From: an uncultured Pelagibacteraceae bacterium
GTDB lineage: Bacteria; Pseudomonadota; Alphaproteobacteria; Pelagibacterales; Pelagibacteraceae
Length of the DNA stretch: 64,000 nt
Direction: 5' to 3'
Assembly: GCA_902581605.1 (NCBI GenBank)
Contig: CACHPE010000005.1
Span: 1 to 64,000, forward strand
In this document: in pieces, positions 1-64,000 of the stretch
Layout of the letters: each line of letters starts with the position of its first letter
Numbering within the stretch: position 1 is the first letter of the stretch
The notes under the pieces: generated by a model
What the model saw: only the letters and a program-made list of their open reading frames with translations
Told to the model about the DNA's origin: nothing
Databases searched by the model: none
Position numbers and translations under genes: made by a program

Positions 1-2
1 GG

Positions 3-407
3 ATTGCCTCAAATATAGAAATTAATGAAATTGGTTTAAACCATCCACTTTATAAAAATAAAAATAAAAAATTTAATACACCAGCATTTAATTTTGATGA
101 AGTTGTAAAAATGCCAGAAAATTCAACCTTGTTAGCTTCAAATTCAATAAACAACGTTCAAGGGATAAATTTCAAAGTTGGTAACTGTAATATATGGGGC
201 CTTCAATACCACCCTGAGATTACTTATAATAAAATGATCAATTTAATTATTTTCAGAAAAAAAAGACTTTTAGAAAAAGGTGCATTTAAAGATGAGAATG
301 AGATAGAGAATCACATTAAACACATAGAAACTGAGAATAATAAATTAGATAAAGTTTCTAGAATGAGAGAATTAGAGAACTGGTTAGACTATCTAAATTT
401 AGAATAA
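3..407 (+). CDS. Class I glutamine amidotransferase, C-terminal part (5' end outside window)
   Basis: The frame is open from the left edge, so the start and the nucleophile-Cys region are missing. The visible end carries a GLQYHPE motif, the catalytic His-x-Glu of class I glutamine amidotransferases (GMP-synthase-type fold). After it comes a charged tail, about 60 residues, ending in [12 protein letters not shown]. The enzyme would release ammonia from glutamine, alone or for a partner synthase; the partner is not visible here. It ends tail-to-tail with fhs, overlapping it by 9 nt. The family is clear; substrate and full length cannot be judged. Confidence 0.72.
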
Positions 408-2081
408 ACCTTCTATTTCACCTTTGTCATTTAATTTTATTGAGTCGGCCGCAGGAACTCTTGGAAGTCCTGGCATTGTCATAATTTCTCCACACACAAC
501 AACTATAAATTCTGCACCAGAAGAAAGTCTTACCTCTCTTACAGGTAAAACATGACCTGTGGGTGCACCTTTTAAATTTGGATCTGTTGAAAAACTATAT
601 TGAGTTTTTGCAATACAAACAGGTAAATTACCGTAACCTTTTTCTTCAAATTCTTTAAGTTGTTGTCTTACTTTTGTATCTGCGACTACTTCTGAGGCGC
701 TATAGATTTCTTGTGCAATTTTTTCTATTTTTTTGAATAATGGCAGATCATCCTCATATAAAAATTTAAATGTATCTTTTTTATCTTCACAAATTTCTGT
801 AACATTTTTAGCAAGATCAATTGTTCCTTCGCTTCCATTAGACCAATGCGTACATTTAGAAGCTTTCACACCTTGGGTTTCACAAAAATCTAATAAAGTT
901 TTCATTTCATCATCTGTATCAGTAATAAAATGATTTACAGCTACAGTAACAGGTAATCCAAATTTTCTAATATTGTTTATATGTCTACGTAAATTTACCA
1001 ATCCATCTTTCAAAGCGGTTATATTTTCTTTTTTTAAATCTTCTTTATTAACTCCTCCGTGCATTTTAAGGGCTCTAATTGTTGCTACAATAACTACACA
1101 GTCTGGTTTGAGTCCTGATTTTCTACATTTAATATTTAAAAATTTTTCAGCTCCTAAATCTGCTCCAAATCCTGCCTCTGTTACTACATAGTCAGATAAT
1201 TTTAGACCAGCTTTCGTTGCAATAACTGAATTACATCCATGTGCTATATTTGCAAAAGGTCCCCCGTGAATTATAGCTGGATTATTTTCCAAAGTTTGAG
1301 TTACATTTGGTCTTATTGCTTCTTTAAGCAAAACAGTCATTGGACCTTGTGCATTTAAATCTTTTGCATAAATTGATTGTTTATCTCTTGTATATCCAAT
1401 CGTGATATTGCCAATTCTATTTTCTAAGTCTTTTAAGTCTGTAGCTAAACAAAAAATAGCCATTAATTCAGATGCAACAGTGATATCAAAACTATCTTGT
1501 CTTGGATAACCATTTGCCACTCCTCCAAGATCAACAATTACTGATCTTAAGGATCTATCGTTCATATCCATTACTCTTCTCCAAACAACTCTTCTTACGT
1601 CGATGTTAAGTTTGTTCCCCCAATAGATATGATTATCAATTAAAGCAGATAATAAGTTATGCGCAGATGTAATAGCATGAAAATCACCTGTAAAATGAAG
1701 ATTGATTTGTTCCATCGGTACTACCTGTGCATAACCACCACCAGCAGCTCCACCCTTCATTCCAAATGATGGACCTAAACTTGGTTCCCTTAAGCAAACA
1801 ATAGATTTTTTTCCAATTTTATTTAAACCGTCATTTAAACCAACAGAAGTTGTAGTTTTACCCTCACCAGCTGGAGTAGGAGTGATTGCTGTAACTAAAA
1901 TTAATTTGCCATTTTCTTTTTTAAGGGTATTCAAATATTCCAAATTTATTTTGGCTATGTGTCTTCCCATTGGGCTAAACGCAAAATTTTCATCGGGGAC
2001 ACCAACCTTTGAAAGAATATCCTTTATTGGCTGCATCTTAGCTTCTCTAGCTATTTGGATGTCAGATTTAATTTCGGCCAT
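399..2081 (-). CDS. fhs: Formate--tetrahydrofolate ligase
   Basis: Cytoplasmic Fhs, 560 aa, full length for the family. It interconverts formate + THF + ATP and 10-formyl-THF. The P-loop [12 protein letters not shown] is at about residues 67-78; [18 protein letters not shown] and the C-terminal [11 protein letters not shown] stretch are family signatures. The gene is divergent from soxBDAG, with 130 nt between starts. Methylene-THF made from sarcosine and dimethylglycine can be oxidised to 10-formyl-THF, and Fhs run in reverse would then give formate and ATP. That direction is inference from context; the identity is secure. Confidence 0.97.
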
Positions 2082-2211
2082 AAATAATCAAATAAATTAA
2101 AAGTTTTTTATCTGTGACTTCTTATCCTTTTTTGAGATATTTGGAAACTTCTAAAAAATATATATAAAAAAAATAAGCACTATTTAAATTGATTGTTATA
2201 AAATTATATAA
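2082..2211. promoter_or_regulatory. Divergent fhs / soxB intergenic region
   Basis: This 130-nt AT-rich spacer between the divergent fhs and soxB starts must hold both promoters. I could not assign convincing -35/-10 hexamers to either gene, and found no clear Shine-Dalgarno before soxB and no strong hairpin. The arrangement suggests co-regulation of sarcosine oxidation with C1 disposal, but no operator sequence could be recognised. Confidence 0.4.
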
Positions 2212-3468
2212 ATGCAAAAATATTCTATATTTAATTTGGTTAAAAACGCTTTCTCAAACCATGAAAATTGGGATTTAGCCTGGAAAGATCCAACACCTAA
2301 GGAAGAATACGATGTTGTAATTATTGGTGGTGGAGGCCATGGATTAGCTACAGCCTATTATCTTGCTAAAGAACATAACATTACAAAAGTTGCAATCATT
2401 GAGAAAGGATGGATTGGTGGAGGAAATGTAGGACGTAACACTACAATTATTAGATCCAATTACATGCATGACGAAAATGGTTTGTTCAGTGAGTTTGGGA
2501 TGGATTTATGGAGAAAGATGAGTCAGGATTTAAACTACAATGTAATGTTTTCTCCAAGAGGAATAATTAATCTTGCGCATTCTGATGCACAAATGAATGC
2601 ATACGCGAGAAGAGGAAATTCTATGAGATTAAATGGAATAGATGCTGTTCTTTTAAATAGAGAGCAAGTTAAAGAAATTATTCCAATGGCTGATTTTTCT
2701 GAAAACGTAAGGTTTCCAATTTTTGGTGGTTTGATGCAACCAAGTGCGGGCACAGCAAGACATGATGCTGTTGCATGGGGTTATGCACGTCAAGCAGATT
2801 CCATGGGTGTTGATATAATTCAAAATTGTGAGGTGATAGGTTTCGATGTTTCTGCTGGTAAAATAAAAGGAATAAGAACTTCACGAGGAAATATCAAAGC
2901 AAAAAAAATAGGTTTATGTGTTGCCGGAAGCACAAATATATTAGCTGAAAAATTAAATATGACTTTACCAATTGAAACTCATTTGCTTCAAGCATGTGTT
3001 TCTGAACCAGTTAAACCAGTTTTAGATAGTGTAGTTACTTTTGGTGCAGGACACTTTTATGTAAGTCAATCAGACAAAGGCGAGATGGTAATGGGTGGTG
3101 ATCTTGACGGGTACAATAGTTATGCTCAAAGGGGAAATCTACCGACATTGCAACATGTGTTAACAGAAGGAATAGCAATGATGCCGTTTTTAAGTAAATT
3201 AAAAATGCTTAGAACATGGGGTGGTATTATGGATATGTCAATGGATGGATCACCTATAATTGATAAAACACACATTGAAGGTTTATATTTAAATTGTGGA
3301 TGGTGTTATGGAGGGTTTAAAGCCACACCCGCTTCGGGCTGGACATTTGCTCATACTATTGCACAAGACAGAGTTCATGAGTTAAACGCTGGTTATAGTT
3401 TAAATAGATTTAGTACAGGTAATCTTATTGATGAAAAAGGACTTGGTACCAAAACTTGGATATCATAA
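2212..3468 (+). CDS. soxB: Sarcosine oxidase, beta subunit
   Basis: The 418-aa FAD/FMN subunit of heterotetrameric sarcosine oxidase. The N-terminal Rossmann motif IIGGGGHGLATAYYLA starts near residue 37 and binds FAD. The His in TARHDAVAWG (about residue 184) matches the histidine that carries covalent FMN in characterised enzymes. GGIMDMSMDGSPIID and CGWCYGGFKATPASG are typical of the C-terminal half. The tetramer oxidises sarcosine to glycine and passes the methyl to THF as 5,10-methylene-THF. It is first of four tightly packed genes; soxD starts at the very next base after the stop codon. Confidence 0.97.
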   Translation: MQKYSIFNLVKNAFSNHENWDLAWKDPTPKEEYDVVIIGGGGHGLATAYYLAKEHNITKVAIIEKGWIGGGNVGRNTTIIRSNYMHDENGLFSEFGMDLWRKMSQDLNYNVMFSPRGIINLAHSDAQMNAYARRGNSMRLNGIDAVLLNREQVKEIIPMADFSENVRFPIFGGLMQPSAGTARHDAVAWGYARQADSMGVDIIQNCEVIGFDVSAGKIKGIRTSRGNIKAKKIGLCVAGSTNILAEKLNMTLPIETHLLQACVSEPVKPVLDSVVTFGAGHFYVSQSDKGEMVMGGDLDGYNSYAQRGNLPTLQHVLTEGIAMMPFLSKLKMLRTWGGIMDMSMDGSPIIDKTHIEGLYLNCGWCYGGFKATPASGWTFAHTIAQDRVHELNAGYSLNRFSTGNLIDEKGLGTKTWIS

Positions 3469-3738
3469 ATGCTTTATATAAATTGCCCACATTGTGGAAT
3501 GAGATCTCAAAATGAATTTTCATACGGTGGAGACGCGAGCGTTAAAAGACCTGAGCTAAATAAAGAAGTTTCTGATCAAGAATGGGATGATTTTGTTTAT
3601 AATAGAAAAAGTTTAAGAGGAAAGCATTTAGAACTGTGGCAACATATTTCTGGATGTAGACAATGGATAAAGGTTGAGAGAGATACTGCAACCCATGAAA
3701 TATTTAGAACTTTTAAAGCCGATGAGGAAGTTGCTTAA
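3469..3738 (+). CDS. soxD: Sarcosine oxidase, delta subunit
   Basis: An 89-aa zinc-binding small subunit. Cys6, Cys9, His59 and Cys63 (CPHC near the start, then HISGC) sit at the positions used as zinc ligands in the characterised delta subunit. The length is normal. It begins directly after soxB, and its TAA stop shares its last base with the soxA ATG, so translation is probably coupled to keep subunits equimolar. It is structural within the SoxBDAG complex. Confidence 0.96.
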   Translation: MLYINCPHCGMRSQNEFSYGGDASVKRPELNKEVSDQEWDDFVYNRKSLRGKHLELWQHISGCRQWIKVERDTATHEIFRTFKADEEVA

Positions 3739-6734
3739 TGACCCAAGCTTTTAGAATTGAAAATGGGGGGTTAATAAATAGGGAAAAAAAATTATCCTTC
3801 AAATTTAATGGCAAAACATACTTTGGTTATGAAGGAGATACATTGGCATCAGCTTTATTGGCGAATGGAGTTCATTTAGTAGGAAGAAGTTTTAAATATC
3901 ACAGACCCAGAGGTTTTTTTGGGGCAGGTGTAGATGAACCTTATGCAGTTGTTCAACTTTATAGAAATGGTGAAACAGAACCTAATATTAAAGCAACAGA
4001 GCAGGAACTATTTGAGGGTTTAGAGGCAAAAAGTGTTAATTGTTGGCCAAGTGTTAATTTTGACATAGGTGCAATCAATAATTTTTTGAGAATTTTTTTA
4101 CCAGCAGGTTTTTATTACAAAACTTTTATGTGGCCGAAAAGTTTTTGGTATCGAATTTATGAGCCTTTCATAAGAAAAGCAGCTGGTTTAGGTGTAGCTT
4201 CAACTAAACACGATAATGAAAGATATGAACATAAATATGAATACTGTGATTTATTAATTGCAGGTTCAGGTCCTTCAGGTTTAGCTGGTGCATATGCAGC
4301 AGCAAAAAATGGAGCCAAAGTAATTTTAGCTGAAGATAAACCAAGATTTGGTGGATCTTTATTAACTAGTGATGTCAATATTGGCAATCAATCGGGAAAA
4401 GATTGGGCTGATGGCATAGTTGCTGAGTTAAAAACAATGCCCAATGTTGTTGTAAAAAATAGATCTCAAATTTTTGGATACTATGATCACAACATGCTTG
4501 TGATGTCGGAAAAAGTTAGTGATCATTTACCATCAACTAAAAAATATCACCCTAACAAAAGGTTATGGTATATTCGAGCAAAAGAAGTTTTGATTTCCTC
4601 AGGATCAATTGAAAGACCAATAGTTTTTGGAAATAATGATACACCAGGGGTAATGCTTTCTTCAGCCGCTAAAGAATATTTAAAAGTATATGGTGTTTTA
4701 GTTGGAAGAAAACCATTGGTATTTACAAATAACGATAGTGGATACGAAACAGCAATAGAATTTAAAAAACATGGAGTAGATCCAGTTGTTTTAGACTCAA
4801 GAAAAAATCCTGTGTCAGAAATAATTGATGAGGCAAAAAATTTAGGAATTAATATTAAAAATTCATATGTTGTTGTTGCAGCACAAGGATACAAAAAAGT
4901 AAAATCGGCAGATATCGCAAGTATTTCTGAAGACAAAAAACAACTTGGTAAAATAGAAAATGTACAATGTGATTGTATTTGCGTTTCAGGTTTTTGGACA
5001 CCAACTATTCATTTAGCCTCACAATCAGGAAATAAAACAAAGTTTAAAGAGGAAATTGATGCATTTGTTCCAGGACAATCAAAACAAAATGAAATTACTT
5101 TAGGTGCAGCTAATGGAGTATTTTCACTAGAGGAAACTTTAAAAACGTCATTTACAGCAGGAAGTGAATTATCAAAAAAAATTACTGAAAATGACAATAA
5201 GATAGCTATTCCAAATGTTGTTGAGAAAAAATCTTCTCAGCATGATAAGTTTTGGTGTGTTCCATTACCAAAAGGTAAAAATTATAAAAGATTTTTAGAT
5301 TTTCAAAACGATGTAGCAGTGTCTGATATAGAAATAGCTTTAAGAGAAGGGTATCGATCAATTGAACACGTTAAAAGGTATACCACTCTAGGAATGGCAA
5401 CAGACCAAGGAAAAACAAGTAATTTAAATGGATTACAATTAGTATCCGAAATTGAAAACAAAGTTGTTCCTGCAGTAGGCCATACGACTTTTAGGCCTCC
5501 ATATACTCCTGTTTCTATTGGAGCAATAGTAGGAAGAGAAGTTGGAAAGCATTCAAAACCAACAAGAAAATCTCCAATGCATTCATGGCATGAAAAAAAT
5601 AATGCAGTGTTTGTTGATGCAGGTGTCTGGTTAAGACCCAGGTATTATAGAAGAGGAAATGAAAATTTATTTGAGGGATCAAAAAGAGAAGCAAAAAATG
5701 TAAGAACAAATGTAGGTGTTTGCGATGTAACTACATTAGGTAAAATAGATATTAAAGGACCAGATGCAGCTGAGTTATTAAATAGAGTTTATACAAATTC
5801 ATGGTTGAAGCTACCAGTTGGTAAAGCTAGATATGGTGTAATGTTAAGAGAAGATGGAATTGTAATGGATGACGGAACAACTACAAGAATTTCTGAAAAT
5901 CATTATCATATGACTACAACAACAGCTCAAGCAGCAAACGTTCTTTCGCATTTAGAATATTATTTGCAACTCGTTTGGCCTGAATTAAATGTGAATGTAG
6001 TTTCAACTACGGAACAGTGGGCTGGAGCAGCTATAGCTGGACCTAAATCTAGAGATTTATTACAAAAATTATTTCCAAACTCTGATGTATCAAATGGAGG
6101 CTTACCTTTTATGGGCTATATGGAGGGAGATTTATTTGGTGTAAAAGCAAGAATATATAGAATTTCGTTTTCAGGCGAGCTTGCTTATGAGGTAAATGTT
6201 GAGTCTGATTATGGAAATTTTATGTGGGAAAAAATAATTGAAGTTGGTGAAGAATTTAATATTCAACCATATGGAACTGAAGCATTATCAACTCTTAGAA
6301 TTGAAATGGGACATGTTGCAGGATCAGAACTTGATGGTAGAACAATTCCATTCGATAATGCCTTAGAAGGTCTTGTTAGTAAAAAGAAAGATTTTATTGG
6401 AAAAAGATCATTACAAAGATCTGCATTTATAGCTGAAGATAGACAAAGAATAGTAGGCGTAGTTCCATTAGATAAACAAACAAGTATACCAGAAGGCTCT
6501 CACTTAGTTAAAGATGATAAAGCACCGTTACCAAATCCAAAATTAGGTCATATCTCTGCATCTTGTTGGAGTGTTGAATATGACAATCCTTTTTCTTTAG
6601 CAATTTTGAAAGATGGAAAAAATATGATAGGTCAAAAGCTTTTTGCGATGTCACCACTTAAAAACAAAGTAATACCAGTTGAGATAGTTTCATCACATTA
6701 TGTAGACCCGAAAGGTGAAAGAGTTAGATCATGA
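3738..6734 (+). CDS. soxA: Sarcosine oxidase, alpha subunit
   Basis: The 998-aa large subunit. Order of parts: an N-terminal Fer2_4-like region ([26 protein letters not shown]), an NAD(P)/FAD Rossmann domain beginning with [21 protein letters not shown] near residue 173, and from about residue 620 a GcvT/THF-binding domain ([36 protein letters not shown]). Ammonia channelling and methyl transfer to THF occur here in the family. It overlaps soxD by 1 nt and soxG by 4 nt. Full length with no visible defect. Confidence 0.97.
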
Positions 6735-7318
6735 CATTAATTTCAGCTTTATCAAATGTTCATACAAAAGGTCAATTCGGAGATTATAAAGGTAAAAATG
6801 GAAATGATATACTTAAAATATCTGAAATCAAAAATTTATTAATTATTCAAATAGTTCAGTACAAAAATTCTTCAGTTTCATTTGAGGGTATTGAGATTGA
6901 TGGTTTAAAATTAAAAAATAAACCTTTGGCCGTAGTATTTAATGAAAATACAAGGATTATGTGGAATGGACCAAAAAACTGGCTTTTAGTTTCAATAAAA
7001 AAAGATTTAATAAAAAATGTAGTAGATAAATTTAAAGATACAGATTTTGCTGTAACAGATTTATCTCATTCTAGAGCTATCATAGAAATCGAGGGAAATG
7101 ATATGATAGAAGTTTTGAAAAAAGGATGTCCTTTTAATTTTAATAAATTAGATAAAAACAATTCAATTAACTCAACTTATAATGGAATAGCTTTTACTGT
7201 AGATAGGTTGAGTGATAATCCAAATAAAGTAAGGATATTTACGCTAAGAAGCTTTGGCGAGTCTTTATATCATTCTATCACAGATGCATCTTTAGAGTTT
7301 GGTTTTGAAACAATATAA
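6731..7318 (+). CDS. soxG: Sarcosine oxidase, gamma subunit
   Basis: The 195-aa gamma subunit, related to the GcvT fold and the least conserved of the four. Recognisable features are [16 protein letters not shown] and the [14 protein letters not shown] segment followed by the GCPF/FN motif, as in other SoxG proteins. Its ATG overlaps the soxA stop by 4 nt. It ends the soxBDAG operon; the next gene is convergent, 10 nt away. Confidence 0.93.
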
Positions 7319-7328
7319 ACTTAAAGTT

Positions 7329-8180
7329 TCAATCTCTTGTTGCAATATAAACACCTATAGAAGTAATTAGAAATCCAATTAAATCTAAGCTAGTTAAACT
7401 TTCATTTAAGAAAAGCCATGCCATAAAAGCAGATGTTGCTGGAATTAAAAAAAATATAGAAACAGTTTTGCTTGCTGAGTTATTTTTAATTAAAAACATT
7501 AATATTGTAAATGCACCAAATGAAACCAAAAATATTTGATGACTCATTGCAATAATAAATGTTTGTGAGAAATCAATATACGGATCAACAAACAAAATAA
7601 TTATTGATAAATGAAATATACATCCACCAATAGCTTGATTCATATTACTTACAGACAATGGCAAGTTGTTGCTTAATTTTTTTTGCCATAAAGTTGAAAA
7701 TGTAATTGCTAATAAGGCTATTATTGTTGCGATCAATCCTGTTGCTGGTATTTTAGAACCAACATCAAAACCTAATACAAGTCCTGCACCAGCAAATCCT
7801 AACAAAACACCTATCCATTGTTTTATAGATACTTTTTCATTTAAAATTGGACCACTTAATGCATTTGTGAGAACTGGTTGAAGGGTTACAATTAACGCTG
7901 CTATTGCTGTAGGCATACCTATTGAAATTGAGTAAAAGACACCACCAAGATAAAAACCATGAAACAAGATACCGCTAAAAAAAGATTCAAAAAAATTTCT
8001 TTTGCTTACTAGAATTTTTTGTTTTGAATAAATTGAAAATAAAAAAAAACCGAAAGCAACTAATGCAAATCTAAAAGCTAGAGCAGCAAATGGATCACTA
8101 TTGTCTATGATAGGTTTAGTTGTAATGAAAGCGGAAGACCATAGAAGTATAAATATGAAAGGGAATATTTTAATCATCAT
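7329..8180 (-). CDS. EamA/DMT-family transporter
   Basis: An inner-membrane protein with about ten hydrophobic helices in two EamA repeats, the usual DMT exporter architecture; family motifs include SSAFITTKPII near the start and the repeat-2 opening LLAITFSTLWQKKLS. I chose the ATG at 8180 (MMIKIFPFIFILLWSSAF) because the longer frame back to 8237 needs a TTG start and adds a charged leader uncommon in this family. Substrate unknown: family members export amino acids or metabolites. It is convergent with soxG. Confidence 0.85.
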   Translation of the reverse strand: MMIKIFPFIFILLWSSAFITTKPIIDNSDPFAALAFRFALVAFGFFLFSIYSKQKILVSKRNFFESFFSGILFHGFYLGGVFYSISIGMPTAIAALIVTLQPVLTNALSGPILNEKVSIKQWIGVLLGFAGAGLVLGFDVGSKIPATGLIATIIALLAITFSTLWQKKLSNNLPLSVSNMNQAIGGCIFHLSIIILFVDPYIDFSQTFIIAMSHQIFLVSFGAFTILMFLIKNNSASKTVSIFFLIPATSAFMAWLFLNESLTSLDLIGFLITSIGVYIATRD

Positions 8181-8280
8181 GTTTAATAAACAAATAAATT
8201 TAATAAAATCAAACAAATCAGCACCTATTATGAGCAAATTATAAGTAGCAATGAAATATCAAATCACCTATGGTTCAACT

Positions 8281-8667
8281 ATGAAATTTAGATTATTAAG
8301 AATTTTTACAATAATACTGTCTTTTTTCTTTTTGACGGGTTTTGCACCCATTTTTTCATTTGTTGGCCCAGGTTTAACAGCTTTTACTTCAGGTAATATC
8401 TATAAAGCAAGTGCCCAATTTATAATTAATCAAAAAATAGAAAAAGAAACTGGAAAAAATTCTTTAGCTTTAATTAAAGATACATTTATTGAAGAAAAAG
8501 ATAAAAAAATTAAAAAAAATTCTTTTGATGAAGACTTAAGACAATTAGTTGAAACAAGAATTAAAATGACCAGACAAAAACTAGATAATCAAAATTTACA
8601 AAAATTACTTAAAAAACGAATTGAGATTACCAGATCAATAATTGATTTAAATAACACTAATCAATAA
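8281..8667 (+). CDS. Small secreted or membrane-anchored protein of unknown function
   Basis: From the ATG at 8281 this is 128 aa; an upstream in-frame ATG at 8251 adds ten residues but weakens the signal sequence. It begins with a basic end and hydrophobic stretch (KFRLLRIFTIILSFFFLTG), fitting a signal peptide or anchor, followed by a short GPGLTAFTSGN hydrophobic part. A very lysine-rich, probably helical tail runs to the end. No catalytic motif is visible. Divergent from the EamA gene; the 3' end overlaps the next, convergent gene by 11 nt. Likely an envelope protein, function unknown. Confidence 0.6.
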   Translation: MKFRLLRIFTIILSFFFLTGFAPIFSFVGPGLTAFTSGNIYKASAQFIINQKIEKETGKNSLALIKDTFIEEKDKKIKKNSFDEDLRQLVETRIKMTRQKLDNQNLQKLLKKRIEITRSIIDLNNTNQ

Positions 8668-9097
8668 TATTTAGATATATTAAATCTAATTGGTCAGTTT
8701 CTTTGCACCACATTTCATAGCTTTCACATACTCTCCATAAATGATCAAAAGCTCTTTGTGAAATTTCTAATGGAAAATGACTTTTAGTATAATAAAGCTT
8801 AGGTATTTTCATTAAAAATTTAACCATCGAATCTTTTTGAAGTTCTAAAAGTCTTAGAGTTTCTTCATTAATTTTTTTTTTAGTAATCGAGTCAATAAAT
8901 TTATTATTCTTAAGCTCTAAAAACCATTTGTCATGAAATTCTCCAGAACTTAAAATGTTATATTCCTTAGTAGTCATAAAAATTTCAAAAGCTTGTATAT
9001 TATTGATTTCAGGATTTTGTTTTTTAATTTCTATTATATTTGAATAAACAAATTCTGCAGCTCTCAACACATATGGTTTTTCAGTCTTATTAGACAT
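8657..9097 (-). CDS. Conserved hypothetical protein, 146 aa
   Basis: A soluble, probably all-helical protein with aromatic-rich segments (EFHDKWFLELKNN; FDHLWRVCESYEMWCKE). I do not recognise a family and see no signal peptide or membrane helix. It lies 3 nt downstream of the racemase gene on the same strand, so the two probably form one transcript. Codon use looks like the neighbours. Function unknown. Confidence 0.6.
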   Translation of the reverse strand: MSNKTEKPYVLRAAEFVYSNIIEIKKQNPEINNIQAFEIFMTTKEYNILSSGEFHDKWFLELKNNKFIDSITKKKINEETLRLLELQKDSMVKFLMKIPKLYYTKSHFPLEISQRAFDHLWRVCESYEMWCKETDQLDLIYLNIID

Positions 9098-9100
9098 AAA

Positions 9101-9847
9101 CTAATTTTTATGCTTAACCATAGCTGAATGTGCCAAAATTAAGTTAGGATCTAAAAATACTTTTGAAGACTTTACATTTTCAAATGATTTAAATGCAAAA
9201 ATTGCAATAGGGAGCTCTGTACAACCTAATATAATTTTTTTACACTTCATTTTAATTAATGAATCAATTGCAGGTTTAATTGCTTTTGCTGCTGACTTTA
9301 CATTGCCCATTTTAACTAATTTAATTGCTTTATTAACTGACAATTTTTGTATTTTTTGAGATGGCTCTATTAATTGATAATCTTTTTCAAAAAATTTTTT
9401 ATAAACTCCTGTTTTAAGAGTACCTTCAGTTGCTAAAATACCAACTTTGGAGTTTTTCTTACATTTTTTTTTAGTAAATTTGAAAACCTCTTTTGGCATA
9501 TTGATTATTGGAATATTGATTTTATTTTGTAAATCATTGAACCAATAATGGGCCGTATTGCAAGGTATAACTATAAATTTACATTTATTCTTTTCTAGAA
9601 GCTTACAACCTCTGAGCAAACTCTTTAAAACTTTGTTATATTTTGCTCTACTTGTTTTATTTGTAGATTTGTTTGAAAGATTTTTAGTTTGAGAGCCAAT
9701 AGACTCAGGTCTACCAGGAATATTTGATTTATTATAAAGTATAAATAATGGATACTCTTGATCTATTTTGCCTCTATTTAACACTGCAAGTTTGTTGCAA
9801 AAATCAAGACCTGCTTGAGTTCCCATTCCACCTAAAATTCCAATCAT
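9101..9847 (-). CDS. Aspartate/glutamate racemase family protein
   Basis: A 248-aa cofactor-independent amino-acid racemase. IGILGGMG opens the protein, and both active-site cysteines are present: Cys96 in PCNTAH and Cys209 in GCTELP. The pair works as a two-base system at the alpha carbon. The family includes aspartate racemases, broad-specificity RacX/YgeA enzymes and MurI; the absence of division genes nearby argues weakly against MurI. It heads a two-gene unit with the unknown 146-aa gene. Confidence 0.88.
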   Translation of the reverse strand: MIGILGGMGTQAGLDFCNKLAVLNRGKIDQEYPLFILYNKSNIPGRPESIGSQTKNLSNKSTNKTSRAKYNKVLKSLLRGCKLLEKNKCKFIVIPCNTAHYWFNDLQNKINIPIINMPKEVFKFTKKKCKKNSKVGILATEGTLKTGVYKKFFEKDYQLIEPSQKIQKLSVNKAIKLVKMGNVKSAAKAIKPAIDSLIKMKCKKIILGCTELPIAIFAFKSFENVKSSKVFLDPNLILAHSAMVKHKN

Positions 9848-9924
9848 AATTTTGATTAATTTATTAATTTTTTATTTAAAATCTATAATTAATAATTGTG
9901 TTTAAAGATTGTTATTAAATAAGG

Positions 9925-9975
9925 TATTGGCTGAATAATAAATTTTTTTGAGTTAAATAAATTTTTCAGCCAATA
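9925..9975 (-). terminator. Hairpin downstream of cspA
   Basis: A perfect 10-bp inverted repeat (tattggctga at 9925-9934, tcagccaata at 9966-9975), with aaattt complementarity inside the AT-rich loop that could extend the stem. It starts 13 nt past the cspA stop, where a terminator or 3'-end stabiliser would lie. There is no long U-tract after it on the minus strand, so Rho-independent termination is not certain. Confidence 0.6.
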
Positions 9976-9987
9976 GGAAGTGTGAAA

Positions 9988-10194
9988 TTATGCAGTTTTT
10001 AAGTTAACTGCTGAAGGACCTTTAGGACCATCTTCAACATCGAAAGTCAAAGCTTGACCCTCTTCTAAACCGTTCATACCAGCATCTCTTACTGCTGAAA
10101 CATGTACAAACACATCTTTTTCTTTATCTTCTCTTTCAATAAAACCAAAACCTTTGGTTGGATTGAACCACTTTACTTTACCTTGTAGACTCAT
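9988..10194 (-). CDS. cspA: Cold-shock domain protein
   Basis: A 68-aa single cold-shock domain, normal CspA length. RNP1 (KGFGFIE, residues 14-20) and RNP2 (VFVHVSA, about 28-34), the nucleic-acid-binding beta strands, are intact. It acts as an RNA chaperone in the cytoplasm. Its own promoter region (10195-10310) contains an AT-rich palindrome, and a hairpin follows the gene, so it looks monocistronic. Which csp paralogue it is cannot be told from the window. Confidence 0.96.
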
Positions 10195-10225
10195 ATTTAT
10201 CTTCTTACTTTTTGTTATGTTTAAT

Positions 10226-10247
10226 TATTACTTATAATTAAGTAATA
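10226..10247 (-). promoter_or_regulatory. AT-rich palindrome in the cspA leader/promoter
   Basis: attactta (10227-10234) and taagtaat (10239-10246) form a perfect 8-bp inverted repeat, extendable by one pair (10226/10247), with a 4-nt loop, 32 nt upstream of the cspA ATG. It could be a leader hairpin, since csp mRNAs are commonly regulated by temperature-dependent 5' UTR folding, or an operator-like palindrome. No transcription start is known, so its role is open. Confidence 0.4.
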
Positions 10248-10310
10248 TTGGCTTTTTTTAGTTTTTATTGGGTTTTGTCAACAAAATAGATCAACAATTA
10301 AAAATAATTT

Positions 10311-10778
10311 TTAAATATCGTCAATAAGCATAGTTAAATAAACAGAATTGATGTCTTCTTTATAGTGTGCAAAAGGTTCGCATATCGTGAAACCAGTTTT
10401 TTTGAATAGTTTTCTAGCGGGTGCAAAAAAATCACCTGCCCCTGTTTCGATACTTAATCTTTTTATTTTAAGCTTTTTAGCTTCATTGATTAAATGATTG
10501 ATTACATGGATCCCTTTACCTTGTTTTCTAAAATCATTGTGAATTCTTATAGATTTAAATTCCCCATGTTCTTTATTTAAAAATTTTAAAGCACCACAAC
10601 CGATCAGTTTTTCATCATCCCACAAGCTCCAAAATTTAATTGATGGTACTTTTAAACCAGGAATATCTAGGACGTGAGCACTTCCTTCTGGTGAAGCGGC
10701 TCTAAGCTCAACAAAATGTTTAGTTAGCAGCTCATTAACTTCTGGATTATCAAAATTATCTTCTATTGATTTTAACAT
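10311..10778 (-). CDS. GNAT-family N-acetyltransferase
   Basis: A 155-aa single-domain GNAT. The acetyl-CoA-binding region is SIRIHNDFRKQGKGIHVINHLI (R/Q-x-x-G-x-G/A type, around residue 91), followed by LSIETGAGDFFAPARKLFKKTGF, typical of small-molecule GNATs. It starts one base after the purK stop on the same strand, so it is probably the third gene of a purE-purK-GNAT operon. The acceptor substrate is unknown; a purine role is not implied by sequence. Confidence 0.85.
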   Translation of the reverse strand: MLKSIEDNFDNPEVNELLTKHFVELRAASPEGSAHVLDIPGLKVPSIKFWSLWDDEKLIGCGALKFLNKEHGEFKSIRIHNDFRKQGKGIHVINHLINEAKKLKIKRLSIETGAGDFFAPARKLFKKTGFTICEPFAHYKEDINSVYLTMLIDDI

Positions 10779-11825
10779 TTATACTAAAGTTGTGATATGA
10801 CCCATTTTTCTTTTTTCTTTTATATCTTTTTTTAAATAATCAAAGAAAAATTCGTTATCATTGAACTTTTTCATGTTTCTATAATGAGTAATTTGATCGC
10901 CAAGCAAATTCATCATTTTAGCATTAGATATTTTTTTTAAAGGGATTTGTTCTAAACCACATACAGCTCTAATATGATTTTCAAATTGACTCACATTAAA
11001 AGCATTTATTGTAAGATGTCCTGAATTATGTACTCTTGGAGCAATCTCATTAACATAAAGATTATCATTTCTATCAATAAAAAATTCTACACACAAAGTT
11101 CCAATATATTTAAGTTCTTCAGCTATTAGCATTGCCCAATCTTTAGATTGATTAAAAATTTTTTCATTAATTTCTGCAGGAATTTTTGAATATTTTAAAA
11201 TTTGATCTTCGTGAGTATTTTCTATTGGTTCATAAATTTCATATTTATTATTACTAAACCTTGTGATTATAATTGAAATCTCTTTTTTTAATTTCACAAG
11301 TTTTTCAAGAATATATCCTTTTGAAAAATCAATATTCAATGAATCAAGTTCATCACCTGATCTAATTGGATATTGACCTTTGCCATCATAACCAAGCGTT
11401 GTTGTTTTTAATATTCCTGGTAAAAAATCTTCTAAAGCATCTATGTCAGATTTTTTTTCGATTGAAACATATCTTGTTGTTCTAATATTTAATTTATTAA
11501 CAAAATCTTTTTCAGCCAATCGATGTTGAATTAATCTGTTAACAGAGGGCTTTGGTAAAACAGGTATAAATTTGTTTATTTCGTTTAATGTCTCATATGG
11601 AATATTTTCAAATTCATAAGTGACTAAATCAACTTGATTTATAAATTCTGATATCTTTTCTTTATTATCATATTTTCCATTAATAAATTGATTGCAAAAA
11701 TTTTGTGCAGGTGCATCTATACCATCACAAAAAACAACTGTTTTAACATTTAATTTTTTAGCTGCTATTGCAAGCATACTTCCAAGTTGACCACCCCCAA
11801 TGATACCAAGAGTAATTTCTGACAT
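10779..11825 (-). CDS. purK: N5-carboxyaminoimidazole ribonucleotide synthase
   Basis: A 348-aa ATP-grasp enzyme of purine synthesis: AIR + ATP + bicarbonate to N5-CAIR. GIIGGGQLGSMLAIAA is the N-terminal signature. LGYDGKGQYPIRS marks the ATP-binding domain, and VNEIAPRVHNSGHLTINAFNVSQFENHIRA is typical of the PurK C-terminal region. It follows purE by 1 nt. Length is normal and motifs intact. Confidence 0.96.
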   Translation of the reverse strand: MSEITLGIIGGGQLGSMLAIAAKKLNVKTVVFCDGIDAPAQNFCNQFINGKYDNKEKISEFINQVDLVTYEFENIPYETLNEINKFIPVLPKPSVNRLIQHRLAEKDFVNKLNIRTTRYVSIEKKSDIDALEDFLPGILKTTTLGYDGKGQYPIRSGDELDSLNIDFSKGYILEKLVKLKKEISIIITRFSNNKYEIYEPIENTHEDQILKYSKIPAEINEKIFNQSKDWAMLIAEELKYIGTLCVEFFIDRNDNLYVNEIAPRVHNSGHLTINAFNVSQFENHIRAVCGLEQIPLKKISNAKMMNLLGDQITHYRNMKKFNDNEFFFDYLKKDIKEKRKMGHITTLV

Positions 11826-11826
11826 T

Positions 11827-12330
11827 TTATTTTGGAGATTTCTTTACAGATTTAGTTTGTAATGTTCTAAAATTTTTAAGTTTTTTTCGAACATTTAAAT
11901 TATTATTAGCAATTATTGCTGCAGCTAATAAAGCAGCATTAATAGCACCGTCCTCTCCTATAGCAAGCGTTCCTACAGGAATTCCTTTAGGCATTTGTGC
12001 AATTGATAATAAACTATCTAACCCTTTAAGTTTTTTACTTTCAACAGGAACTCCAAGCACTGGCACATGTGTAAGTGCTGATATCATACCTGGAAGATGA
12101 GCAGATCCTCCAGCACCTGCAATTATTACTCCTATATGATTTTGCTCAACTTTTGTAGCATATTCATACATTCTCTGGGGTGTTCTGTGAGCAGATATGA
12201 TTTTTGTTTCAAACGAAACTCCAATTTTTTTTAAGGTTTTTTCGGCTAGTTTCATTACTTTATAGTCAGACGGACTTCCCATTATGATTGAAACTTTTAA
12301 TTTACTATTTTTTTTCATGAAATTGATCAA
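11827..12330 (-). CDS. purE: N5-CAIR mutase, PurE class I
   Basis: A 167-aa PurE. It has the MGSPSDYKVM substrate loop (residues 17-26), the catalytic His in SAHRTP (about residue 48) and GAGGSAHLPGM. It rearranges N5-CAIR to CAIR, and presence with purK indicates the class I route. An alternative start at the Met five residues in is possible. First gene of the minus-strand purEK-GNAT unit, divergent from the M19-like gene. Confidence 0.96.
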   Translation of the reverse strand: MINFMKKNSKLKVSIIMGSPSDYKVMKLAEKTLKKIGVSFETKIISAHRTPQRMYEYATKVEQNHIGVIIAGAGGSAHLPGMISALTHVPVLGVPVESKKLKGLDSLLSIAQMPKGIPVGTLAIGEDGAINAALLAAAIIANNNLNVRKKLKNFRTLQTKSVKKSPK

Positions 12331-12411
12331 TCTGTTTATTTCAAAATTAACTTAAAATTTCAATAAAATTAATAGTATTTAAAATACATATTGATTAGAG
12401 TTAAGCATACT

Positions 12412-13377
12412 ATGAATTATAAAATCGATAATCTTCAATATTGTAATTGGTCTAGGAAAATCTTTGAGATCAACAGATCTGCTGGATTAGATGCTGTCCA
12501 TGTTACCATTGTCTACCATGAAGATTTTGATGAATTACTAATTGAAATTAAAAAATGGGAAAAATTATTTCATGAAAATTCTGATTTAATTTTTCTTGGT
12601 AAGAATTTCCAAGATATTGATAAAGCTAATAAAGAAAACAAAACTGCAATATTTTTTGGTTTTCAAAACTGTTCACCAATTGAAGATGACATAAATCTTG
12701 TTGAAAAGGTTCATCAATTAGGATGCAGATTTATGCAACTTACTTATAATAACCAGTCTTTGCTAGCAACAGGTTGTTATGAAAAAGTAGATAGTGGAGT
12801 TACAAATTTCGGACGTGAGGTTATAAGAGAAATGAATAGAATTGGCCTCGTGGTTGACATGTCACATTCTGCAGAAAAAAGTACTCTAGATGCAATTGAA
12901 TTCAGTGAAAAACCAATAGCAATTACTCATGCCAATCCCTCTTTTTGGCATCAAGCTAAAAGAAATAAATCCTCAGATTTATTAAAAATTTTGAGTGATA
13001 GTGGCGGTATGTTAGGTTTATCATTATATCCTCATCACTTAAAAGATAATACAAATTGTACTCTAGATAGTTTTTGTGAAATGGTGGCAAAAACAGCTGA
13101 AATAATGGATGTAAAAAAAATAGGAATAGGATCAGATCTTTGTTTAGATCATCCTGATACTGTTGTTGAATGGATGAGAAATGGTTCTTGGTCTAAAAGT
13201 AAAAATTATGGTGAAGGTTCGAAAAATAAACCAGGTTTTCCTAAACAACCTGACTGGTTTCTTGATGCAAGAGGTTTCAGAAATATTGAAAAAGGTCTAA
13301 AAAAAGCAGGTTTTTCAGATACCGAGACACATGGAATACTTGGAAATAACTGGTACAATTTTTATAAAACTATTTAA
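12412..13377 (+). CDS. M19 (membrane dipeptidase-like) protein with degenerate metal site
   Basis: A 321-aa TIM-barrel amidohydrolase of the M19 family from the ATG at 12412; a TTG at 12391 would add seven residues. DMSHS, ITHANP and GIGSDLC correspond to conserved M19 parts (the last two to the second-metal His and the catalytic Asp), and RNKSSD matches the RNxxD motif. However the N-terminal HxD metal motif is replaced by IDNLQYCNW, and the bridging Glu region reads FFGFQNCSP with Gln. Homologues of this GFQN type occur, from my knowledge, beside dimethylglycine/betaine genes in Pseudomonas. Substrate unknown; classical dipeptidase activity is doubtful. Confidence 0.8.
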   Translation: MNYKIDNLQYCNWSRKIFEINRSAGLDAVHVTIVYHEDFDELLIEIKKWEKLFHENSDLIFLGKNFQDIDKANKENKTAIFFGFQNCSPIEDDINLVEKVHQLGCRFMQLTYNNQSLLATGCYEKVDSGVTNFGREVIREMNRIGLVVDMSHSAEKSTLDAIEFSEKPIAITHANPSFWHQAKRNKSSDLLKILSDSGGMLGLSLYPHHLKDNTNCTLDSFCEMVAKTAEIMDVKKIGIGSDLCLDHPDTVVEWMRNGSWSKSKNYGEGSKNKPGFPKQPDWFLDARGFRNIEKGLKKAGFSDTETHGILGNNWYNFYKTI

Positions 13378-13379
13378 TT

Positions 13380-15041
13380 ATGAAAGTTGAATTAAGAGAC
13401 CCGAATAAGATAATGAAATTATCAAGGCTAGGATCTTTTCATCAATCAAAATTATCTTTTTTAAGAAGTTTTCTTAATGAATTTAAAGAGTGGGAGTATA
13501 AAAGGGATTTATTTAATTTAAATGAAAATGGTTTTGGAGAAGCTGTTTATTCAGTTAAAAAAAATAAAAGAGTTTATTCTTTAATTTGTTTTGCAAATGA
13601 AATCAAAGATGAAGAAAGATCAGACAGAGTTATTGCAACAAAATGGGATGCAGCTTTTACATTACATGATGGAGTTCCTACAAAAAAAGACATTGAAAGA
13701 TTAAAAAATGAAGTTCCAAAACAAGAAGTTGGTAGACTTTCTTATAAAGAATTAACTTTATCGAGAGCAAACAAATCAGTAAGAATTTATAATTATGTAG
13801 TTGAAAGTTTGAGCAAAGGTAAGCAGCCAGATTTAAACTTATTATCAAAAGTAGGCTATTTATATAGGACTACAGCAGTATATGGCTCAGGCAAATTTGG
13901 TCTTGCAGATCGATTTAGAATTAAAAATCGTGAGGAAATTAATGGTCCATTCAGATTAGAAATGATGTTGGTTTATTTGGTAAGACAATTTACTTTTGAT
14001 CAAGTTAATCATGTTGCTTATCATAAAAATCCAAAAACAGCTGTTAAGCTAGATGATAATATTTGTAAAAACTTGGGAATAGGTAATTCCACAGGATTGG
14101 GTATGGCTCCATTTATAATCAATCACCCCACTCTGCTAAATAATTGGATTTTAAGTAGAGAAAAAGCACTTAAGAAAATTAGAGAAATCAAAGATGTAGA
14201 AAGTCAAGATAGCGATTTGTTTATTGATTGTGTAAAAAAATCATTAAAAAATATTACAAGCTGGAATACTGATAGCGAATATCAGCAAAAAAAAATTTCT
14301 TCATTATTAAAGGATGTTGAAAAATTCTTAAATTTTATAGATAAAGATTTTAATTTTAAGAGCGAATATCCTTTTAACAAAATCTATCAATGGTTAGAGG
14401 ATAATACTTGTGAGGAATGTATTGAATACATAGTGTCAATAATGATGGAGCCTTATAACGATATTATAAATCCTTTGGTAAAAGAAATGAGTTCAGACGA
14501 AGAAAAATATTTTAATATTCCAACTCATAGAAAAGTTGAAGAATTGCGTGATATCATCGAAACAAAATATCCAAACATTTTAGATATTAATTTTGAAGAA
14601 AAAGAAAATAATAAAAACTTTTGGTTTATTTCAAAAAATAAAGAGGAACCTAGATTAGCTGATCGTTTTGAGGAGCATGGATCAGAATTAGAACAGCCTT
14701 TAGCAATAGCAAGAGATATAAAAAAACTTTATGACAAATTATTAGTCTCAAAAAATAGTTTAACTATTGCTGAGTTTTTAACATCAAATTCTGAGTTAAG
14801 ACATGTTGTAAGAAGAGCGTTCATTGTAGAAAAATTTCCTTATTCAGAAATACAAGATAATACAATTGGAAAAGATTTAATGCCAATTGATATGCTTAGA
14901 TTAAAATTGTCTTTCTTTGGGGCATTAAAATTTGATCCACGATCTGACAAATGGTTAAGAATTTGCATGTTTCAAGGAGCCCCACTTCCAAACGAGTTAA
15001 AAAGTTATGACGAGCAGTGGGTATATAAAACCAATATTTAA
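13380..15041 (+). CDS. Uncharacterised 553-aa protein of the M19-like module
   Basis: A large soluble protein with no signal peptide or membrane span that I cannot place in a named family. Conserved-looking parts are GRLSYKELTLSRANKSVRIYNYV, VYGSGKFGLADRF, the GNSTGLGMAPFIINHP segment and RFEEHGSELEQPLAIARDIKKLY. The GNSTGLGMAPFIINHP stretch looks like a ligand- or cofactor-binding loop, but that is only an impression. It starts 2 nt after the M19-like gene and ends 2 nt before the DUF3726-like gene, so it is part of one operon. Confidence 0.75.
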   Translation: MKVELRDPNKIMKLSRLGSFHQSKLSFLRSFLNEFKEWEYKRDLFNLNENGFGEAVYSVKKNKRVYSLICFANEIKDEERSDRVIATKWDAAFTLHDGVPTKKDIERLKNEVPKQEVGRLSYKELTLSRANKSVRIYNYVVESLSKGKQPDLNLLSKVGYLYRTTAVYGSGKFGLADRFRIKNREEINGPFRLEMMLVYLVRQFTFDQVNHVAYHKNPKTAVKLDDNICKNLGIGNSTGLGMAPFIINHPTLLNNWILSREKALKKIREIKDVESQDSDLFIDCVKKSLKNITSWNTDSEYQQKKISSLLKDVEKFLNFIDKDFNFKSEYPFNKIYQWLEDNTCEECIEYIVSIMMEPYNDIINPLVKEMSSDEEKYFNIPTHRKVEELRDIIETKYPNILDINFEEKENNKNFWFISKNKEEPRLADRFEEHGSELEQPLAIARDIKKLYDKLLVSKNSLTIAEFLTSNSELRHVVRRAFIVEKFPYSEIQDNTIGKDLMPIDMLRLKLSFFGALKFDPRSDKWLRICMFQGAPLPNELKSYDEQWVYKTNI

Positions 15042-15043
15042 TA

Positions 15044-15655
15044 ATGAAATCACTGAGTGAAATTGAAACTACTGTTAAAAGAGCTTCAAAGGCAGCAGGA
15101 TATTCTTGGGGAGTTTCCGAGGAAACAGGAAAAAGTATAAGGTTGTTAGAGCTATTTAGTTTACCGGGTATTAAGCACCTTAATGAATATTTAAATAAAA
15201 AAAATAAAAGTAAATTTGAAAATTTAAATTTAATTAGTGAAAATAATTCCTCATCAAATAATCCTTACTGTCCAATTACTTTAGGTGTTAGTTTTTTAGA
15301 TCAAATAAATGTTTTAGAAAAATTAAAAAAAATTGAGTTTAAAAATGTTGCTTATCCAATTATTTTTATTTCATTCATAAGTCGTTCATCAGAAATTATT
15401 GGAAAAAAGATTAATGTAAAAATAGATGAAAAAAAAATGTTATTAAATTTAAATGTAAATATTATTTCAAATTTTATTGACCAAGAATTTCCAAAGATAG
15501 CGAATAAAATTGAGGTCAATCTACTTGAAAATGAAGATAACTTTACAGACGATGAATGGAATAATTTATACAAATTATCCGAAGAAACTTTTGTTGAAGA
15601 GAGTGACAGTTTAAAAGAGGGTGCAGCTGGTGCTGGTTTGACTGATAATGACTGA
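15044..15655 (+). CDS. DUF3726-like protein
   Basis: A 203-aa soluble protein. The N-terminal SLSEIETTVKRASKAAGYSWG and the acidic end EESDSLKEGAAGAGLTDND resemble DUF3726 proteins, which I recall beside M19-like genes in other alphaproteobacteria; the family call is from memory and moderately sure. The middle (about residues 40-120) is lysine- and asparagine-rich and less conserved-looking. It overlaps the following 55-aa gene by 8 nt. No function is known. Confidence 0.65.
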   Translation: MKSLSEIETTVKRASKAAGYSWGVSEETGKSIRLLELFSLPGIKHLNEYLNKKNKSKFENLNLISENNSSSNNPYCPITLGVSFLDQINVLEKLKKIEFKNVAYPIIFISFISRSSEIIGKKINVKIDEKKMLLNLNVNIISNFIDQEFPKIANKIEVNLLENEDNFTDDEWNNLYKLSEETFVEESDSLKEGAAGAGLTDND

Positions 15656-15815
15656 TAAAACTGATGAAAAATATTTTAATACAGATAATGAAGAATTAAA
15701 CAATATTTGTGATGAATGTAAAGAGAAAGACGAAAGTGTAACTCAAAATTTAATTCTTACTGGGTTTAAATTATGTAAATCTTGTAGAGTATCTAAGACT
15801 ATTTTTCCGCTTTAA
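15648..15815 (+). CDS. Small double-CxxC (zinc-ribbon-like) protein, 55 aa
   Basis: The ATG at 15648 overlaps the DUF3726-like stop by 8 nt, and a clean frame runs to TAA at 15813-15815. The peptide starts MTDKTDEKYF and has two knuckles, CDEC (Cys21/Cys24) and CKSC (Cys43/Cys46), spaced as in a zinc ribbon, then ends TIFPL. The overlapping start, the paired cysteines and the lack of any other explanation for this interval support a real gene translated with the M19-like module. It ends tail-to-tail with the Yip1-like gene, overlapping by 4 nt. Function unknown. Confidence 0.7.
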   Translation: MTDKTDEKYFNTDNEELNNICDECKEKDESVTQNLILTGFKLCKSCRVSKTIFPL

Positions 15816-16357
15816 CTGATTTGACTTACTGGAAGCATATTCATTCTACTCATTACAAATGAGATAGATAAAAATGCAATAATTAAAAAGGATAAAAGTA
15901 CAATCCCAAAAGATTTAAAATTAGATTTTAAACTTAATATTTGTTTAGTTGAAATTATTAAACCTGCAAAAATCCAGAACTGAGTAAGAAAAATTATTGG
16001 TATCATTAAATCTGGTGTGACCGCAAAAAATCTTAATAAACCAGGGGCATGTGCAAATCCAACAGCTGTTAAAACTTTTTTGAATGAAACTTTGGTTTGC
16101 TTATCAGGAAATAATTTAACTCCAATTACAAAAATAAAAATTGCCCATATTAGCCAAGTAACTATTGCAGTTAGACCAGACATTGCAATGGCTGTTTTAA
16201 TAATGGTGTTAGCTGCTACTGCGCCAGCGATACCATCCAGAATCATTATAATCCCAGCAAAGTATATTGATGCTTCTCCAAAATTTTTATTATCCGAATA
16301 AAGAGTTTTGTCTAATTTAATTGACTTAAAAATTATATTTAAAAATTCAGCAAACAT
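15812..16357 (-). CDS. Yip1-domain integral membrane protein
   Basis: A 181-aa protein with four to five hydrophobic helices. The GFAHAPGLLRFF motif after the second helix pair is typical of bacterial Yip1-family proteins. It sits in the inner membrane with unknown role. Its ATG shares a base with the stop of the 34-aa membrane peptide gene upstream (TAATG), suggesting coupled translation. Confidence 0.75.
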   Translation of the reverse strand: MFAEFLNIIFKSIKLDKTLYSDNKNFGEASIYFAGIIMILDGIAGAVAANTIIKTAIAMSGLTAIVTWLIWAIFIFVIGVKLFPDKQTKVSFKKVLTAVGFAHAPGLLRFFAVTPDLMIPIIFLTQFWIFAGLIISTKQILSLKSNFKSFGIVLLSFLIIAFLSISFVMSRMNMLPVSQIS

Positions 16358-16461
16358 TAATTTTTTTTATTTTTTTGAGCCTTATAAGAAACAATTAATG
16401 GAAATATTATTAAAGCAATAGCAATGATAATGCAAATTGCTATTAAAAAACTTTTGGTCAT
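16357..16461 (-). CDS. 34-aa single-span membrane peptide
   Basis: The ATG at 16461 opens a 34-codon frame: MTKSF, then a hydrophobic helix of about 20 residues (isoleucine/alanine-rich), then a basic tail YKAQKNKKN. The TAA overlaps the start of the Yip1-like gene by one base. Positive residues at the C-terminal end suggest the N-terminus faces the periplasm. Short length keeps confidence moderate, but the TAATG junction and the clean topology argue for a real product, perhaps a partner of the Yip1-like protein. Confidence 0.5.
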   Translation of the reverse strand: MTKSFLIAICIIIAIALIIFPLIVSYKAQKNKKN

Positions 16462-16473
16462 TAGAATTGATAA

Positions 16474-16495
16474 GGGGAGCTGAAATTAGCTCCCC
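16474..16495 (-). terminator. Terminator hairpin after the DmdA-like gene
   Basis: GGGGAGCT (16474-16481) and AGCTCCCC (16488-16495) form a perfect 8-bp GC-rich stem with a 6-nt loop, starting 11 nt beyond the stop of the minus-strand demethylase gene. It is unusually GC-rich for this genome. The U-tract after it on the minus strand is weak. Most likely the end of the opuAC-opuAB-metF-dmdA-like transcript. Confidence 0.75.
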
Positions 16496-16506
16496 CATAG
16501 TAAATT

Positions 16507-17865
16507 TTAGCCTTTTACAACTTCTCTTGTATTTGCGTTGAAAGATTCTTTGAATGGAATATCCACAACCACAGCATCTACAGGTGTTCCTGGAGTGTCC
16601 GAGTATTTTTCAGGAAGATGAACTTTGAACTTAGTTCCAACTTTATTTTTTGGAAATCCATTAGGGTTTAAAGTTCCATCAAACGGAACGTATCCCATAG
16701 CAATATTGGTTTTCTTCTCTGGATGCCACCATGGTGAAGTAAGAAATCCAACTGGATCTCCACCATTTTCTGGTGATACTAGCCAAAAGTCTGGCGCATA
16801 ATCGTCAATTGGCTTACCACCTAACTCCATTCCAACTAATTGAAGTTTATAGGGTTTTTTTCCAGCTTTTATGTCCGCTCCCATTTTCTCCAAAGCAGCT
16901 TTACCAACATAATCAGCTTTTTTATTCCATTCACCTTTACCAGATAATGAAACTTGATAACCTAAGTTACATTGAAAAGGATTATGTTGTTGGTCCATGT
17001 CTTGTCCCCAAGAAAGAATACCTGCTTGTATTCTTCTATGGTGTGCAGGTGCAATAACCATCAATTTATGTTTTTTTCCTGCATTTAATACTGCATTCCA
17101 CATATCTTCAGCATATAAAGTTGCATTTCTTAAATATATCTCATAACCAGCTTCTCCTGAAAAACCAGATTGAGAAATTATACAACTTCTTCCCCCAACT
17201 GTTGCTTCTGCTAATCCATAGAAAGGCATATTATCAAAATCAACTTGGTCTCCACAAAGGTCTTGCATTAAAGCTTTTGATTTAGGACCTTGAATTTGGA
17301 CTGGACATGCATCTATTTCCTCAATTGTACAATTAAATTTTCCATCTGCATTTACACCTTGTAAGTACATTCCGATATCAGAGTCAGATAACGAAAACCA
17401 AAATTCATCTTTTGAAATTCTTAAAAGAATTGGATCGTTTAAAACTCCTCCGTAAGCATTACATAAGATTACATATCTTGCTCTCATAGGAGAAATTTTT
17501 GTTGCATCTCTAGTTATAACGTAGTCAGTAAATTTTTCTGCATCTGGACCTTTAACTCTTATTTGTCTTTCAACAGCTACATTCCACATTGTAACATGGT
17601 TTACGATTGCATCATATTCAACCATTGCTCCACCATCTTCAGGTTTTACATAACCTCTTGGGTGATAAATACGATTGTATACAGTTGCTCTCCAACAACC
17701 TGCCTGCATTGATAAATGCCAATAAGGTGACTTTCTTACCCTTGTTGAAATTAGTAATTCAACTTTTGTTGGCCCACTCTGTCTTAAATTGTATGGTACT
17801 TCTCTATCTGATTGATCAACAGAAGTAACATGTTGTACTTTAGTATAGTCAAATTCTTTAGACAT
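16507..17865 (-). CDS. DmdA/GcvT-family THF-dependent demethylase or aminomethyltransferase
   Basis: A 452-aa GcvT-fold protein. Blocks MWNVAVERQIRVKGPDAEKF, RYVILCNAYGGVLNDPILLR and WFSLSDSDIGMYLQGV resemble DMSP demethylase DmdA, and GFSGEAGYEIYL plus the RIQAGILSWGQDM helix are general GcvT features. It is about 80 residues longer than DmdA as I recall it, so it may act on another methylated compound. A methyl group would move to THF, and the MetF-like product of the adjacent gene (8-nt overlap) could oxidise methyl-THF. Family secure; the substrate (DMSP, betaine-like or other) is inference. Confidence 0.82.
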   Translation of the reverse strand: MSKEFDYTKVQHVTSVDQSDREVPYNLRQSGPTKVELLISTRVRKSPYWHLSMQAGCWRATVYNRIYHPRGYVKPEDGGAMVEYDAIVNHVTMWNVAVERQIRVKGPDAEKFTDYVITRDATKISPMRARYVILCNAYGGVLNDPILLRISKDEFWFSLSDSDIGMYLQGVNADGKFNCTIEEIDACPVQIQGPKSKALMQDLCGDQVDFDNMPFYGLAEATVGGRSCIISQSGFSGEAGYEIYLRNATLYAEDMWNAVLNAGKKHKLMVIAPAHHRRIQAGILSWGQDMDQQHNPFQCNLGYQVSLSGKGEWNKKADYVGKAALEKMGADIKAGKKPYKLQLVGMELGGKPIDDYAPDFWLVSPENGGDPVGFLTSPWWHPEKKTNIAMGYVPFDGTLNPNGFPKNKVGTKFKVHLPEKYSDTPGTPVDAVVVDIPFKESFNANTREVVKG

Positions 17866-18586
17866 AACTATTCTCCTTCAACCACTTGTTAGTTTCCTTC
17901 AAGCCGCCGAATGTATAAATGTGGAAGTTATCAGTATGCGATTTAACTTTCCCAATTAAATCATTAGGGTCTTTAGGTTTCAATAAATCTAATGCCTTTG
18001 TAAAATTAGATTTAAGAAAGTTAATGGAATTTTTTGCCCCTACAATATTAGCAAATTTTATTAAGCTAGATATTTTTAATGGCCCAGTAATTCCCACATG
18101 CACTGGTACGCTTTGCTTAGAAATAAAATCTATAATAGGCTGAGGATCTAGCAACCATTGAGTTACGATGTAGTCAGCATAAGGCTTTTTATCTATCATA
18201 GCTTTTTCTAAATTTGAGTCGGATATATCAGGACTCCCCTCTGGATGTCCAGCAATTCCTATTTTCATTTTTTCAAAATAACCTGTCTCTAAAAGTTGAA
18301 ATGAACTATCAAATTTACCTGCTGGTTCTCTTCCACCTCCAATAATCAAGGCTTGCTTTACTCCTCCATCTTTGCATCTAGAAACATAATCTTTAAGTTC
18401 TTTTTCATCATGCATTGATCTAGCAGGAAAATGAGGTACGGGGTTAAATCCTTTTTTTACAAGTTCTACTGCTTTATCAGCAGTTTCTCTATAATCACCC
18501 CCAGGTAGCATTGTTATATAAATGTCAGACAACGCTGGAACTGTATCAAGCTCTGTTTTAGGTCCAATTTCCAATGAAAAATTCAT
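17858..18586 (-). CDS. Methylenetetrahydrofolate reductase-like protein (short MetF)
   Basis: A 242-aa FAD-type TIM-barrel of the MetF superfamily, about 50 residues shorter than E. coli MetF. IYITMLPGGDY, ALIIGGGREPAG, KIGIAGHPEGSPD and YIVTQWLLDPQPIIDFISK correspond to MetF strands (the last is FFVTQ... in MetF, near the FAD/folate site). It overlaps the demethylase gene by 8 nt. Together they suggest a methyl-to-THF then methyl-THF to methylene-THF route, MetF running oxidatively. The role of a dedicated paralogue is inference. Confidence 0.82.
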   Translation of the reverse strand: MNFSLEIGPKTELDTVPALSDIYITMLPGGDYRETADKAVELVKKGFNPVPHFPARSMHDEKELKDYVSRCKDGGVKQALIIGGGREPAGKFDSSFQLLETGYFEKMKIGIAGHPEGSPDISDSNLEKAMIDKKPYADYIVTQWLLDPQPIIDFISKQSVPVHVGITGPLKISSLIKFANIVGAKNSINFLKSNFTKALDLLKPKDPNDLIGKVKSHTDNFHIYTFGGLKETNKWLKENSYV

Positions 18587-18643
18587 AGGTAAGATCTTTA
18601 TTTATTTTGAAATATGAGTCTAGAAAATTCGATTGAGACTAAT

Positions 18644-19531
18644 TTACTTTTTTAACTGACCTCTGTGCTTTTGAATTCTTTGTCCGTACTGTTGAGTTAC
18701 TCTATCAAAGATAATTGCCAGAGCTACGATTGCTAAACCATTCATCATTCCAAGAGCTAAATATTGATTGGAAATAGCCTGTAAAATAGGGACTCCTAAG
18801 CCTTTTACACCTATCATTGAAGCAATCACTACCATTGCTAAAGCCATCATAATCGTCTGGTTAATCCCAGCAAAAATAGTTGGTAGAGAAAGTGGAATTT
18901 GAACTGATCTTAATTTTTGCATTGGTGTTGCCCCAAAAGCTTCACTAGCTTCAAGTGTTTCTTTATCAACTTCTCTAATCCCTAGATTTGTTAATCTTAC
19001 GATTGGAGGTAAAGCATAAATACAAACTGCTAAGAGTCCTGGAACTTTACCAATACCAAGAAGCATAATGATTGGAATTAAATATACAAAGCTTGGAATA
19101 GTTTGCATCATATCTAAAACAGGTAAAATTGCTTTTTCTGCTCTTGCTGATTTTGACATTAACACTCCAATTGGAATTCCAACAACAATGCAAACTAATG
19201 TAGAAACGGAAATGATTGCAACTGTAGCCATACAATTTTTCCACATTCCAAAGTAGCCAATTACCAAGAAACAAACCACTGTACCAATTACAAGCTTAAC
19301 ACTTCTTGATCCAATCCAAGCCAATATAGCAAACATACCAATTACTAAAGGCCATGGGCTATTTACTAATAATTTTTCTAACCAAATTAAAAAATGTAAC
19401 AGTGGATCAAAAAAACCTTCAATACCATCACCATACGCTCTAGAAAATTCTTTGAAACTAGAATCAATTCCTTTTTTAAGCTCTCTAAGAGCCGTTCTAT
19501 CCATTACAGGAATTTTATTAAAGAAGTCCAT
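18644..19531 (-). CDS. Betaine-type ABC transporter permease (ProW/OpuAB-like)
   Basis: A 295-aa inner-membrane permease with about six to seven helices. Seen: GIPIGVLMSKS, QTIPSFVYLIPIIMLLGIG and the EAA-loop region EASEAFGATPMQKLRSVQIPLSLPTI that docks the ATPase. These are hallmarks of ProW-type permeases for quaternary ammonium or sulfonium osmolytes. The binding-protein gene lies upstream across a strong hairpin. No ProV/OpuAA ATPase gene is present in this operon or elsewhere in the window, so the ATPase must be encoded elsewhere or shared. Confidence 0.93.
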   Translation of the reverse strand: MDFFNKIPVMDRTALRELKKGIDSSFKEFSRAYGDGIEGFFDPLLHFLIWLEKLLVNSPWPLVIGMFAILAWIGSRSVKLVIGTVVCFLVIGYFGMWKNCMATVAIISVSTLVCIVVGIPIGVLMSKSARAEKAILPVLDMMQTIPSFVYLIPIIMLLGIGKVPGLLAVCIYALPPIVRLTNLGIREVDKETLEASEAFGATPMQKLRSVQIPLSLPTIFAGINQTIMMALAMVVIASMIGVKGLGVPILQAISNQYLALGMMNGLAIVALAIIFDRVTQQYGQRIQKHRGQLKK

Positions 19532-19543
19532 AATTTTTATTAA

Positions 19544-19569
19544 ATCAAACCCGCCGAAGCGGGTTTGAT
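19544..19569 (-). terminator. Intercistronic UUCG hairpin between binding-protein and permease genes
   Basis: A perfect 11-bp inverted repeat (atcaaacccgc at 19544-19554, gcgggtttgat at 19559-19569). In minus-strand RNA it closes with a C(UUCG)G tetraloop, an exceptionally stable hairpin. It lies 11 nt after the binding-protein stop and 12 nt before the permease start. Likely a partial terminator or 3'-end protector giving more binding-protein mRNA than permease mRNA. Confidence 0.8.
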
Positions 19570-19580
19570 AATATTTTTAA

Positions 19581-20591
19581 TTAAAGTGCTTTTTTGATTT
19601 TTTTTGCAGCATCACTTGAAACCCATTTACTCCAAACGCTCTCTTGAGTTTTAAGGAATTCAATTGCAGCATCAGCACCTTCTGCTTGGTTTTCACCCAT
19701 CCAAACTAACATACCGTTCATAACTGGACCTGGGTATGTTCTCTTCTTAAAGTATTCCATACCAGCACTTCCAGCTGTATTTTTGAAATTATCAGTTACG
19801 ACTGTGTAAACTTCAGATTTTGTCCATGAAGTTGCTTTAGGGTCTCCACATTCTTGTTCTGGTAAAACTATACATTTATCCCAGTTATCTTTTCCACCCC
19901 AAGCTCCCATATCTACAGCTCTCATATCATATTTACCAATGATAGCTGTTGGTGACCAATAGTAACCAAACCAGTTTTCACCTCGCTCAGCAGCTTTAGC
20001 AATTGAACCATCTAATCCTGCAGCAGAACCTGTTTCAACAATAGCCCAACCTTTTGCTTCCATGTCAAAAGCTTTGTAAAGATTTCTATTACTTAGCTCA
20101 CAGTTCCAACCTGGAGGACAAATATGAAAACCACCTTTTGATGGATCTTCTGGATGAGGAAACAGATCTGGTCTTGCTAAAATTGCTTCAGCAGTTGTTA
20201 GCTCTGGATGTTTTTTAAGTGTGTGAGGTAATACCCACCAACCTTCACCCAAACCAGTAATTGGCGCTTTGTTAAGTGAGTGCATTTTACCTTCATCAAC
20301 AGCTTTATTCAAAGCGATGATAGCAGCGTTAGCCCAAAACTCTGGAGCAACATCTGGCTCACCTTTTTCTTGCATTGATGTAAATGTAGGCATTGTAGCA
20401 CCAGGCACTAATTCTACTGAACATCCATAACCTTCTTCTAATATGATCTTGTCAACTTCAGCCATAAAGTTTGCTGAAGCCCAGTTCATATTAGCAATTG
20501 TTATATTTCCACAAGCTGCATTCGCAACACTTCCAAAGGAAGTAAGACCAAACACAACAGCTAGTGAAAGAAGTATTCTTTTAATCTTCAT
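19581..20591 (-). CDS. Glycine betaine/DMSP-type substrate-binding protein (ProX/OpuAC-like)
   Basis: A periplasmic OpuAC-family protein. I start it at 20591 (MKIKRILLSLAVVF...) rather than 20615 because GGGAGAT lies just upstream and the shorter form has a classic signal peptide cleaved near ANA-AC. Trp-rich motifs (ANMNWASANF, PEFWANAAI, GEGWWVLP, NWFGYYWSP) fit an aromatic cage for a trimethylammonium or sulfonium head group. Cysteine pairs (CPPGWNC; CIVLPEQEC) may form disulfides. Operon with permease, MetF-like and DmdA-like genes, so the ligand is probably catabolised as a methyl donor. Confidence 0.93.
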   Translation of the reverse strand: MKIKRILLSLAVVFGLTSFGSVANAACGNITIANMNWASANFMAEVDKIILEEGYGCSVELVPGATMPTFTSMQEKGEPDVAPEFWANAAIIALNKAVDEGKMHSLNKAPITGLGEGWWVLPHTLKKHPELTTAEAILARPDLFPHPEDPSKGGFHICPPGWNCELSNRNLYKAFDMEAKGWAIVETGSAAGLDGSIAKAAERGENWFGYYWSPTAIIGKYDMRAVDMGAWGGKDNWDKCIVLPEQECGDPKATSWTKSEVYTVVTDNFKNTAGSAGMEYFKKRTYPGPVMNGMLVWMGENQAEGADAAIEFLKTQESVWSKWVSSDAAKKIKKAL

Positions 20592-20820
20592 TATATCTCC
20601 CAACATTTGATTCATTTAAAAGTTAAATTGAACATATTGAGCGTAATAATGCAAATTTAATTCAACTATTGGTTGCAGTAAAATTGTCTTTAACTGACCA
20701 AAATTTTTGTTTAGAATTTTAGTATGATTTTTTCTGCAAATTTTTTTTTCAAAGAATTTGTTTATATTTTGAATTGCAAAACTGTTTTTCAACAAATCAT
20801 AATTAGAGAAAGATAATTTT
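20592..20820. promoter_or_regulatory. Divergent intergenic region, binding-protein gene / Rieske gene
   Basis: About 230 nt of very AT-rich DNA separating the two divergent operons; long for this compact genome. It must hold promoters for both sides. I see no confident sigma hexamers and no open frame on either strand. The 3' end merges into the structured leader at 20821-20864. Confidence 0.4.
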
Positions 20821-20864
20821 AAGCCTCGATTAATTTTTTAATTAATTAAAAAAAAAGGAGGTTT
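20821..20864 (+). promoter_or_regulatory. SD-masking leader of the Rieske-bhmT operon, candidate SAM-responsive riboswitch
   Basis: The leader ends in an exceptionally strong GGAGG (20857-20861) only 3 nt before ATG. CCTC (20824-20827) is complementary to GAGG (20858-20861), and attaatt/aattaat (20829-20835 / 20840-20846) forms a 7-bp inner stem with a UUUU loop, leaving an A9 run that could also pair or form a triplex with the loop. This would hide the ribosome site. SAM-V riboswitches, which act by occluding the SD, are known upstream of bhmT-type genes in Pelagibacter. I cannot confirm the SAM-V consensus from memory. Confidence 0.5.
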
Positions 20865-22052
20865 ATGAATTTAAATAAAAAATTATCAGACATCTTAGAT
20901 CCCAATAAAATAGAAGTTGTTAAAAATCCTATAGAGAAAGCTCATGGATTACCTAACGAATGTTATTTGAATAATGTTTATTTAGAGTTTGAAAAAGAAA
21001 AAATATTTAAAAATAATTGGACTATGATTGGGGTTGCAAGCTCTGTACCAAATCCAGGCGATGCAAAACCTTTTAATCTTTTAGGAATACCAATACTAAT
21101 AGTTAGAAACAAAGAGAATGAAGTAAAAGTTTTTCATAATGTTTGTAGTCATAGAGGTTTCAAATTAGTTGATCAGGAATGTAAATTAAAAAATGTAATA
21201 AGATGCCCTTATCATTCTTGGTCCTATGATTTTAATGGAAAATTAACTGTTACTCCACATATAGGAGGACTAGGAAAACATGAGGTTGAAGGGTTCGATA
21301 AAAACAAGAGTAACTTAAAAGAAATTAAATCAAATATTTGGATGGATTTAATTTTTATTAATATTAATTCTAATGCAAAACCATTTGAAGATTTTATTAA
21401 ACCTCTACAGGATAGATGGTCTAAGTTTATTTCTAAAAAAGATCAAAAATTAATAAGACATTCGACTGATAACGGATATTTTAATATGACAGTAAATAGT
21501 AATTGGAAATTTGCAATTGAGAATTATTGTGAAAGTTATCATTTGCCGTGGATACATCCAGAACTAAATAAAGTTTCAAATATTTCAGATCACTATCATA
21601 TTGAAGATGAGAATTTAAATTTTTCAGGACAAGGAAGTAATAAATATTCACAACAGTTTGATGGAAACATTAAATTTAAATGCTTTCCTAACTGGCCTAC
21701 TGAACTTTCTGAAAAATCTGAATATGTATCATTATATCCAAACGTAATGTTAGGAATACATATTGATCATTTCTATGCATTTTGGTTAGAGCCAATTTCT
21801 AACAATCAAACTAAAGAACATTTTGAATTATATTATGTTGGAGACGAAAGTGCCTCTAGTGATGAGTTTAAACACATAAGAGAAAAAAATTTTGCATTTT
21901 GGCAAGAAGTCATGAATGAAGATGTAACTGCAATAGAAGGAATGCAAAACGGGCGAAATTCTCCAGCTTACAATGGTGGAAATTTTTCACCTGTAATGGA
22001 TACTCCTACTTTGATATTTCATAAGTGGGTTGCAACCAACTTAACAAAATGA
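20865..22052 (+). CDS. Rieske non-heme iron oxygenase, alpha subunit (GbcA/choline-monooxygenase-like)
   Basis: A 395-aa ring-hydroxylating-type oxygenase. The Rieske [2Fe-2S] ligands are Cys94, His96, Cys114 and His117; the mononuclear iron site is His226 and His231 in ESYHLPWIHPEL, preceded by Glu219/Glu223 as electron-bridge candidates. Related enzymes hydroxylate glycine betaine, stachydrine, carnitine or choline methyl groups. Next to bhmT, a betaine-type substrate is likely, giving a demethylated amine. No reductase (GbcB-like) gene is in the window. It begins a long plus-strand operon behind an SD-masking leader. Confidence 0.88.
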   Translation: MNLNKKLSDILDPNKIEVVKNPIEKAHGLPNECYLNNVYLEFEKEKIFKNNWTMIGVASSVPNPGDAKPFNLLGIPILIVRNKENEVKVFHNVCSHRGFKLVDQECKLKNVIRCPYHSWSYDFNGKLTVTPHIGGLGKHEVEGFDKNKSNLKEIKSNIWMDLIFININSNAKPFEDFIKPLQDRWSKFISKKDQKLIRHSTDNGYFNMTVNSNWKFAIENYCESYHLPWIHPELNKVSNISDHYHIEDENLNFSGQGSNKYSQQFDGNIKFKCFPNWPTELSEKSEYVSLYPNVMLGIHIDHFYAFWLEPISNNQTKEHFELYYVGDESASSDEFKHIREKNFAFWQEVMNEDVTAIEGMQNGRNSPAYNGGNFSPVMDTPTLIFHKWVATNLTK

Positions 22053-22063
22053 GAGGGTAAATT

Positions 22064-23104
22064 ATGAAAAAAGATCTTATTACAAGATTAAATGAAGGTC
22101 CAATAATGTGTGCAGAAGGCTATCTTTTTGCAATGGAAAGAAGGGGTTATCTTTCAGCAGGTCCATTTGTTCCAGAAGTTGTTATGGAACATCCTGAGGT
22201 AGTAACTCAATTACATCGAGAATTTATTAGAGCAGGTTCAGATGTTGTTCAAGCATTTACTTATTACGGTCATAGAGAAAAGCTTCGAATAATTGGTAAA
22301 GAACATTTGTTAGAACCAATGCAAAAAGGCGCTCTTAAAATTGCAAAAGATGCTGCAGCTGAGTTTAAAGATTTAGATCTTATGGTATGTGGAGATGTGG
22401 CAAACACAAATGTATTTGATCCAGGAGATCCTAATACTCACAAACAATGTCAACAAATGTACGAAGAGCAAATTGCTTGGGCAAAAGAAGCTGGTGTTGA
22501 CTTTGTTATTGCCGAAACAATAAGTTGGACTGATGAAATGAAAATTGCATTAAAAGCAATTAAAGAAGCTGGACTCATTGCGGTATGCAATTTTGCAATT
22601 CCTAGAGGAGATAAAACTAGAGAAGGTCATAGTGCTGAGGATGCATGTAAAATGATGGAAGATCTTGGTGCTGATGTTGTTGGGTTAAATTGTTACAGAG
22701 GACCCGAGATGACAATGAAACTTTTAAAAAAAGTTAGAGACAAAGTTTCATGTCATGTATCAGGGCTTCCAGTTCCTTACAGAACTACAGAAGAAGAACC
22801 TGGTTTTTTAAATATTACTGATCATGGTTGTGATTGTATTCCTGGTGGAAATGCATTTCCAGTTGCTTTAGACAACTTATTTTGTAACAGATTTGAAATG
22901 GCAGATTTTGCAAAAGATTGTGTTCATAATAAAATAAATTTTATTGGTATATGTTGTGGTGCTGAAGCTCATCATGTCAGAGAAATGTCTGTTGCAATTG
23001 GTAAAAAACCAATTTCAATGAAATATATGCCAGATATGAGCAAACATTTTCACCATGGAACAGATAAATCTCTTAAAAAAGTAAATAAGGAGATCAAATA
23101 CTAA
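22064..23104 (+). CDS. bhmT: Betaine--homocysteine S-methyltransferase
   Basis: A 346-aa Hcy-binding TIM barrel. Zinc/homocysteine ligands Cys210 (GLNCYRG) and Cys297/Cys298 (GICCGA) are in place. EGYLFAMERRGYLSAGPFVPE and QAFTYYGHREKL match the BHMT subfamily rather than MetH/MmuM. It transfers a methyl from glycine betaine (or a related onium compound) to homocysteine, giving methionine and dimethylglycine, which the downstream dehydrogenases can oxidise. A GAGGG SD precedes the ATG. It lies 12 nt after the Rieske gene and is probably governed by the same leader. Confidence 0.94.
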   Translation: MKKDLITRLNEGPIMCAEGYLFAMERRGYLSAGPFVPEVVMEHPEVVTQLHREFIRAGSDVVQAFTYYGHREKLRIIGKEHLLEPMQKGALKIAKDAAAEFKDLDLMVCGDVANTNVFDPGDPNTHKQCQQMYEEQIAWAKEAGVDFVIAETISWTDEMKIALKAIKEAGLIAVCNFAIPRGDKTREGHSAEDACKMMEDLGADVVGLNCYRGPEMTMKLLKKVRDKVSCHVSGLPVPYRTTEEEPGFLNITDHGCDCIPGGNAFPVALDNLFCNRFEMADFAKDCVHNKINFIGICCGAEAHHVREMSVAIGKKPISMKYMPDMSKHFHHGTDKSLKKVNKEIKY

Positions 23105-23112
23105 TAATAAAT

Positions 23113-24195
23113 ATGAAGAGAAAAACTTTTTTTGATTCTAGAGACAAATATTTATCATTTGTAAACTCAACTAATGAAAAATCAAAAATTGCTTTTTATT
23201 TATTTAAAAAAATAGAAAAAATCAGTACTCGGTCACCAATTTTTAACGTTTTAGACGCGGGTACTGGTGAGGGAACAATTATATCTACTTTTTTGTCAGG
23301 CCTGCATAAATATCTGCCAAATAAACCTATATTTATTGTAGGTAAAGAAATAAGTATCGATGATATTAATGTGCTTCTAAGTTTTTTAGGGGATAGATTT
23401 GCTGAACATAAAACTTTAATTTTTAATATTACTAATTGTAGCTATAAAGATCTAAATAACTCTACATCTGACAATGTAAAATTTGAAAAATTAGAATTAG
23501 TTGGAAAAAAAGGTATTGATTTTACTAAGATCTTAATGAGTTTAAGTCCTTATATTAGAAAAAATTGGAAATTATCTTTTAATAACAAAAATGGTTCAAT
23601 TAAACCCAAGTCAAAAATTTTTTTGACTATTTACAGAAAAGATCAAAAAAAAAAATTAAAAGACTTTATACCCAGAAATATAAGTGAAATTCCAAAAAAA
23701 TATGATTTTATTATTGCATCTCAATGTTTTAAGCTTCGGTCTCCTTTAACTCAGACTGTAAAAAATGTTATTAAACCTCTTTTATCTTTGCTAAATTTTA
23801 AAGGAAAAATGTTCCTTATATACTCATCAGGAAAGGATTTTACAGGATCATTTCTCAAATATTACTATCCAAGGAATGGTTTTTATAAAAATTCAGAACC
23901 TAAAAAATTAATATCTCAAATAAAAAAAAACATAGAAAAAGATAAATTTAAAATAAAACTAGAAAAACTAAAATATACATTCAATAATTTATCTATCAAT
24001 TTGAAGGAATTCTCACAAAATAATATTTTTTCTGTCTGGAATGCAATTAACTATGTGGGACAAGTTTCTGAAATAGAGCAAAAAAAAGTTTCATTTACTA
24101 AAAAAAATATAAATATTCTTCAAAAGAGATTGTCCAAATTAAAAAATATTTATTTTGAAAACAATATTGTAAATTTTGAAAAAGAAAGGTTATAA
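23113..24195 (+). CDS. SAM-methyltransferase-like protein of unknown function, 360 aa
   Basis: FNVLDAGTGEGTI near residue 43 is a good motif I of class I SAM-dependent methyltransferases, followed by a strand ending in VGKEIS. YDFIIASQCFKL resembles motif IV. The rest is very lysine-rich (many KK and KKK runs) and I recognise no acceptor-specific domain. It sits between bhmT and the FAD/GcvT dehydrogenase with gaps of 8 nt each side. Possible role: methylation or sensing connected to the demethylation pathway. Function unproven. Confidence 0.65.
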   Translation: MKRKTFFDSRDKYLSFVNSTNEKSKIAFYLFKKIEKISTRSPIFNVLDAGTGEGTIISTFLSGLHKYLPNKPIFIVGKEISIDDINVLLSFLGDRFAEHKTLIFNITNCSYKDLNNSTSDNVKFEKLELVGKKGIDFTKILMSLSPYIRKNWKLSFNNKNGSIKPKSKIFLTIYRKDQKKKLKDFIPRNISEIPKKYDFIIASQCFKLRSPLTQTVKNVIKPLLSLLNFKGKMFLIYSSGKDFTGSFLKYYYPRNGFYKNSEPKKLISQIKKNIEKDKFKIKLEKLKYTFNNLSINLKEFSQNNIFSVWNAINYVGQVSEIEQKKVSFTKKNINILQKRLSKLKNIYFENNIVNFEKERL

Positions 24196-24203
24196 ATAAA
24201 TTT

Positions 24204-26609
24204 ATGGAGAAAAATGCCAAAGTTGTAATCATAGGTGGTGGTGTGGTGGGTTGTTCTATTCTTTACCATTTATCTAAATTTGGATTAAAGGATTGCATTT
24301 TACTTGAGAGAAATGAACTTACCTCAGGATCGTCTTGGCACGCAGCGGGAAATGTTCACGTTATTTCATCTGACCCTAATATATCTAGGATGATGGCTTA
24401 TACAATAGGCTTGTATAAAGAAATAGAAAAAGAGTCAGGTCATTCTGTAGGATTTAAACCTAGTGGAGGTTTTTATTTAGCTTCAAATGACGTGTGGGCT
24501 GATTATTTAAAGAGAGAAAGATCAAAAGCAAGATATATGGGGCTTGACCAAGAATTTATTTCTTTAGAGGAAGTTAAAAAGAAAAATCCTCTAATTGATC
24601 CATCTAGATATTTGTTGGCCTTATGGGATCCTATCGATGGTGAAGTTGATCCTTCAGGAGTTACTTATGCTTTTGCAAAAGCTGCAAAAGTTCATGGTGG
24701 AAAATATTACACTCACACTGTCGTAAAAGATACGAAACAAAAAGAAGATGGAACTTGGGATGTCTTTACCGAAAAAGGAAATATAAATGCTGAAATAGTA
24801 ATAAATGCAGGAGGACTTTGGGCAAGAGAAGTTGGTCAACTAGCTGGGCTTAATCTTCCAGTTCAACCAATGGAGCATCATTATTTGATCACTGAACCTA
24901 TTCCAGAAATTGAAGCAATGGGTGACCAAAGATTACCAATTGGAACAGATTTTGAGGGAAATATTTACTTTAGACAAGAAGGAAAAGGAATGTTGCTTGG
25001 AACTTATGAGCCAAAATCAACTCCTTGGAAAGTTGAAGGCACACCAATGAATTTTGGACATGAGTTACTAGAGCCAAAGTTAGATAACATTGAAGATAGA
25101 TTGGCAATTGGGTTTGAGAGAATGCCAGCATTAGAGCGGGCAGGAATAAAAAATATAGTTAATGGACCTTTTACTTTTGGTCCAGATGGAAGCCCTCTTA
25201 TTGGTCCAGTACCAGGAATGAAAAATTATTGGGTTGCTGTTGGTGTTATGGCTGGATTTTGCCAAGGTGGTGGTGTTGGAAAATGTATTGCTGAGTGGAT
25301 TATTGATGGAGAACCATCAATTGACGTTTGGGCAATGGATGTTGCTAGATTTGGAGATTACGCTTCACCTCAATATGGAACAATCAAATCCTCAGAAAAT
25401 TATGAACGAAGATTTATTATGACATTTCCTAATGAAACTTTACCAAAAGGAAGAAAACAAAAAACTACTGCACTGTATGATCGTTTTGTAAATCAAGGTG
25501 CTGTTATGGGAGATAGTTTTGGATTGGAAAATGTTTTGTGGTTTGCAAATAATAAAGAAGATGCTCATGAGGAACCAACAATAAAAAGATCAAGATCTCA
25601 TGACTATGTTTCAAAAGAAGTTATTAATGTAAGAGAAAACGTTGGTTTAATCGAAGTTGCCAACTTTTCAAAACATGAATTCAAAGGTCCTGATGCTAGA
25701 AAATTTTTAGATCACATAATGGCTGGAAGACTTCCAAAACCAGGAAGAATATCTTTATCACCAATGTTGTCATATAGAGGAAAGTTGTGTGGTGATTTAA
25801 CGGTTGCTTGTTTAGATGAAAATGAATTCATGGTATTTGGTTCTGGAGCTGCTCAAGAAATGCATAGACGTTGGTTTGAGAGTCACATAGATAAATTTAA
25901 TTTAAGTTATTCTAATAGATCTGATGAGTATCATGGTTTGTCTATTGCAGGACCAAATTCAAGGAAAGTTTTGGAAAAAATTGTAAGAGATGATGCTTCA
26001 AATGAAAAATTTAAGTTTAGAGATTCTAGAAGAATGTTTGTTGGTGGAGTTCCAGCTATAATAAATAGAATTTCATTTACTGGCGAACTCGGTTATGAAA
26101 TATATGTAGCACCTCACTATCAACTAAAACTTTATGAAGAATTAATGGAAGCTGGAAAAGAATTTAATATTAAACCTTTTGGTGGAAGAGCATTAATGTC
26201 AATGAGGTTGGAGAAAAATTGGGGAGCTTGGACTTTAGATTATAGACCTGATTTTACTGCAAAAGAGACAGGCTTAGATGCTTTTATAAATTGGGACAAA
26301 GAGTTTATTGGTAAAGAAAGTGCACAAAAGGAAAATTCTTCAAATAAACTCGTACCATTAATTGTTGAAACAAATGAAATTGATGTAACAAATAATGAAG
26401 CCGTCTTGAATGGAGATCAAAGTATTGGCTATGTAACTTCAGGTGGGTTTGCTCATTTTGTAAACAAAAGTGTAGCGTTTACTTTTGTTGATCAAAAAAA
26501 AATTAAATCTGAAAATAAAATTCAAGTAGAGATAAATGGAGATTTATTTAATTGTTCAATTATTAAAGAACCACTTTACGATCCAAGTGGTCAAAAAATG
26601 AGAAGCTAA
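24204..26609 (+). CDS. FAD-dependent dimethylglycine/sarcosine dehydrogenase-like protein with GcvT domain
   Basis: 801 aa. The N-terminal DAO-type FAD domain has GGGVVG at 11-16, and SGSSWHAAG contains His46, at the place of the histidine covalently linked to FAD in dimethylglycine and sarcosine dehydrogenases. The C-terminal GcvT/THF domain spans about 420-790 (VGLIEVANFSKHEFKG, ISFTGELGYEIYV). It should oxidise an N-methyl amine, form methylene-THF and give electrons to ETF. It ends with a 1-nt TAATG overlap into a methyltransferase gene. A second paralogue at 34197-36629 suggests different substrates. Confidence 0.9.
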   Translation: MEKNAKVVIIGGGVVGCSILYHLSKFGLKDCILLERNELTSGSSWHAAGNVHVISSDPNISRMMAYTIGLYKEIEKESGHSVGFKPSGGFYLASNDVWADYLKRERSKARYMGLDQEFISLEEVKKKNPLIDPSRYLLALWDPIDGEVDPSGVTYAFAKAAKVHGGKYYTHTVVKDTKQKEDGTWDVFTEKGNINAEIVINAGGLWAREVGQLAGLNLPVQPMEHHYLITEPIPEIEAMGDQRLPIGTDFEGNIYFRQEGKGMLLGTYEPKSTPWKVEGTPMNFGHELLEPKLDNIEDRLAIGFERMPALERAGIKNIVNGPFTFGPDGSPLIGPVPGMKNYWVAVGVMAGFCQGGGVGKCIAEWIIDGEPSIDVWAMDVARFGDYASPQYGTIKSSENYERRFIMTFPNETLPKGRKQKTTALYDRFVNQGAVMGDSFGLENVLWFANNKEDAHEEPTIKRSRSHDYVSKEVINVRENVGLIEVANFSKHEFKGPDARKFLDHIMAGRLPKPGRISLSPMLSYRGKLCGDLTVACLDENEFMVFGSGAAQEMHRRWFESHIDKFNLSYSNRSDEYHGLSIAGPNSRKVLEKIVRDDASNEKFKFRDSRRMFVGGVPAIINRISFTGELGYEIYVAPHYQLKLYEELMEAGKEFNIKPFGGRALMSMRLEKNWGAWTLDYRPDFTAKETGLDAFINWDKEFIGKESAQKENSSNKLVPLIVETNEIDVTNNEAVLNGDQSIGYVTSGGFAHFVNKSVAFTFVDQKKIKSENKIQVEINGDLFNCSIIKEPLYDPSGQKMRS

Positions 26610-27235
26610 TGGCTCAAAAAGATGTAGGAAACAAAATTCCAATTTATAAACTTAAAACCACAGATGAAGTTATGAAGTACTACGATGAGTGGGGAGACAA
26701 AGATAAATATAATAAAGACATGGTTGATTGGAACTATACTGGTCCCAAAGAAACCGCTGAAATATTTAACAAATATGAGAAAAATAAAGATACTTTAATT
26801 TTTGATGCTGGATGTGGAACAGGTTTAGTGGGATTGGAGCTTGAAAAATATAGTTTTAAAAATTTTCATGGAGCTGATTTATCTCAAACTTTATTAGACA
26901 CTGTACCAAAAGATCTTTATCAAAAATTAGTAAAGGTTGATTTAAATAAACCAATAGAAGTTGAGGACAACTTTTATGGTGGAGTTATGTGTGTTGGAAC
27001 ATTTACTTTTGGGCATGTAAAACCAAATGCATTAGATGAATTTATAAGAATAACAAAACCAGGTGGTTTAATTTGTTTCACAATTAATGAAGGAATTCAT
27101 GAAGAGTATGGTTTTGATAAAAAAATTGATATACTCAAAGAAAGCAAGAAGTGGGAAGAAGTAGAATTTTTTAAATCCGACTATATTGCAAGCAAAGATG
27201 TTAACGCATGGTTAGGTTTGTATAGAGTATTATGA
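26609..27235 (+). CDS. Class I SAM-dependent methyltransferase
   Basis: 208 aa. FDAGCGTGLVGLEL (motif I, about residue 68), HGADLSQTLLDT (motif II) and VMCVGTFTFGHV plus ITKPGGLICFTIN (post-I/VI regions) make this a small-molecule-type methyltransferase. Start codons and stops overlap with both neighbours, so it belongs to this operon. Having a methyltransferase beside enzymes that remove methyl groups suggests synthesis or recycling of a methylated intermediate. Acceptor unknown. Confidence 0.88.
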   Translation: MAQKDVGNKIPIYKLKTTDEVMKYYDEWGDKDKYNKDMVDWNYTGPKETAEIFNKYEKNKDTLIFDAGCGTGLVGLELEKYSFKNFHGADLSQTLLDTVPKDLYQKLVKVDLNKPIEVEDNFYGGVMCVGTFTFGHVKPNALDEFIRITKPGGLICFTINEGIHEEYGFDKKIDILKESKKWEEVEFFKSDYIASKDVNAWLGLYRVL

Positions 27236-28467
27236 GGTTTAGTAGAAAAATAGCTCCTGAGATAAAACCAAGACAAAATTTTATTACTAAAAAAAGATTA
27301 AGAGAAGATGAAATTGATTTTAATAAGTTAAGATCATATCGTTTAGATAGGGTTAGAAAAGAATTAGTAAAAAACAATTTAGAAGCTTGTATTCTATTTG
27401 ATCCAGTGAATGTTCGTTATGCTTTAGATACTGTAAACATGAGTGTCTATAATATGCATAACTTAACAAGATATTGTTTTGTACCGGTCAATGGACCAAC
27501 AATTCTTTATGAGTATTTTAATTGTGAAATATTATCGAAGCATTTAAATCTAATTGACGAAATCAGACCTGCAATCACATGGGATTATTTTAGCAATGGA
27601 GATCAAGCAAATTTACAATTATCAAAATGGATAAATGAAGTTAAAGATTTATCAAAAAATTATTTTAAAACTAAAAAAATTGCAATCGATGTTTTAAATG
27701 GTCCTGCGGTTACAGCTTTAAATAAAGAAGGAATTGAAGTTGTAGATGCAAAATTAATTTTAGAACAAGCAAGAGTAATAAAATCACCTGATGAATTAAC
27801 CTGTATGAAAGCAGCAATAGAAGTTGCAGAAAAAGGTGTATCAAAAATGAGATCAGATCTTAAGCCAGGAATGACAGAAGATGAATTGTGGTCAATTTTA
27901 CATAAAACGAATATTGAAAATGGAGGTGAGTGGATTGAGTGTAGGATTTTATCGTCTGGTGAAAGAACAAATCCATGGATGCAAGAGAGTAGTAATAAAG
28001 TTATGCAACAAGGAGAAATTGTTGCTTTTGATACAGATATGGTTGGTCCCTATGGATACTGTGCTGACATATCAAGAGCCTTTGTAGTTGGACATAAATT
28101 TAATGATGAGCAAAAAAAACTATATTCAATGGCTAGAAATCAAATTGATCATAATTTTAGATTAATAAAACCAGGAATGAGTTTTAAAGAATTTATAAAA
28201 AAATCTTGGGTTTTGCCTGATGAGTATTATGGAAATAGGTATTCTTGTATGGTTCATGGAATTGGGTTGTGTGATGAGTGGCCTCAAATAAGATATCCAA
28301 CTGATGGTGGAGAAGAAGGTGGAACTTTTGAGAAGAACATGACAATTACACTTGAGAGTTATATTGGTAAAGTTGGTGGTAAAGAAGGTGTAAAACTTGA
28401 ACAACAGTATCTTGTAGGTGAAAATGGACTTGAATTAATGTCCCATCATCCATTAGAAGATATTTAA
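27232..28467 (+). CDS. M24-family DddP-like protein (candidate DMSP lyase)
   Basis: 411 aa, creatinase/M24 fold. It resembles DddP in ILFDPVNVRYALDT, GGEWIECRILSSGERTNPW and HGIGLCDEWP. All six metal ligands expected for DddP are present: Asp267, Asp269, Asp279, His342, Glu375, Glu390. The Tyr five before and Asp six after the metal His (Tyr337, Asp348), proposed catalytic residues in DddP, are also kept. DddP cleaves DMSP to DMS and acrylate. Context (bhmT, demethylases) fits an onium substrate, but a different betaine-like substrate or a C-N hydrolase role cannot be excluded. Overlaps: 4 nt upstream, 1 nt downstream. Confidence 0.8.
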   Translation: MRFSRKIAPEIKPRQNFITKKRLREDEIDFNKLRSYRLDRVRKELVKNNLEACILFDPVNVRYALDTVNMSVYNMHNLTRYCFVPVNGPTILYEYFNCEILSKHLNLIDEIRPAITWDYFSNGDQANLQLSKWINEVKDLSKNYFKTKKIAIDVLNGPAVTALNKEGIEVVDAKLILEQARVIKSPDELTCMKAAIEVAEKGVSKMRSDLKPGMTEDELWSILHKTNIENGGEWIECRILSSGERTNPWMQESSNKVMQQGEIVAFDTDMVGPYGYCADISRAFVVGHKFNDEQKKLYSMARNQIDHNFRLIKPGMSFKEFIKKSWVLPDEYYGNRYSCMVHGIGLCDEWPQIRYPTDGGEEGGTFEKNMTITLESYIGKVGGKEGVKLEQQYLVGENGLELMSHHPLEDI

Positions 28468-28877
28468 TGAAAATTATTTTAGTAATGGGTTTACCTGGAG
28501 CAGGTAAAACAACTCTAGCAAATGAAATGGCACCACTATTAAATGCAAAAAGATTAAATGCAGACGAGGTAAGAAAAGCTGCAAACGATTGGGATTTTTC
28601 TGAAGAGGGAAGAGTAAGACAGGCAAGAAGAATGGCTGAGGCAGCTTTAAAATTAAAAGCAGATGGTCATTATGTAATTGCAGATTTTATTGCGCCAACT
28701 CCCGAAGCAAGAAGTTTGTTTCCAGCAGATTTTAGAGTGTGGGTCGATACGATTAAAGAAGGAAGATTTGAAGACACTAATCAGATGTTTGTTAATCCTA
28801 AGAATTTTGATTTTCATGTAACAACTCAGGATGCAAAAAATTGGGCACCAAAAATAATAGAGGAGATAAAAAAATGA
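28467..28877 (+). CDS. Small P-loop kinase related to adenylylsulfate kinase
   Basis: 136 aa. Walker A GLPGAGKTTLA (residues 8-18), LNADEVRKA in place of the DGDNxR motif, FSEEGRVRQARRMAEAALKL and VIADFIAPTPEAR follow the APS-kinase order; the protein is about 50 residues shorter than CysC and lacks parts of the lid. No sulfate-assimilation genes surround it. Its stop overlaps the ATG of the nucleotidyltransferase (ATGA), implying a tight functional pair. Likely phosphorylates a small molecule; substrate unknown. Confidence 0.78.
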   Translation: MKIILVMGLPGAGKTTLANEMAPLLNAKRLNADEVRKAANDWDFSEEGRVRQARRMAEAALKLKADGHYVIADFIAPTPEARSLFPADFRVWVDTIKEGRFEDTNQMFVNPKNFDFHVTTQDAKNWAPKIIEEIKK

Positions 28878-29248
28878 CACACCAATGGGATAACAAAAAA
28901 CCAACAGCACAAATGCTAGGAAGATGGCAACCTTTTCACGATGGACATTACACTTTGTTTAAAGAAATTATTAAAAAAACTGGACAAGTTTGTATTCAAA
29001 TTAGAGATGTACAGGGTGTAGACGATAATCCTTTTAATTTTGAAACTGTTAAAAAAAATATTGAAGACAGATTAAATTCTGAATTTGAAGGACAATTTAA
29101 AATAATGTTAGTGCCTAATATTACAAATATTTGTTATGGTAGGGGAGTTGGATATAAAATTGAGGAAATAGTTTTAGATGAAGAAACTCAAAAAATATCG
29201 GCTACCAAGATAAGAGCAAAAATGAGAGAAGAGGGAAAGTTAAAATAA
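28874..29248 (+). CDS. Small cytidylyltransferase/adenylyltransferase-like protein
   Basis: 124 aa from the ATG at 28874; an upstream in-frame ATG at 28841 lies inside the kinase gene, while GAGGAGAT sits properly before 28874. GRWQPFHDGH contains the HxGH nucleotide-binding motif, and KISATKIRAKM is the ISxTxxR motif of the nucleotidyltransferase superfamily. It would couple a (perhaps kinase-made) phosphate ester to NMP, releasing pyrophosphate. Similar short proteins occur, as I recall, in marine bacteria and cyanophages without assigned function. Substrate unknown. Confidence 0.8.
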   Translation: MTHQWDNKKPTAQMLGRWQPFHDGHYTLFKEIIKKTGQVCIQIRDVQGVDDNPFNFETVKKNIEDRLNSEFEGQFKIMLVPNITNICYGRGVGYKIEEIVLDEETQKISATKIRAKMREEGKLK

Positions 29249-29254
29249 ACTTAA

Positions 29255-30106
29255 ATGAACGATAGACTTAAGACTATTGTAGATTTAGAAAAATATCCAA
29301 TATACGATTTAAATTCACCAATAATTAAAAATCTAATTAAAAAATGTAAAGAAGAACTTGATCAATATAGTTGTTCAACAATTCCAAATTTTATTTTACC
29401 TAAATCACTTAAGGTAATGAATTCTGAGTTAGAAAAACAATTAGACGAAGTTTATATGTCTAAAGAGAGTATAAATGCATATTTGTATGCAAAGGACGAT
29501 CCCTCATTACCAAAAGATCATCCAAAAAGAACTTTTATGAATAGATATAATGGATATTTAAATTCAGATTGTTTTCCAAAAGATTCTGAAATGAAATATC
29601 TTTACGAAACTGAAGAACTTTTAAAATTTGTATCTGCTTGTTTAGGCGTCTCACCTATTTACAGATGGGCGGATCCTTTAGCATGTCATGCGTATAATGT
29701 TATGAAACCAGATGGAGTACTCCCATGGCATTTTGACAGTTGTGAATTTACGCTTAGTTTAATGATCCAAAAACCTGAAAAGGGTGGTGTATTTGAGTAC
29801 TGTCCAAATATTAGAGAACCTGGAAATGAAAATTTCAAAGAAGTGCAAAAAGTTATAGCAGGAGACAGAACTAGGGTAAGACAATTAAAATTAGAGCCAG
29901 GGGATTTACAAATATTTAAAGGTAGATTTACTTTACACAGAGTAACAAAGGTTGAAGGCCAAAAATCAAGATATATGTGTATTCCAGCTTATGTTTTAGA
30001 TCCATGGAGAGTAAACACTCCAGAACATTCCAAAGCTATTTATGGCAAAGTTTTACCAATTCATATAGAAAGAAATCAGGCTAGATCCGATGGATTAACT
30101 GATTAA
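29255..30106 (+). CDS. 2-oxoglutarate/Fe(II)-dependent dioxygenase-like protein
   Basis: 283 aa. LPWHFDSCEFTLSLMIQ gives the HxD iron ligands, and LQIFKGRFTLHRVTKVEG gives the distal His with a following Arg (SRYMCIPAY) for 2OG binding; GGVFEYCP lies between as in this fold. The acidic-aromatic region RWADPLACHAYNVMKPDG is reminiscent of hydroxylases acting on small amino-acid-like substrates. It follows the kinase/nucleotidyltransferase pair by 6 nt. Substrate unknown; a free or nucleotide-activated osmolyte is a guess. Confidence 0.8.
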   Translation: MNDRLKTIVDLEKYPIYDLNSPIIKNLIKKCKEELDQYSCSTIPNFILPKSLKVMNSELEKQLDEVYMSKESINAYLYAKDDPSLPKDHPKRTFMNRYNGYLNSDCFPKDSEMKYLYETEELLKFVSACLGVSPIYRWADPLACHAYNVMKPDGVLPWHFDSCEFTLSLMIQKPEKGGVFEYCPNIREPGNENFKEVQKVIAGDRTRVRQLKLEPGDLQIFKGRFTLHRVTKVEGQKSRYMCIPAYVLDPWRVNTPEHSKAIYGKVLPIHIERNQARSDGLTD

Positions 30107-30886
30107 ATGACTAATAATATTAAAATTAAAAAAATTAACAACGATGTTTCATCAATTATCATTGCTGAACCAAAAACTTATAATTCTTTATCATTCAAGA
30201 ATCTTTCAGATTTATTAAAGGCATTAAAAAAATTAGATACTGATAAAAAAGTTAAAGTAATAATATTAGAGGGTGCAGGCAAAGGATTTAGCGCAGGACA
30301 CAATTTAAAAGAAGTTAGAGGTTTAAAAAAGAGAGATAAATATTTAAAATTATTTAATCTTTGTTCAAAAGTAATGCTTCAAATTGTTGAAGGTAGAAAA
30401 CCTGTAATTGCTAAAGTTCATGGAGCTGCATTTGCAGCAGGTTGTCAATTAGTTGCAAGTTGTGATTTAGCATACAGTACTAAAGATGCATTGTTTGCTA
30501 CCCCAGGTGTAAATATCGGTTTATTTTGTAGTACACCAATGGTTGCTGTAAGCAGAAAGATAAATCGAAAATCAATGATGAAAATGCTTTTAACTGGAGA
30601 ACCTATAAAAGCAAATTATGCAAAAGAAATAGGATTAATAAATGATTATTTTTCAAAATCAAAATTAAATAATGAAGTATTAAAGGTGGCAAACAAAATT
30701 GCCTCAAAATCTAATTTGACAATTAAAATTGGAAAACAAGCTTTTTACAAACAATTAGAAATGCCTTTAAATAAAGCTTATGCTTACACAAGCAAAATGA
30801 TGACCCTTAACATGATGGCAATGGATGCTAAAGAAGGAATTTCTGCTTTTTTAGAAAAAAGAAAACCAAATTGGAAAAATAAATAA
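30107..30886 (+). CDS. Enoyl-CoA hydratase/isomerase family protein
   Basis: 259 aa crotonase fold. GKGFSAGHNLKEV and VHGAAFAAGCQLVASCDLAY form the oxyanion hole, and GVNIGLFCSTPMVAVSR and LTGEPIKANYAKEIGLIN continue the family pattern. The usual catalytic Glu positions are not obvious, so isomerase or other crotonase chemistry is possible. In this operon, downstream of a DddP-like gene, hydration of acrylyl-CoA is one hypothesis. It abuts the 2OG oxygenase gene and overlaps the next small gene by 1 nt. Confidence 0.88.
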   Translation: MTNNIKIKKINNDVSSIIIAEPKTYNSLSFKNLSDLLKALKKLDTDKKVKVIILEGAGKGFSAGHNLKEVRGLKKRDKYLKLFNLCSKVMLQIVEGRKPVIAKVHGAAFAAGCQLVASCDLAYSTKDALFATPGVNIGLFCSTPMVAVSRKINRKSMMKMLLTGEPIKANYAKEIGLINDYFSKSKLNNEVLKVANKIASKSNLTIKIGKQAFYKQLEMPLNKAYAYTSKMMTLNMMAMDAKEGISAFLEKRKPNWKNK

Positions 30887-31068
30887 TGAAAAAGAATATT
30901 TTAATATTCTTTTTTGTTATTATTGGTGCATTAGTAATTTATAATTTTAAAGATCATAATCAAAAAAGAGCGATAGAGGCATGTGTGGCTGGAACTAAAA
31001 CATTGGAAAAACCAATGACTGCTTCTGAAGCTAGAATATTTTGTGAGAAACAGATTAAAAATAATTAA
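30886..31068 (+). CDS. 60-aa membrane-anchored hypothetical protein
   Basis: MKKN followed by a single hydrophobic helix (ILIFFFVIIGALVIY), then a periplasmic-looking tail with two cysteines (Cys33 and Cys53), which could form a disulfide. TAATG overlaps on both sides (with enoyl-CoA hydratase and the CoA-binding protein) support real, coupled translation. No family recognised. Confidence 0.65.
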   Translation: MKKNILIFFFVIIGALVIYNFKDHNQKRAIEACVAGTKTLEKPMTASEARIFCEKQIKNN

Positions 31069-31502
31069 TGAGTTATATTAAGGAAATTCTCTCAAAATAT
31101 AAGACTATTGCTATGGTAGGAGTAAGTAATGATCCTACTAAAGCATCAACTATTGTCATGAAATACATGCAAGAATATGGATATAAAGTTTATCCAGTTA
31201 ACCCCAGAGCCGAGGGTCAAAAAATTTTAGGGCAAGAGGTTTTTGCTAAAATATCAGATATTAAAGATCATATTGATATCGTAGATGTGTTTAGACCATC
31301 TAAAGAAGTCTATGCCATAGCAGAGGATACAATTAAAATTGGGGCTAAAGTTTTATGGTTACAGCTCGGTATACGAGACGAAAAGGCAAAAGAATTGATG
31401 GAAAAAAATGATATTAAGTATGTAGAAAACAAATGTACTAAAATGGAATATCAAAAATATTTTTTAAAAGTTAGACAAGCTTTTCCAGTTTTAAGTGACT
31501 AA
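31068..31502 (+). CDS. CoA-binding domain protein (YccU-type)
   Basis: 144 aa Rossmann protein. TIAMVGVSNDPTKASTIVMKYMQ and YKVYPVNPRAEGQKILGQEVF are the signature of the CoA_binding_2/YccU family; VLWLQLGIRDEKAKELMEKN lies near the end. It probably binds CoA or an acyl-CoA. Set between an enoyl-CoA hydratase and a transporter in a translationally coupled run, it may serve the CoA chemistry of this operon. Biochemical role of the family is poorly defined. Confidence 0.88.
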   Translation: MSYIKEILSKYKTIAMVGVSNDPTKASTIVMKYMQEYGYKVYPVNPRAEGQKILGQEVFAKISDIKDHIDIVDVFRPSKEVYAIAEDTIKIGAKVLWLQLGIRDEKAKELMEKNDIKYVENKCTKMEYQKYFLKVRQAFPVLSD

Positions 31503-33112
31503 TGAGCAAAATAATTAAATTTTTAGACAGCACATTTTTAGATTTGGGTCGTCAGTTTAAATGGACTTATCTACCTCCATTAATGGTTTATATGGCTGCA
31601 GGTATTTCTGGTTTAACAGGTATTGTTGGTACATTTTTTGTTAAAGATTATTTAAACTTATCAGCAGCATTTTTAGCAGGCCTAGGTTTTTGGGCTGGAA
31701 TTCCTTGGGCATTAAAAATGCCATTAGGCCATCTAGTAGATCTTATTTGGGAGAGAAAAAATTACATGGTCTATTTTGGAGCTTCATTGATAGCTCTTAG
31801 TTTACTAATTATGTATGGATTGATTATTCATACTGAAGATATGGCCCAGGTATTTTCGGTAGAAACATGGTTTGTGATAAGTGTAATTTTAGCTCCAGTT
31901 GGTTATGTGGTTCAGGACGTTATAGCCGATGCTATGACAGTTGAGGCAGTTCCTTTGGTTGATGAAACAGGAAATGATTATTCTAAAGATCAAATAAAAA
32001 TAATGCATACAACAATGCAAACACTTGGAAGGTTTGCTATTATTGGCGGTACAGTACTTGTTGCATTAGTTAATGTAATATTGTTTAGAGATGTGGAAAG
32101 CCTTGAGCAGGCTGATAAGATAAATTTATATGGAACTATCTACATTTATGCTCTTGTAATACCTTTAGTTTCTATACTAGGTGTAATTTTAGCAAATTAT
32201 TTAAGACATAAAAAAATACAAACTTTAAAATCTAAAGGTCTAGAATTTAAAGATGAAAGAGGTAACGAAAAAACAAAAATAAATTGGTGGATATTAGGAG
32301 GAAGTTTAGTTTTTGTTATTTTCACATTGTCTATTGGTTCCTTTAAGGTTCCGTTTGCACAAGAAATTGTATTTATTGGCTCAGTCATAATCATTTTGTT
32401 TTTAATGTTTAAACTTATTAAGGAATTACCTCAGGAACTAAGATTAACAATTGTAGGTACAGCAGTAATTATTTTTGTATTTAGAGCCATGCCAGGTCCT
32501 GGACCAGGATTAACTTGGTTTGAAATTGATGAGCTTGGATTTAATGAACAATTTTTTTCTATTTTATCACTACTAGCATCAATTTTAACATTAGCTGGTA
32601 TTGTTTTATTAAGACCTTTTATGGCAAATAATTCAATTGCTAAAATAATTGTAGTTTTAAGTATTGCGGGTGCTATTTTGTTTTTACCAAGTGTTGGAAT
32701 GTATTATGGTTTTCATAACTGGACAGCTTCGTTAACAGGTGGAGTTGTTGATGCTAAGTTTATTGCATTAATTAATACAGCGTTGGAGTCTCCGCTTGGC
32801 CAAGTATCAATGATACCTCTATTAGCTTGGATAGCAAAAAATGCTCCAGCACATTTAAAGGCAACTTTTTTTGCAGTTTTTGCATCGTTTACAAATCTTG
32901 CATTATCAGCAAGTGCATTAGGCACAAAGTATTTAAATGAAATATTTACAGTTACCAGAGAAGTAAAAGATAAAGTTTCTGGTGAAATACAAACAACAGC
33001 AGATTATTCTGAACTTGGAATACTGTTAGTTTTTGTAACACTTTTAACATTAATTCTTCCAATTTTATTTGTATTTATAATTAATAATAGTAAATACAAA
33101 ACTACTGAATAA
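31502..33112 (+). CDS. MFS carrier resembling folate-biopterin transporters (BT1/FBT)
   Basis: 536 aa with about 12 hydrophobic helices. GYVVQDVIADAMTVEAVP is like the conserved D-x-x-x-D-x-M-x-E helix of FBT carriers, and PWALKMPLGHLVDLIWERKNYM resembles the loop 2-3 region of MFS proteins. A long internal hydrophilic loop (about residues 235-255) divides the halves. In an operon of THF-dependent demethylases, import of a folate/pterin or of an onium substrate is plausible. The family call is moderate; the substrate is inference. Confidence 0.72.
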   Translation: MSKIIKFLDSTFLDLGRQFKWTYLPPLMVYMAAGISGLTGIVGTFFVKDYLNLSAAFLAGLGFWAGIPWALKMPLGHLVDLIWERKNYMVYFGASLIALSLLIMYGLIIHTEDMAQVFSVETWFVISVILAPVGYVVQDVIADAMTVEAVPLVDETGNDYSKDQIKIMHTTMQTLGRFAIIGGTVLVALVNVILFRDVESLEQADKINLYGTIYIYALVIPLVSILGVILANYLRHKKIQTLKSKGLEFKDERGNEKTKINWWILGGSLVFVIFTLSIGSFKVPFAQEIVFIGSVIIILFLMFKLIKELPQELRLTIVGTAVIIFVFRAMPGPGPGLTWFEIDELGFNEQFFSILSLLASILTLAGIVLLRPFMANNSIAKIIVVLSIAGAILFLPSVGMYYGFHNWTASLTGGVVDAKFIALINTALESPLGQVSMIPLLAWIAKNAPAHLKATFFAVFASFTNLALSASALGTKYLNEIFTVTREVKDKVSGEIQTTADYSELGILLVFVTLLTLILPILFVFIINNSKYKTTE

Positions 33113-33124
33113 AAATTTAATACA

Positions 33125-33694
33125 ATGAAAAAAATTTTCTTAGTGTATGGGCACTACAATGACAATTCATTTAATGCAGCAATTCGAGATGAATTCGTTA
33201 AGCAATCAAAAGTAAATGGAAATCAGGTAGATGTTGTTGATTTATATAAAGAGAAATTTAATCCTGTTTTTGCTGGTGAAGAACCTGATCAAGAAGTTTT
33301 AGATCATAGAAAAAGAATCGAAGAAAGCGATACAATTGTTTTAATTGCTCCAATTTGGAATTTTAGAATGCCAGCAATAGTTGAAGGTTGGATAGATAAA
33401 GTTTTAGCCCCACCTTGGGCGTTTAGATTTAAGCAGTTGGTTGGAAATTATGGTTATCCAATTGGAAACTTAAAAGATAAAAAGGCTATAATATTCTGCA
33501 CTTATGGTTCACCAAGATTAGCAATTACAACTTTTTTTTTAAACTTACCAATTAGAAGATTAAAAAGAGGAGTATTTCATATGTGTGGCATATATAACAT
33601 TGTCTATAGAAGATATTTTGCAGTACCCTTTGTTAGTGATGCAAAGAGACAAGAATTTTTGAATGATGTTAAAAAAACCGCTAATAATCTTTAA
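33125..33694 (+). CDS. Flavodoxin-fold NAD(P)H:quinone oxidoreductase-like protein
   Basis: 189 aa. IFLVYGHYNDNSFNAAIRDEF (phosphate-binding loop), VLIAPIWNFRMPAIVEGWIDKVL and CTYGSPR are the NQO/MdaB-type signature (WPLYWFxxPA... region). It would reduce quinones or other acceptors with bound FMN/FAD and NAD(P)H. It follows the carrier gene by 12 nt. The last 32 nt overlap the next gene in another frame. Confidence 0.87.
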   Translation: MKKIFLVYGHYNDNSFNAAIRDEFVKQSKVNGNQVDVVDLYKEKFNPVFAGEEPDQEVLDHRKRIEESDTIVLIAPIWNFRMPAIVEGWIDKVLAPPWAFRFKQLVGNYGYPIGNLKDKKAIIFCTYGSPRLAITTFFLNLPIRRLKRGVFHMCGIYNIVYRRYFAVPFVSDAKRQEFLNDVKKTANNL

Positions 33695-34139
33695 AGCTGT
33701 AATCTTATATTTTTTCTTTATCTCATTTTCTTACGCTGAATTATTAAGCCCCAATAGCACTATAAGCCCAAAAGAAGTTATTAAAATTCAATTGAGTGGG
33801 CTTCAACAAAATGATCTTGAATATAAAGATAGCGGCATTGAACAAACTTGGAAATTTGCTCACCCAAATAATAAGAGAGTAACAGGACCATTAAGCAACT
33901 TTAAGATGATGATAAAAAGCGACTCCTACGCGATGATGATTAACCACCTAAGTCACACAATCACTGAACTTGGAAGTAGTGACAAATGGGCTCAATTTGA
34001 AGTTATTATTCTTGATAAGGATAAAATTTATCACAAATTCAATTGGCAAGTCGAAAAGTATATTTCTGAGGGAACTTTGAAAGACTGTTGGTTAACCACA
34101 ATGGTATCTAGCCCAATCCCTCTGGGAAGCTCAATTTGA
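33663..34139 (+). CDS. DUF4864-like exported protein
   Basis: 158 aa. A hydrophobic signal-like N-terminus (LIIFKAVILYFFFISFSYA) is followed by a domain with SGLQQNDLEYKDSGIEQTWKFAHPNNKRVTGPL, which matches DUF4864 as I recall it. Probably periplasmic. The start lies 32 nt inside the previous gene; the second Met at 33666 is equally possible. Last gene of the run before a 57-nt gap and the dimethylglycine dehydrogenase gene. Function unknown. Confidence 0.75.
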   Translation: MMLKKPLIIFKAVILYFFFISFSYAELLSPNSTISPKEVIKIQLSGLQQNDLEYKDSGIEQTWKFAHPNNKRVTGPLSNFKMMIKSDSYAMMINHLSHTITELGSSDKWAQFEVIILDKDKIYHKFNWQVEKYISEGTLKDCWLTTMVSSPIPLGSSI

Positions 34140-34196
34140 TTGTCCACATATACATTTTTGTTTCGTAACAATTAAAAATTTAGTAGGAATCGCAGA

Positions 34197-36629
34197 ATGA
34201 AAACAAAAACTAAAGTTGTAGTAGTTGGTGGAGGAGTTGTAGGGGTAAGTGCCCTTTATCATTTAGCAAAAAAGGGTTGGTCTGATGTTGTTCTAGTTGA
34301 AAGAAAAGAGTTAACTTCGGGATCTACTTGGCACGCAGCAGGTTTGTTGCCTTTATTTAATATGAGTTACTCTGTTGGACAACTTCATAAATATGCGGTT
34401 AATCTTTACAAAACATTAGAGGAAGAAACTGGAAAAAATGTTGGCTTTAGTGTTGTTTCAAATATTCGTCTAGCAAGCACAAAAGATAGAATGGATGAAT
34501 ACCATCAATACGCAGGCGTCGCTCGAACTATCGGAGTAGATGTTAAATTTTTGAAACCAGAACAAGTAAAAGAAATTTGGCCATTATGTCATACAGATGA
34601 TTTAGTTGGCGCAATACAACATCCTGAAGATGGATATATTCAACCAGCAGATTTAACACAAGCATTAGCAACAGGTGCAAGAAATAGAGGAGCAGAAATT
34701 TATAGAAACACAACTGTCCTATCAATGAGGCAAACTAAAGATGGATGGATTGTGGAAACAGATAAGGGATCAATAGAGTGCGAACATGTTATTTCTTGTT
34801 CTGGAAATTTTGCGAGACAAACAGGTGAAATGGTAGGATTAGATATTCCAGTAATACCTGTTGAACATCAATACATTGTTACAGAACCACATCCTGCAAT
34901 TCAAAAAAGAAAAAAAGATGGATTACCAGAAATGGGAGTCTTAAGAGATAGTGACAGCAGATGGTATATGAGGGAAGAAGCTGGAGGATTGATTCTAGGT
35001 CCTTATGAAGATGGAGCACCAGCTTGTTATGTAGAAGGTCCATCAAAAAATTCAGAATATGAATTATTTCAAGAAGACTTAGACAGACTAGCTCCACACA
35101 TTGAAGGTGCAATTCACAGAGTGCCTGCGTTTGGAGAAGTTGGAGTAAAGAAAGTTTACAATGGAGCAATCTGTTATACTCCTGATGGAAATCCAATTGT
35201 TGGTCCTGCATGGGGACTTAAAAATTTTTGGATTAATGAAGGACATAGTTTTGGAATAACAGCAGCAGGTGGTGCTGGCTGGCAATTAGCAGAGTGGATC
35301 GTTGATGGTGAACCTACAATAGATATGCTAGGAGTTGAACCAAGACGTTATGGAAACTATGCAACTAAATCTTACTTGAAAGCAAAAAATGAAGAAGCTT
35401 ATAGCCATGTATTTATTGTTCACTATCCAGATGAAGAAAGACCAGCAGCAAGACCATTAAGAACAGCCCCTTGTTATGAAAGAATGAAAAATTTAGGAGC
35501 AGTTTTTGGTCAGAAATTTGGTTGGGAAAGACCTAATTTTTTTGCAACTGATGGAATGGAGCAAAAAGATGATTGGTCATTTAGAAGATCAAAATGGTTT
35601 GATGCAATTAAAAAGGAATGTCAAAATGTAAAAGAGAATGTGGGTCTTTTAGATATGACTGCGTTTGCAAAATGTAGAATTAGGGGACCCAAAGCAGAGG
35701 AATTTTTAGATTATTTGGTAGCTAATAAACTTCCAAAAAAAATTGGAAGGATAAACTTATGTCATGCTTTGAACACTAAAGGTGGAGTGCATTCAGAATT
35801 TACCATAATGAAAGAAGCAGAAAATAGTTATTATCTAGTTTCTGCTGGAGCAAATTTAAGATTAGATCATGACTGGATACAAAAATGGATGCCAGATGAT
35901 GGATCGGTAATATTTGAAGATTTAACAAATAGTACAGGAGTTTTGGTAGTAGCAGGTCCTAAAGCTAGACAATTAATGCAAAAGGTTTCAACAGACGATT
36001 TTTCTAATGAGAATTTCAAATGGTTGACTGCTAAAAATGTAAATGTTGGATATGCTCCAGTAAATGCGATGAGGGTAAACTTTGTGGGTGAGCTTGGTTG
36101 GGAATTACATCACCCAATTGAATATCAAAACCACATTTTTGATAAATTAATGGAAGCAGGAAAAGATTTAGGAATTAAACCTTTTGGGATTAGGGCTATG
36201 AATAGTTTAAGAGTTGAAAAATCTTACAAACTAGTTGGTACAGAATTATCAATTGAATATTCACCATACGAGTCTGGTCTTGATAGATTTGTTCATCCAA
36301 ATAAAGGAAATTTTATTGGTTTAGAGGCACTTAATAAATGGAGAGAAAAAGGTTTTGATAATAAATTGGTCACTTTAGAGGTTCATAATACTAAAGATGC
36401 AGATGTACTTGGAAATAACCCAATTTTTAAAGATGGAAAAGTTGTTGGAAGAGCAACAGGTGGTGAATTTGGATTTAGATTAGATAAATCAATAGCTCTT
36501 GCAATGGTTAAACCAGATTGCTCAAATGTGGGCGACAAATTACAAGTTGATATATTAGGTGAAATGTACGACGCTACCGTCTTAGATGAGAGTCCATACG
36601 ATTCAGAAAATAATTTATTGAGAGCTTAA
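34197..36629 (+). CDS. Dimethylglycine dehydrogenase-like FAD/GcvT protein
   Basis: 810 aa, same architecture as the protein at 24204: GGGVVG at 11-16, [10 protein letters not shown] with His46 (covalent-FAD position), [13 protein letters not shown] in the FAD domain, and a GcvT/THF domain from about residue 490 ([27 protein letters not shown]). It resembles mammalian DMGDH along its length. It should turn dimethylglycine into sarcosine with transfer of the methyl to THF and electrons to ETF. It is followed at once (TAATG) by etfB, etfA and ETF-QO, which strongly supports this. Confidence 0.93.
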
Positions 36630-37378
36630 TGAAAATTTTAGTAGCTGTAAAAAGGGTCATTGATTACAACGTACAAATAAGAGTTAAAGAAGACGGAACG
36701 GGTGTAGTTACTGACAACGTTAAAATGTCAACCAATCCCCCTGATGATAATGCTATAGAAGAAGCTGTAAAAATTAAAGAGGCAGGCAAAGCTACAGAAG
36801 TAGTTGCAGTAACTGTCGGTGAAGAAAAAGCTCAAGAAACTGTTAGGAAAGCTTTAGCGGTTGGTGCGGACAGAGGTATTCATGTGAAAGTCGATGGAAT
36901 TTTAGAACCACTCGCTGTTTCAAAAATTTTACAAAAAATAGTTGATAAAGAAAAACCAGATTTAGTATTTATGGGAAAACAAGCAATTGATGATGATTGT
37001 AATCAAACAGGCCAAATGTTGAGTGCTTTATTAAATTGGCCACAAGCAACATTTGCCTCTAAGATTGATGTTAAAGATAATAAATTAGAAGTAACTAGAG
37101 AAATAGATGAAGGTCTTGAAACAATTGAAATAAATGTTCCAGCTATTGTAACTTGTGATCTTAGGCTGAATGAACCAAGATATGCATCACTACCAAATAT
37201 AATGAAGGCTAAGAAAAAACCTATAGAGGAAATTGCTGCTTCTGATTTAGGCGTAGATGTATCACCAAGATTAGAACAATTAAAAGTAGAGGAACCTCCA
37301 AAAAGAAAAGCAGGTATAAAAGTAGCAAATGTTGCTGAATTAGTTCAAAAGTTAAAAAATGAGGCGAAGGTAATTTAA
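36629..37378 (+). CDS. etfB: Electron transfer flavoprotein, beta subunit
   Basis: 249 aa. [25 protein letters not shown] and [24 protein letters not shown] are EtfB signatures (AMP-binding subunit), and the [37 protein letters not shown] region is the ETF-beta recognition loop that contacts dehydrogenases. One-base TAATG overlaps with the dehydrogenase upstream and etfA downstream. It carries electrons from dimethylglycine/sarcosine-type dehydrogenases to ETF-QO. Confidence 0.97.
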
Positions 37379-38331
37379 TGGCAGTTTTACTTATAGCGGA
37401 ACACAATAATAAAGAATTAAGACCATTTACTCTTAATGCAGCTACAGCAGCATCTCAAATTGATTCAGATGTTCATGCTGTAATTATTGGTCAAAATTCT
37501 GCAGAAGCTGCAAAACAATTATCTGAACTTCCAGTAGTAAAAAAAGTATTGAGTGTAGAAGGAGCTCACTATGAAAACTTCACAGCAGAAAATTTTGCTC
37601 CAGTGATTGTTAAACTAGCAGAAAATTATTCTCACATTGTTTGTTCAGCAAATACATTTGGAAAAAATTTGATGCCACGAATTGCAGCTCATCTTGACAC
37701 ATCTCAAGTAAGTGACATCATTAAAGTAATATCACCAGATACTTTTTTAAGACCAATTTATGCAGGTAACGCTTTTGCAACAATTAAAAGTAATGATACA
37801 AAAAAATGTATAACAATAAGACCTACATCTTTTGAACCTTGTGAGAGCACAGGTGGATCGGCTCCAATTGAAAAAGTGGATGCTAGTGAAGAGTTTTCAA
37901 ATACACAATTTATTAAAAGAGAAGAAATCAAATCAGATAGACCTGAGCTTGGAACAGCAAGAATTGTTGTATCAGGTGGTAGAGGAATGCAAAGTGGAGA
38001 TAATTTTAAATTAATTACAGAAATTGCTGACAAACTAGGTGCAGCAATTGGAGCATCAAGAGCGGCAGTAGACGCTGGTTATATAAGTAACGATCATCAA
38101 GTGGGTCAAACAGGAAAAGTAGTGGTACCAGATCTATATATAGCTGTCGGAATTTCAGGTGCTATTCAGCATTTAGCAGGAATGAAGGAAAGTAAGGTTA
38201 TAGTTGCAATTAATAAAGATGGTGAAGCGCCAATCTTTAGTGTTGCAGATTATGGACTTGAAGCTGATTTATTTGAGGCACTGCCTCAGTTCATGGAAGA
38301 GTTGAACAAATTAAACACTATACAAAAATAA
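37378..38331 (+). CDS. etfA: Electron transfer flavoprotein, alpha subunit
   Basis: 317 aa. The C-terminal FAD-binding part is complete: SGGRGMQSGDNFKL, GASRAAVDAGYISNDHQVGQTGKVV, PDLYIAVGISGAIQHLAGMKESKVIVAINKD and PIFSVADYGLEADLFEALP. Forms the ETF heterodimer with EtfB. Normal length. Confidence 0.97.
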   Translation: MAVLLIAEHNNKELRPFTLNAATAASQIDSDVHAVIIGQNSAEAAKQLSELPVVKKVLSVEGAHYENFTAENFAPVIVKLAENYSHIVCSANTFGKNLMPRIAAHLDTSQVSDIIKVISPDTFLRPIYAGNAFATIKSNDTKKCITIRPTSFEPCESTGGSAPIEKVDASEEFSNTQFIKREEIKSDRPELGTARIVVSGGRGMQSGDNFKLITEIADKLGAAIGASRAAVDAGYISNDHQVGQTGKVVVPDLYIAVGISGAIQHLAGMKESKVIVAINKDGEAPIFSVADYGLEADLFEALPQFMEELNKLNTIQK

Positions 38332-38354
38332 TCCTTACAGTTAAAAACTAGAGT

Positions 38355-39974
38355 ATGTCTAGAGAATCAATGGAATATGATGTTGTAATTATAGGTGGAG
38401 GACCATCAGGATTATCGACCGCAATAAAGTTAAAACAATTAGATCCAAATTTAAATGTTTGTTTATTAGAAAAAGCATCAGAAATTGGAGCTCATATTTT
38501 AAGTGGAAATGTATTTGAAACTCGTGCTCTAGACGAACTGTTGCCAAATTGGAGAGAATTAAATTCTCCTATCAAAACAAAAGTAACTAAAGAAAAATTT
38601 TTATTTTTAGGAAAAACTAAATCTTTAAGTTGGCCAACTTGGCTGCTACCTGCGGTACAACAAAATAATAAAAATTATATTATCAGTTTAGCAAATCTTT
38701 GTAGATGGCTTGCAGAACAAGCTGAAAATTTAGGTGTAGAAATTTTTCCAGGATTTCCAGCAAGTGAAATTTTATATGATGAAGATGGATCCGTCACAGG
38801 TGTTGCAACTCAAGATATGGGTATAGATAAAGATGGTAACAAAAAAGATAGTTTTGAACCAGGTATTGACCTTTTAGGTAAAGTAAATGTTTTTGCAGAA
38901 GGTTGTAGAGGCCATTTAGGAAAACAACTCATTGAAAAATTTGAGTTAAATAAAAATAAAGATCCTCAACAATATGGAATTGGTTTTAAAGAAATTTGGG
39001 AAATAGAGGATAAAAATCATGAAGAAGGTTTAGTTATGCATACAGCTGGTTGGCCATTAGATAACAATACATATGGTGGTAGTTTTATGTATCACGCAGA
39101 AAATAAACAAGTTTTTTTAGGTTATGTAATAGGTTTAGATTACAAAAACCCTCATCTTTCTCCTTATGATGAATTTCAAAGGTTTAAAACACATCCTGCA
39201 ATAAAAAAAATAATAGAAGGTGGAAAAAGGATTTCTTATGGTGCGAGAGCTTTAATTGAAGGTGGATTTCAAAGTTTACCAAAAATGTATATGCCTGGCG
39301 CTTTACTAATTGGTTGTGATGCTGGGACTTTAAATATGCCAAAAATTAAAGGCTCTCATACAGCTATGAAAAGTGGGATTATTGCAGCTGAAACTATTAA
39401 TGAACATCTAAAAGAAAACAAAGATTTATCAATTTATGAAAATAAATTTAAAGATAGCTGGTTGTATAAAGAGCTTTACGAAGCCAGAAATGTAAAACCT
39501 AGCTTTAGTTGGGGGTTAATTTTAGGAATTATATTTACAGGCATTGATCAAATTTTATTTAGAGGAAAACTTCCTTTTACTCTTAAACATAAACATGCTG
39601 ATCATGAAACCTTAAAGCCTGCAAATCAAATGCCAAAAATAGATTATCCAAAGTATGACAATGTTATAACTTTTGACAAGACCAGCTCTGTATATCTAAC
39701 TGGTACTAATCATACAGATAATCAGCCTATTCATTTAAAGCTTAAAGACCCTGATTTACCAATAAATTATACTTTAGAAAAATTCGATGAACCTGCTCAA
39801 AGATATTGTCCTGCAGGGGTTTATGAAGTTCAAAAAGAAAATGAAGTTAATAAATTTGTAATAAATTCTCAAAATTGTATCCATTGTAAAACATGTGATA
39901 TTAAAGAACCTTCTCAAAATATAACTTGGGTCACACCAGAAGGTAGTGGTGGTCCAAAATACGGAAATATGTAA
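38355..39974 (+). CDS. Electron transfer flavoprotein:ubiquinone oxidoreductase
   Basis: 539 aa membrane-associated flavo-iron-sulfur protein. FAD motif VVIIGGGPSGLSTAIKLKQL near residue 10; ubiquinone/membrane region around KSLSWPTWLLPAVQQNNKNYI; the C-terminal [4Fe-4S] ligands are in CPAGVYEV and CIHCKTCDIKEPSQNITWVTPEGSGGP. It passes electrons from ETF into the ubiquinone pool. It closes the DMGDH-etfBA-ETFQO operon, 23 nt after etfA. Confidence 0.97.
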   Translation: MSRESMEYDVVIIGGGPSGLSTAIKLKQLDPNLNVCLLEKASEIGAHILSGNVFETRALDELLPNWRELNSPIKTKVTKEKFLFLGKTKSLSWPTWLLPAVQQNNKNYIISLANLCRWLAEQAENLGVEIFPGFPASEILYDEDGSVTGVATQDMGIDKDGNKKDSFEPGIDLLGKVNVFAEGCRGHLGKQLIEKFELNKNKDPQQYGIGFKEIWEIEDKNHEEGLVMHTAGWPLDNNTYGGSFMYHAENKQVFLGYVIGLDYKNPHLSPYDEFQRFKTHPAIKKIIEGGKRISYGARALIEGGFQSLPKMYMPGALLIGCDAGTLNMPKIKGSHTAMKSGIIAAETINEHLKENKDLSIYENKFKDSWLYKELYEARNVKPSFSWGLILGIIFTGIDQILFRGKLPFTLKHKHADHETLKPANQMPKIDYPKYDNVITFDKTSSVYLTGTNHTDNQPIHLKLKDPDLPINYTLEKFDEPAQRYCPAGVYEVQKENEVNKFVINSQNCIHCKTCDIKEPSQNITWVTPEGSGGPKYGNM

Positions 39975-40358
39975 TTAAGATAAGTCTATCGCAAACTTCT
40001 TTAATGTTTCGATTGGAAGATATTTGAGAGTGTTTTTGTGAGTTCTTTTTAAGAATATTGGACAACCTTTACCTGCTTCAACTGCTCTAGCATACCAACT
40101 TGCACACACGCACCATCCATCACCATCTTTTAATCCTGGAAAACCAAATTCTGGATGTGGAGTAATTAAATCATTTCCTGCTTCCTTTAACCACTCCAAA
40201 AATTCATTTGTTACTTTTGCACAAACAGTATGAACACCATGATCATTTTCATCAGTATTACAACAACCATCACGAAACCACCCTGTCAAAGGATTATTAG
40301 AACATTCCTCCAGATCCTCATCAAGAACATTTTTTTGTTTTTTAATTTGCAAAGACAT
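39975..40358 (-). CDS. DUF2237 protein
   Basis: 127 aa from the Met at 40358 (MSLQIKKQKNVL); the longer frame to 40412 lies deeper inside the upstream gene and lacks family similarity. The DUF2237 core is clear: NPLTGWFRDGCCNT, HTVCAKVTNEFL, FGFPGLKDGDGWCVCASWY. Several conserved cysteines suggest metal or redox function, but none is established. It overlaps the 2OG oxygenase gene by 17 nt and is convergent with ETF-QO. Confidence 0.9.
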   Translation of the reverse strand: MSLQIKKQKNVLDEDLEECSNNPLTGWFRDGCCNTDENDHGVHTVCAKVTNEFLEWLKEAGNDLITPHPEFGFPGLKDGDGWCVCASWYARAVEAGKGCPIFLKRTHKNTLKYLPIETLKKFAIDLS

Positions 40359-40989
40359 TAAAAATTTTTTCGTCAATATATGCATTAAATGATACTGACC
40401 TTCTTTCTTCATTAGTACTATTAAAAGGGTATACAGTATGCATCAAGTAGTGTGGAAAAAAATAAAAATATCCAACTTCTGGAGTTATTAAAAAATCTGA
40501 TGCTGATAGAAATTGTCTTGAACCATGTATTAGATCGATCTGGCCATTATTGTGTCCTTTTTCCTTTTCCTGAAAACCTTTACCGTATGTGCTTGGAACT
40601 TTTAAATACCCAACTCCTGATATGTGACCACCGTGCCAATGAACAGGATTGTATTCATTTTGAAATTGTCTTACCACCCAAGATCTTATCAGCTTAAATT
40701 CTTTAATATCTTTATTTTCAGATAATTTTATCCAACTGGTAACAGAGGAACCTAAAAATTTGTGGAAACCAGAAGAAGTTACAAAATCGTTTTCTAATTT
40801 TAGTTCCTGTGAAACATTACCTGCAAGTTTATGTCCATGATCTAATACTTTACTTTTATTTTTATCAGTTATTATTTTATCAATATAATTATTTAAGTTA
40901 TCCACTAACATGTCAGGCATTTTAATTCTAGCAATTGATGGACCAAATGGCCTAATAACTTTAATTACATCATCTTTATCATTTGTCAT
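40342..40989 (-). CDS. Putative 2OG-Fe(II) oxygenase (PF13759-like)
   Basis: 215 aa. NPVHWHGGHISGVGYLKVP supplies the HxH/HxD-type iron site and FFPHYLMHTVYPFNSTNEERRSVSFNAYI the distal His and the Arg that binds 2-oxoglutarate. Similar proteins are common in marine alphaproteobacteria and their phages, with unknown substrates. Between hisI (5 nt) and DUF2237 on the minus strand. Confidence 0.83.
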   Translation of the reverse strand: MTNDKDDVIKVIRPFGPSIARIKMPDMLVDNLNNYIDKIITDKNKSKVLDHGHKLAGNVSQELKLENDFVTSSGFHKFLGSSVTSWIKLSENKDIKEFKLIRSWVVRQFQNEYNPVHWHGGHISGVGYLKVPSTYGKGFQEKEKGHNNGQIDLIHGSRQFLSASDFLITPEVGYFYFFPHYLMHTVYPFNSTNEERRSVSFNAYIDEKIFNVFAN

Positions 40990-40994
40990 AGCAA

Positions 40995-41462
40995 CTATAT
41001 TTTTGTAGGATTAGGCTGTCCTTTATATACTTCTTCAGGGTCAAATTTTTTCTCTTTTTCAATAAATTTCATTTCAACTTTTCTACCATTTTCTATTGAT
41101 CCTACTGGAATTGATCTGTAAAAGCATGATCTATAACCAACATGACAACTAGCACCATCTCCAATATCAACAATTAACCATATTGAGTCCTGATCATCAT
41201 CAATTCTTATTTCAATAACCTTTTGTGTAAATCCACTTGTTTTACCTTTATGCCAAATAGCTTTTCTAGATCTGCTAAAATAATGTGCCTCTTTAGTTTC
41301 AATTGTCTTTTTTAGAGCTTCTACATTCATATATCCATGCATTAAAATATCTTTAGTTTTTGAACACATTGTAATGACTGGAATTAACCCATCATTATCA
41401 AATTTAGGTGAAAGAAGATTCCCTTCTTCAATATCGTAGATATTTTCTCTTTTTTTGAACAT
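40995..41462 (-). CDS. hisI: Phosphoribosyl-AMP cyclohydrolase
   Basis: 155 aa, a stand-alone HisI without HisE domain. LMHGYMNVEALKKTIETKEAHYFSRSRKAIWHKGKTSG and GDGASCHVGYRSCFYR (zinc-binding cysteines) are diagnostic; the DDDQD acidic cluster fits the Mg/Zn site. It opens the purine ring of PR-AMP in histidine synthesis. First gene of the short minus-strand unit, divergent from folE. Confidence 0.95.
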   Translation of the reverse strand: MFKKRENIYDIEEGNLLSPKFDNDGLIPVITMCSKTKDILMHGYMNVEALKKTIETKEAHYFSRSRKAIWHKGKTSGFTQKVIEIRIDDDQDSIWLIVDIGDGASCHVGYRSCFYRSIPVGSIENGRKVEMKFIEKEKKFDPEEVYKGQPNPTKI

Positions 41463-41539
41463 AAAGGGTGATTATGTAGCACATATCTAAATATATTAAA
41501 TATTTTTAAATTGAAGTAATTACTGTATAAAAAAGCGCT

Positions 41540-42160
41540 ATGAAATTAGTAAAAGACACAGATAACAATAATTTACAGACAAAAAAAGTTTCAGATAAAG
41601 AAGCAGAAGAAGCTATCAGAACCATTTTGACATGGATGGGCGAAGATCCTAAAAGAGAGGGGTTATTAGAAACTCCTAAAAGAGTTGTAAAAGCATTCAA
41701 AGAATACTTCCAAGGTTACAATGAGGATGCAAAAAAAGTATTAGATAAAACTTTTGGTGATGTTGAAGGTTACAGTGATATGGTTGTTCAAAAAAATATC
41801 TCAGTGCAAAGTCACTGTGAGCATCATATGGCTCCAATTATAGGAAAAGCTCATGTTGCCTATATACCAAATGAAAGAGTTGTTGGATTAAGTAAAATTG
41901 CGAGAGTAGTTGAAATATTTTCAAAAAGATTGCAAACACAAGAGAGGTTAACAGTGCAGATAGCAAACAGCCTAATGGAAGCGTTAGATGCAAAAGGTGT
42001 GGCTGTTACAATAGATTCAACTCATCAGTGTATGACGATGAGGGGTATAAAAAAAGAACAAGCAACAACTGTAACTAATTTTTACTTAGGTCAATTTAAA
42101 GAAGATCTGAGTTATCAAAATAGATATTTACGATTTATCAGCACTGAGTTAAAAGACTAG
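41540..42160 (+). CDS. folE: GTP cyclohydrolase I
   Basis: 206 aa. Zinc ligands in SHCEHHMAP and in STHQCMTMRG, plus VGLSKIARVVEIFSKRLQTQERLT, identify FolE type I. It makes 7,8-dihydroneopterin triphosphate, the first step of folate synthesis, relevant to the many THF-using proteins in this window. It is followed 1 nt later by the AcuI-like gene. Confidence 0.97.
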   Translation: MKLVKDTDNNNLQTKKVSDKEAEEAIRTILTWMGEDPKREGLLETPKRVVKAFKEYFQGYNEDAKKVLDKTFGDVEGYSDMVVQKNISVQSHCEHHMAPIIGKAHVAYIPNERVVGLSKIARVVEIFSKRLQTQERLTVQIANSLMEALDAKGVAVTIDSTHQCMTMRGIKKEQATTVTNFYLGQFKEDLSYQNRYLRFISTELKD

Positions 42161-42161
42161 T

Positions 42162-43163
42162 GTGTCTGACCAATTTAAAGCACTAATTCTTAATCAAGAA
42201 GGTGATAACTTCTCACGTGAAGTTAAATCTATTGATAAAAGTTTTCTAAAGCATGGAGATGTAACAGTAAAAGTAGATTACTCTGACCTTAATTTTAAAG
42301 ATGGAATGATTTTAAAAAATGGTGGACGTTTAGTTAAAGAGTTTCCACATATTCCAGGAATAGATTTTTCAGGTAAAGTAACTGAAAGTGAAAATTCAAA
42401 ATTTAAAGAAGGAGATGAGGTAATTTTAACTGGATTTAGAGTTGGAGAAATATTCTTTGGCGGATATTCACAAATTGCAAAAGTAAATGCAGATTTTTTA
42501 GTAAAGAAACCTGATAGCTTAACAACTAAACAAGCTATGATTTTAGGCACAGCAGGCTTTACGTCATTAATGAGTGCTTTTGCAATTCAAGCGAGGGAAA
42601 GTATTTTATTGGGGGAAAAAGTAAATGATGTTTTGGTAACAGGTGCAACAGGAGGAGTTGGCAGTGTAGCAATTATGGCTTTAACTAAAATGGGATACAA
42701 CGTTTCTGCTGTAACTGGTAAAGATTCAAAATCAGATTATTTAAAAGCATTGGGTGCGAAAAACGTTATAAATAGGGCTGAATTTGACAAAGATCCACGA
42801 CCAATAGACAAAGGTCTATGGGATGGAGTAGTAGATACAGTTGGTGGAAAAATTTTGGCAAATGCAATTGCTCAAACAAAATCAAATGGGATAATATCAG
42901 TGTGCGGAAATGCAAACAGTAATGAACTTAATACAAATTTATTACCGTTTATGTTGAGAGGTATTAAAGTTTGGGGCATGGATTCTGCTAATTGTAGTAT
43001 AAAAAGAAGAGGTTTCATTTGGGGAGAAGCAAAAAATTTAATTGATTTTGATTTATTGGAAAAATCGGTTTTAACAGTAAGTTTGGAGGAATTGATTGAG
43101 ACTTATCCTAAAATTTTAAAAGGTGAAATTTCTGGAAGAGTATTAGTTGATTTAAATAAATAA
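42162..43163 (+). CDS. AcuI/YhdH-family zinc-free medium-chain reductase (candidate acrylyl-CoA reductase)
   Basis: 333 aa, GTG start. DLNFKDGMILKNGG, FPHIPGIDFSGKV, GEIFFGGYSQIAKV and MILGTAGFTSLMSAFA align with AcuI; VTGATGGVGSVAIMAL is the NADPH site. AcuI reduces acrylyl-CoA to propionyl-CoA, detoxifying acrylate made from DMSP. With the DddP-like gene 14 kb away this makes a possible acrylate route, but the YhdH family is broad, so the substrate is inference. A LysR gene overlaps its stop by one base. Confidence 0.85.
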   Translation: MSDQFKALILNQEGDNFSREVKSIDKSFLKHGDVTVKVDYSDLNFKDGMILKNGGRLVKEFPHIPGIDFSGKVTESENSKFKEGDEVILTGFRVGEIFFGGYSQIAKVNADFLVKKPDSLTTKQAMILGTAGFTSLMSAFAIQARESILLGEKVNDVLVTGATGGVGSVAIMALTKMGYNVSAVTGKDSKSDYLKALGAKNVINRAEFDKDPRPIDKGLWDGVVDTVGGKILANAIAQTKSNGIISVCGNANSNELNTNLLPFMLRGIKVWGMDSANCSIKRRGFIWGEAKNLIDFDLLEKSVLTVSLEELIETYPKILKGEISGRVLVDLNK

Positions 43164-44050
43164 TGGATTGGGATAAATTAAAAATTTTTCATGCTGTAGC
43201 TGAAGCAGGTAGCTTCACAAACGCTACTATTAATTTGAATCTAAGTCAATCTGCTATAAGTAGACAAATTCAATCTTTAGAACAAGATTTAAAAGTTCAA
43301 TTATTTGAAAGACATGCAAGAGGATTAACTCTTACAGAAAATGGAGAATATGTCTTTAAAACCGCACACGAGGTTATTACAAAACTTAAAGAAGTTGAAA
43401 CATCACTGGGTGATCAAAAAAGTAAACCTTCAGGAAAATTAACTATTACGACTGTGAGAAGTTTTGGTACTCACTGGTTAACACCAAGAATTCAAGAATT
43501 TATGAGGCTAAATCCAGAAATTGAGATTGAGTTAGTTTTCGATGATAAAGAGTTAGATTTAAGTACTCGGCAGGCAGATATTGGAATTTTTATGAGAAGA
43601 CCAAAACAACTTAATTATATTCAAAAAAAATTAGTAGATATTAAATATTATATTTATGGGTCAAGTAAATACTTGGAAAAAAACGGTATGCCCAAAACAG
43701 TTAATGATTTAAATAAACACAAATTTATTTCATTTGGAAAAGGAGCACCTTCACCAGTCTACAATCCTGATTGGGCTTTAAAAATTGGAATGCATGATGG
43801 AAAGAAAAGAAAATCAATTATGAAAGTAAATAGTGTAAGCGGATTATTGTATGGTGTTGAGTCTGGTGTAGGATTAGCTGCACTACCAGAATATTTGGTA
43901 TCTAATTCTGCAAACATAATCAAAGTCCTACCTAAAGTAGAGGGACCAATAACTGAGGCACACTTCGTATACCCTCAATCACTCAAAAATACAGCTAGGG
44001 TCCAAGCTTTCAGAAACTTCCTATTCAGTAAAATAGGCGACTGGAAGTAA
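43163..44050 (+). CDS. LysR-family transcriptional regulator
   Basis: 295 aa. The N-terminal winged helix-turn-helix (WDKLKIFHAVAEAGSFTNA ... LSQSAISRQIQSLEQDL ... LFERHARGLTLTENG) is followed by a periplasmic-binding-like effector domain. GVGLAALPEYLV is typical of the C-terminal part. Coupled to the AcuI-like gene (1-nt overlap), so it may sense a substrate or product of that step; unusually it is co-directional rather than divergent. Targets unknown. Confidence 0.93.
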   Translation: MDWDKLKIFHAVAEAGSFTNATINLNLSQSAISRQIQSLEQDLKVQLFERHARGLTLTENGEYVFKTAHEVITKLKEVETSLGDQKSKPSGKLTITTVRSFGTHWLTPRIQEFMRLNPEIEIELVFDDKELDLSTRQADIGIFMRRPKQLNYIQKKLVDIKYYIYGSSKYLEKNGMPKTVNDLNKHKFISFGKGAPSPVYNPDWALKIGMHDGKKRKSIMKVNSVSGLLYGVESGVGLAALPEYLVSNSANIIKVLPKVEGPITEAHFVYPQSLKNTARVQAFRNFLFSKIGDWK

Positions 44051-44106
44051 GAATTTAGCAAAAACATATCTAAATAATACTTGTAAATTGCGACATTATA
44101 TGCGAT

Positions 44107-44137
44107 TGATAATCATTCGCATTGAGAATAATTCTCA
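44107..44137 (+). promoter_or_regulatory. Tandem Fur-like boxes upstream of the iron transporter
   Basis: TGAGAATAATTCTCA (44123-44137) is a perfect 7-1-7 palindrome; TGATAATCATTCGCA (44107-44121) matches the classical Fur pattern TGATAATnATTATCA at all but two positions. The two sites are 16 bp apart and lie 35 nt before the binding-protein ATG. This predicts iron-dependent repression of the operon. The G/C change in the second box is symmetrical, so it still fits a dimer. The regulator (Fur versus another iron regulator) is inferred. Confidence 0.8.
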
Positions 44138-44171
44138 TTCGCAAACAATTTAGGGTAAAGATAAGGACAAA

Positions 44172-45200
44172 ATGAAAAAAGTAACACTTTTAGCATTATT
44201 TGCATCTTTAATAGTTTCATCTTTTGTAACTGCTAATGAGGTAAATATTTTCAATGCCAGACACTATAAAGCTGATAACGAACTTTATAGCAAATTTACT
44301 GAAAAAACTGGAATTAAAGTAAATTTAATAAACGGAAAAGCTGGTGCATTAGAAAAAAGGATTATAGAGGAGGGTGCTGACTCTTTAGCAGATCTTTATA
44401 TTACTGCTGACGCAGGTAGATGTGGAGCATTTAAGGCCAAAGGAATGACACAAAGTGGTCTAGTGTCTCCAACAATTAAATCATCAGTTCCAAAAAGTTT
44501 TAGAACTACACACTGGGTTGGAGTAGCTAAAAGAGCTAGAATAATTTATTACTCACCAGAGAGAGTAACTGGAGCTGAATTATCAGGATTAACATATGAA
44601 GGTCTAGCTGATCCAAAATGGAAAGGTAGATTAGTAATTAGAAAATCAAGTAACATTTATAACAAGTCACTTGTAGCTTCATTAATTGAAAATAATGGCA
44701 AGAAGGCCGCTGCAGAATGGTCTAAAGGAGTGGTTGCAAATATGGCAAGAACACCAAAAGGAAATGATAGAGCCCAAATTATGGCAGTTGCAGCCGGAGA
44801 AGCTGATATCGCTGTAGCAAATACTTATTACTTAGCACTTATGTTATCTGGCAACAAAGGAGCAGAACAACAAGCTGCTGCAAAAAAAGTCAAAGCATTT
44901 TTTCCTAATCAAAATGACAGAGGAACACACATGAATATTAGTTGTGCAGCTTTAGTTAAAGGAGCACCTAATAAAGCAAATGCAATTGCACTTGTAGACT
45001 TCTTGTTATCACCAGAAGCTCAGGAACATTTTACAAACAATACTTTTGAGTTTCCAATGATAGCTGGTGTATCTCCAAATCCATTGGTAGTAAATAATTT
45101 AGGATTAGATTTTAAACAAGATCTAACAACTAAAGTTTCAAGCTACGGAAAAAATCAAGCAGCAGCATTAGAGGTAATGACAGCTGCTGGGTGGAAGTAA
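44172..45200 (+). CDS. Ferric iron ABC transporter, substrate-binding protein (FutA/FbpA-like)
   Basis: 342 aa with a signal peptide (KKVTLLALFASLIVSSFVTANE). NIFNARHYKADNELYSKFTEKTGIKV, DLYITADAGRCGAFKAKG and GEADIAVANTYYLALM (tyrosine pair that coordinates iron) are FutA1-type features. It binds Fe3+ in the periplasm. First gene of a Fur-box-controlled operon; a strong hairpin lies after the next small gene. Confidence 0.95.
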   Translation: MKKVTLLALFASLIVSSFVTANEVNIFNARHYKADNELYSKFTEKTGIKVNLINGKAGALEKRIIEEGADSLADLYITADAGRCGAFKAKGMTQSGLVSPTIKSSVPKSFRTTHWVGVAKRARIIYYSPERVTGAELSGLTYEGLADPKWKGRLVIRKSSNIYNKSLVASLIENNGKKAAAEWSKGVVANMARTPKGNDRAQIMAVAAGEADIAVANTYYLALMLSGNKGAEQQAAAKKVKAFFPNQNDRGTHMNISCAALVKGAPNKANAIALVDFLLSPEAQEHFTNNTFEFPMIAGVSPNPLVVNNLGLDFKQDLTTKVSSYGKNQAAALEVMTAAGWK

Positions 45201-45207
45201 GGAACAA

Positions 45208-45402
45208 GTGAAAAAAAATTTATTTGATTTTAATTTAAGTATTTCTCAAAATAACAGTAGTTCACTCGAAGGTCAGATAACTTGTGAACCGTGTTGGTCT
45301 GAGTGTGATAAAATTAAAAAAAAAATAAATAATAGAAAATTATCAGAGATCAAAAATAATGATATTGATCATGTCATTAATGTTTTTGGTTTAAAAGATT
45401 AA
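45208..45402 (+). CDS. 64-aa cysteine-containing hypothetical protein of the iron operon
   Basis: GTG start 7 nt after the binding-protein stop; GGAACAAGTG offers a weak SD. The peptide has CEPCWSEC (Cys26, Cys29, Cys33) in the middle and a lysine-rich second half, no signal peptide. Located between iron-binding protein and permease genes, it could bind iron or zinc. No family recognised, and short length keeps confidence moderate. Confidence 0.55.
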   Translation: MKKNLFDFNLSISQNNSSSLEGQITCEPCWSECDKIKKKINNRKLSEIKNNDIDHVINVFGLKD

Positions 45403-45411
45403 TTTTCAAAA

Positions 45412-45460
45412 AGTGAACATAACTCAATAGTTATTTGCCCTACTATTGATTATGTTCACT
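45412..45460 (+). terminator. 19-bp hairpin between the 64-aa gene and the iron permease gene
   Basis: agtgaacataa (45412-45422) pairs with ttatgttcact (45450-45460); after a single bulged C (45423), tcaatagt (45424-45431) pairs with actattga (45442-45449), leaving a 10-nt loop. It is the longest stem I found here. It lies 10 nt after the small gene's stop and 16 nt before the permease ATG, a typical place for an attenuating hairpin that keeps binding-protein mRNA in excess. Confidence 0.75.
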
Positions 45461-45476
45461 GAAACAAAAGGGTAAA

Positions 45477-47105
45477 ATGTATTTTAATAAAATAAATATT
45501 TGGTTTTTATTTTCTTTGTTGGTATCAATTTTTGTTGCTATACCAATTATAACTGTATTTACTAGTTTTTTTGAGGATACATCGAATTATTATCAAATTC
45601 TAAAAGATACTTTTTTGTTTGAATATATTTTTAATTCAATAATTTTGCTGGTTGGTGTCTTAGCTTTAACTTTTTTTATTGGAACTAGTACAGCTTATTT
45701 AGTTTCTTTTTATAAATTCCCTTTAAGTAATTTTTTTAAATGGGCTCTGATATTATCTTTTGCAGTACCTCCATACATTTATGCGTATTCTTTAACAGCT
45801 TTCTTTGAAAATTATGGAACTTTATATTCGATATTGAAAAATGTATTCGGAGAGGGAAATTATAACCAAAGCATCCCAAAGTTTGATGGTTTAATTGGTG
45901 CTGTACTTTCGTTATCTTTTTCACTATTTGCTTATGTTTATATTCTCTCAAGAGCATCATTCCAGTATCAATCTCAGAATCTAATTGATTTAGGTAGAAA
46001 TTTAGGATTTTCTAAAATGAAGTCCTTTTACTCTTTAATATTGCCAGCAGCCAGACCTGCAATTGTTGCAGGTCTTTCTTTGGTAGCAATGGAAACTTTA
46101 GCTGAATTTGGAGCTGTTGATTTCTTTTCTATAAATACCTTAACTACGGGTATTTACAATTCTTGGATCACTTTTGATGATTTAGCTTTCTCAAACAGGA
46201 TATCTTTTTTTCTTCTTTTATTCATTTTTGCAGTATTCATTTTAGAAAATTTATCTAGAAAAAAGGCAAGGTATCATTCAAATACAAAAGGTGGATTTAA
46301 ACAAAAAGAAAAAATTCAACTTTCAGGAGCAAAAGCGTTTTATGCATTTTCAATTTGTTTGGTTGTTTTCTTTTTAAGTTTTTTATTTCCACTAAGTCAA
46401 ATGTTATATTGGACTTTAAAGTTTCCAGAAAATCTTTTTGATATACCGGTCATTACCTTAACATTAAATACTCTTTACTTGGTGTTATTATCGAGTTTAG
46501 TTTTAATAACCTTTTCTTTAATTTCTAATTATGGAAATAGAGTTTCTAAAAATAAAACCTTAAATGCTTTGTCTACTTTATCTATTTCAGGTTATGCTAT
46601 TCCAGGAGTAATCTTAGCTTTAGCTTTTATAACTTTTATAGCTTGGTTTGACGACAACGTGGTTAAAGCGCTTGGCTTTTTATCTGTTAAAAAAATATTT
46701 ATAGGTTCTATTCTTGGTTTGGTTCTTGTTTATTTTATTAGGTTCTATTCTTTAGCCTTTAATGGAATTAAATCTGGATACGAAAAAATAAATATTTCAG
46801 TTGATGAAAGTTCATACCTACTTGGTTATTCTAAAAAAAAGACTTTCATAAATATTCATATACCTTTCTTAAGAAAATCTCTGTTATTTGTTGGAATTCT
46901 TATTTCTTTAGAAATAATAAGAGAACTACCGATCACCTTGATTTTAAGACCTTTTAATTTTGAAACATTCGCTACTACGGCTTATGTATCTGCCTCTGAA
47001 GACTTGCTAGAAGCTGCAGCCGTACCTTCATTATTTTTAATTCTTATTGCAAGTTTTTTTATAATGCTTACATCTAAATATATTCTGAGAGATAATGAGC
47101 AATAG
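45477..47105 (+). CDS. Ferric iron ABC transporter permease (FutB/FbpB-like)
   Basis: 542 aa with about 12 hydrophobic helices in two permease halves, as in FbpB/FutB. EAA-like loops are visible in both halves: NLGFSKMKSFYSLILPAARPAI and DESSYLLGYSKKKTFINIHIPFLRKSL. Imports Fe3+ delivered by the binding protein. It overlaps the ATPase gene by 11 nt. Confidence 0.95.
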   Translation: MYFNKINIWFLFSLLVSIFVAIPIITVFTSFFEDTSNYYQILKDTFLFEYIFNSIILLVGVLALTFFIGTSTAYLVSFYKFPLSNFFKWALILSFAVPPYIYAYSLTAFFENYGTLYSILKNVFGEGNYNQSIPKFDGLIGAVLSLSFSLFAYVYILSRASFQYQSQNLIDLGRNLGFSKMKSFYSLILPAARPAIVAGLSLVAMETLAEFGAVDFFSINTLTTGIYNSWITFDDLAFSNRISFFLLLFIFAVFILENLSRKKARYHSNTKGGFKQKEKIQLSGAKAFYAFSICLVVFFLSFLFPLSQMLYWTLKFPENLFDIPVITLTLNTLYLVLLSSLVLITFSLISNYGNRVSKNKTLNALSTLSISGYAIPGVILALAFITFIAWFDDNVVKALGFLSVKKIFIGSILGLVLVYFIRFYSLAFNGIKSGYEKINISVDESSYLLGYSKKKTFINIHIPFLRKSLLFVGILISLEIIRELPITLILRPFNFETFATTAYVSASEDLLEAAAVPSLFLILIASFFIMLTSKYILRDNEQ

Positions 47106-48156
47106 CTATTTAGAAATTAAAAATGTTGATTTCACCATAAGTGGAAAGACCAAAGTAAAGAATGCATCCTTTGTAATTGAAAATGAGGGAGACACTTTGT
47201 GTATTTTAGGTCCATCAGGAATTGGTAAGACGACAATACTAAGAACTATCGCTGGATTAGAAAAAATTGACAAAGGCTCAATTAAACTAAACGGCAAACT
47301 GTTGTCTTCTAAGGATCAAAATGTAGAACCTGAGGATAGAAATATATCCCTAGCTTTTCAGGATAATAGTTTGTTTCCACATTATACAGTTGAAAAAAAT
47401 ATTTTATTAGGCGCTGAAAGAAATAAGGGAAAAAGGAAAAAAAAACTTAGCTTTAAGGAGATAGTAGATTTTCTTCATATAGAACAAATTTTGACAAAAT
47501 ACCCACATGAAATTAGTGCGGGGGAAGCACAGAGAGCTTCACTTGCTAGATCACTTTTAACACAACCTGATCTTTTACTTTTAGATGAGCCATTATCAAA
47601 TGTTGATCAAAGTTTTAAAGAGGAGATACAAGTAAGATTAAAAAAAATCTTAAGTAAATTAAAAATTACAACAATAATAGTTACCCACGACTCATACGAG
47701 GCTTTTTACCTTGGGCATAAATGTGCAATTATATTAGATGGTCAAATTAAACAGTTTGACGATCCTTATAATGTTTATCATTTTCCAAACTCGGTAGAAG
47801 TAGTTAATTTTTTAAATAGAGGTATTTTAATTCCTGCAAAAGTGACAGGAGAAAATTCATTAGAAAACGATGACCTTGGAACAATTAAAGGTAATTTTAT
47901 TAAACATTATCCAAAAGGATCAAGTGTACAATTGTTGTTACAGCCAGAAGACCTTGAGCATGATGATAAAAGCAATCTAAAGCTAGAAGTTGTAGATCGG
48001 AAATTTAGAGGGACAAACTTTATTTATACTTTAAAAACAAGCAGCAATTTATTAATACCAGTTTTTGTTCATTCTCATCACGAGCATCAACATGAAGCTG
48101 ACGAAAAGTTTGGAATTAAGAGACCGATTAATATTGATCACATAGTTTGTTTTTAA
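47095..48156 (+). CDS. Ferric iron ABC transporter ATP-binding protein (FutC/FbpC-like)
   Basis: 353 aa. Walker A GPSGIGKTTILR (about 39-50), Q-loop FQDNSLFPHYTVEKN, signature ISAGEAQRASLARSL (SGG replaced by SAGE), Walker B LLLLDEPLSNVD, switch His in THD. A C-terminal TOBE-like regulatory domain follows, with a His-rich patch HSHHEHQHE near residues 330-338, which may bind a metal. Energises the iron importer. Confidence 0.95.
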   Translation: MSNSYLEIKNVDFTISGKTKVKNASFVIENEGDTLCILGPSGIGKTTILRTIAGLEKIDKGSIKLNGKLLSSKDQNVEPEDRNISLAFQDNSLFPHYTVEKNILLGAERNKGKRKKKLSFKEIVDFLHIEQILTKYPHEISAGEAQRASLARSLLTQPDLLLLDEPLSNVDQSFKEEIQVRLKKILSKLKITTIIVTHDSYEAFYLGHKCAIILDGQIKQFDDPYNVYHFPNSVEVVNFLNRGILIPAKVTGENSLENDDLGTIKGNFIKHYPKGSSVQLLLQPEDLEHDDKSNLKLEVVDRKFRGTNFIYTLKTSSNLLIPVFVHSHHEHQHEADEKFGIKRPINIDHIVCF

Positions 48157-48168
48157 TAAAACAACCAA

Positions 48169-48855
48169 ATGCTTACCAAAAAACAATTGTTCACAAGAGG
48201 CATGTTGGATATTTCTCCACATATGCTCTCTGTTATTCCATTTGGGATAATTTGTGGAGCAATTGGAGTTGAGCTTGGTTTTAATCCATATTTAGTCTAC
48301 GCAATGTCTTTCATTATTTTTGGAGGTGCATCGCAAATAGTTTTTTTACAGTTATTATCAGGAGGTGCGTCTAGTTTAGTAGCTGTTACCTCTGTTGGAA
48401 TTATAAATTCTCGACATTTATTATATGGAGCAGTTTTATCTGAATATTTAGAGAAATTATCTTTTATTAAAAAATTATTAATTTCATATGTTGTAGTAGA
48501 CCAAGGTTTTGCTGAGTCGAATAAATTTTTTAAAAAAAATAGAACTGAAGAATATTTGCACTATCATTTAATTGGTACAGGTTGCACAATGTGGGTTTGT
48601 TGGCAGATTGCAACCCTTTCAGGAATAATTTTAGGATCGTTTGTTCCTGAAGAATTAGGATTGAAATTTGCAATACCTTTAACTTTTATAGCCATTGTTG
48701 TTCAGGATTTAAAAAAATTAGATCATGTAATTGTTATGATTACTTGTGGTTTAAGCTCTCTATTATTTTTTGATGCCCCATTTAAATCTTATATAATTAT
48801 TTCACCAGTAATTGCTTTGTTCGTTGCTGCACTATTATTGAGGTTAAAAAAATGA
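48169..48855 (+). CDS. azlC: AzlC-family branched-chain amino-acid exporter, large subunit
   Basis: 228 aa with about six helices. GIICGAIGVELGF and IFGGASQIVFLQLLSGGAS, then SVGIINSRHLLYGAVL, are the AzlC/YgaZ signature. It forms an inner-membrane exporter of branched-chain amino acids with the following gene (4-nt overlap). Confidence 0.93.
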   Translation: MLTKKQLFTRGMLDISPHMLSVIPFGIICGAIGVELGFNPYLVYAMSFIIFGGASQIVFLQLLSGGASSLVAVTSVGIINSRHLLYGAVLSEYLEKLSFIKKLLISYVVVDQGFAESNKFFKKNRTEEYLHYHLIGTGCTMWVCWQIATLSGIILGSFVPEELGLKFAIPLTFIAIVVQDLKKLDHVIVMITCGLSSLLFFDAPFKSYIIISPVIALFVAALLLRLKK

Positions 48856-49169
48856 CTTTGGCATCAATTATAGCAGCTGGAATATTAACTTATTTTACTA
48901 GAATGACCATGATCGCTTTAATTAGTAGAGATATGTTAGGAGATAAAATTAAAGCTGTATTAGAATATGTTCCATCTGCAGTATTCCCAGCCATAATATT
49001 TCCTGGAATATTTATTAACGATTATGGAACTTTTATAGAAATGAATGATCCAAAAATTTTTGGGGCATTAGTTGCAGTTATTGTAGGTTATTTTTCAAAA
49101 AATATTATTGCAACTATTTTAGCAGGATTAGTTTCTTATTGGTTTTTAATTTTTGTGATTTTTAGTTAG
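48852..49169 (+). CDS. azlD: AzlD-family exporter, small subunit
   Basis: 105 aa, three to four helices: IIAAGILTYFTRM, ALISRDMLGDKIKAVLEYVPSAVFPAIIFPGIF is the AzlD core. Partner of AzlC. Its 3' end overlaps the convergent MBL-fold gene by 8 nt. Confidence 0.9.
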   Translation: MTLASIIAAGILTYFTRMTMIALISRDMLGDKIKAVLEYVPSAVFPAIIFPGIFINDYGTFIEMNDPKIFGALVAVIVGYFSKNIIATILAGLVSYWFLIFVIFS

Positions 49170-49845
49170 CACCTAATTTCATATTACTTCTAATATTGCT
49201 ATCCATTAGCTCAGGCTTAGATAAATTAAGATTTGACATTATCTCAGCATATTCGTCAGCATTATTAACTTGAAGCCTTGGATTTGATTTTTTTTCATTT
49301 CCAATAGTACTAACAAGTTTACCGTTATAATCATGACCTGGATAAAGCAAAGTATCCTCAGGTAGTTTAAGTAATTTATTAAATAAAGAATTATAAGCAT
49401 CTTTTGAGCTACCATTTTGAAAATCAGTCCTACCTGTTCCATTAATTAACAACGTATCACCTGAAAACAAATATTTATTCATCAAAAAACTATAACTGTC
49501 TGAAGTATGACCAGGTGTATACATTGCTTTAATCTGAATTTGATCAATTTTAATTATTTCTTCATCTTTTACTTTGATTTCTACTGTATCAGCTGGTGTG
49601 TGCTCTCCCATGATTGTAGAACAATTTGTAACTTTTTTTAACTTTGAAGCACCTGTTATGTGGTCTGCGTGAATATGTGTATCAATTACTTTTACAAGTT
49701 TAAGATTTAATTCATTAAGTAAATTTATATAGCTATCAACATTCTCTATTACTGGATCAATTATTAATGCTTCTCGACCTTTAGCAGAAGCAATTATATA
49801 TGTATAAGTTGATGATTTCGTATCAAAAACTTGCTTAAATATCAT
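49162..49845 (-). CDS. MBL-fold hydrolase resembling persulfide dioxygenase (ETHE1-like)
   Basis: 227 aa. Metal motif THIHADHITGA, further His in TPGHTSDS, Asp in FSGDTLLINGTGRTDFQNG and PGHDYNG are present; GRTDFQ and the STIGNEKKSNPRL tail are typical of ETHE1/Blh-type sulfur dioxygenases rather than glyoxalase II. It would oxidise glutathione persulfide to sulfite. It faces two cytochrome-related genes, which may fit sulfide handling; this is inference. Confidence 0.85.
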   Translation of the reverse strand: MIFKQVFDTKSSTYTYIIASAKGREALIIDPVIENVDSYINLLNELNLKLVKVIDTHIHADHITGASKLKKVTNCSTIMGEHTPADTVEIKVKDEEIIKIDQIQIKAMYTPGHTSDSYSFLMNKYLFSGDTLLINGTGRTDFQNGSSKDAYNSLFNKLLKLPEDTLLYPGHDYNGKLVSTIGNEKKSNPRLQVNNADEYAEIMSNLNLSKPELMDSNIRSNMKLGAN

Positions 49846-49900
49846 AGCTTAAAATATCACATGTACTTGTTATAATAAATCAAATATCTATTTAACTTTC

Positions 49901-50335
49901 ATGGGTAAACTAATTTCATTCATTATAATTTTATTAATATATAGTTTTCCTAACGTTGTAAGTGCTCATAATCATTTTCCTATCACAACTGATTCTAAAC
50001 TTATGATTGAAAGAGGTAAAATTGCATATGAAAAAAATTGTGTTTCTTGTCATATGATAAATTTAGCTGGCGCTAAAAATTGGAAAGGATTGGATGAAGA
50101 CGGACATAGAAAAGCCCCACCTTTAAATGGCACAGGACATACTTGGCATCATGACGACAAAACTTTGCATGCAATAATAAAATATGGACTAGCAAAATTA
50201 GTAAAAAACTATGAAGGTAAAATGATTGGTTTTGAGGATAAATTATCTGATAAAGAAATTGATAGTGTACTAGCTTATTTAAAGTCTTATTGGCCTATTG
50301 ATAAATATGAATATCAAATTAATATGAGTAGATAA
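49901..50335 (+). CDS. Periplasmic mono-heme cytochrome c
   Basis: 144 aa. A signal peptide (ISFIIILLIYSFPNVVSA) precedes a single class I c-heme domain with NCVSCHM (CxxCH near residue 47); a Met in GKMIGFED is a probable sixth ligand. HNHFP at the mature N-terminus and HTWHHDDKTLH add extra histidines, perhaps for metal. Followed by DUF4396, 2 nt later. Confidence 0.9.
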   Translation: MGKLISFIIILLIYSFPNVVSAHNHFPITTDSKLMIERGKIAYEKNCVSCHMINLAGAKNWKGLDEDGHRKAPPLNGTGHTWHHDDKTLHAIIKYGLAKLVKNYEGKMIGFEDKLSDKEIDSVLAYLKSYWPIDKYEYQINMSR

Positions 50336-50337
50336 TT

Positions 50338-50775
50338 ATGACAGCTATAACATTTAATTGGTCTTGCAAACATACTTGGAAAAGAAGTGCAAAAAATACA
50401 GCCTGGTGTGTATTAGGTTGTGCCATAGGTGATTTTGGTACAATTTTATTTTTTCAATTAACTGGAATTCCTTTTCCAGTTTTAGGAATTATGATTTTAG
50501 CAATCATTAATGGTTTGATTACAAGTATTATTTTAGAAACAATTATTTTAATGACACAAAACTTTAATTTTATTAATGCGTTTAAAACTGCTTGTGGAAT
50601 GAGTTTAATATCAATGATCAGTATGGAAATTATGATGAATTTGACAGATTATGTTTTAACTGGTGGTGCCATATTAACTTGGTGGGTTGTTCCAATAATG
50701 TTAATTGTAGGTTTTTTAACTCCATGGCCATACAATTATTGGAGATTAAAAAAATACGGAGTTGCTTGCCATTAA
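50338..50775 (+). CDS. DUF4396 membrane protein
   Basis: 145 aa with four hydrophobic helices. FNWSCKHTWKRSAKNTAWCVLGCAIGDFGT at the start and a WWVVPIMLIVGFLTPWPYNYWRLKKYG end match DUF4396. Conserved Cys and His at both ends (including the terminal CH) suggest metal contact. It lies 2 nt after the cytochrome c gene, so the two are probably functionally linked, perhaps in copper or redox handling (inference). Confidence 0.85.
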   Translation: MTAITFNWSCKHTWKRSAKNTAWCVLGCAIGDFGTILFFQLTGIPFPVLGIMILAIINGLITSIILETIILMTQNFNFINAFKTACGMSLISMISMEIMMNLTDYVLTGGAILTWWVVPIMLIVGFLTPWPYNYWRLKKYGVACH

Positions 50776-50776
50776 T

Positions 50777-51304
50777 TTAAAGCATTCTTTTCAACAAATT
50801 ATCTTTAAACAACAATCTATGAGCTATTACAGCTAAAACATGAAGTGATATTAAAGCTATAATTGTATAATTTGAATATATATGAATATTATAAAACTGA
50901 TCTGCTAATTCAAAGTTATCTTTAATTCTTATCTCTTTAAAAAAAATTACTAAAGTTTCTCCATTAAATAATTTTTTTAAAATACCTGAAATTGTGATTG
51001 ACAAAATTGCCACATATAAAAGGATATGGTTTAATTTTGCTATAAATTTTTGTCCAACGAAAATACTTGGATCAAGTTTGGGTGTAGGATTAAGTATATT
51101 ATTTAATAACCTTAAAATTACTAAGTAAAATATAGTTAAACCTATTAATACATGAATATTTTCAAAAGTTATTCTTTCGTCACCAAAATCCAAATCAACT
51201 AAATAAAAACCTAATGGAATTTGAATTAGAAGCAATAACGCACTTAGCCAATGTAACAGCTTTGAAATAATACCGTACTCTGTTAGGGTATTTGTAACAT
51301 GCAT
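50777..51304 (-). CDS. Cytochrome b561-family protein
   Basis: 175 aa, four membrane helices. HWLSALLLLIQIPLGFYL and ENIHVLIGLTIFYLVILRLL carry the first His ligands, and IALISLHVLAVIAHRLLFKDNLLKRML the last ones. A di-heme inner-membrane electron carrier. Its ATG and that of the divergent cytochrome c-prime-like gene share the hexamer ATGCAT. Confidence 0.9.
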   Translation of the reverse strand: MHVTNTLTEYGIISKLLHWLSALLLLIQIPLGFYLVDLDFGDERITFENIHVLIGLTIFYLVILRLLNNILNPTPKLDPSIFVGQKFIAKLNHILLYVAILSITISGILKKLFNGETLVIFFKEIRIKDNFELADQFYNIHIYSNYTIIALISLHVLAVIAHRLLFKDNLLKRML

Positions 51305-51766
51305 AAATTATTTAATCACATAACCTCATTTATTAAAATATTATTATTATCAATTTCTATTGTGCTTTTGGTCTCAGTTAGTAATGCCGAACAAAGTGTT
51401 GAAGATATTATAAAGGGGAGAAAAGCATTATTTAGTAAGAATTATAGTACTGCTAAAAGAGTTCAAGCTTTTGCTTCAAATGGAGATTTCGATAAATCAA
51501 TAGAATTAATGTTAGCAATGAGCGAGAATTATAAAGTTCTGATTGATTTATTTCCTGAAAACACCAAGGAAGGATTTAAAACAGAAGCCTTACCAATCAT
51601 TTGGGAAGAAAAAGATGCTTTTAATGCTCTAATGAAAAAAGCATCTGATGATATGGTTACACTTGCATCTGTTATTGAAGATAGCGATGATATTAGAGGT
51701 ACATTAAAACAATTGATGTGGAGTAATTGCAAAGCTTGTCATAGCAAGTACCGTATGCCCCATTAA
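51299..51766 (+). CDS. Cytochrome c-prime-like (class II) periplasmic protein
   Basis: 155 aa. Signal peptide (IKILLLSISIVLLVSVSNA) and a four-helix-bundle body with the heme motif near the C-terminus, CKACHSKYR, as in class II cytochromes. Such proteins bind NO/CO or act as electron carriers. Divergent from cytochrome b561 with overlapping starts; the two could exchange electrons. Confidence 0.87.
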   Translation: MHKLFNHITSFIKILLLSISIVLLVSVSNAEQSVEDIIKGRKALFSKNYSTAKRVQAFASNGDFDKSIELMLAMSENYKVLIDLFPENTKEGFKTEALPIIWEEKDAFNALMKKASDDMVTLASVIEDSDDIRGTLKQLMWSNCKACHSKYRMPH

Positions 51767-51785
51767 AATTTACTTTTAAGGGTTC

Positions 51786-51821
51786 GCTCTTTAAGCGATT
51801 ACCTAAAGAGCTCCCTTTTTT
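51786..51821 (+). terminator. Rho-independent terminator of the cytochrome c-prime-like gene
   Basis: gctcttta (51786-51793) and taaagagc (51804-51811) form a perfect 8-bp stem with a 10-nt loop, followed by tccc and six T (51816-51821). It begins 20 nt after the stop codon. The stem plus T-run is a standard intrinsic terminator on the plus strand. Confidence 0.8.
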
Positions 51822-51891
51822 AAGCCTCTTTGGCATTTTAATCCAAACGGATTTTAATGTTATTAACTTTTTGGTATTTAAAAGACTTCAG

Positions 51892-51921
51892 CTAAGTATC
51901 AGGTGGTGAAAGTATTAACAT
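51892..51921 (-). other. Nine-codon leader-like mini-ORF with strong SD
   Basis: ATG at 51921 follows AGAAGGAGGTTT, nearly identical to the strong ribosome site before the Rieske gene. The frame encodes MLILSPPDT and stops at TAG. A downstream CACCACC could mask GGAGGT (one mismatch). There is no gene below it on the same strand, so it is either part of a small RNA, a decayed leader, or chance. Confidence 0.3.
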
Positions 51922-52056
51922 AAACCTCCTTCTAAAAAAAAGGTAATTATATTTAATACAAATTCAACAAATTTATTTGAGTTTTAGTTAAATAAAATTC
52001 TTGAATACAACCTGTTGCTTTAGTAGATTCCCGGTAACTTATTTATCTACTTAAAA

Positions 52057-52914
52057 TTATTTTTTATTAATCAACTCGCTAATAAAATTTTCACCATAAC
52101 CATCGTCTACAGCTTTTTGAAAATAATTTTTATTAACTTCAGCAACTTTTTCTGCTTCAGGAAAATCTTTTAATAAGTCTTGAATATAAGTTAAATCTTT
52201 TACAGAATTACTGGCAGTAAATTTAAATCCAGTAAAATCTCCTTTTAATAGATTATCAAAAACTCTATTTAGTGCTGCAGAATTACCTGAACCAAGCTTA
52301 GCAACATCAAAAACCTTTTTTAAATCTAAACCCATTTCTTTTGCACTTTTAGCTAAATGGTTAACTAGTGCAGCATTTCCAAGGGATAAAAAATTATTTA
52401 AAAGTTTTGATTTTGCACCCATCCCGACGGTTCCAAAATGAAAATATTCTTTACAAAAAAACTTAAAATAGGGTTCAGCTATTTTAAAATTTTCATCAGA
52501 TGCTCCTACTATTCCTCCTAAAACTCCTTCTTCAGCTTGGACAGGACCACCCATTACAGGACATTCAACATACTTAATATTATTTTTCTCAAATATAGCT
52601 TCAGTTTCGATAGAACCAGTTTTGTTATGAGTTGTAATATCAATAATTATAGTTTTATTGTTTAAAATTGCTGATATCTTTTCAGATATTGATTTTGCAA
52701 TTGGGGTATTTGTTACACACATAAATAAGGCATCAAGATTTTTATCTGCAAAATCCTCAAAAGATTTTACTTCTTCTGCACCATCGCTGATAATTTTTTC
52801 AATTGGTTTTCTGTTTTTATTTGCAATAACAAAAAGTTTATTTTTATGTTTTAAAATATTTTTGGCTATTCCATAACCCATATAACCAACACCAATAAAT
52901 CCAATATTTTTCAT
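52057..52914 (-). CDS. 3-hydroxyisobutyrate dehydrogenase-family NAD(P) oxidoreductase
   Basis: 285 aa beta-hydroxyacid dehydrogenase. IGFIGVGYMGYGIAKNI is the dinucleotide site, CPVMGGPVQAEEGVLGGIVG is the substrate-loop motif, and KLLNNFLSLGN contains the catalytic Lys. Candidates: tartronate semialdehyde reductase-type activity in sugar-acid breakdown. Last of three minus-strand genes behind uxaA-like and an exporter. A second paralogue is at 61196. Confidence 0.88.
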   Translation of the reverse strand: MKNIGFIGVGYMGYGIAKNILKHKNKLFVIANKNRKPIEKIISDGAEEVKSFEDFADKNLDALFMCVTNTPIAKSISEKISAILNNKTIIIDITTHNKTGSIETEAIFEKNNIKYVECPVMGGPVQAEEGVLGGIVGASDENFKIAEPYFKFFCKEYFHFGTVGMGAKSKLLNNFLSLGNAALVNHLAKSAKEMGLDLKKVFDVAKLGSGNSAALNRVFDNLLKGDFTGFKFTASNSVKDLTYIQDLLKDFPEAEKVAEVNKNYFQKAVDDGYGENFISELINKK

Positions 52915-52928
52915 ATTTATTTCAATAA

Positions 52929-53795
52929 TTAACTCTTCTTTGTCCCTTCTGTTCTTATAAACATTATACCAAAAACAATAATTCCTACCACACCTACAAT
53001 TTTGTTATAATCAAAGGGTACACCAAAAATTAAGAAGTTAATAATTGTTGACCAAACAAGTTGTGAATATTGAAAGTTTGTCACAAATGATAAATTAGAC
53101 AGTTGAATTGCGTAAATTATTAGAGAATGACTAACAAAACCTGCCACACCAAGTAACAATAAATAAAGCCAAAAAATATTCTTTTCTAATGGAACCCAAT
53201 TAAAAAAAATAAATATACTAAATATAATTGCACCTAAAATTGAGGTATAGAATATCGCAGCAAATGGGTCATTGTCACCTGATACAAGTTTAGTAAAAAA
53301 TTGATAAAGAGCCCAACAAATTGGCGGAACTATTGGAAAAATTAAATCTATACTAAATATTTTCATACTTGGTCCTAGGGAGTAAATAATTGAACCAAAG
53401 CTAAGTAACATTAAAAGTATACCCTTCGGTGTTAAAATATCTTTTAAAAAATATGCTGAAAGCAAAGAAACTATCAAAGGAGCTGTGAAGAAAACTACAT
53501 ATATATCTACTAAGTCAAATTTTTGTAAAGAATAAAACATAAATGACGTTGCTGTAACCATCAATGTTGATCTTATTATTTGAACCTTGAAATTTTTTTT
53601 TAAATTTACTTTTGGTTTAAAGATTAAAAAAAATATAATTAAAGAAACTAGGTGAAAAAAAAATCTACCCCAAATTGCTTGCGTAACTGGCATAACTGTA
53701 CCAAGGTACTTTGCTGTAGAGTCCATGCAAACGAACATGAAAAAACCTCCAGCAGCTAATAAGATTACATTAATTAAGGATGTTTGTTGTGGCAC
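52929..53795 (-). CDS. EamA/DMT-family transporter
   Basis: 288 aa, about ten hydrophobic helices in two EamA repeats (FVCMDSTAKYLGTVMPVTQAIWGRF at the start; PPICWALYQFFTKLVSG opening the second). GTG start at 53795, 12 nt downstream of the UxaA-like gene. Located in the sugar-acid locus; the substrate is not readable from sequence. Confidence 0.85.
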   Translation of the reverse strand: MPQQTSLINVILLAAGGFFMFVCMDSTAKYLGTVMPVTQAIWGRFFFHLVSLIIFFLIFKPKVNLKKNFKVQIIRSTLMVTATSFMFYSLQKFDLVDIYVVFFTAPLIVSLLSAYFLKDILTPKGILLMLLSFGSIIYSLGPSMKIFSIDLIFPIVPPICWALYQFFTKLVSGDNDPFAAIFYTSILGAIIFSIFIFFNWVPLEKNIFWLYLLLLGVAGFVSHSLIIYAIQLSNLSFVTNFQYSQLVWSTIINFLIFGVPFDYNKIVGVVGIIVFGIMFIRTEGTKKS

Positions 53796-53807
53796 TGCAA
53801 ATTAAAA

Positions 53808-55313
53808 TTACATCACTACGCCTACTTGCCAAGGATTGAACTCCTCGTCACCATAGCCGTTAATTTCACTCTTAGATTTGTTTCCTGAAGCAGTATTAAC
53901 AATTAGTTCAAATATTTTTTGACCAACTTGTTCAACTTTTTCTTTGCCTTCAGCAATTGTTCCACAATTAATATCCATATCTTCTGACATTTTTTCAAAC
54001 ATAGCTGAGTTTGTTGAAAGTTTTAAACTTGGAACTGGTTTGCAACCAAAACAAGATCCACGTCCAGTTGTAAAACAAATTACATTAGCACCTGATGCTA
54101 CTTGACCTGTAACAGACACAGGGTCGTAACCAGGGGAGTCCATAAAATTAAAGCCTTTGTTTTTTAAAGGTTCTGCATAGTGCAGTACATCTTGAAGGAT
54201 AGAATTACCTCCTTTTGCAACAGCACCTAACGATTTTTCTAAAATTGTCGTAAGGCCACCTTTTTTATTTCCTGGGGCTGGGTTATTATCCATAGAACTA
54301 TTATTGATTGAAGTATAATGTCTCCACCACTCTAATCTTTCAATCAGCTTGTCAGCAGTCTCTTGAGAGCTAGCTCTATTAATTAATAAATGTTCAGCTC
54401 CATAAATCTCAGGAGTTTCAGATAAAATTGAACTTCCACCTTTCTTAACTAGGAGATCTGCTGCAACACCTAATGCAGGATTTGCAGTTATTCCAGAATA
54501 TCCATCTGAGCCACCACACTGAAGAGCTAAAGTTAGATGACTTACAGGTTGTGAGGTTCTCTGCACATTGTTTGCTTCTGAAAGCAAATTTTTAATTTGA
54601 GATAAAACTTTTTCGACTATTTTTTTAGTCCCACCTTCATCTTGAATTGTCAAAAAATGAATTCGGTTATGTTTCTTTAATGATTCATCAAATAAACTGA
54701 CTTGTGCACATTCACATCCTAAACCTATTACAAAAACATGAGAAAAATTAGGATGATTTTTAAATCCATCAATAGTCCTTTGGAAAATTTGCATTCCTTC
54801 ACTTTCTGTATTCATTCCACATCCGGTTGAGTGAGTAATTGGTACTATACCATCGATACTTGGGTAATCTTTTAAAATGTCAGAATATTTAATCCTTTCA
54901 ACAATCATTTTAGTGACAGTCGCTGAGCAGTTTACTGTACTCACTATTCCAATATAATTTCTAGTAGCAACCTGTCCATTGTCTCTTAAAATTCCATTAA
55001 AGAAGGTATCTGCTTTTTCATCTACAATGTGTTTTTTGTCTGTTACTTTAAATTCTCTTTTAAACTCTCTAAATTCTAAATTATGGGAGTGGACATGTTG
55101 TCCAGGTTTGATTTCATCTAAAGCAAAACCAATAATTTGATCATATTTAATGATTGGATCACCTTTTTTAATTGTTTTTAAACAAACTTTATGTCCAAAA
55201 GGGATTGGATCGATAGTGCTAATCTCATGACCTTCAATTTTTGTTTTTTCAGGAATAATAAATTGACTAACACCCACATTGTCATTCTTATTTAAAACTA
55301 TTAGATTATTCAT
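53808..55313 (-). CDS. UxaA-family altronate/galactarate dehydratase-like protein
   Basis: 501 aa, combining an N-terminal SAF-like domain (about 1-85; PGQHVHSHNLEF at its end) with the C-terminal dehydratase part: THSTGCGMNTE, GLGCECAQVS, LQCGGSDGYSGITANPALG, TGRGSCFGCKPVPSLKLSTNS. Cysteines and acidic residues for iron are in place. It removes water from a hexonate such as D-altronate. Head gene of the minus-strand unit, divergent from ilvD/edd (45 nt). Confidence 0.9.
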   Translation of the reverse strand: MNNLIVLNKNDNVGVSQFIIPEKTKIEGHEISTIDPIPFGHKVCLKTIKKGDPIIKYDQIIGFALDEIKPGQHVHSHNLEFREFKREFKVTDKKHIVDEKADTFFNGILRDNGQVATRNYIGIVSTVNCSATVTKMIVERIKYSDILKDYPSIDGIVPITHSTGCGMNTESEGMQIFQRTIDGFKNHPNFSHVFVIGLGCECAQVSLFDESLKKHNRIHFLTIQDEGGTKKIVEKVLSQIKNLLSEANNVQRTSQPVSHLTLALQCGGSDGYSGITANPALGVAADLLVKKGGSSILSETPEIYGAEHLLINRASSQETADKLIERLEWWRHYTSINNSSMDNNPAPGNKKGGLTTILEKSLGAVAKGGNSILQDVLHYAEPLKNKGFNFMDSPGYDPVSVTGQVASGANVICFTTGRGSCFGCKPVPSLKLSTNSAMFEKMSEDMDINCGTIAEGKEKVEQVGQKIFELIVNTASGNKSKSEINGYGDEEFNPWQVGVVM

Positions 55314-55358
55314 AAAATTATTATATAACTATAAATCTAAAGAGACCATTAAACAATT

Positions 55359-57143
55359 ATGCCTAAAAAAAGAAAAAAAAGTTTCAGAAGTCAGCAGTGG
55401 TTTAATAACCCAAAAAACCCAGATATGACGGCTTTGTATCTAGAAAGATATTTAAATTATGGTCTTACTAGAAAAGAATTACAATCTGGAAACCCAATAA
55501 TAGGAATAGCTCAATCTGGTAGTGACCTTTCACCATGTAATAGGCATTTTATGTCACTAAGTAAGAGAATAAAAGATGGAATTAGAAGAGCTGGGGGTAT
55601 ACCCATGGAGTTTCCAACTCATCCAATTCAGGAAACTGGAAAAAGACCAACAGCAATGTTGGATAGAAACCTTTCATATTTATCTTTAGTAGAAGTTTTA
55701 TATGGTTACCCTATTGATGGAGTAATCTTAACAACAGGATGTGATAAAACTACTCCTGCAGCTTTAATGGCAGCTGCGACTGTAAACATTCCTGCAATAG
55801 TTTTATCTGGTGGCCCTATGTTGGATGGAGTTTATAAGGGAAAATTAGCTGGTTCAGGAATGGTAGTTTGGGAAGCTAGAAAAATGTTAGCTAAAGGAGA
55901 AATTAAATATGAGGAATTTATGGATATGGTTTCATCATCCTCACCAAGTGCTGGACATTGTAATACAATGGGAACAGCATCTTCAATGAACTCAGTTGCA
56001 GAAGCATTAGGAATGTCTTTACCAGGAGGTGCAGTTATTCCTGCTCCTTACAGAGAAAGAGATCAAATTTCTTACGAAACAGGAAAAAGAATTGTTGGAA
56101 TGGTTTATGAAGATTTAACCCCATCAAAAATTATGACACGTAAAGCTTTTGAAAACGCAGTAGTAGTAGCGAGCGCTATAGGAGGATCTAGTAACTGCAC
56201 AGCTCATTTAAGTGCTATCGCTAAACATATGGGAATTAAATTTGATCTATCTGATTGGCAAAAACTTGGACACAACATTCCTTTATTGGTAAATTGCCAA
56301 CCTGCAGGAGAATACTTAATGGAAAGTTTTCACAGAGCTGGAGCAATACCTGCGGTAATGAAGGAATTAATTAAAAATAAAAAAATTCATACAAATATAA
56401 AGACAGTTACAGGAAAAACTGTAGGAGAAAATTTAAGAAAGAAAGTTGATGTAGATAATAAAGTAATTAAAACATTTAAGAATGCATTAACTGAAAAAGC
56501 TGGTTTTTTGGTTATGAGAAGTAATTTTTTCTCGTCTGCTATAATGAAAACATCTGTAATCAGCAAGGAATTTAAAGATCAATATTTATCAAACCCTAAA
56601 CACCCAAATGTTTTTGAATGTAAAGCTATAGTTTTTGATGGTCCTGAGGATTATCATAAAAGACTTAATGATAAGAAGTTAAAAATAGATGAAAACTCTC
56701 TGTTAATTATTAGAGGTTGCGGACCTGTTGGTTATCCAGGATCAGCTGAAGTAGTTAATATGCAACCACCAGACAGATTATTAAAAAAAGGAATAAGACA
56801 TCTACCAACTCTTGGAGACGGAAGACAAAGTGGAACATCAGAAAGTCCATCAATACTTCATGTTTCACCAGAGTCAGCAATAGGTGGAGATCTAGGAATT
56901 GTTAAAACTTACGATAAAATTAAAATAGACTTAAATAAAAGAAGAGTTGATTTATTGATTTCTCAAGCTGAATTTAAAAAACGAAGAAAAAATAAAAAAG
57001 TATTTAAACCAAACAACCAAACTCCTTGGCAGGAAATATTTAGAAATACTGTTGGTCAATTAGATGATGGTGCATGCATTAATTCTCGAGGTAAATATTT
57101 AGACGTATCTCATACGAAAGGTTTACCAAGAGACTCTCACTAA
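55359..57143 (+). CDS. IlvD/Edd-family sugar-acid dehydratase
   Basis: 594 aa. TTGCDKTTPAALMAA, SAGHCNTMGTASSMN and GGSSNCTAHLSAIA are iron-sulfur and substrate motifs of the family; GCGPVGYPGSAEVVNM and LGDGRQSGTS define the C-terminal half. It resembles the arabonate/galactonate-type branch more than IlvD itself (longer N-terminus QQWFNNPKNPDMTALYLER). It would dehydrate an aldonate to a 2-keto-3-deoxy acid. First gene of the plus-strand sugar-acid run. Confidence 0.9.
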   Translation: MPKKRKKSFRSQQWFNNPKNPDMTALYLERYLNYGLTRKELQSGNPIIGIAQSGSDLSPCNRHFMSLSKRIKDGIRRAGGIPMEFPTHPIQETGKRPTAMLDRNLSYLSLVEVLYGYPIDGVILTTGCDKTTPAALMAAATVNIPAIVLSGGPMLDGVYKGKLAGSGMVVWEARKMLAKGEIKYEEFMDMVSSSSPSAGHCNTMGTASSMNSVAEALGMSLPGGAVIPAPYRERDQISYETGKRIVGMVYEDLTPSKIMTRKAFENAVVVASAIGGSSNCTAHLSAIAKHMGIKFDLSDWQKLGHNIPLLVNCQPAGEYLMESFHRAGAIPAVMKELIKNKKIHTNIKTVTGKTVGENLRKKVDVDNKVIKTFKNALTEKAGFLVMRSNFFSSAIMKTSVISKEFKDQYLSNPKHPNVFECKAIVFDGPEDYHKRLNDKKLKIDENSLLIIRGCGPVGYPGSAEVVNMQPPDRLLKKGIRHLPTLGDGRQSGTSESPSILHVSPESAIGGDLGIVKTYDKIKIDLNKRRVDLLISQAEFKKRRKNKKVFKPNNQTPWQEIFRNTVGQLDDGACINSRGKYLDVSHTKGLPRDSH

Positions 57144-57144
57144 T

Positions 57145-58113
57145 ATGAAGCCAAAAATATTAGTTTCTAGAAAAATCTCAGATTTAGCAGAAGAAAAACT
57201 TCAAAAAGAATTTGAAGTAACTCTTAATCCAAAAGACGAGCCTATTCCAGAAAGTGAATTATTAAAAATTATTAATGATTATAATGGAATGATTTCGACT
57301 GGTTTTGACAAAATTAGCGAAAATTTTTTTAATAATTTAAATGGTAAATTAAAAATTATTGCTCAAGTTGGTGTTGGTTATGATAATATTTCAATAAAAT
57401 CCGCAAAAGAAAAAAAAATTAAAGTTACAAATACCCCTAATGTTTTAAATGAAGCAGTAGCAGAAACGACTATTCTATTAATTCTGGCAGCTTCAAGAAG
57501 AATTGGTGAAGCATACAATCTAGTGAAAACAGACAATTGGAAAAATCAAAAACCTGATCTTACCAAATTTATGATTGGAAACTCTGTTACAGGTAAAACT
57601 TTAGGTATCATTGGTATGGGTCGTATCGGAAGAATGGCTGCAAAAAGTGCTAAAGCATTTGGTATGAAGATTATTTATTACAACCGAAATAAACTTTCTA
57701 ATGATCAAGAAGATGGTGCAAAATATTATTCTGATTTAAATACAATGCTACCAGAGTGTGATTTTTTAAGTATTCATACACCTGCAACAGCTGAGACCAA
57801 ACATATTCTTAATTCATCAACAATAAGTTTGTTACCAAAGCATGCTGTGGTTATTAACACCTCAAGAGGATCAACTATTGATGATGATGCATTGATAGAT
57901 GCATTAGAAAATAAAAAAATTTATGCAGCAGGATTGGATGTTTTTAATAATGAGCCAAATTTAGATAAAAGATATTTAAAATTAGATAACTGTTTTGTTC
58001 TACCTCATATCGGTAGTGCGACTCATGAGACTAGATTGGCAATGAGCATGATGGCAGTGGATAATATTTATTGTTTTTTCAATACAAAACCTCTTATTTC
58101 AGAAGTAGTTTAG
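57145..58113 (+). CDS. D-2-hydroxyacid dehydrogenase (glyoxylate/hydroxypyruvate reductase type)
   Basis: 322 aa. GKTLGIIGMGRIGRMAAKSA is the NAD(P) motif; the catalytic triad lies in NTSRGSTIDDDAL (Arg), LDVFNNEP (Glu) and PHIGSATHETR (His). Reduces a 2-keto acid or aldehyde such as glyoxylate. One nt after ilvD/edd; a short 6-bp hairpin at 58115-58129 follows the stop. Confidence 0.93.
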   Translation: MKPKILVSRKISDLAEEKLQKEFEVTLNPKDEPIPESELLKIINDYNGMISTGFDKISENFFNNLNGKLKIIAQVGVGYDNISIKSAKEKKIKVTNTPNVLNEAVAETTILLILAASRRIGEAYNLVKTDNWKNQKPDLTKFMIGNSVTGKTLGIIGMGRIGRMAAKSAKAFGMKIIYYNRNKLSNDQEDGAKYYSDLNTMLPECDFLSIHTPATAETKHILNSSTISLLPKHAVVINTSRGSTIDDDALIDALENKKIYAAGLDVFNNEPNLDKRYLKLDNCFVLPHIGSATHETRLAMSMMAVDNIYCFFNTKPLISEVV

Positions 58114-58114
58114 A

Positions 58115-58129
58115 ACAACTATAAGTTGT
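58115..58129 (+). terminator. Short hairpin after the 2-hydroxyacid dehydrogenase gene
   Basis: acaact (58115-58120), 3-nt loop, agttgt (58124-58129), right after the TAG. It lacks a T-run, so it may be a weak terminator or processing site. The following 108 nt include a TATATATA-rich stretch that probably contains the TRAP operon promoter. Confidence 0.4.
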
Positions 58130-58237
58130 CTGTTCAATGAATATATATAATTTCTATATATAAAAGTTAAACGAAATTATTGATCTCAAAAATCATTTAT
58201 GGTTAAATTTCAAAAAAACATAAACGAGAGGAAGATA

Positions 58238-59254
58238 ATGTTTAAACTTATATCTAAAACTATAGCAGCTGTAGCTATTGTTTCAGTGGCTTTATTTGGC
58301 TCTGCAAATGCAAAGACTTTAAAGATTGAAACTCACTTTACAGCTAGTTCACCAAATGGTGAAGTTGCTGCTCAATTCGCTAAAAACGTTGAAATGTTTT
58401 CTGGCGGAAGCTTAAAAATAGAAATGTTCTACTCATCATCAGTAACAGGTAAGTCAGCTGAGGTATTTAACTCTGCACAAACTGGAATTATTGATTGTGA
58501 TATGACTGGTGCAGGTTACCAAACAGGTAAAAATGCAGCATTCCAATTCGCAGGTGATGTAATGGGTGGATACGATAACCCATATCAACAATATGAATTC
58601 TTGAATTTCCCAGGAGCTCAAGAAGCTGTTGATGCACTTTACAACAAATATGGAATGACATTAATTGGTTGGTGGATACCAGGACATGAGTCTTTAATAT
58701 CTAGCAGACCAATTCCAGATGTTGCTTCATTAAAAGACTTTAAATTTAGATCACCTCCAGGAATGGAAAGTATGATCTTTACAGCATTAGGTGCTAAGCC
58801 AATCGTAATGGACTTTGGTGAAGTTCCAACTGCTTTACAAACTGGTCTAATTGATGGTGCTGACTATTCATCTTTAGCTACTAACTATGCAGGTGGACAT
58901 TATGAGCAAAATAAATATGCTACATACCCAGGTTTCCACTCTATGCCAGCTGACCACTTAGCTTGTAACACAAAAGTATGGAACAAGTTAAAGCCTCATG
59001 AAAAAGGTGCAATGAAAGCAGGTATTGAAATTGCTGGAAGAACTATCACTAGCTTAGTTGAGAGAAAAAACGCAGAAGCTGTTAAAGCTTTAAATGAAAT
59101 GGGCGTTACTCTTCATGACTGGTCTAGAGAAGATAGACTTAAATTCAGACAAGCTGCTCTAGCTGCTTGGGAAGAATGGAAGACTAAATCTCCAGAAGCT
59201 GCAGCACTTATTGAGATACACAAAGCTTATATGAAAGCTAACGGTATCATGTAA
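58238..59254 (+). CDS. dctP: TRAP transporter substrate-binding protein (DctP family)
   Basis: 338 aa from the ATG at 58238, chosen because GAGAGGAAG sits just upstream and a signal peptide (FKLISKTIAAVAIVSVALFGSANA) begins there; an ATG at 58199 is less likely. KFRSPPGMESM contains the Arg that binds substrate carboxylates, and the LQTGLIDGADYSS motif is typical. Periplasmic receptor for a carboxylate, likely a sugar acid or keto acid given its neighbours. A GC-rich hairpin follows. Confidence 0.95.
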   Translation: MFKLISKTIAAVAIVSVALFGSANAKTLKIETHFTASSPNGEVAAQFAKNVEMFSGGSLKIEMFYSSSVTGKSAEVFNSAQTGIIDCDMTGAGYQTGKNAAFQFAGDVMGGYDNPYQQYEFLNFPGAQEAVDALYNKYGMTLIGWWIPGHESLISSRPIPDVASLKDFKFRSPPGMESMIFTALGAKPIVMDFGEVPTALQTGLIDGADYSSLATNYAGGHYEQNKYATYPGFHSMPADHLACNTKVWNKLKPHEKGAMKAGIEIAGRTITSLVERKNAEAVKALNEMGVTLHDWSREDRLKFRQAALAAWEEWKTKSPEAAALIEIHKAYMKANGIM

Positions 59255-59267
59255 TAAAAAAAATTTT

Positions 59268-59289
59268 GGAGGGCCTGTAAAGGCCCTTC
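59268..59289 (+). terminator. Intercistronic hairpin between dctP and dctQ
   Basis: AGGGCCT (59270-59276) and AGGCCCT (59281-59287) with a GTAA loop form a perfect 7-bp stem, extended to 9 bp by G-C and G-U pairs. It lies 13 nt after the dctP stop and 22 nt before dctQ. It is like the hairpins after the other two binding-protein genes in this window. Confidence 0.78.
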
Positions 59290-59311
59290 GAATTACCTAA
59301 ATTTTTACGCA

Positions 59312-59881
59312 ATGATCGATAAAGAATTACAAGAACAAAATCAAAAAGTTGCGAGTAAAGATGATTTTCCAATTAATTGGATTGATAGAGTTTCCTTATT
59401 TTTAAGTCACACAATTAAATATCTAATTCCTGTAATTGTAATTGTGATGATGTATGAAATTTTTATGAGATATGTATTGTTTAAACCAACTTTGTGGGCG
59501 AATGAACTATGTTTATGGTTGGCTGGAGTTTGTTATTTAGTTGGTGGAATATATGCAACAAGATTAAGAAGCCATATTAGAATAGTATTATTGTATGATT
59601 GGGTTAGTAGACCAACACAGAGAATTTTTGACCTAATTAGTACGATAATAATTGTTCTTTTCGCTACAGCTGTAATTTATGGAGGTATGGAAGATGCATA
59701 CAGATCATTTATAAATTGGGAGAGATTTGCAACTTATTGGGATCCACCAATTCCAGCTACTATGAAGCCACTAACACTTCTATGTGTTTTTCTTATTGCT
59801 GTTCAATCTGTAAATAATTTAATTATTGATTGGAGAAATCCTAAAGAAAAACAATACGACCCTTCTAAAGAATTAAAATAA
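59312..59881 (+). CDS. dctQ: TRAP transporter small membrane subunit (DctQ)
   Basis: 189 aa, four hydrophobic helices, with MYEIFMRYVLFKPTLWANELCLWLAG matching the DctQ core (RY...P..W..E). About 25 hydrophilic residues at the N-terminus. Pairs with DctM, 1 nt downstream. Confidence 0.93.
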   Translation: MIDKELQEQNQKVASKDDFPINWIDRVSLFLSHTIKYLIPVIVIVMMYEIFMRYVLFKPTLWANELCLWLAGVCYLVGGIYATRLRSHIRIVLLYDWVSRPTQRIFDLISTIIIVLFATAVIYGGMEDAYRSFINWERFATYWDPPIPATMKPLTLLCVFLIAVQSVNNLIIDWRNPKEKQYDPSKELK

Positions 59882-59882
59882 T

Positions 59883-61199
59883 ATGGATATAGGATCACTT
59901 TCGATAATACTTATAGTAGGATTGTTATTACTTATATCTATAGGTGTTCCTATGGGTTTTGCATCTGGTTTTATGGGTGCAGTGCTAGTGTTTTTATATA
60001 TAGGAGAACATGCATTAGGAATATTGCTTTCAAGATATTACTCTCTTGTTGTCACTTATTCATTTTTATCAGTTCCATTATTTATATTTATGGCCTCCTT
60101 GCTCGAACGTTCGAACATCGCAAGAGATCTTTATGACGCTTTAAATGCGTGGTTAAGAAAGACTAGAGGTGGAGTAGGAGTCGTTACTGCCATCATGGCA
60201 ACAATTATGGCGGCGATGAGTGGAATTATTGGTGGAGAAATAGTTTTATTAGGTTTGATTGCACTGCCTCAAATGTTGAGATTAAAATACGATCAGGATA
60301 TGTCGATCGGTATCATTTGTGCATCAGGATCTTTGGGAACAATGATACCACCTTCAATTGTTTTAATTATTTATGGATTAACAACAGAAACTTCTATTAC
60401 AATGTTATTCCAAGAAGCAATTGTTCCAGGTTTAATGATCTCAGGTTTAATTATTACATATATTTTAATTCGAACAAGATTACAGCCACATTTAGCACCT
60501 TTAAGTGATGAACCAGCTTTAACATTAAAAGAAAAAATGTCATACCTCCCAGGTCTTTTACCTCCGATCGGTATAGTAATTATTGTATTAGGTTCAATTT
60601 ATTCTGGAATGACAGGAATTACTGAAGCAGCTGGTATGGGAGTAGTTGCTACATTAATTATAATTTTTGCAAGAAAAGAACTCACTTGGTTTTTATTTAA
60701 AGATGCATTAACTAGAACTTTCAAAGCATCAGGAACTATTTTAACTATAACTTTTGGAGCTACAGTTTTAGCAGGTGCTTATTCTCTTGCTGGAGGTCCT
60801 AAATATGTAGCTGAAACTATTTTGGCTTATGATTTAAAACCAATGTATTTAATCTTCATGATGCAGATTATGTTTTTGATTATGGGAGCATTTATGGATT
60901 GGGTTGGAATTGTATTGTTAGCAATGCCTGTATTTTTACCAATAGTTATAGCTCTTGGATTTGATCCTATTTGGTTTGGGATATTATTTTGCGTAAATAT
61001 GCAAGTTTCATTTTTAAGTCCACCGTTCGGGCCCGCAGCTTTTTATTTAAAATCTGTTGCTCCTCCACATATTTCTTTAACAGATATATTTAGAGGCTTT
61101 GCTCCATTTATAGTAATTCAATTAATTGTATTAGCATGTGTTATGTTTTTTCCAGAAGCAATGACGCAAAACTTCCACGAGTTTAAACCGAAACCATGA
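59883..61199 (+). CDS. dctM: TRAP transporter large membrane subunit (DctM)
   Basis: 438 aa, about 12 helices. LLLISIGVPMGFASGFMGA, SGIIGGEIVLLG, SGSLGTMIPPSIVLIIYG and FLSPPFGPAAFYLKSVAP are DctM hallmarks. It moves substrate with Na+ or H+. It overlaps the next gene by 4 nt, tying transport to catabolism. Confidence 0.95.
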   Translation: MDIGSLSIILIVGLLLLISIGVPMGFASGFMGAVLVFLYIGEHALGILLSRYYSLVVTYSFLSVPLFIFMASLLERSNIARDLYDALNAWLRKTRGGVGVVTAIMATIMAAMSGIIGGEIVLLGLIALPQMLRLKYDQDMSIGIICASGSLGTMIPPSIVLIIYGLTTETSITMLFQEAIVPGLMISGLIITYILIRTRLQPHLAPLSDEPALTLKEKMSYLPGLLPPIGIVIIVLGSIYSGMTGITEAAGMGVVATLIIIFARKELTWFLFKDALTRTFKASGTILTITFGATVLAGAYSLAGGPKYVAETILAYDLKPMYLIFMMQIMFLIMGAFMDWVGIVLLAMPVFLPIVIALGFDPIWFGILFCVNMQVSFLSPPFGPAAFYLKSVAPPHISLTDIFRGFAPFIVIQLIVLACVMFFPEAMTQNFHEFKPKP

Positions 61200-62065
61200 T
61201 GAAAATAGGCTTTATTGGAACAGGTCTTATGGGCCTGCCAATGGCTAAAAATTTATTAAAATCAGATTTTAAACTAAAAGTATTCAATCGTTCAATTAAT
61301 AAAGCAGAACCTTTGAAAGAGTTTGGTGCTGAAATATCAAAAACATTAGGTGAAGTTGTTAAAGATAATGACTTTATTATTACAATGTTAACAGATGATA
61401 GCGCTGTTGATGCAATAATGAGTAATTCAGATTTATTAGAAAATTTAAAATCTGGATCAACTTTTATTGATATGAGTTCGGTTAAACCAACGACAGCAAC
61501 AAAACATGGAAATAGTCTAAAATCAAAAAATGTAAATTATTTAGATGCACCAGTTTCAGGAGGAACAATTGGAGCTGAGGAAGCTTCATTAGCTATAATG
61601 GTTGGAGGAGAGCAAAGTGTCTTTGACAATTCTATAAATATTTTAAAAGCGATGGGAAATCCAACTTTAGTTGGACCAATTGGTAGTGGTCAAGTTTCAA
61701 AGTTAGCAAATCAAATTGTGGTAGGAGTTACAATAGGAGCGGTTGCGGAGGCAATAACTTTATGTGAAAAAGCTGGAGCTGACCCAGTAAAACTAATTAA
61801 AGCTCTTTCTGGAGGTTGGGCGGATAGTAAAATTTTACAAACTCATGGAAAAAGAATGATAGATAAAGATTTTACTCCAAAAGGTAAAACTTTTACCCAT
61901 TTAAAAGATATGAATAACATTTTAGAGTGTGCAAATTCATATAATACACATTTACCTATTTCAAATTTAGTGAAAGAAATGTATAAAACTCTTGTCGATA
62001 ATGGTCATGGAAATACTGATCATAGTTCACTTTATAATGAAATCGAAAGGATAAATAAAAAATGA
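61196..62065 (+). CDS. 3-hydroxyisobutyrate/tartronate semialdehyde reductase-family dehydrogenase
   Basis: 289 aa. IGFIGTGLMGLPMAKNLL (NAD(P) site), DAPVSGGTIGAEEASLAIMVGG (substrate loop) and GQVSKLANQIVVG with catalytic Lys give a complete GarR/HIBADH-type enzyme. It is translationally coupled to dctM and to the following SDR gene (4-nt overlaps). Exact substrate unknown. Confidence 0.92.
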   Translation: MMKIGFIGTGLMGLPMAKNLLKSDFKLKVFNRSINKAEPLKEFGAEISKTLGEVVKDNDFIITMLTDDSAVDAIMSNSDLLENLKSGSTFIDMSSVKPTTATKHGNSLKSKNVNYLDAPVSGGTIGAEEASLAIMVGGEQSVFDNSINILKAMGNPTLVGPIGSGQVSKLANQIVVGVTIGAVAEAITLCEKAGADPVKLIKALSGGWADSKILQTHGKRMIDKDFTPKGKTFTHLKDMNNILECANSYNTHLPISNLVKEMYKTLVDNGHGNTDHSSLYNEIERINKK

Positions 62066-62805
62066 GTGGTAGATTAGAAGGTAAAAAAATTATCGTAACA
62101 GCAGCAGGACAAGGAATTGGAAAAGCTACAGCAATTGCTTTTCAAAAAGAAGGTGCTCATGTCACTGCAACTGATTTAAATGATAAAACCTTAGCTGATT
62201 TAAATAAAGAATATCCTGAGATAAAAGTGCAAAAGTTAGACTCAACAGACAACAATGCAATTTTAGAATTTACTAAAACTTTAGATAAAGTTGATGTTTT
62301 ATTTAATGCTGTTGGGTTTGTTCATCATGGAACAATATTGGAATGTGATGAAAAAGATTGGGATTTTTCTACTAATGTAAATGTAAAGTCAATGTACTTT
62401 ATGTGTAAAGCTGTTTTACCTTTAATGATCAAACAAAATGGAGGAAGTATTATTAATATATCTTCATGTGCATCTAGTTTTAAAGGTTTTCCAAATAGAT
62501 TTGTTTATGGAACAACAAAGGGAGCAGTGATTGGTTTAACAAAAGCGATTGCATCAGATTTTGTTAAACAAAACATTAGATGTAATTCAATTGCACCAGG
62601 TACAGTTTATTCACCTTCTTGGCAAGATAGGGTAAATCAAAGCCCAGATCCTGTTCAAGCAAAAAAAGATTTTATAGCAAGACAACCCATGGGAAGATTA
62701 GGTACGGCAGAAGAAATAGCAGCTGTGGCTGTTTATTTAGCTAGTGATGATGCAACGTTTACAACAGGAAGTACAATTCATGTTGATGGTGGAATTTCAA
62801 TATAA
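62062..62805 (+). CDS. SDR-family dehydrogenase (BDH2 / 2-keto-3-deoxy-L-fuconate dehydrogenase-like)
   Basis: 247 aa. TAAGQGIGKATAIAF (NAD-binding TGxxxGIG variant), NAVGFVHHGTILECDEKDWDF, the Ser-Tyr-Lys triad in ISSCASSFKG...YGTTKG and CNSIAPGTVYSPSWQDR. The strong resemblance to mammalian BDH2 and bacterial relatives acting on 2-keto-3-deoxy-L-fuconate, followed by a FAH hydrolase and an enolase-family gene, suggests the oxidative fuconate route. Identity of substrate is inference. Confidence 0.9.
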   Translation: MSGRLEGKKIIVTAAGQGIGKATAIAFQKEGAHVTATDLNDKTLADLNKEYPEIKVQKLDSTDNNAILEFTKTLDKVDVLFNAVGFVHHGTILECDEKDWDFSTNVNVKSMYFMCKAVLPLMIKQNGGSIINISSCASSFKGFPNRFVYGTTKGAVIGLTKAIASDFVKQNIRCNSIAPGTVYSPSWQDRVNQSPDPVQAKKDFIARQPMGRLGTAEEIAAVAVYLASDDATFTTGSTIHVDGGISI

Positions 62806-62826
62806 TTAAACAACAAAAGGATAAAT

Positions 62827-63669
62827 ATGAAATTATTAAGAGTAGGACAAAAAGGAAGTGAAAAGCCAGCTATTATGGATAAAGATGGTAAAATTAGGGA
62901 TATAAGTTCACATATTAAAGATTTAAATCCTGATTTTTTAAACTTCGATACTTTTGCAAACTTACAAAATGCTGATTTATCGAATTTACCTGAATTATCC
63001 TCAAATGAAAGAATCGGCTCTTGTATAACAAACCCACGTAAGTTTATAGCTATAGGCCTTAATTATTCAGATCATGCTGCTGAAGTTGGTGCTGATATTC
63101 CAAAAGAACCAATAGTTTTTATGAAGGCAACTAGCTGCATAGCTGGACCCAACGATGATGTTGAAATAGTTTCAGGATCAAATAAATTAGACTGGGAGGT
63201 AGAGCTTGGTATTATAATTGGTAAAGAAGCCAAACATATTTCAGAAAATCAGTCACAGGATCATATTTTAGGTTATTGTTTAGTAAATGATGTAAGTGAA
63301 CGTGAGTGGCAACTTGAAAAAATGGGACAATGGGTTAAAGGAAAATCTCATGACACTTACGGTCCTGTTGGTCCACATTTAGTTACAAAAGATGAAATAT
63401 CAGACGTTAATAATTTAAAAATGAGTTTAGATGTAAATGGAAAAAGAATGCAAACAGGTAATACAAGCACAATGATATTTAATGTAGATGTGATAGTATC
63501 TTATTTGAGTAAGTATATGACTCTTTTACCAGGAGATATTATTACAACAGGTACACCTCCAGGAGTAGGTATGGGAATGAAGCCGCAGCAGTTCTTAAAA
63601 GCTGGCGATATGATGAAATTATCAGTTGAAAACTTAGGAGAGCAGAACTCAAAGGTAGTTGCTTTATAA
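62827..63669 (+). CDS. FAH-family hydrolase (2,4-diketo-3-deoxy-L-fuconate hydrolase-like)
   Basis: 280 aa. FIAIGLNYSDHAAEVG, FMKATSCIAGPNDDVEI, DWEVELGIIIG (metal-binding Glu/Asp), VNDVSEREWQ and GDIITTGTPPGVGMG are the FAH signature. In L-fuconate pathways this enzyme splits the diketo acid to pyruvate and lactate; ureidoglycolate lyase-annotated relatives look alike. It lies 21 nt after the SDR gene with an AAAGGA ribosome site. Confidence 0.92.
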   Translation: MKLLRVGQKGSEKPAIMDKDGKIRDISSHIKDLNPDFLNFDTFANLQNADLSNLPELSSNERIGSCITNPRKFIAIGLNYSDHAAEVGADIPKEPIVFMKATSCIAGPNDDVEIVSGSNKLDWEVELGIIIGKEAKHISENQSQDHILGYCLVNDVSEREWQLEKMGQWVKGKSHDTYGPVGPHLVTKDEISDVNNLKMSLDVNGKRMQTGNTSTMIFNVDVIVSYLSKYMTLLPGDIITTGTPPGVGMGMKPQQFLKAGDMMKLSVENLGEQNSKVVAL

Positions 63670-63676
63670 TCTTGTT

Positions 63677-64000
63677 GTGAAAATAACTTCTATTAAAAGT
63701 CATGTACTTAAATATGAGTTAGAAAAAGAACTTGGATACTCACAACAATATTACAAATATCGCACAGCTCATCTAGTTGAAGTCCAAACAGATGAAGGCA
63801 TAACGGGTTGGGGTGAGTGTTTTGGCCCTGGAAATATAGCCCTAGCAAACAAGTATATTGTTGAAAAAGTTATTCAGCCTTTGGTAATTGGCGAAGACCC
63901 TTTAAACAAAGAGTATATCTGGCAAAAAGTTTACAATCTTTTAAGAGATAGTGGTCAAAAAGGGATGCCGATACAAGCTTTATCAGGAGTAGATATAGCT
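63677..64000 (+). CDS. Enolase-superfamily sugar-acid dehydratase, N-terminal part (cut by window end)
   Basis: GTG start at 63677, 7 nt after the FAH gene; 108 codons lie in the window. KITSIKSHVLKYEL, AHLVEVQTDEGITGWGECFG and IGEDPLNKEYIWQKVYNLLRDSGQKGMP are the N-terminal capping domain of mandelate racemase/muconate lactonising-type enzymes, then IQALSGVDIA begins the barrel. The catalytic residues lie outside. Probably a fuconate/galactonate-type dehydratase from context. Confidence 0.88.
   Translation, partial: MKITSIKSHVLKYELEKELGYSQQYYKYRTAHLVEVQTDEGITGWGECFGPGNIALANKYIVEKVIQPLVIGEDPLNKEYIWQKVYNLLRDSGQKGMPIQALSGVDIA

Follow-up and report, generated by a model that had tools for sequence, protein, structure and literature searches.

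What do four genes do together when they are packed almost without spacing in a SAR11 genome? We addressed this question in a 64,000-nt stretch of DNA from an uncultured Pelagibacteraceae bacterium (hereafter the window), where positions 12412-15815 of the forward strand encode an M19-like protein, a 553-residue protein that we call P553, a DUF3726 protein and a zinc-ribbon peptide. The spacing described in an earlier note on this DNA (2 nt, 2 nt and an 8-nt overlap) was reproduced exactly from the starts and ends of the open reading frames, taking as start of the M19 gene the ATG at 12412 (the ORF list has a TTG at 12391).

Composition and conservation of the block

Among 142 genomes of the class, 21 contained P553, and all the genomes with DUF3726 (15/15) or with a close M19 homologue (19/19) fell within these 21. 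DUF3726 was adjacent to P553 in 15 of 15 genomes, and M19 lay no more than 2 kb from P553 in 16 of 19. The two genes were on different contigs in G034, G057 and G088; in G057, an M19-Ldh pair adjoins mgd, with no P553 at that place. M19, P553 and DUF3726 are thus a conserved unit, while the zinc ribbon was seen only in SAR11. Absence of a conserved neighbourhood in other genomes had been named beforehand as the result that would refute the module; tabulating co-occurrence showed the neighbourhood to be conserved. Regarding the 'three uncharacterised partners' of the earlier note, they hold as conserved partners and lose their equal standing: the core is P553 plus DUF3726, the zinc ribbon is missing in some loci, and DUF3726 is a relative of the Ldh_2 fold. 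The annotated records examined give P553 and DUF3726 no label beyond hypothetical or DUF.

P553 (13380..15041, forward strand) belongs to an unrecognised family with 101 invariant columns among 14 alphaproteobacterial sequences. It gave no match in Pfam, NCBIfam or PHROGs, and searches of the PDB returned nothing by single sequence and one chance-level match by profile (E 1.1). Its AF2 model (mean pLDDT 72.6) had no PDB match either, with a best Foldseek E of 0.2 and a best VIA-align Z of 3.8. As confidence in the model is low across the invariant segments, we make no claim of a new fold. The gene was present in 45 of 147 sampled genomes of the SAR11 family (22 of the 53 better ones), and also in rhizobia and a haloarchaeon. 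A viral origin was discarded, since 18 pattern matches in viral contigs contained 0 true relatives.

The DUF3726 protein (15044..15655, forward strand; about 203 aa in SAR11) matched PF12525 with an E of 3.4e-23 and 81.7 bits (gathering score 22.1). When its predicted model was compared by VIA-align, the 15 best rows were all Ldh_2-type dehydrogenases, with Z of 8.3-10 over 156-182 residues and rmsd of 3.4-8.6, and the next row had a Z of 4.4; 1wtj, a delta1-piperideine-2-carboxylate reductase, was among the structural matches. Foldseek alone gave an E of 0.04. By profile, the N-terminal part matched Ldh_2 with an E of 1.8e-5 and a probability of 78%, using an alignment that contained one one-residue junk row. 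The window protein itself gave no match to PF02615 at E up to 1, and the archaeal P553 partner reached 4.8e-9 and 36.2 bits, below the cut-off of 38.8. We conclude that DUF3726 is, according to its predicted structure, a reduced Ldh_2-fold protein. It shares the predicted fold of the malate/ureidoglycolate dehydrogenases (PF02615), but it is shorter, carries an added, flexible and near-invariant C-terminal tail (AGAGLTDND), and lacks the SHG that we take to hold the catalytic His of Ldh_2, which stands opposite a gap in the profile alignment. DUF3726 had no mention in the literature searched.

The zinc-ribbon peptide (15648..15815, forward strand; 55 aa, two CxxC) had only a sub-threshold ZZ match in Pfam. 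We nonetheless consider it a real gene, because it was found in 74 of 80 SAR11 loci and its differences by codon position (448, 106 and 1078 at positions 1, 2 and 3) indicate purifying selection. Of the 78 SAR11 loci that extend past DUF3726, 4 did not have it, nor did the 3 other loci examined. Outside SAR11, no match was found at 1e-6 in 33 loci, which is a weak test for 55 aa. A LysW-like carrier role was considered and dropped, with no result in its support.

An M19-fold protein of the GxQN subfamily

By sequence, the first gene product (12412..13377, forward strand; 321 aa) is assigned to family M19 (PF01244; E 2.4e-69, 234 bits against a cut-off of 26), with the match starting at profile position 38. 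M19 dipeptidases require an HxD pair and a Glu for their binuclear zinc site. The earlier note held that both were lost and the later motifs kept, and alignment to solved dipeptidases and relatives bears this out. The first-strand HxD is replaced by IDNLQYCNW, Gln85 (in GFQNCSP) takes the position of the bridging Glu, and Tyr112 that of His152 of the solved dipeptidases (window numbering for 85 and 112, and what we take to be human dipeptidase numbering for the ligands). DMSHS, ITHANP and GSDLC are retained, and with them two later His ligands and the Asp (H152, H173 and D242, window numbering). These three residues were present in all 29 rows of the count, from which L186 was omitted, and GxQN in 30 of 30 rows (the window and 29 relatives). 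No HxD was seen in the 28 rows reaching the first strand, three of which are partly gapped. Within SAR11, 79 of 80 copies have GFQN; the remaining one is probably L065, which ends at a contig edge. Hence, the protein belongs with renal dipeptidase by sequence and has its DxSH, [TS]H and G[ST]D segments, but with no HxD, Gln for Glu and Tyr for His152, the usual binuclear zinc site is impossible.

One could argue that the metal pair has moved, as an H-x-D ('YHED') lies about 30 residues past the lost HxD and an H-x-D occurs within the first 60 residues in 78 of 80 SAR11 copies. We rejected YHED as a relocated pair of the family because, although SAR11 retains it, the Asp position varies (D, N, T, L, R) across 19 module-type rows, where H30 and E37 are invariant.

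The best solved relative is 2i5g, an 'amidohydrolase' presumably from P. aeruginosa, which also has GFQN and no HxD and matches over its full length with an E of 2e-57. The window protein nevertheless falls in a different subgroup, as the rows resembling 2i5g ('IDGLII') are separate and 32-35% identical. The missing HxD and Glu are not special to the module: they characterise a wide GxQN subfamily, 2i5g included. The 'repurposed enzyme' of the earlier note survives as a repurposed M19 fold with conserved partners and a betaine-transport link, and not in the sense of losses specific to this module. 2I5G had no mention in the literature searched, and PA5396 had none in the papers listed. The dimethylglycine neighbour that the earlier note placed in Pseudomonas proved real: in the available part of the source, dgcAB follows genes for a predicted dipeptidase and a hypothetical protein, both in V. 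natriegens and in P. aeruginosa (PMC12093977).

Neighbouring genes and the link to N-methylglutamate dehydrogenase

The order LysR-ALDH-M19-P553-DUF3726-Ldh-transporter was found in Aminobacter, Aliiroseovarius and Rhodobacteraceae M382. In Phaeobacter M623, TM1040 and Tritonibacter a BCCT transporter is placed inside the operon, and so it is in Sulfitobacter, with no Ldh annotated. On named Roseobacter plasmids, the unit is accompanied by ALDH, Ldh and betaine transporters and, in several cases, by genes of the N-methylglutamate dehydrogenase type. This gene order is not general among the class loci: ALDH at 50% identity or more was near the module in 3 of 20, Ldh at 38% or more in 7 of 20, and the betaine transporter queries matched in only 4 of 20, some loci being incomplete. 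Besides, ALDH at that identity was not enriched with P553 (4/21 genomes versus 11/121 others, p 0.24), and neither count supports it as a core gene; its nearest family, 2,5-dioxovalerate dehydrogenase, is below cut-off. In the SAR11 genome (82% complete), no ALDH exceeded 37% and no Ldh 33% identity to the G030 versions.

In the window, a betaine/proline-type ABC transporter permease and binding protein (18644..20615, reverse strand) fall in the same clusters as the L029 genes, which match annotated Aminobacter ProW and ProX. The betaine connection suggested by the earlier note holds at the level of linked transport genes.

A second link concerns soxBDAG-type genes, which adjoin the module operon in Aliiroseovarius, Phaeobacter M623, Phaeobacter inhibens DSM 17395 and Ruegeria sp. 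TM1040 and lie about 4-5 kb from it in G065. Strain DSM 17395 carries P553 twice. The alpha subunits of four module-linked soxBDAG group with dmm- or mgs/glnT-linked genes at 100/100, and the glyA- and purU-linked sarcosine oxidases are separate in the same tree. For the beta subunit from Aliiroseovarius, identity is 73-79% to the dmm-/mgs/glnT-linked genes, versus 51-53% to the glyA-/purU-linked sarcosine oxidases. These Roseobacter genes fall in the clade of N-methylglutamate dehydrogenase (MgdABCD), which in our proposal would be a downstream partner, outside the four-gene block. In the module-bearing Roseobacter stretches, whose gene tables are incomplete, neither glnT(gmaS) nor mgs is listed, and direct formation of N-methylglutamate is therefore favoured.

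A candidate Mgd-type operon (2212..7315, forward strand) lies 5 kb upstream of the block in the window, with soxB (2212-3465) and soxA (3738-6731) assigned by similarity and soxD (3469-3735) and soxG (6731-7315) by position only; its homologue is the one adjoining the module in Roseobacters. Under a midpoint root, the soxB beta subunit falls on the Mgd side at 100/100, and the other soxB copy of the same genome is of the sarcosine-oxidase type. The soxA alpha subunit sits on a long branch that arises between the two clades, Sox and Mgd, and midpoint rooting puts it on the side of Sox. At least two soxA-family genes were present in 15 of 21 P553 genomes versus 11 of 121 others. Synteny in several Roseobacters and trees link the module with Mgd; this link is no proof of substrate.

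A possible route for homarine and its alternatives

No direct evidence was found for the 'betaine-derived amide' suggested by the earlier note, and the Mgd link suggests N-methylglutamate as the end of the route. According to the available part of one source, Mgd participates in homarine catabolism (PMC13390433). Our preferred reading, with a probability of roughly one in two, is that cells import a cyclic N-methyl betaine, homarine (N-methylpicolinate) being the most likely one, and convert it to N-methylglutamate and then to glutamate, with the block as the SAR11 form of the catabolic core. What we observed is which genes are present, how tightly they are packed and how often they co-occur, the lost residues, the predicted fold of DUF3726 and, in several named genomes, synteny with betaine transporters and Mgd-clade genes; from this we infer the substrate, all catalytic assignments, a physical complex and some role for the zinc ribbon. 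The betaine transporter would import the compound and P553 would perform the first, ring-attacking step. DUF3726 would assist P553 without redox chemistry of its own, perhaps docking on it through the invariant C-terminal tail. The M19-fold protein, holding at most one metal through its two remaining His, would then hydrolyse a C-N bond of the intermediate. In the Roseobacter and rhizobial operons, the Ldh_2 reductase and a semialdehyde dehydrogenase would complete the product to N-methylglutamate, from which the heterotetrameric soxBDAG-type Mgd would yield glutamate and methylene-THF.

The same gene logic could serve another N-methyl heterocycle ending in N-methylglutamate, such as N-methylproline or stachydrine, trigonelline or N-methylpipecolate. 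Betaine transporters, Ldh_2 reductase and Mgd-type genes suit any such substrate, the reductase 1wtj is among the structural matches of DUF3726, and rhizobia and a haloarchaeon have P553 too. We regard this as rather unlikely, given that the Mgd link is stated only for homarine in the available parts of the literature searched, and that presence in SAR11 (45/147 family genomes) and Roseobacters suits a marine osmolyte. It appears improbable that M19 and its partners serve the breakdown of glycine betaine or dimethylglycine, on the model of the dgcAB neighbours in Pseudomonas (PMC12093977, as far as the source was available). The best solved relative is 2i5g, yet the rows resembling it form the separate 32-35% subgroup. 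About 9 kb from the Shinella P553 there are two genes of the sort present in dgc clusters, an NADH:flavin oxidoreductase and an ETF gene, but the remaining named operons examined have no pair of this kind next to the module. A GbcA-like oxygenase at 20865-22052 of the window would also fit glycine betaine.

A role in DMSP or methylsulfur metabolism is very improbable. It would account for the DmdA/GcvT-like aminomethyltransferase of unspecified substrate (16507..17865, reverse strand) that adjoins the SAR11 module in 71 of 81 sources (80 loci, some incomplete, and the window) and for its paired MTHFR-like gene (17858..18586, reverse strand; 68/81, with matches below family cut-offs). A role of this pair in DMSP demethylation was speculated earlier, in the available part of PMC3160333. 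Phaeobacter also has dmdA/dmdD-type DMSP genes near the module, and Shinella an annotated DMSP lyase about 11 kb away. However, the genes listed for the TM1040, Aliiroseovarius, Aminobacter, Sulfitobacter and M382 stretches include neither dmd nor a DMSP lyase.

Returning to homarine, Ferrer-Gonzalez et al. (Nat Microbiol 11:1531, 2026) reportedly describe, to go by the title, a catabolic pathway conserved in environmental bacteria, and the operon is said to be named homABCDER. Compared with that pathway by description, the module is likewise widespread and linked to Mgd-type genes, but in SAR11 no ALDH or Ldh adjoins the block, which has the zinc ribbon in addition. Ruegeria pomeroyi DSS-3 draws down homarine according to the available part of PMC12817926; none of the P553 matches listed (part of 168 records) was from this strain, for which only the megaplasmid was found.

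If P553 and DUF3726 start homarine breakdown, a common marine osmolyte would be tied to very abundant ocean bacteria, with a marker gene and an uncharacterised enzyme for opening N-methylpyridinium rings. The GxQN M19 subfamily, encountered only as the solved structure 2i5g and as a gene of unexplained role next to dgcAB, would gain a testable function. More speculatively, and with the odds against it, P553 and its Ldh_2-derived partner might be a new two-component enzyme class ranging from SAR11 to a haloarchaeon, in which a dehydrogenase fold minus its redox core completes the P553 active site with a flexible tail at its C-terminus (approximately [VA]P.[TS]..SR..GAG), and N-methylated heterocycles are opened with no oxygenase. 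Finally, diverged P553 copies adjoin other ABC transporters, and the P553 family is therefore not tied to one substrate.

Conservation of the four-gene module

The four-gene module is real, conserved and biologically interesting. Spanning 12412-15815, it encodes an M19 dipeptidase relative, a 553-aa protein (P553), a DUF3726 protein and a zinc-ribbon peptide, and our ORF coordinates agree with the earlier note on positions and spacing (gaps of 2 nt and 2 nt, then an 8-nt overlap). The M19 match is the only one in the whole genome, and the closest relatives of P553 are SAR11 records, with up to 99% identity, which places the window in a Pelagibacteraceae (SAR11) genome. Across 80 named SAR11 loci, which are the best 80 of 583 P553 relatives and not a free sample, M19 was present in 80, DUF3726 in 79 (in the exception, L053, the contig ends first) and the zinc ribbon in 74. 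Regarding the six loci missing the latter, L053 and L119 run off the contig, and L072, L076, L102 and L104 show no two-CxxC frame downstream of DUF3726. We put forward the zinc-ribbon peptide as a feature seen only in SAR11. An upstream pair, which we take to be purE and purK, and the downstream genes (a membrane protein, a DmdA/GcvT-like gene and an MTHFR-like gene) are common to 68-77 of 81 SAR11 sources. The DmdA/GcvT-like and MTHFR-like pair (16507-18586), beside the module in most of these best 80 loci, possibly belongs to the same pathway. Within the SAR11 family sample, P553 is common but patchy, with 45 carriers in 147 genomes and 22 among the 53 more complete ones.

From the 142 genomes of the class sample, 21 carry P553. 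DUF3726 occurs in 15 and M19 (at least 48% identity, the next match down being 39%) in 19, all of them among the 21 carriers, with Fisher p values of 7.9e-16 and 1.2e-21, respectively, that ignore kinship. In each of the 15 genomes with both, DUF3726 and P553 are next to each other; M19 lies less than 2 kb from P553 in 16 of 19, and in G034, G057 and G088 it is found on a separate contig. Six P553 carriers lack a DUF3726 match: they are fragmentary or broken (G074, G077, G088), diverged (G057, G122), or, for G084, have a partner that ends in GAGAGQIDND and was missed by the Pfam model. A conserved neighbourhood of M19, P553 and DUF3726 is seen in SAR11 loci and class genomes alike.

Features of the encoded proteins

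The ligand losses that the earlier note had read in the M19 protein were borne out: the HxD segment is replaced by other sequence, and alignments to solved dipeptidases show Gln for the bridging Glu. In these alignments Tyr stands in for His152, and the two His ligands further on are retained, as is the Asp; judging from these residues, a remaining site of the old kind would hold a single metal at most. GxQN was found in all 30 aligned M19 rows, so that the loss of HxD and Glu is a subfamily trait, one that the solved relative 2i5g has too. We put forward here a wide GxQN subfamily of M19. Four residues are invariant in the 19 module-type rows: S153 and H209, found in none of the 10 other rows, H30, found in two, and E37, found in nine.

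P553 gave no match in sequence, profile or predicted-structure searches. The 101 invariant columns in an alignment of 14 sequences, 13 of them relatives 38-59% identical to the window protein, speak for an enzyme. The predicted structure of DUF3726 is good (pLDDT 86.7) save for its last 8 residues, which are among its most conserved: AGAGL-x-DND ends 77 of 78 complete SAR11 proteins and AGSGLTDND the remaining one. The model matches malate/ureidoglycolate-type dehydrogenases (Ldh_2) with Z scores of 8.3-10, compared with 4.4 for the next unrelated row, and profile comparison matches its N-terminal helices to Ldh_2. The partner of archaeal P553 in Natrinema matches PF02615 slightly below the cut-off (E 4.8e-9), and variously degraded versions of the tail motif end the partners in Sinorhizobium, Aminobacter, Mesorhizobium, Natrinema and Vibrio. 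In Shinella, the DUF3726 match covers only 57 residues. We propose that DUF3726 is an Ldh_2 protein in reduced form, whose near-invariant tail may dock on P553.

Neighbourhoods outside SAR11

Where the operon lies on named plasmids of Roseobacters and rhizobia, it reads LysR, aldehyde dehydrogenase (ALDH), M19, (BCCT), P553, DUF3726 and usually Ldh, often followed by a BCCT or ProXWV-type transporter; Ldh is not listed in the Sulfitobacter operon or in one operon of DSM 17395. Vibrio campbellii has, in this order, LysR, ALDH, M19, BCCT and P553. A class locus with P553 59% identical (L029) reads ProX, ProW, ATPase, ALDH, M19, P553 and DUF3726, with Ldh preceding ProX on the opposite strand. 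Neighbours are less regular in 20 class loci, with ALDH (at least 50%) in three, Ldh (at least 38%) in seven and transporter-query matches in four.

Several loci deserve mention in their own right. Plasmids of Sinorhizobium, Aminobacter and Neorhizobium carry a P553 that has diverged (24-28%), together with its partner and M19 (L131 11944-15390, L133 11962-15370, L141 10001-13340); both annotated records show an IclR gene on one side of it and an ABC transporter on the other, perhaps a sister pathway. In P. inhibens DSM 17395, the Ldh after DUF3726 (L219 16402-17405) matches in two pieces, is unlisted as a gene and may therefore be broken; another P553 operon (L129) is present on the plasmid. 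Haloarchaeal P553 and its Ldh_2-like partner (Natrinema, L130 12091-14621) precede a BCCT transporter, and Shinella (L138 22219-25635) has annotated NADH:flavin oxidoreductase, dimethylsulfoniopropionate lyase and ETF beta genes 9-12 kb from P553.

N-methylglutamate dehydrogenase and the candidate substrate

The operon has soxBDAG and an AraC-type regulator next to it in Aliiroseovarius, in TM1040 and in two Phaeobacter. To separate N-methylglutamate dehydrogenase (Mgd) from sarcosine oxidase, reference genes were labelled by their neighbours: dmm (Paracoccus), mgs-type genes with glnT (Aminobacter) or mgs-type genes (Rhizobium) for the former, and glyA (Mesorhizobium) or purU (Vibrio) for the latter, the purU label being weak since the Paracoccus cluster contains purU as well. 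The four module-linked rows group with the dmm- and mgs/glnT-labelled genes in the alpha-subunit tree, and the beta subunit agrees. We put forward here this linkage of the module to Mgd. As for the window's own soxBDAG-type operon (2212-7315), its beta subunit groups with Mgd and its alpha subunit favours neither side; the second copy in the genome (L209 7568-11791) belongs to the sarcosine-oxidase type. Sun et al. (PMC3160333) earlier suggested that, of two soxBDAG sets in SAR11, one is Mgd. No glnT or mgs is listed in the Roseobacter stretches, whose gene tables are incomplete, which makes direct formation of N-methylglutamate more likely than a route via free methylamine. In G057 (L220 2503-14191), mgd-type genes are convergent with an M19-Ldh pair, with no P553 at the site; the pair is preceded by LysR and by what is presumably a TAXI-TRAP transporter.

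We favour a breakdown core for a cyclic N-methyl betaine, probably homarine, ending in N-methylglutamate and glutamate. Mgd takes part in homarine catabolism, as PMC13390433 states with reference to a 2026 paper, and the latter may already contain part of what is new here. By our arithmetic, homarine + 4 H2O -> N-methylglutamate + formate + 2 H balances, so that hydrolytic steps and a single net oxidation could lead to N-methylglutamate and formate. The fit is nearly as good for other cyclic N-methyl betaines. Several points speak against this reading: the SAR11 genome (82% complete) has no obvious cognate ALDH or Ldh, ALDH is not enriched in P553 genomes, M19-Ldh stands beside mgd in G057 at a site without P553, some modules have DMSP or dgc-like genes in their vicinity, and other ABC transporters flank diverged P553 copies. 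If P553 were a variable entry step, all these points would be accommodated, though none was predicted.

The window also holds a GbcA-like Rieske oxygenase (20865-22052) beside betaine transporter genes; its score falls far short of the glycine betaine monooxygenase cut-off in NCBIfam, and so it may act on another betaine.
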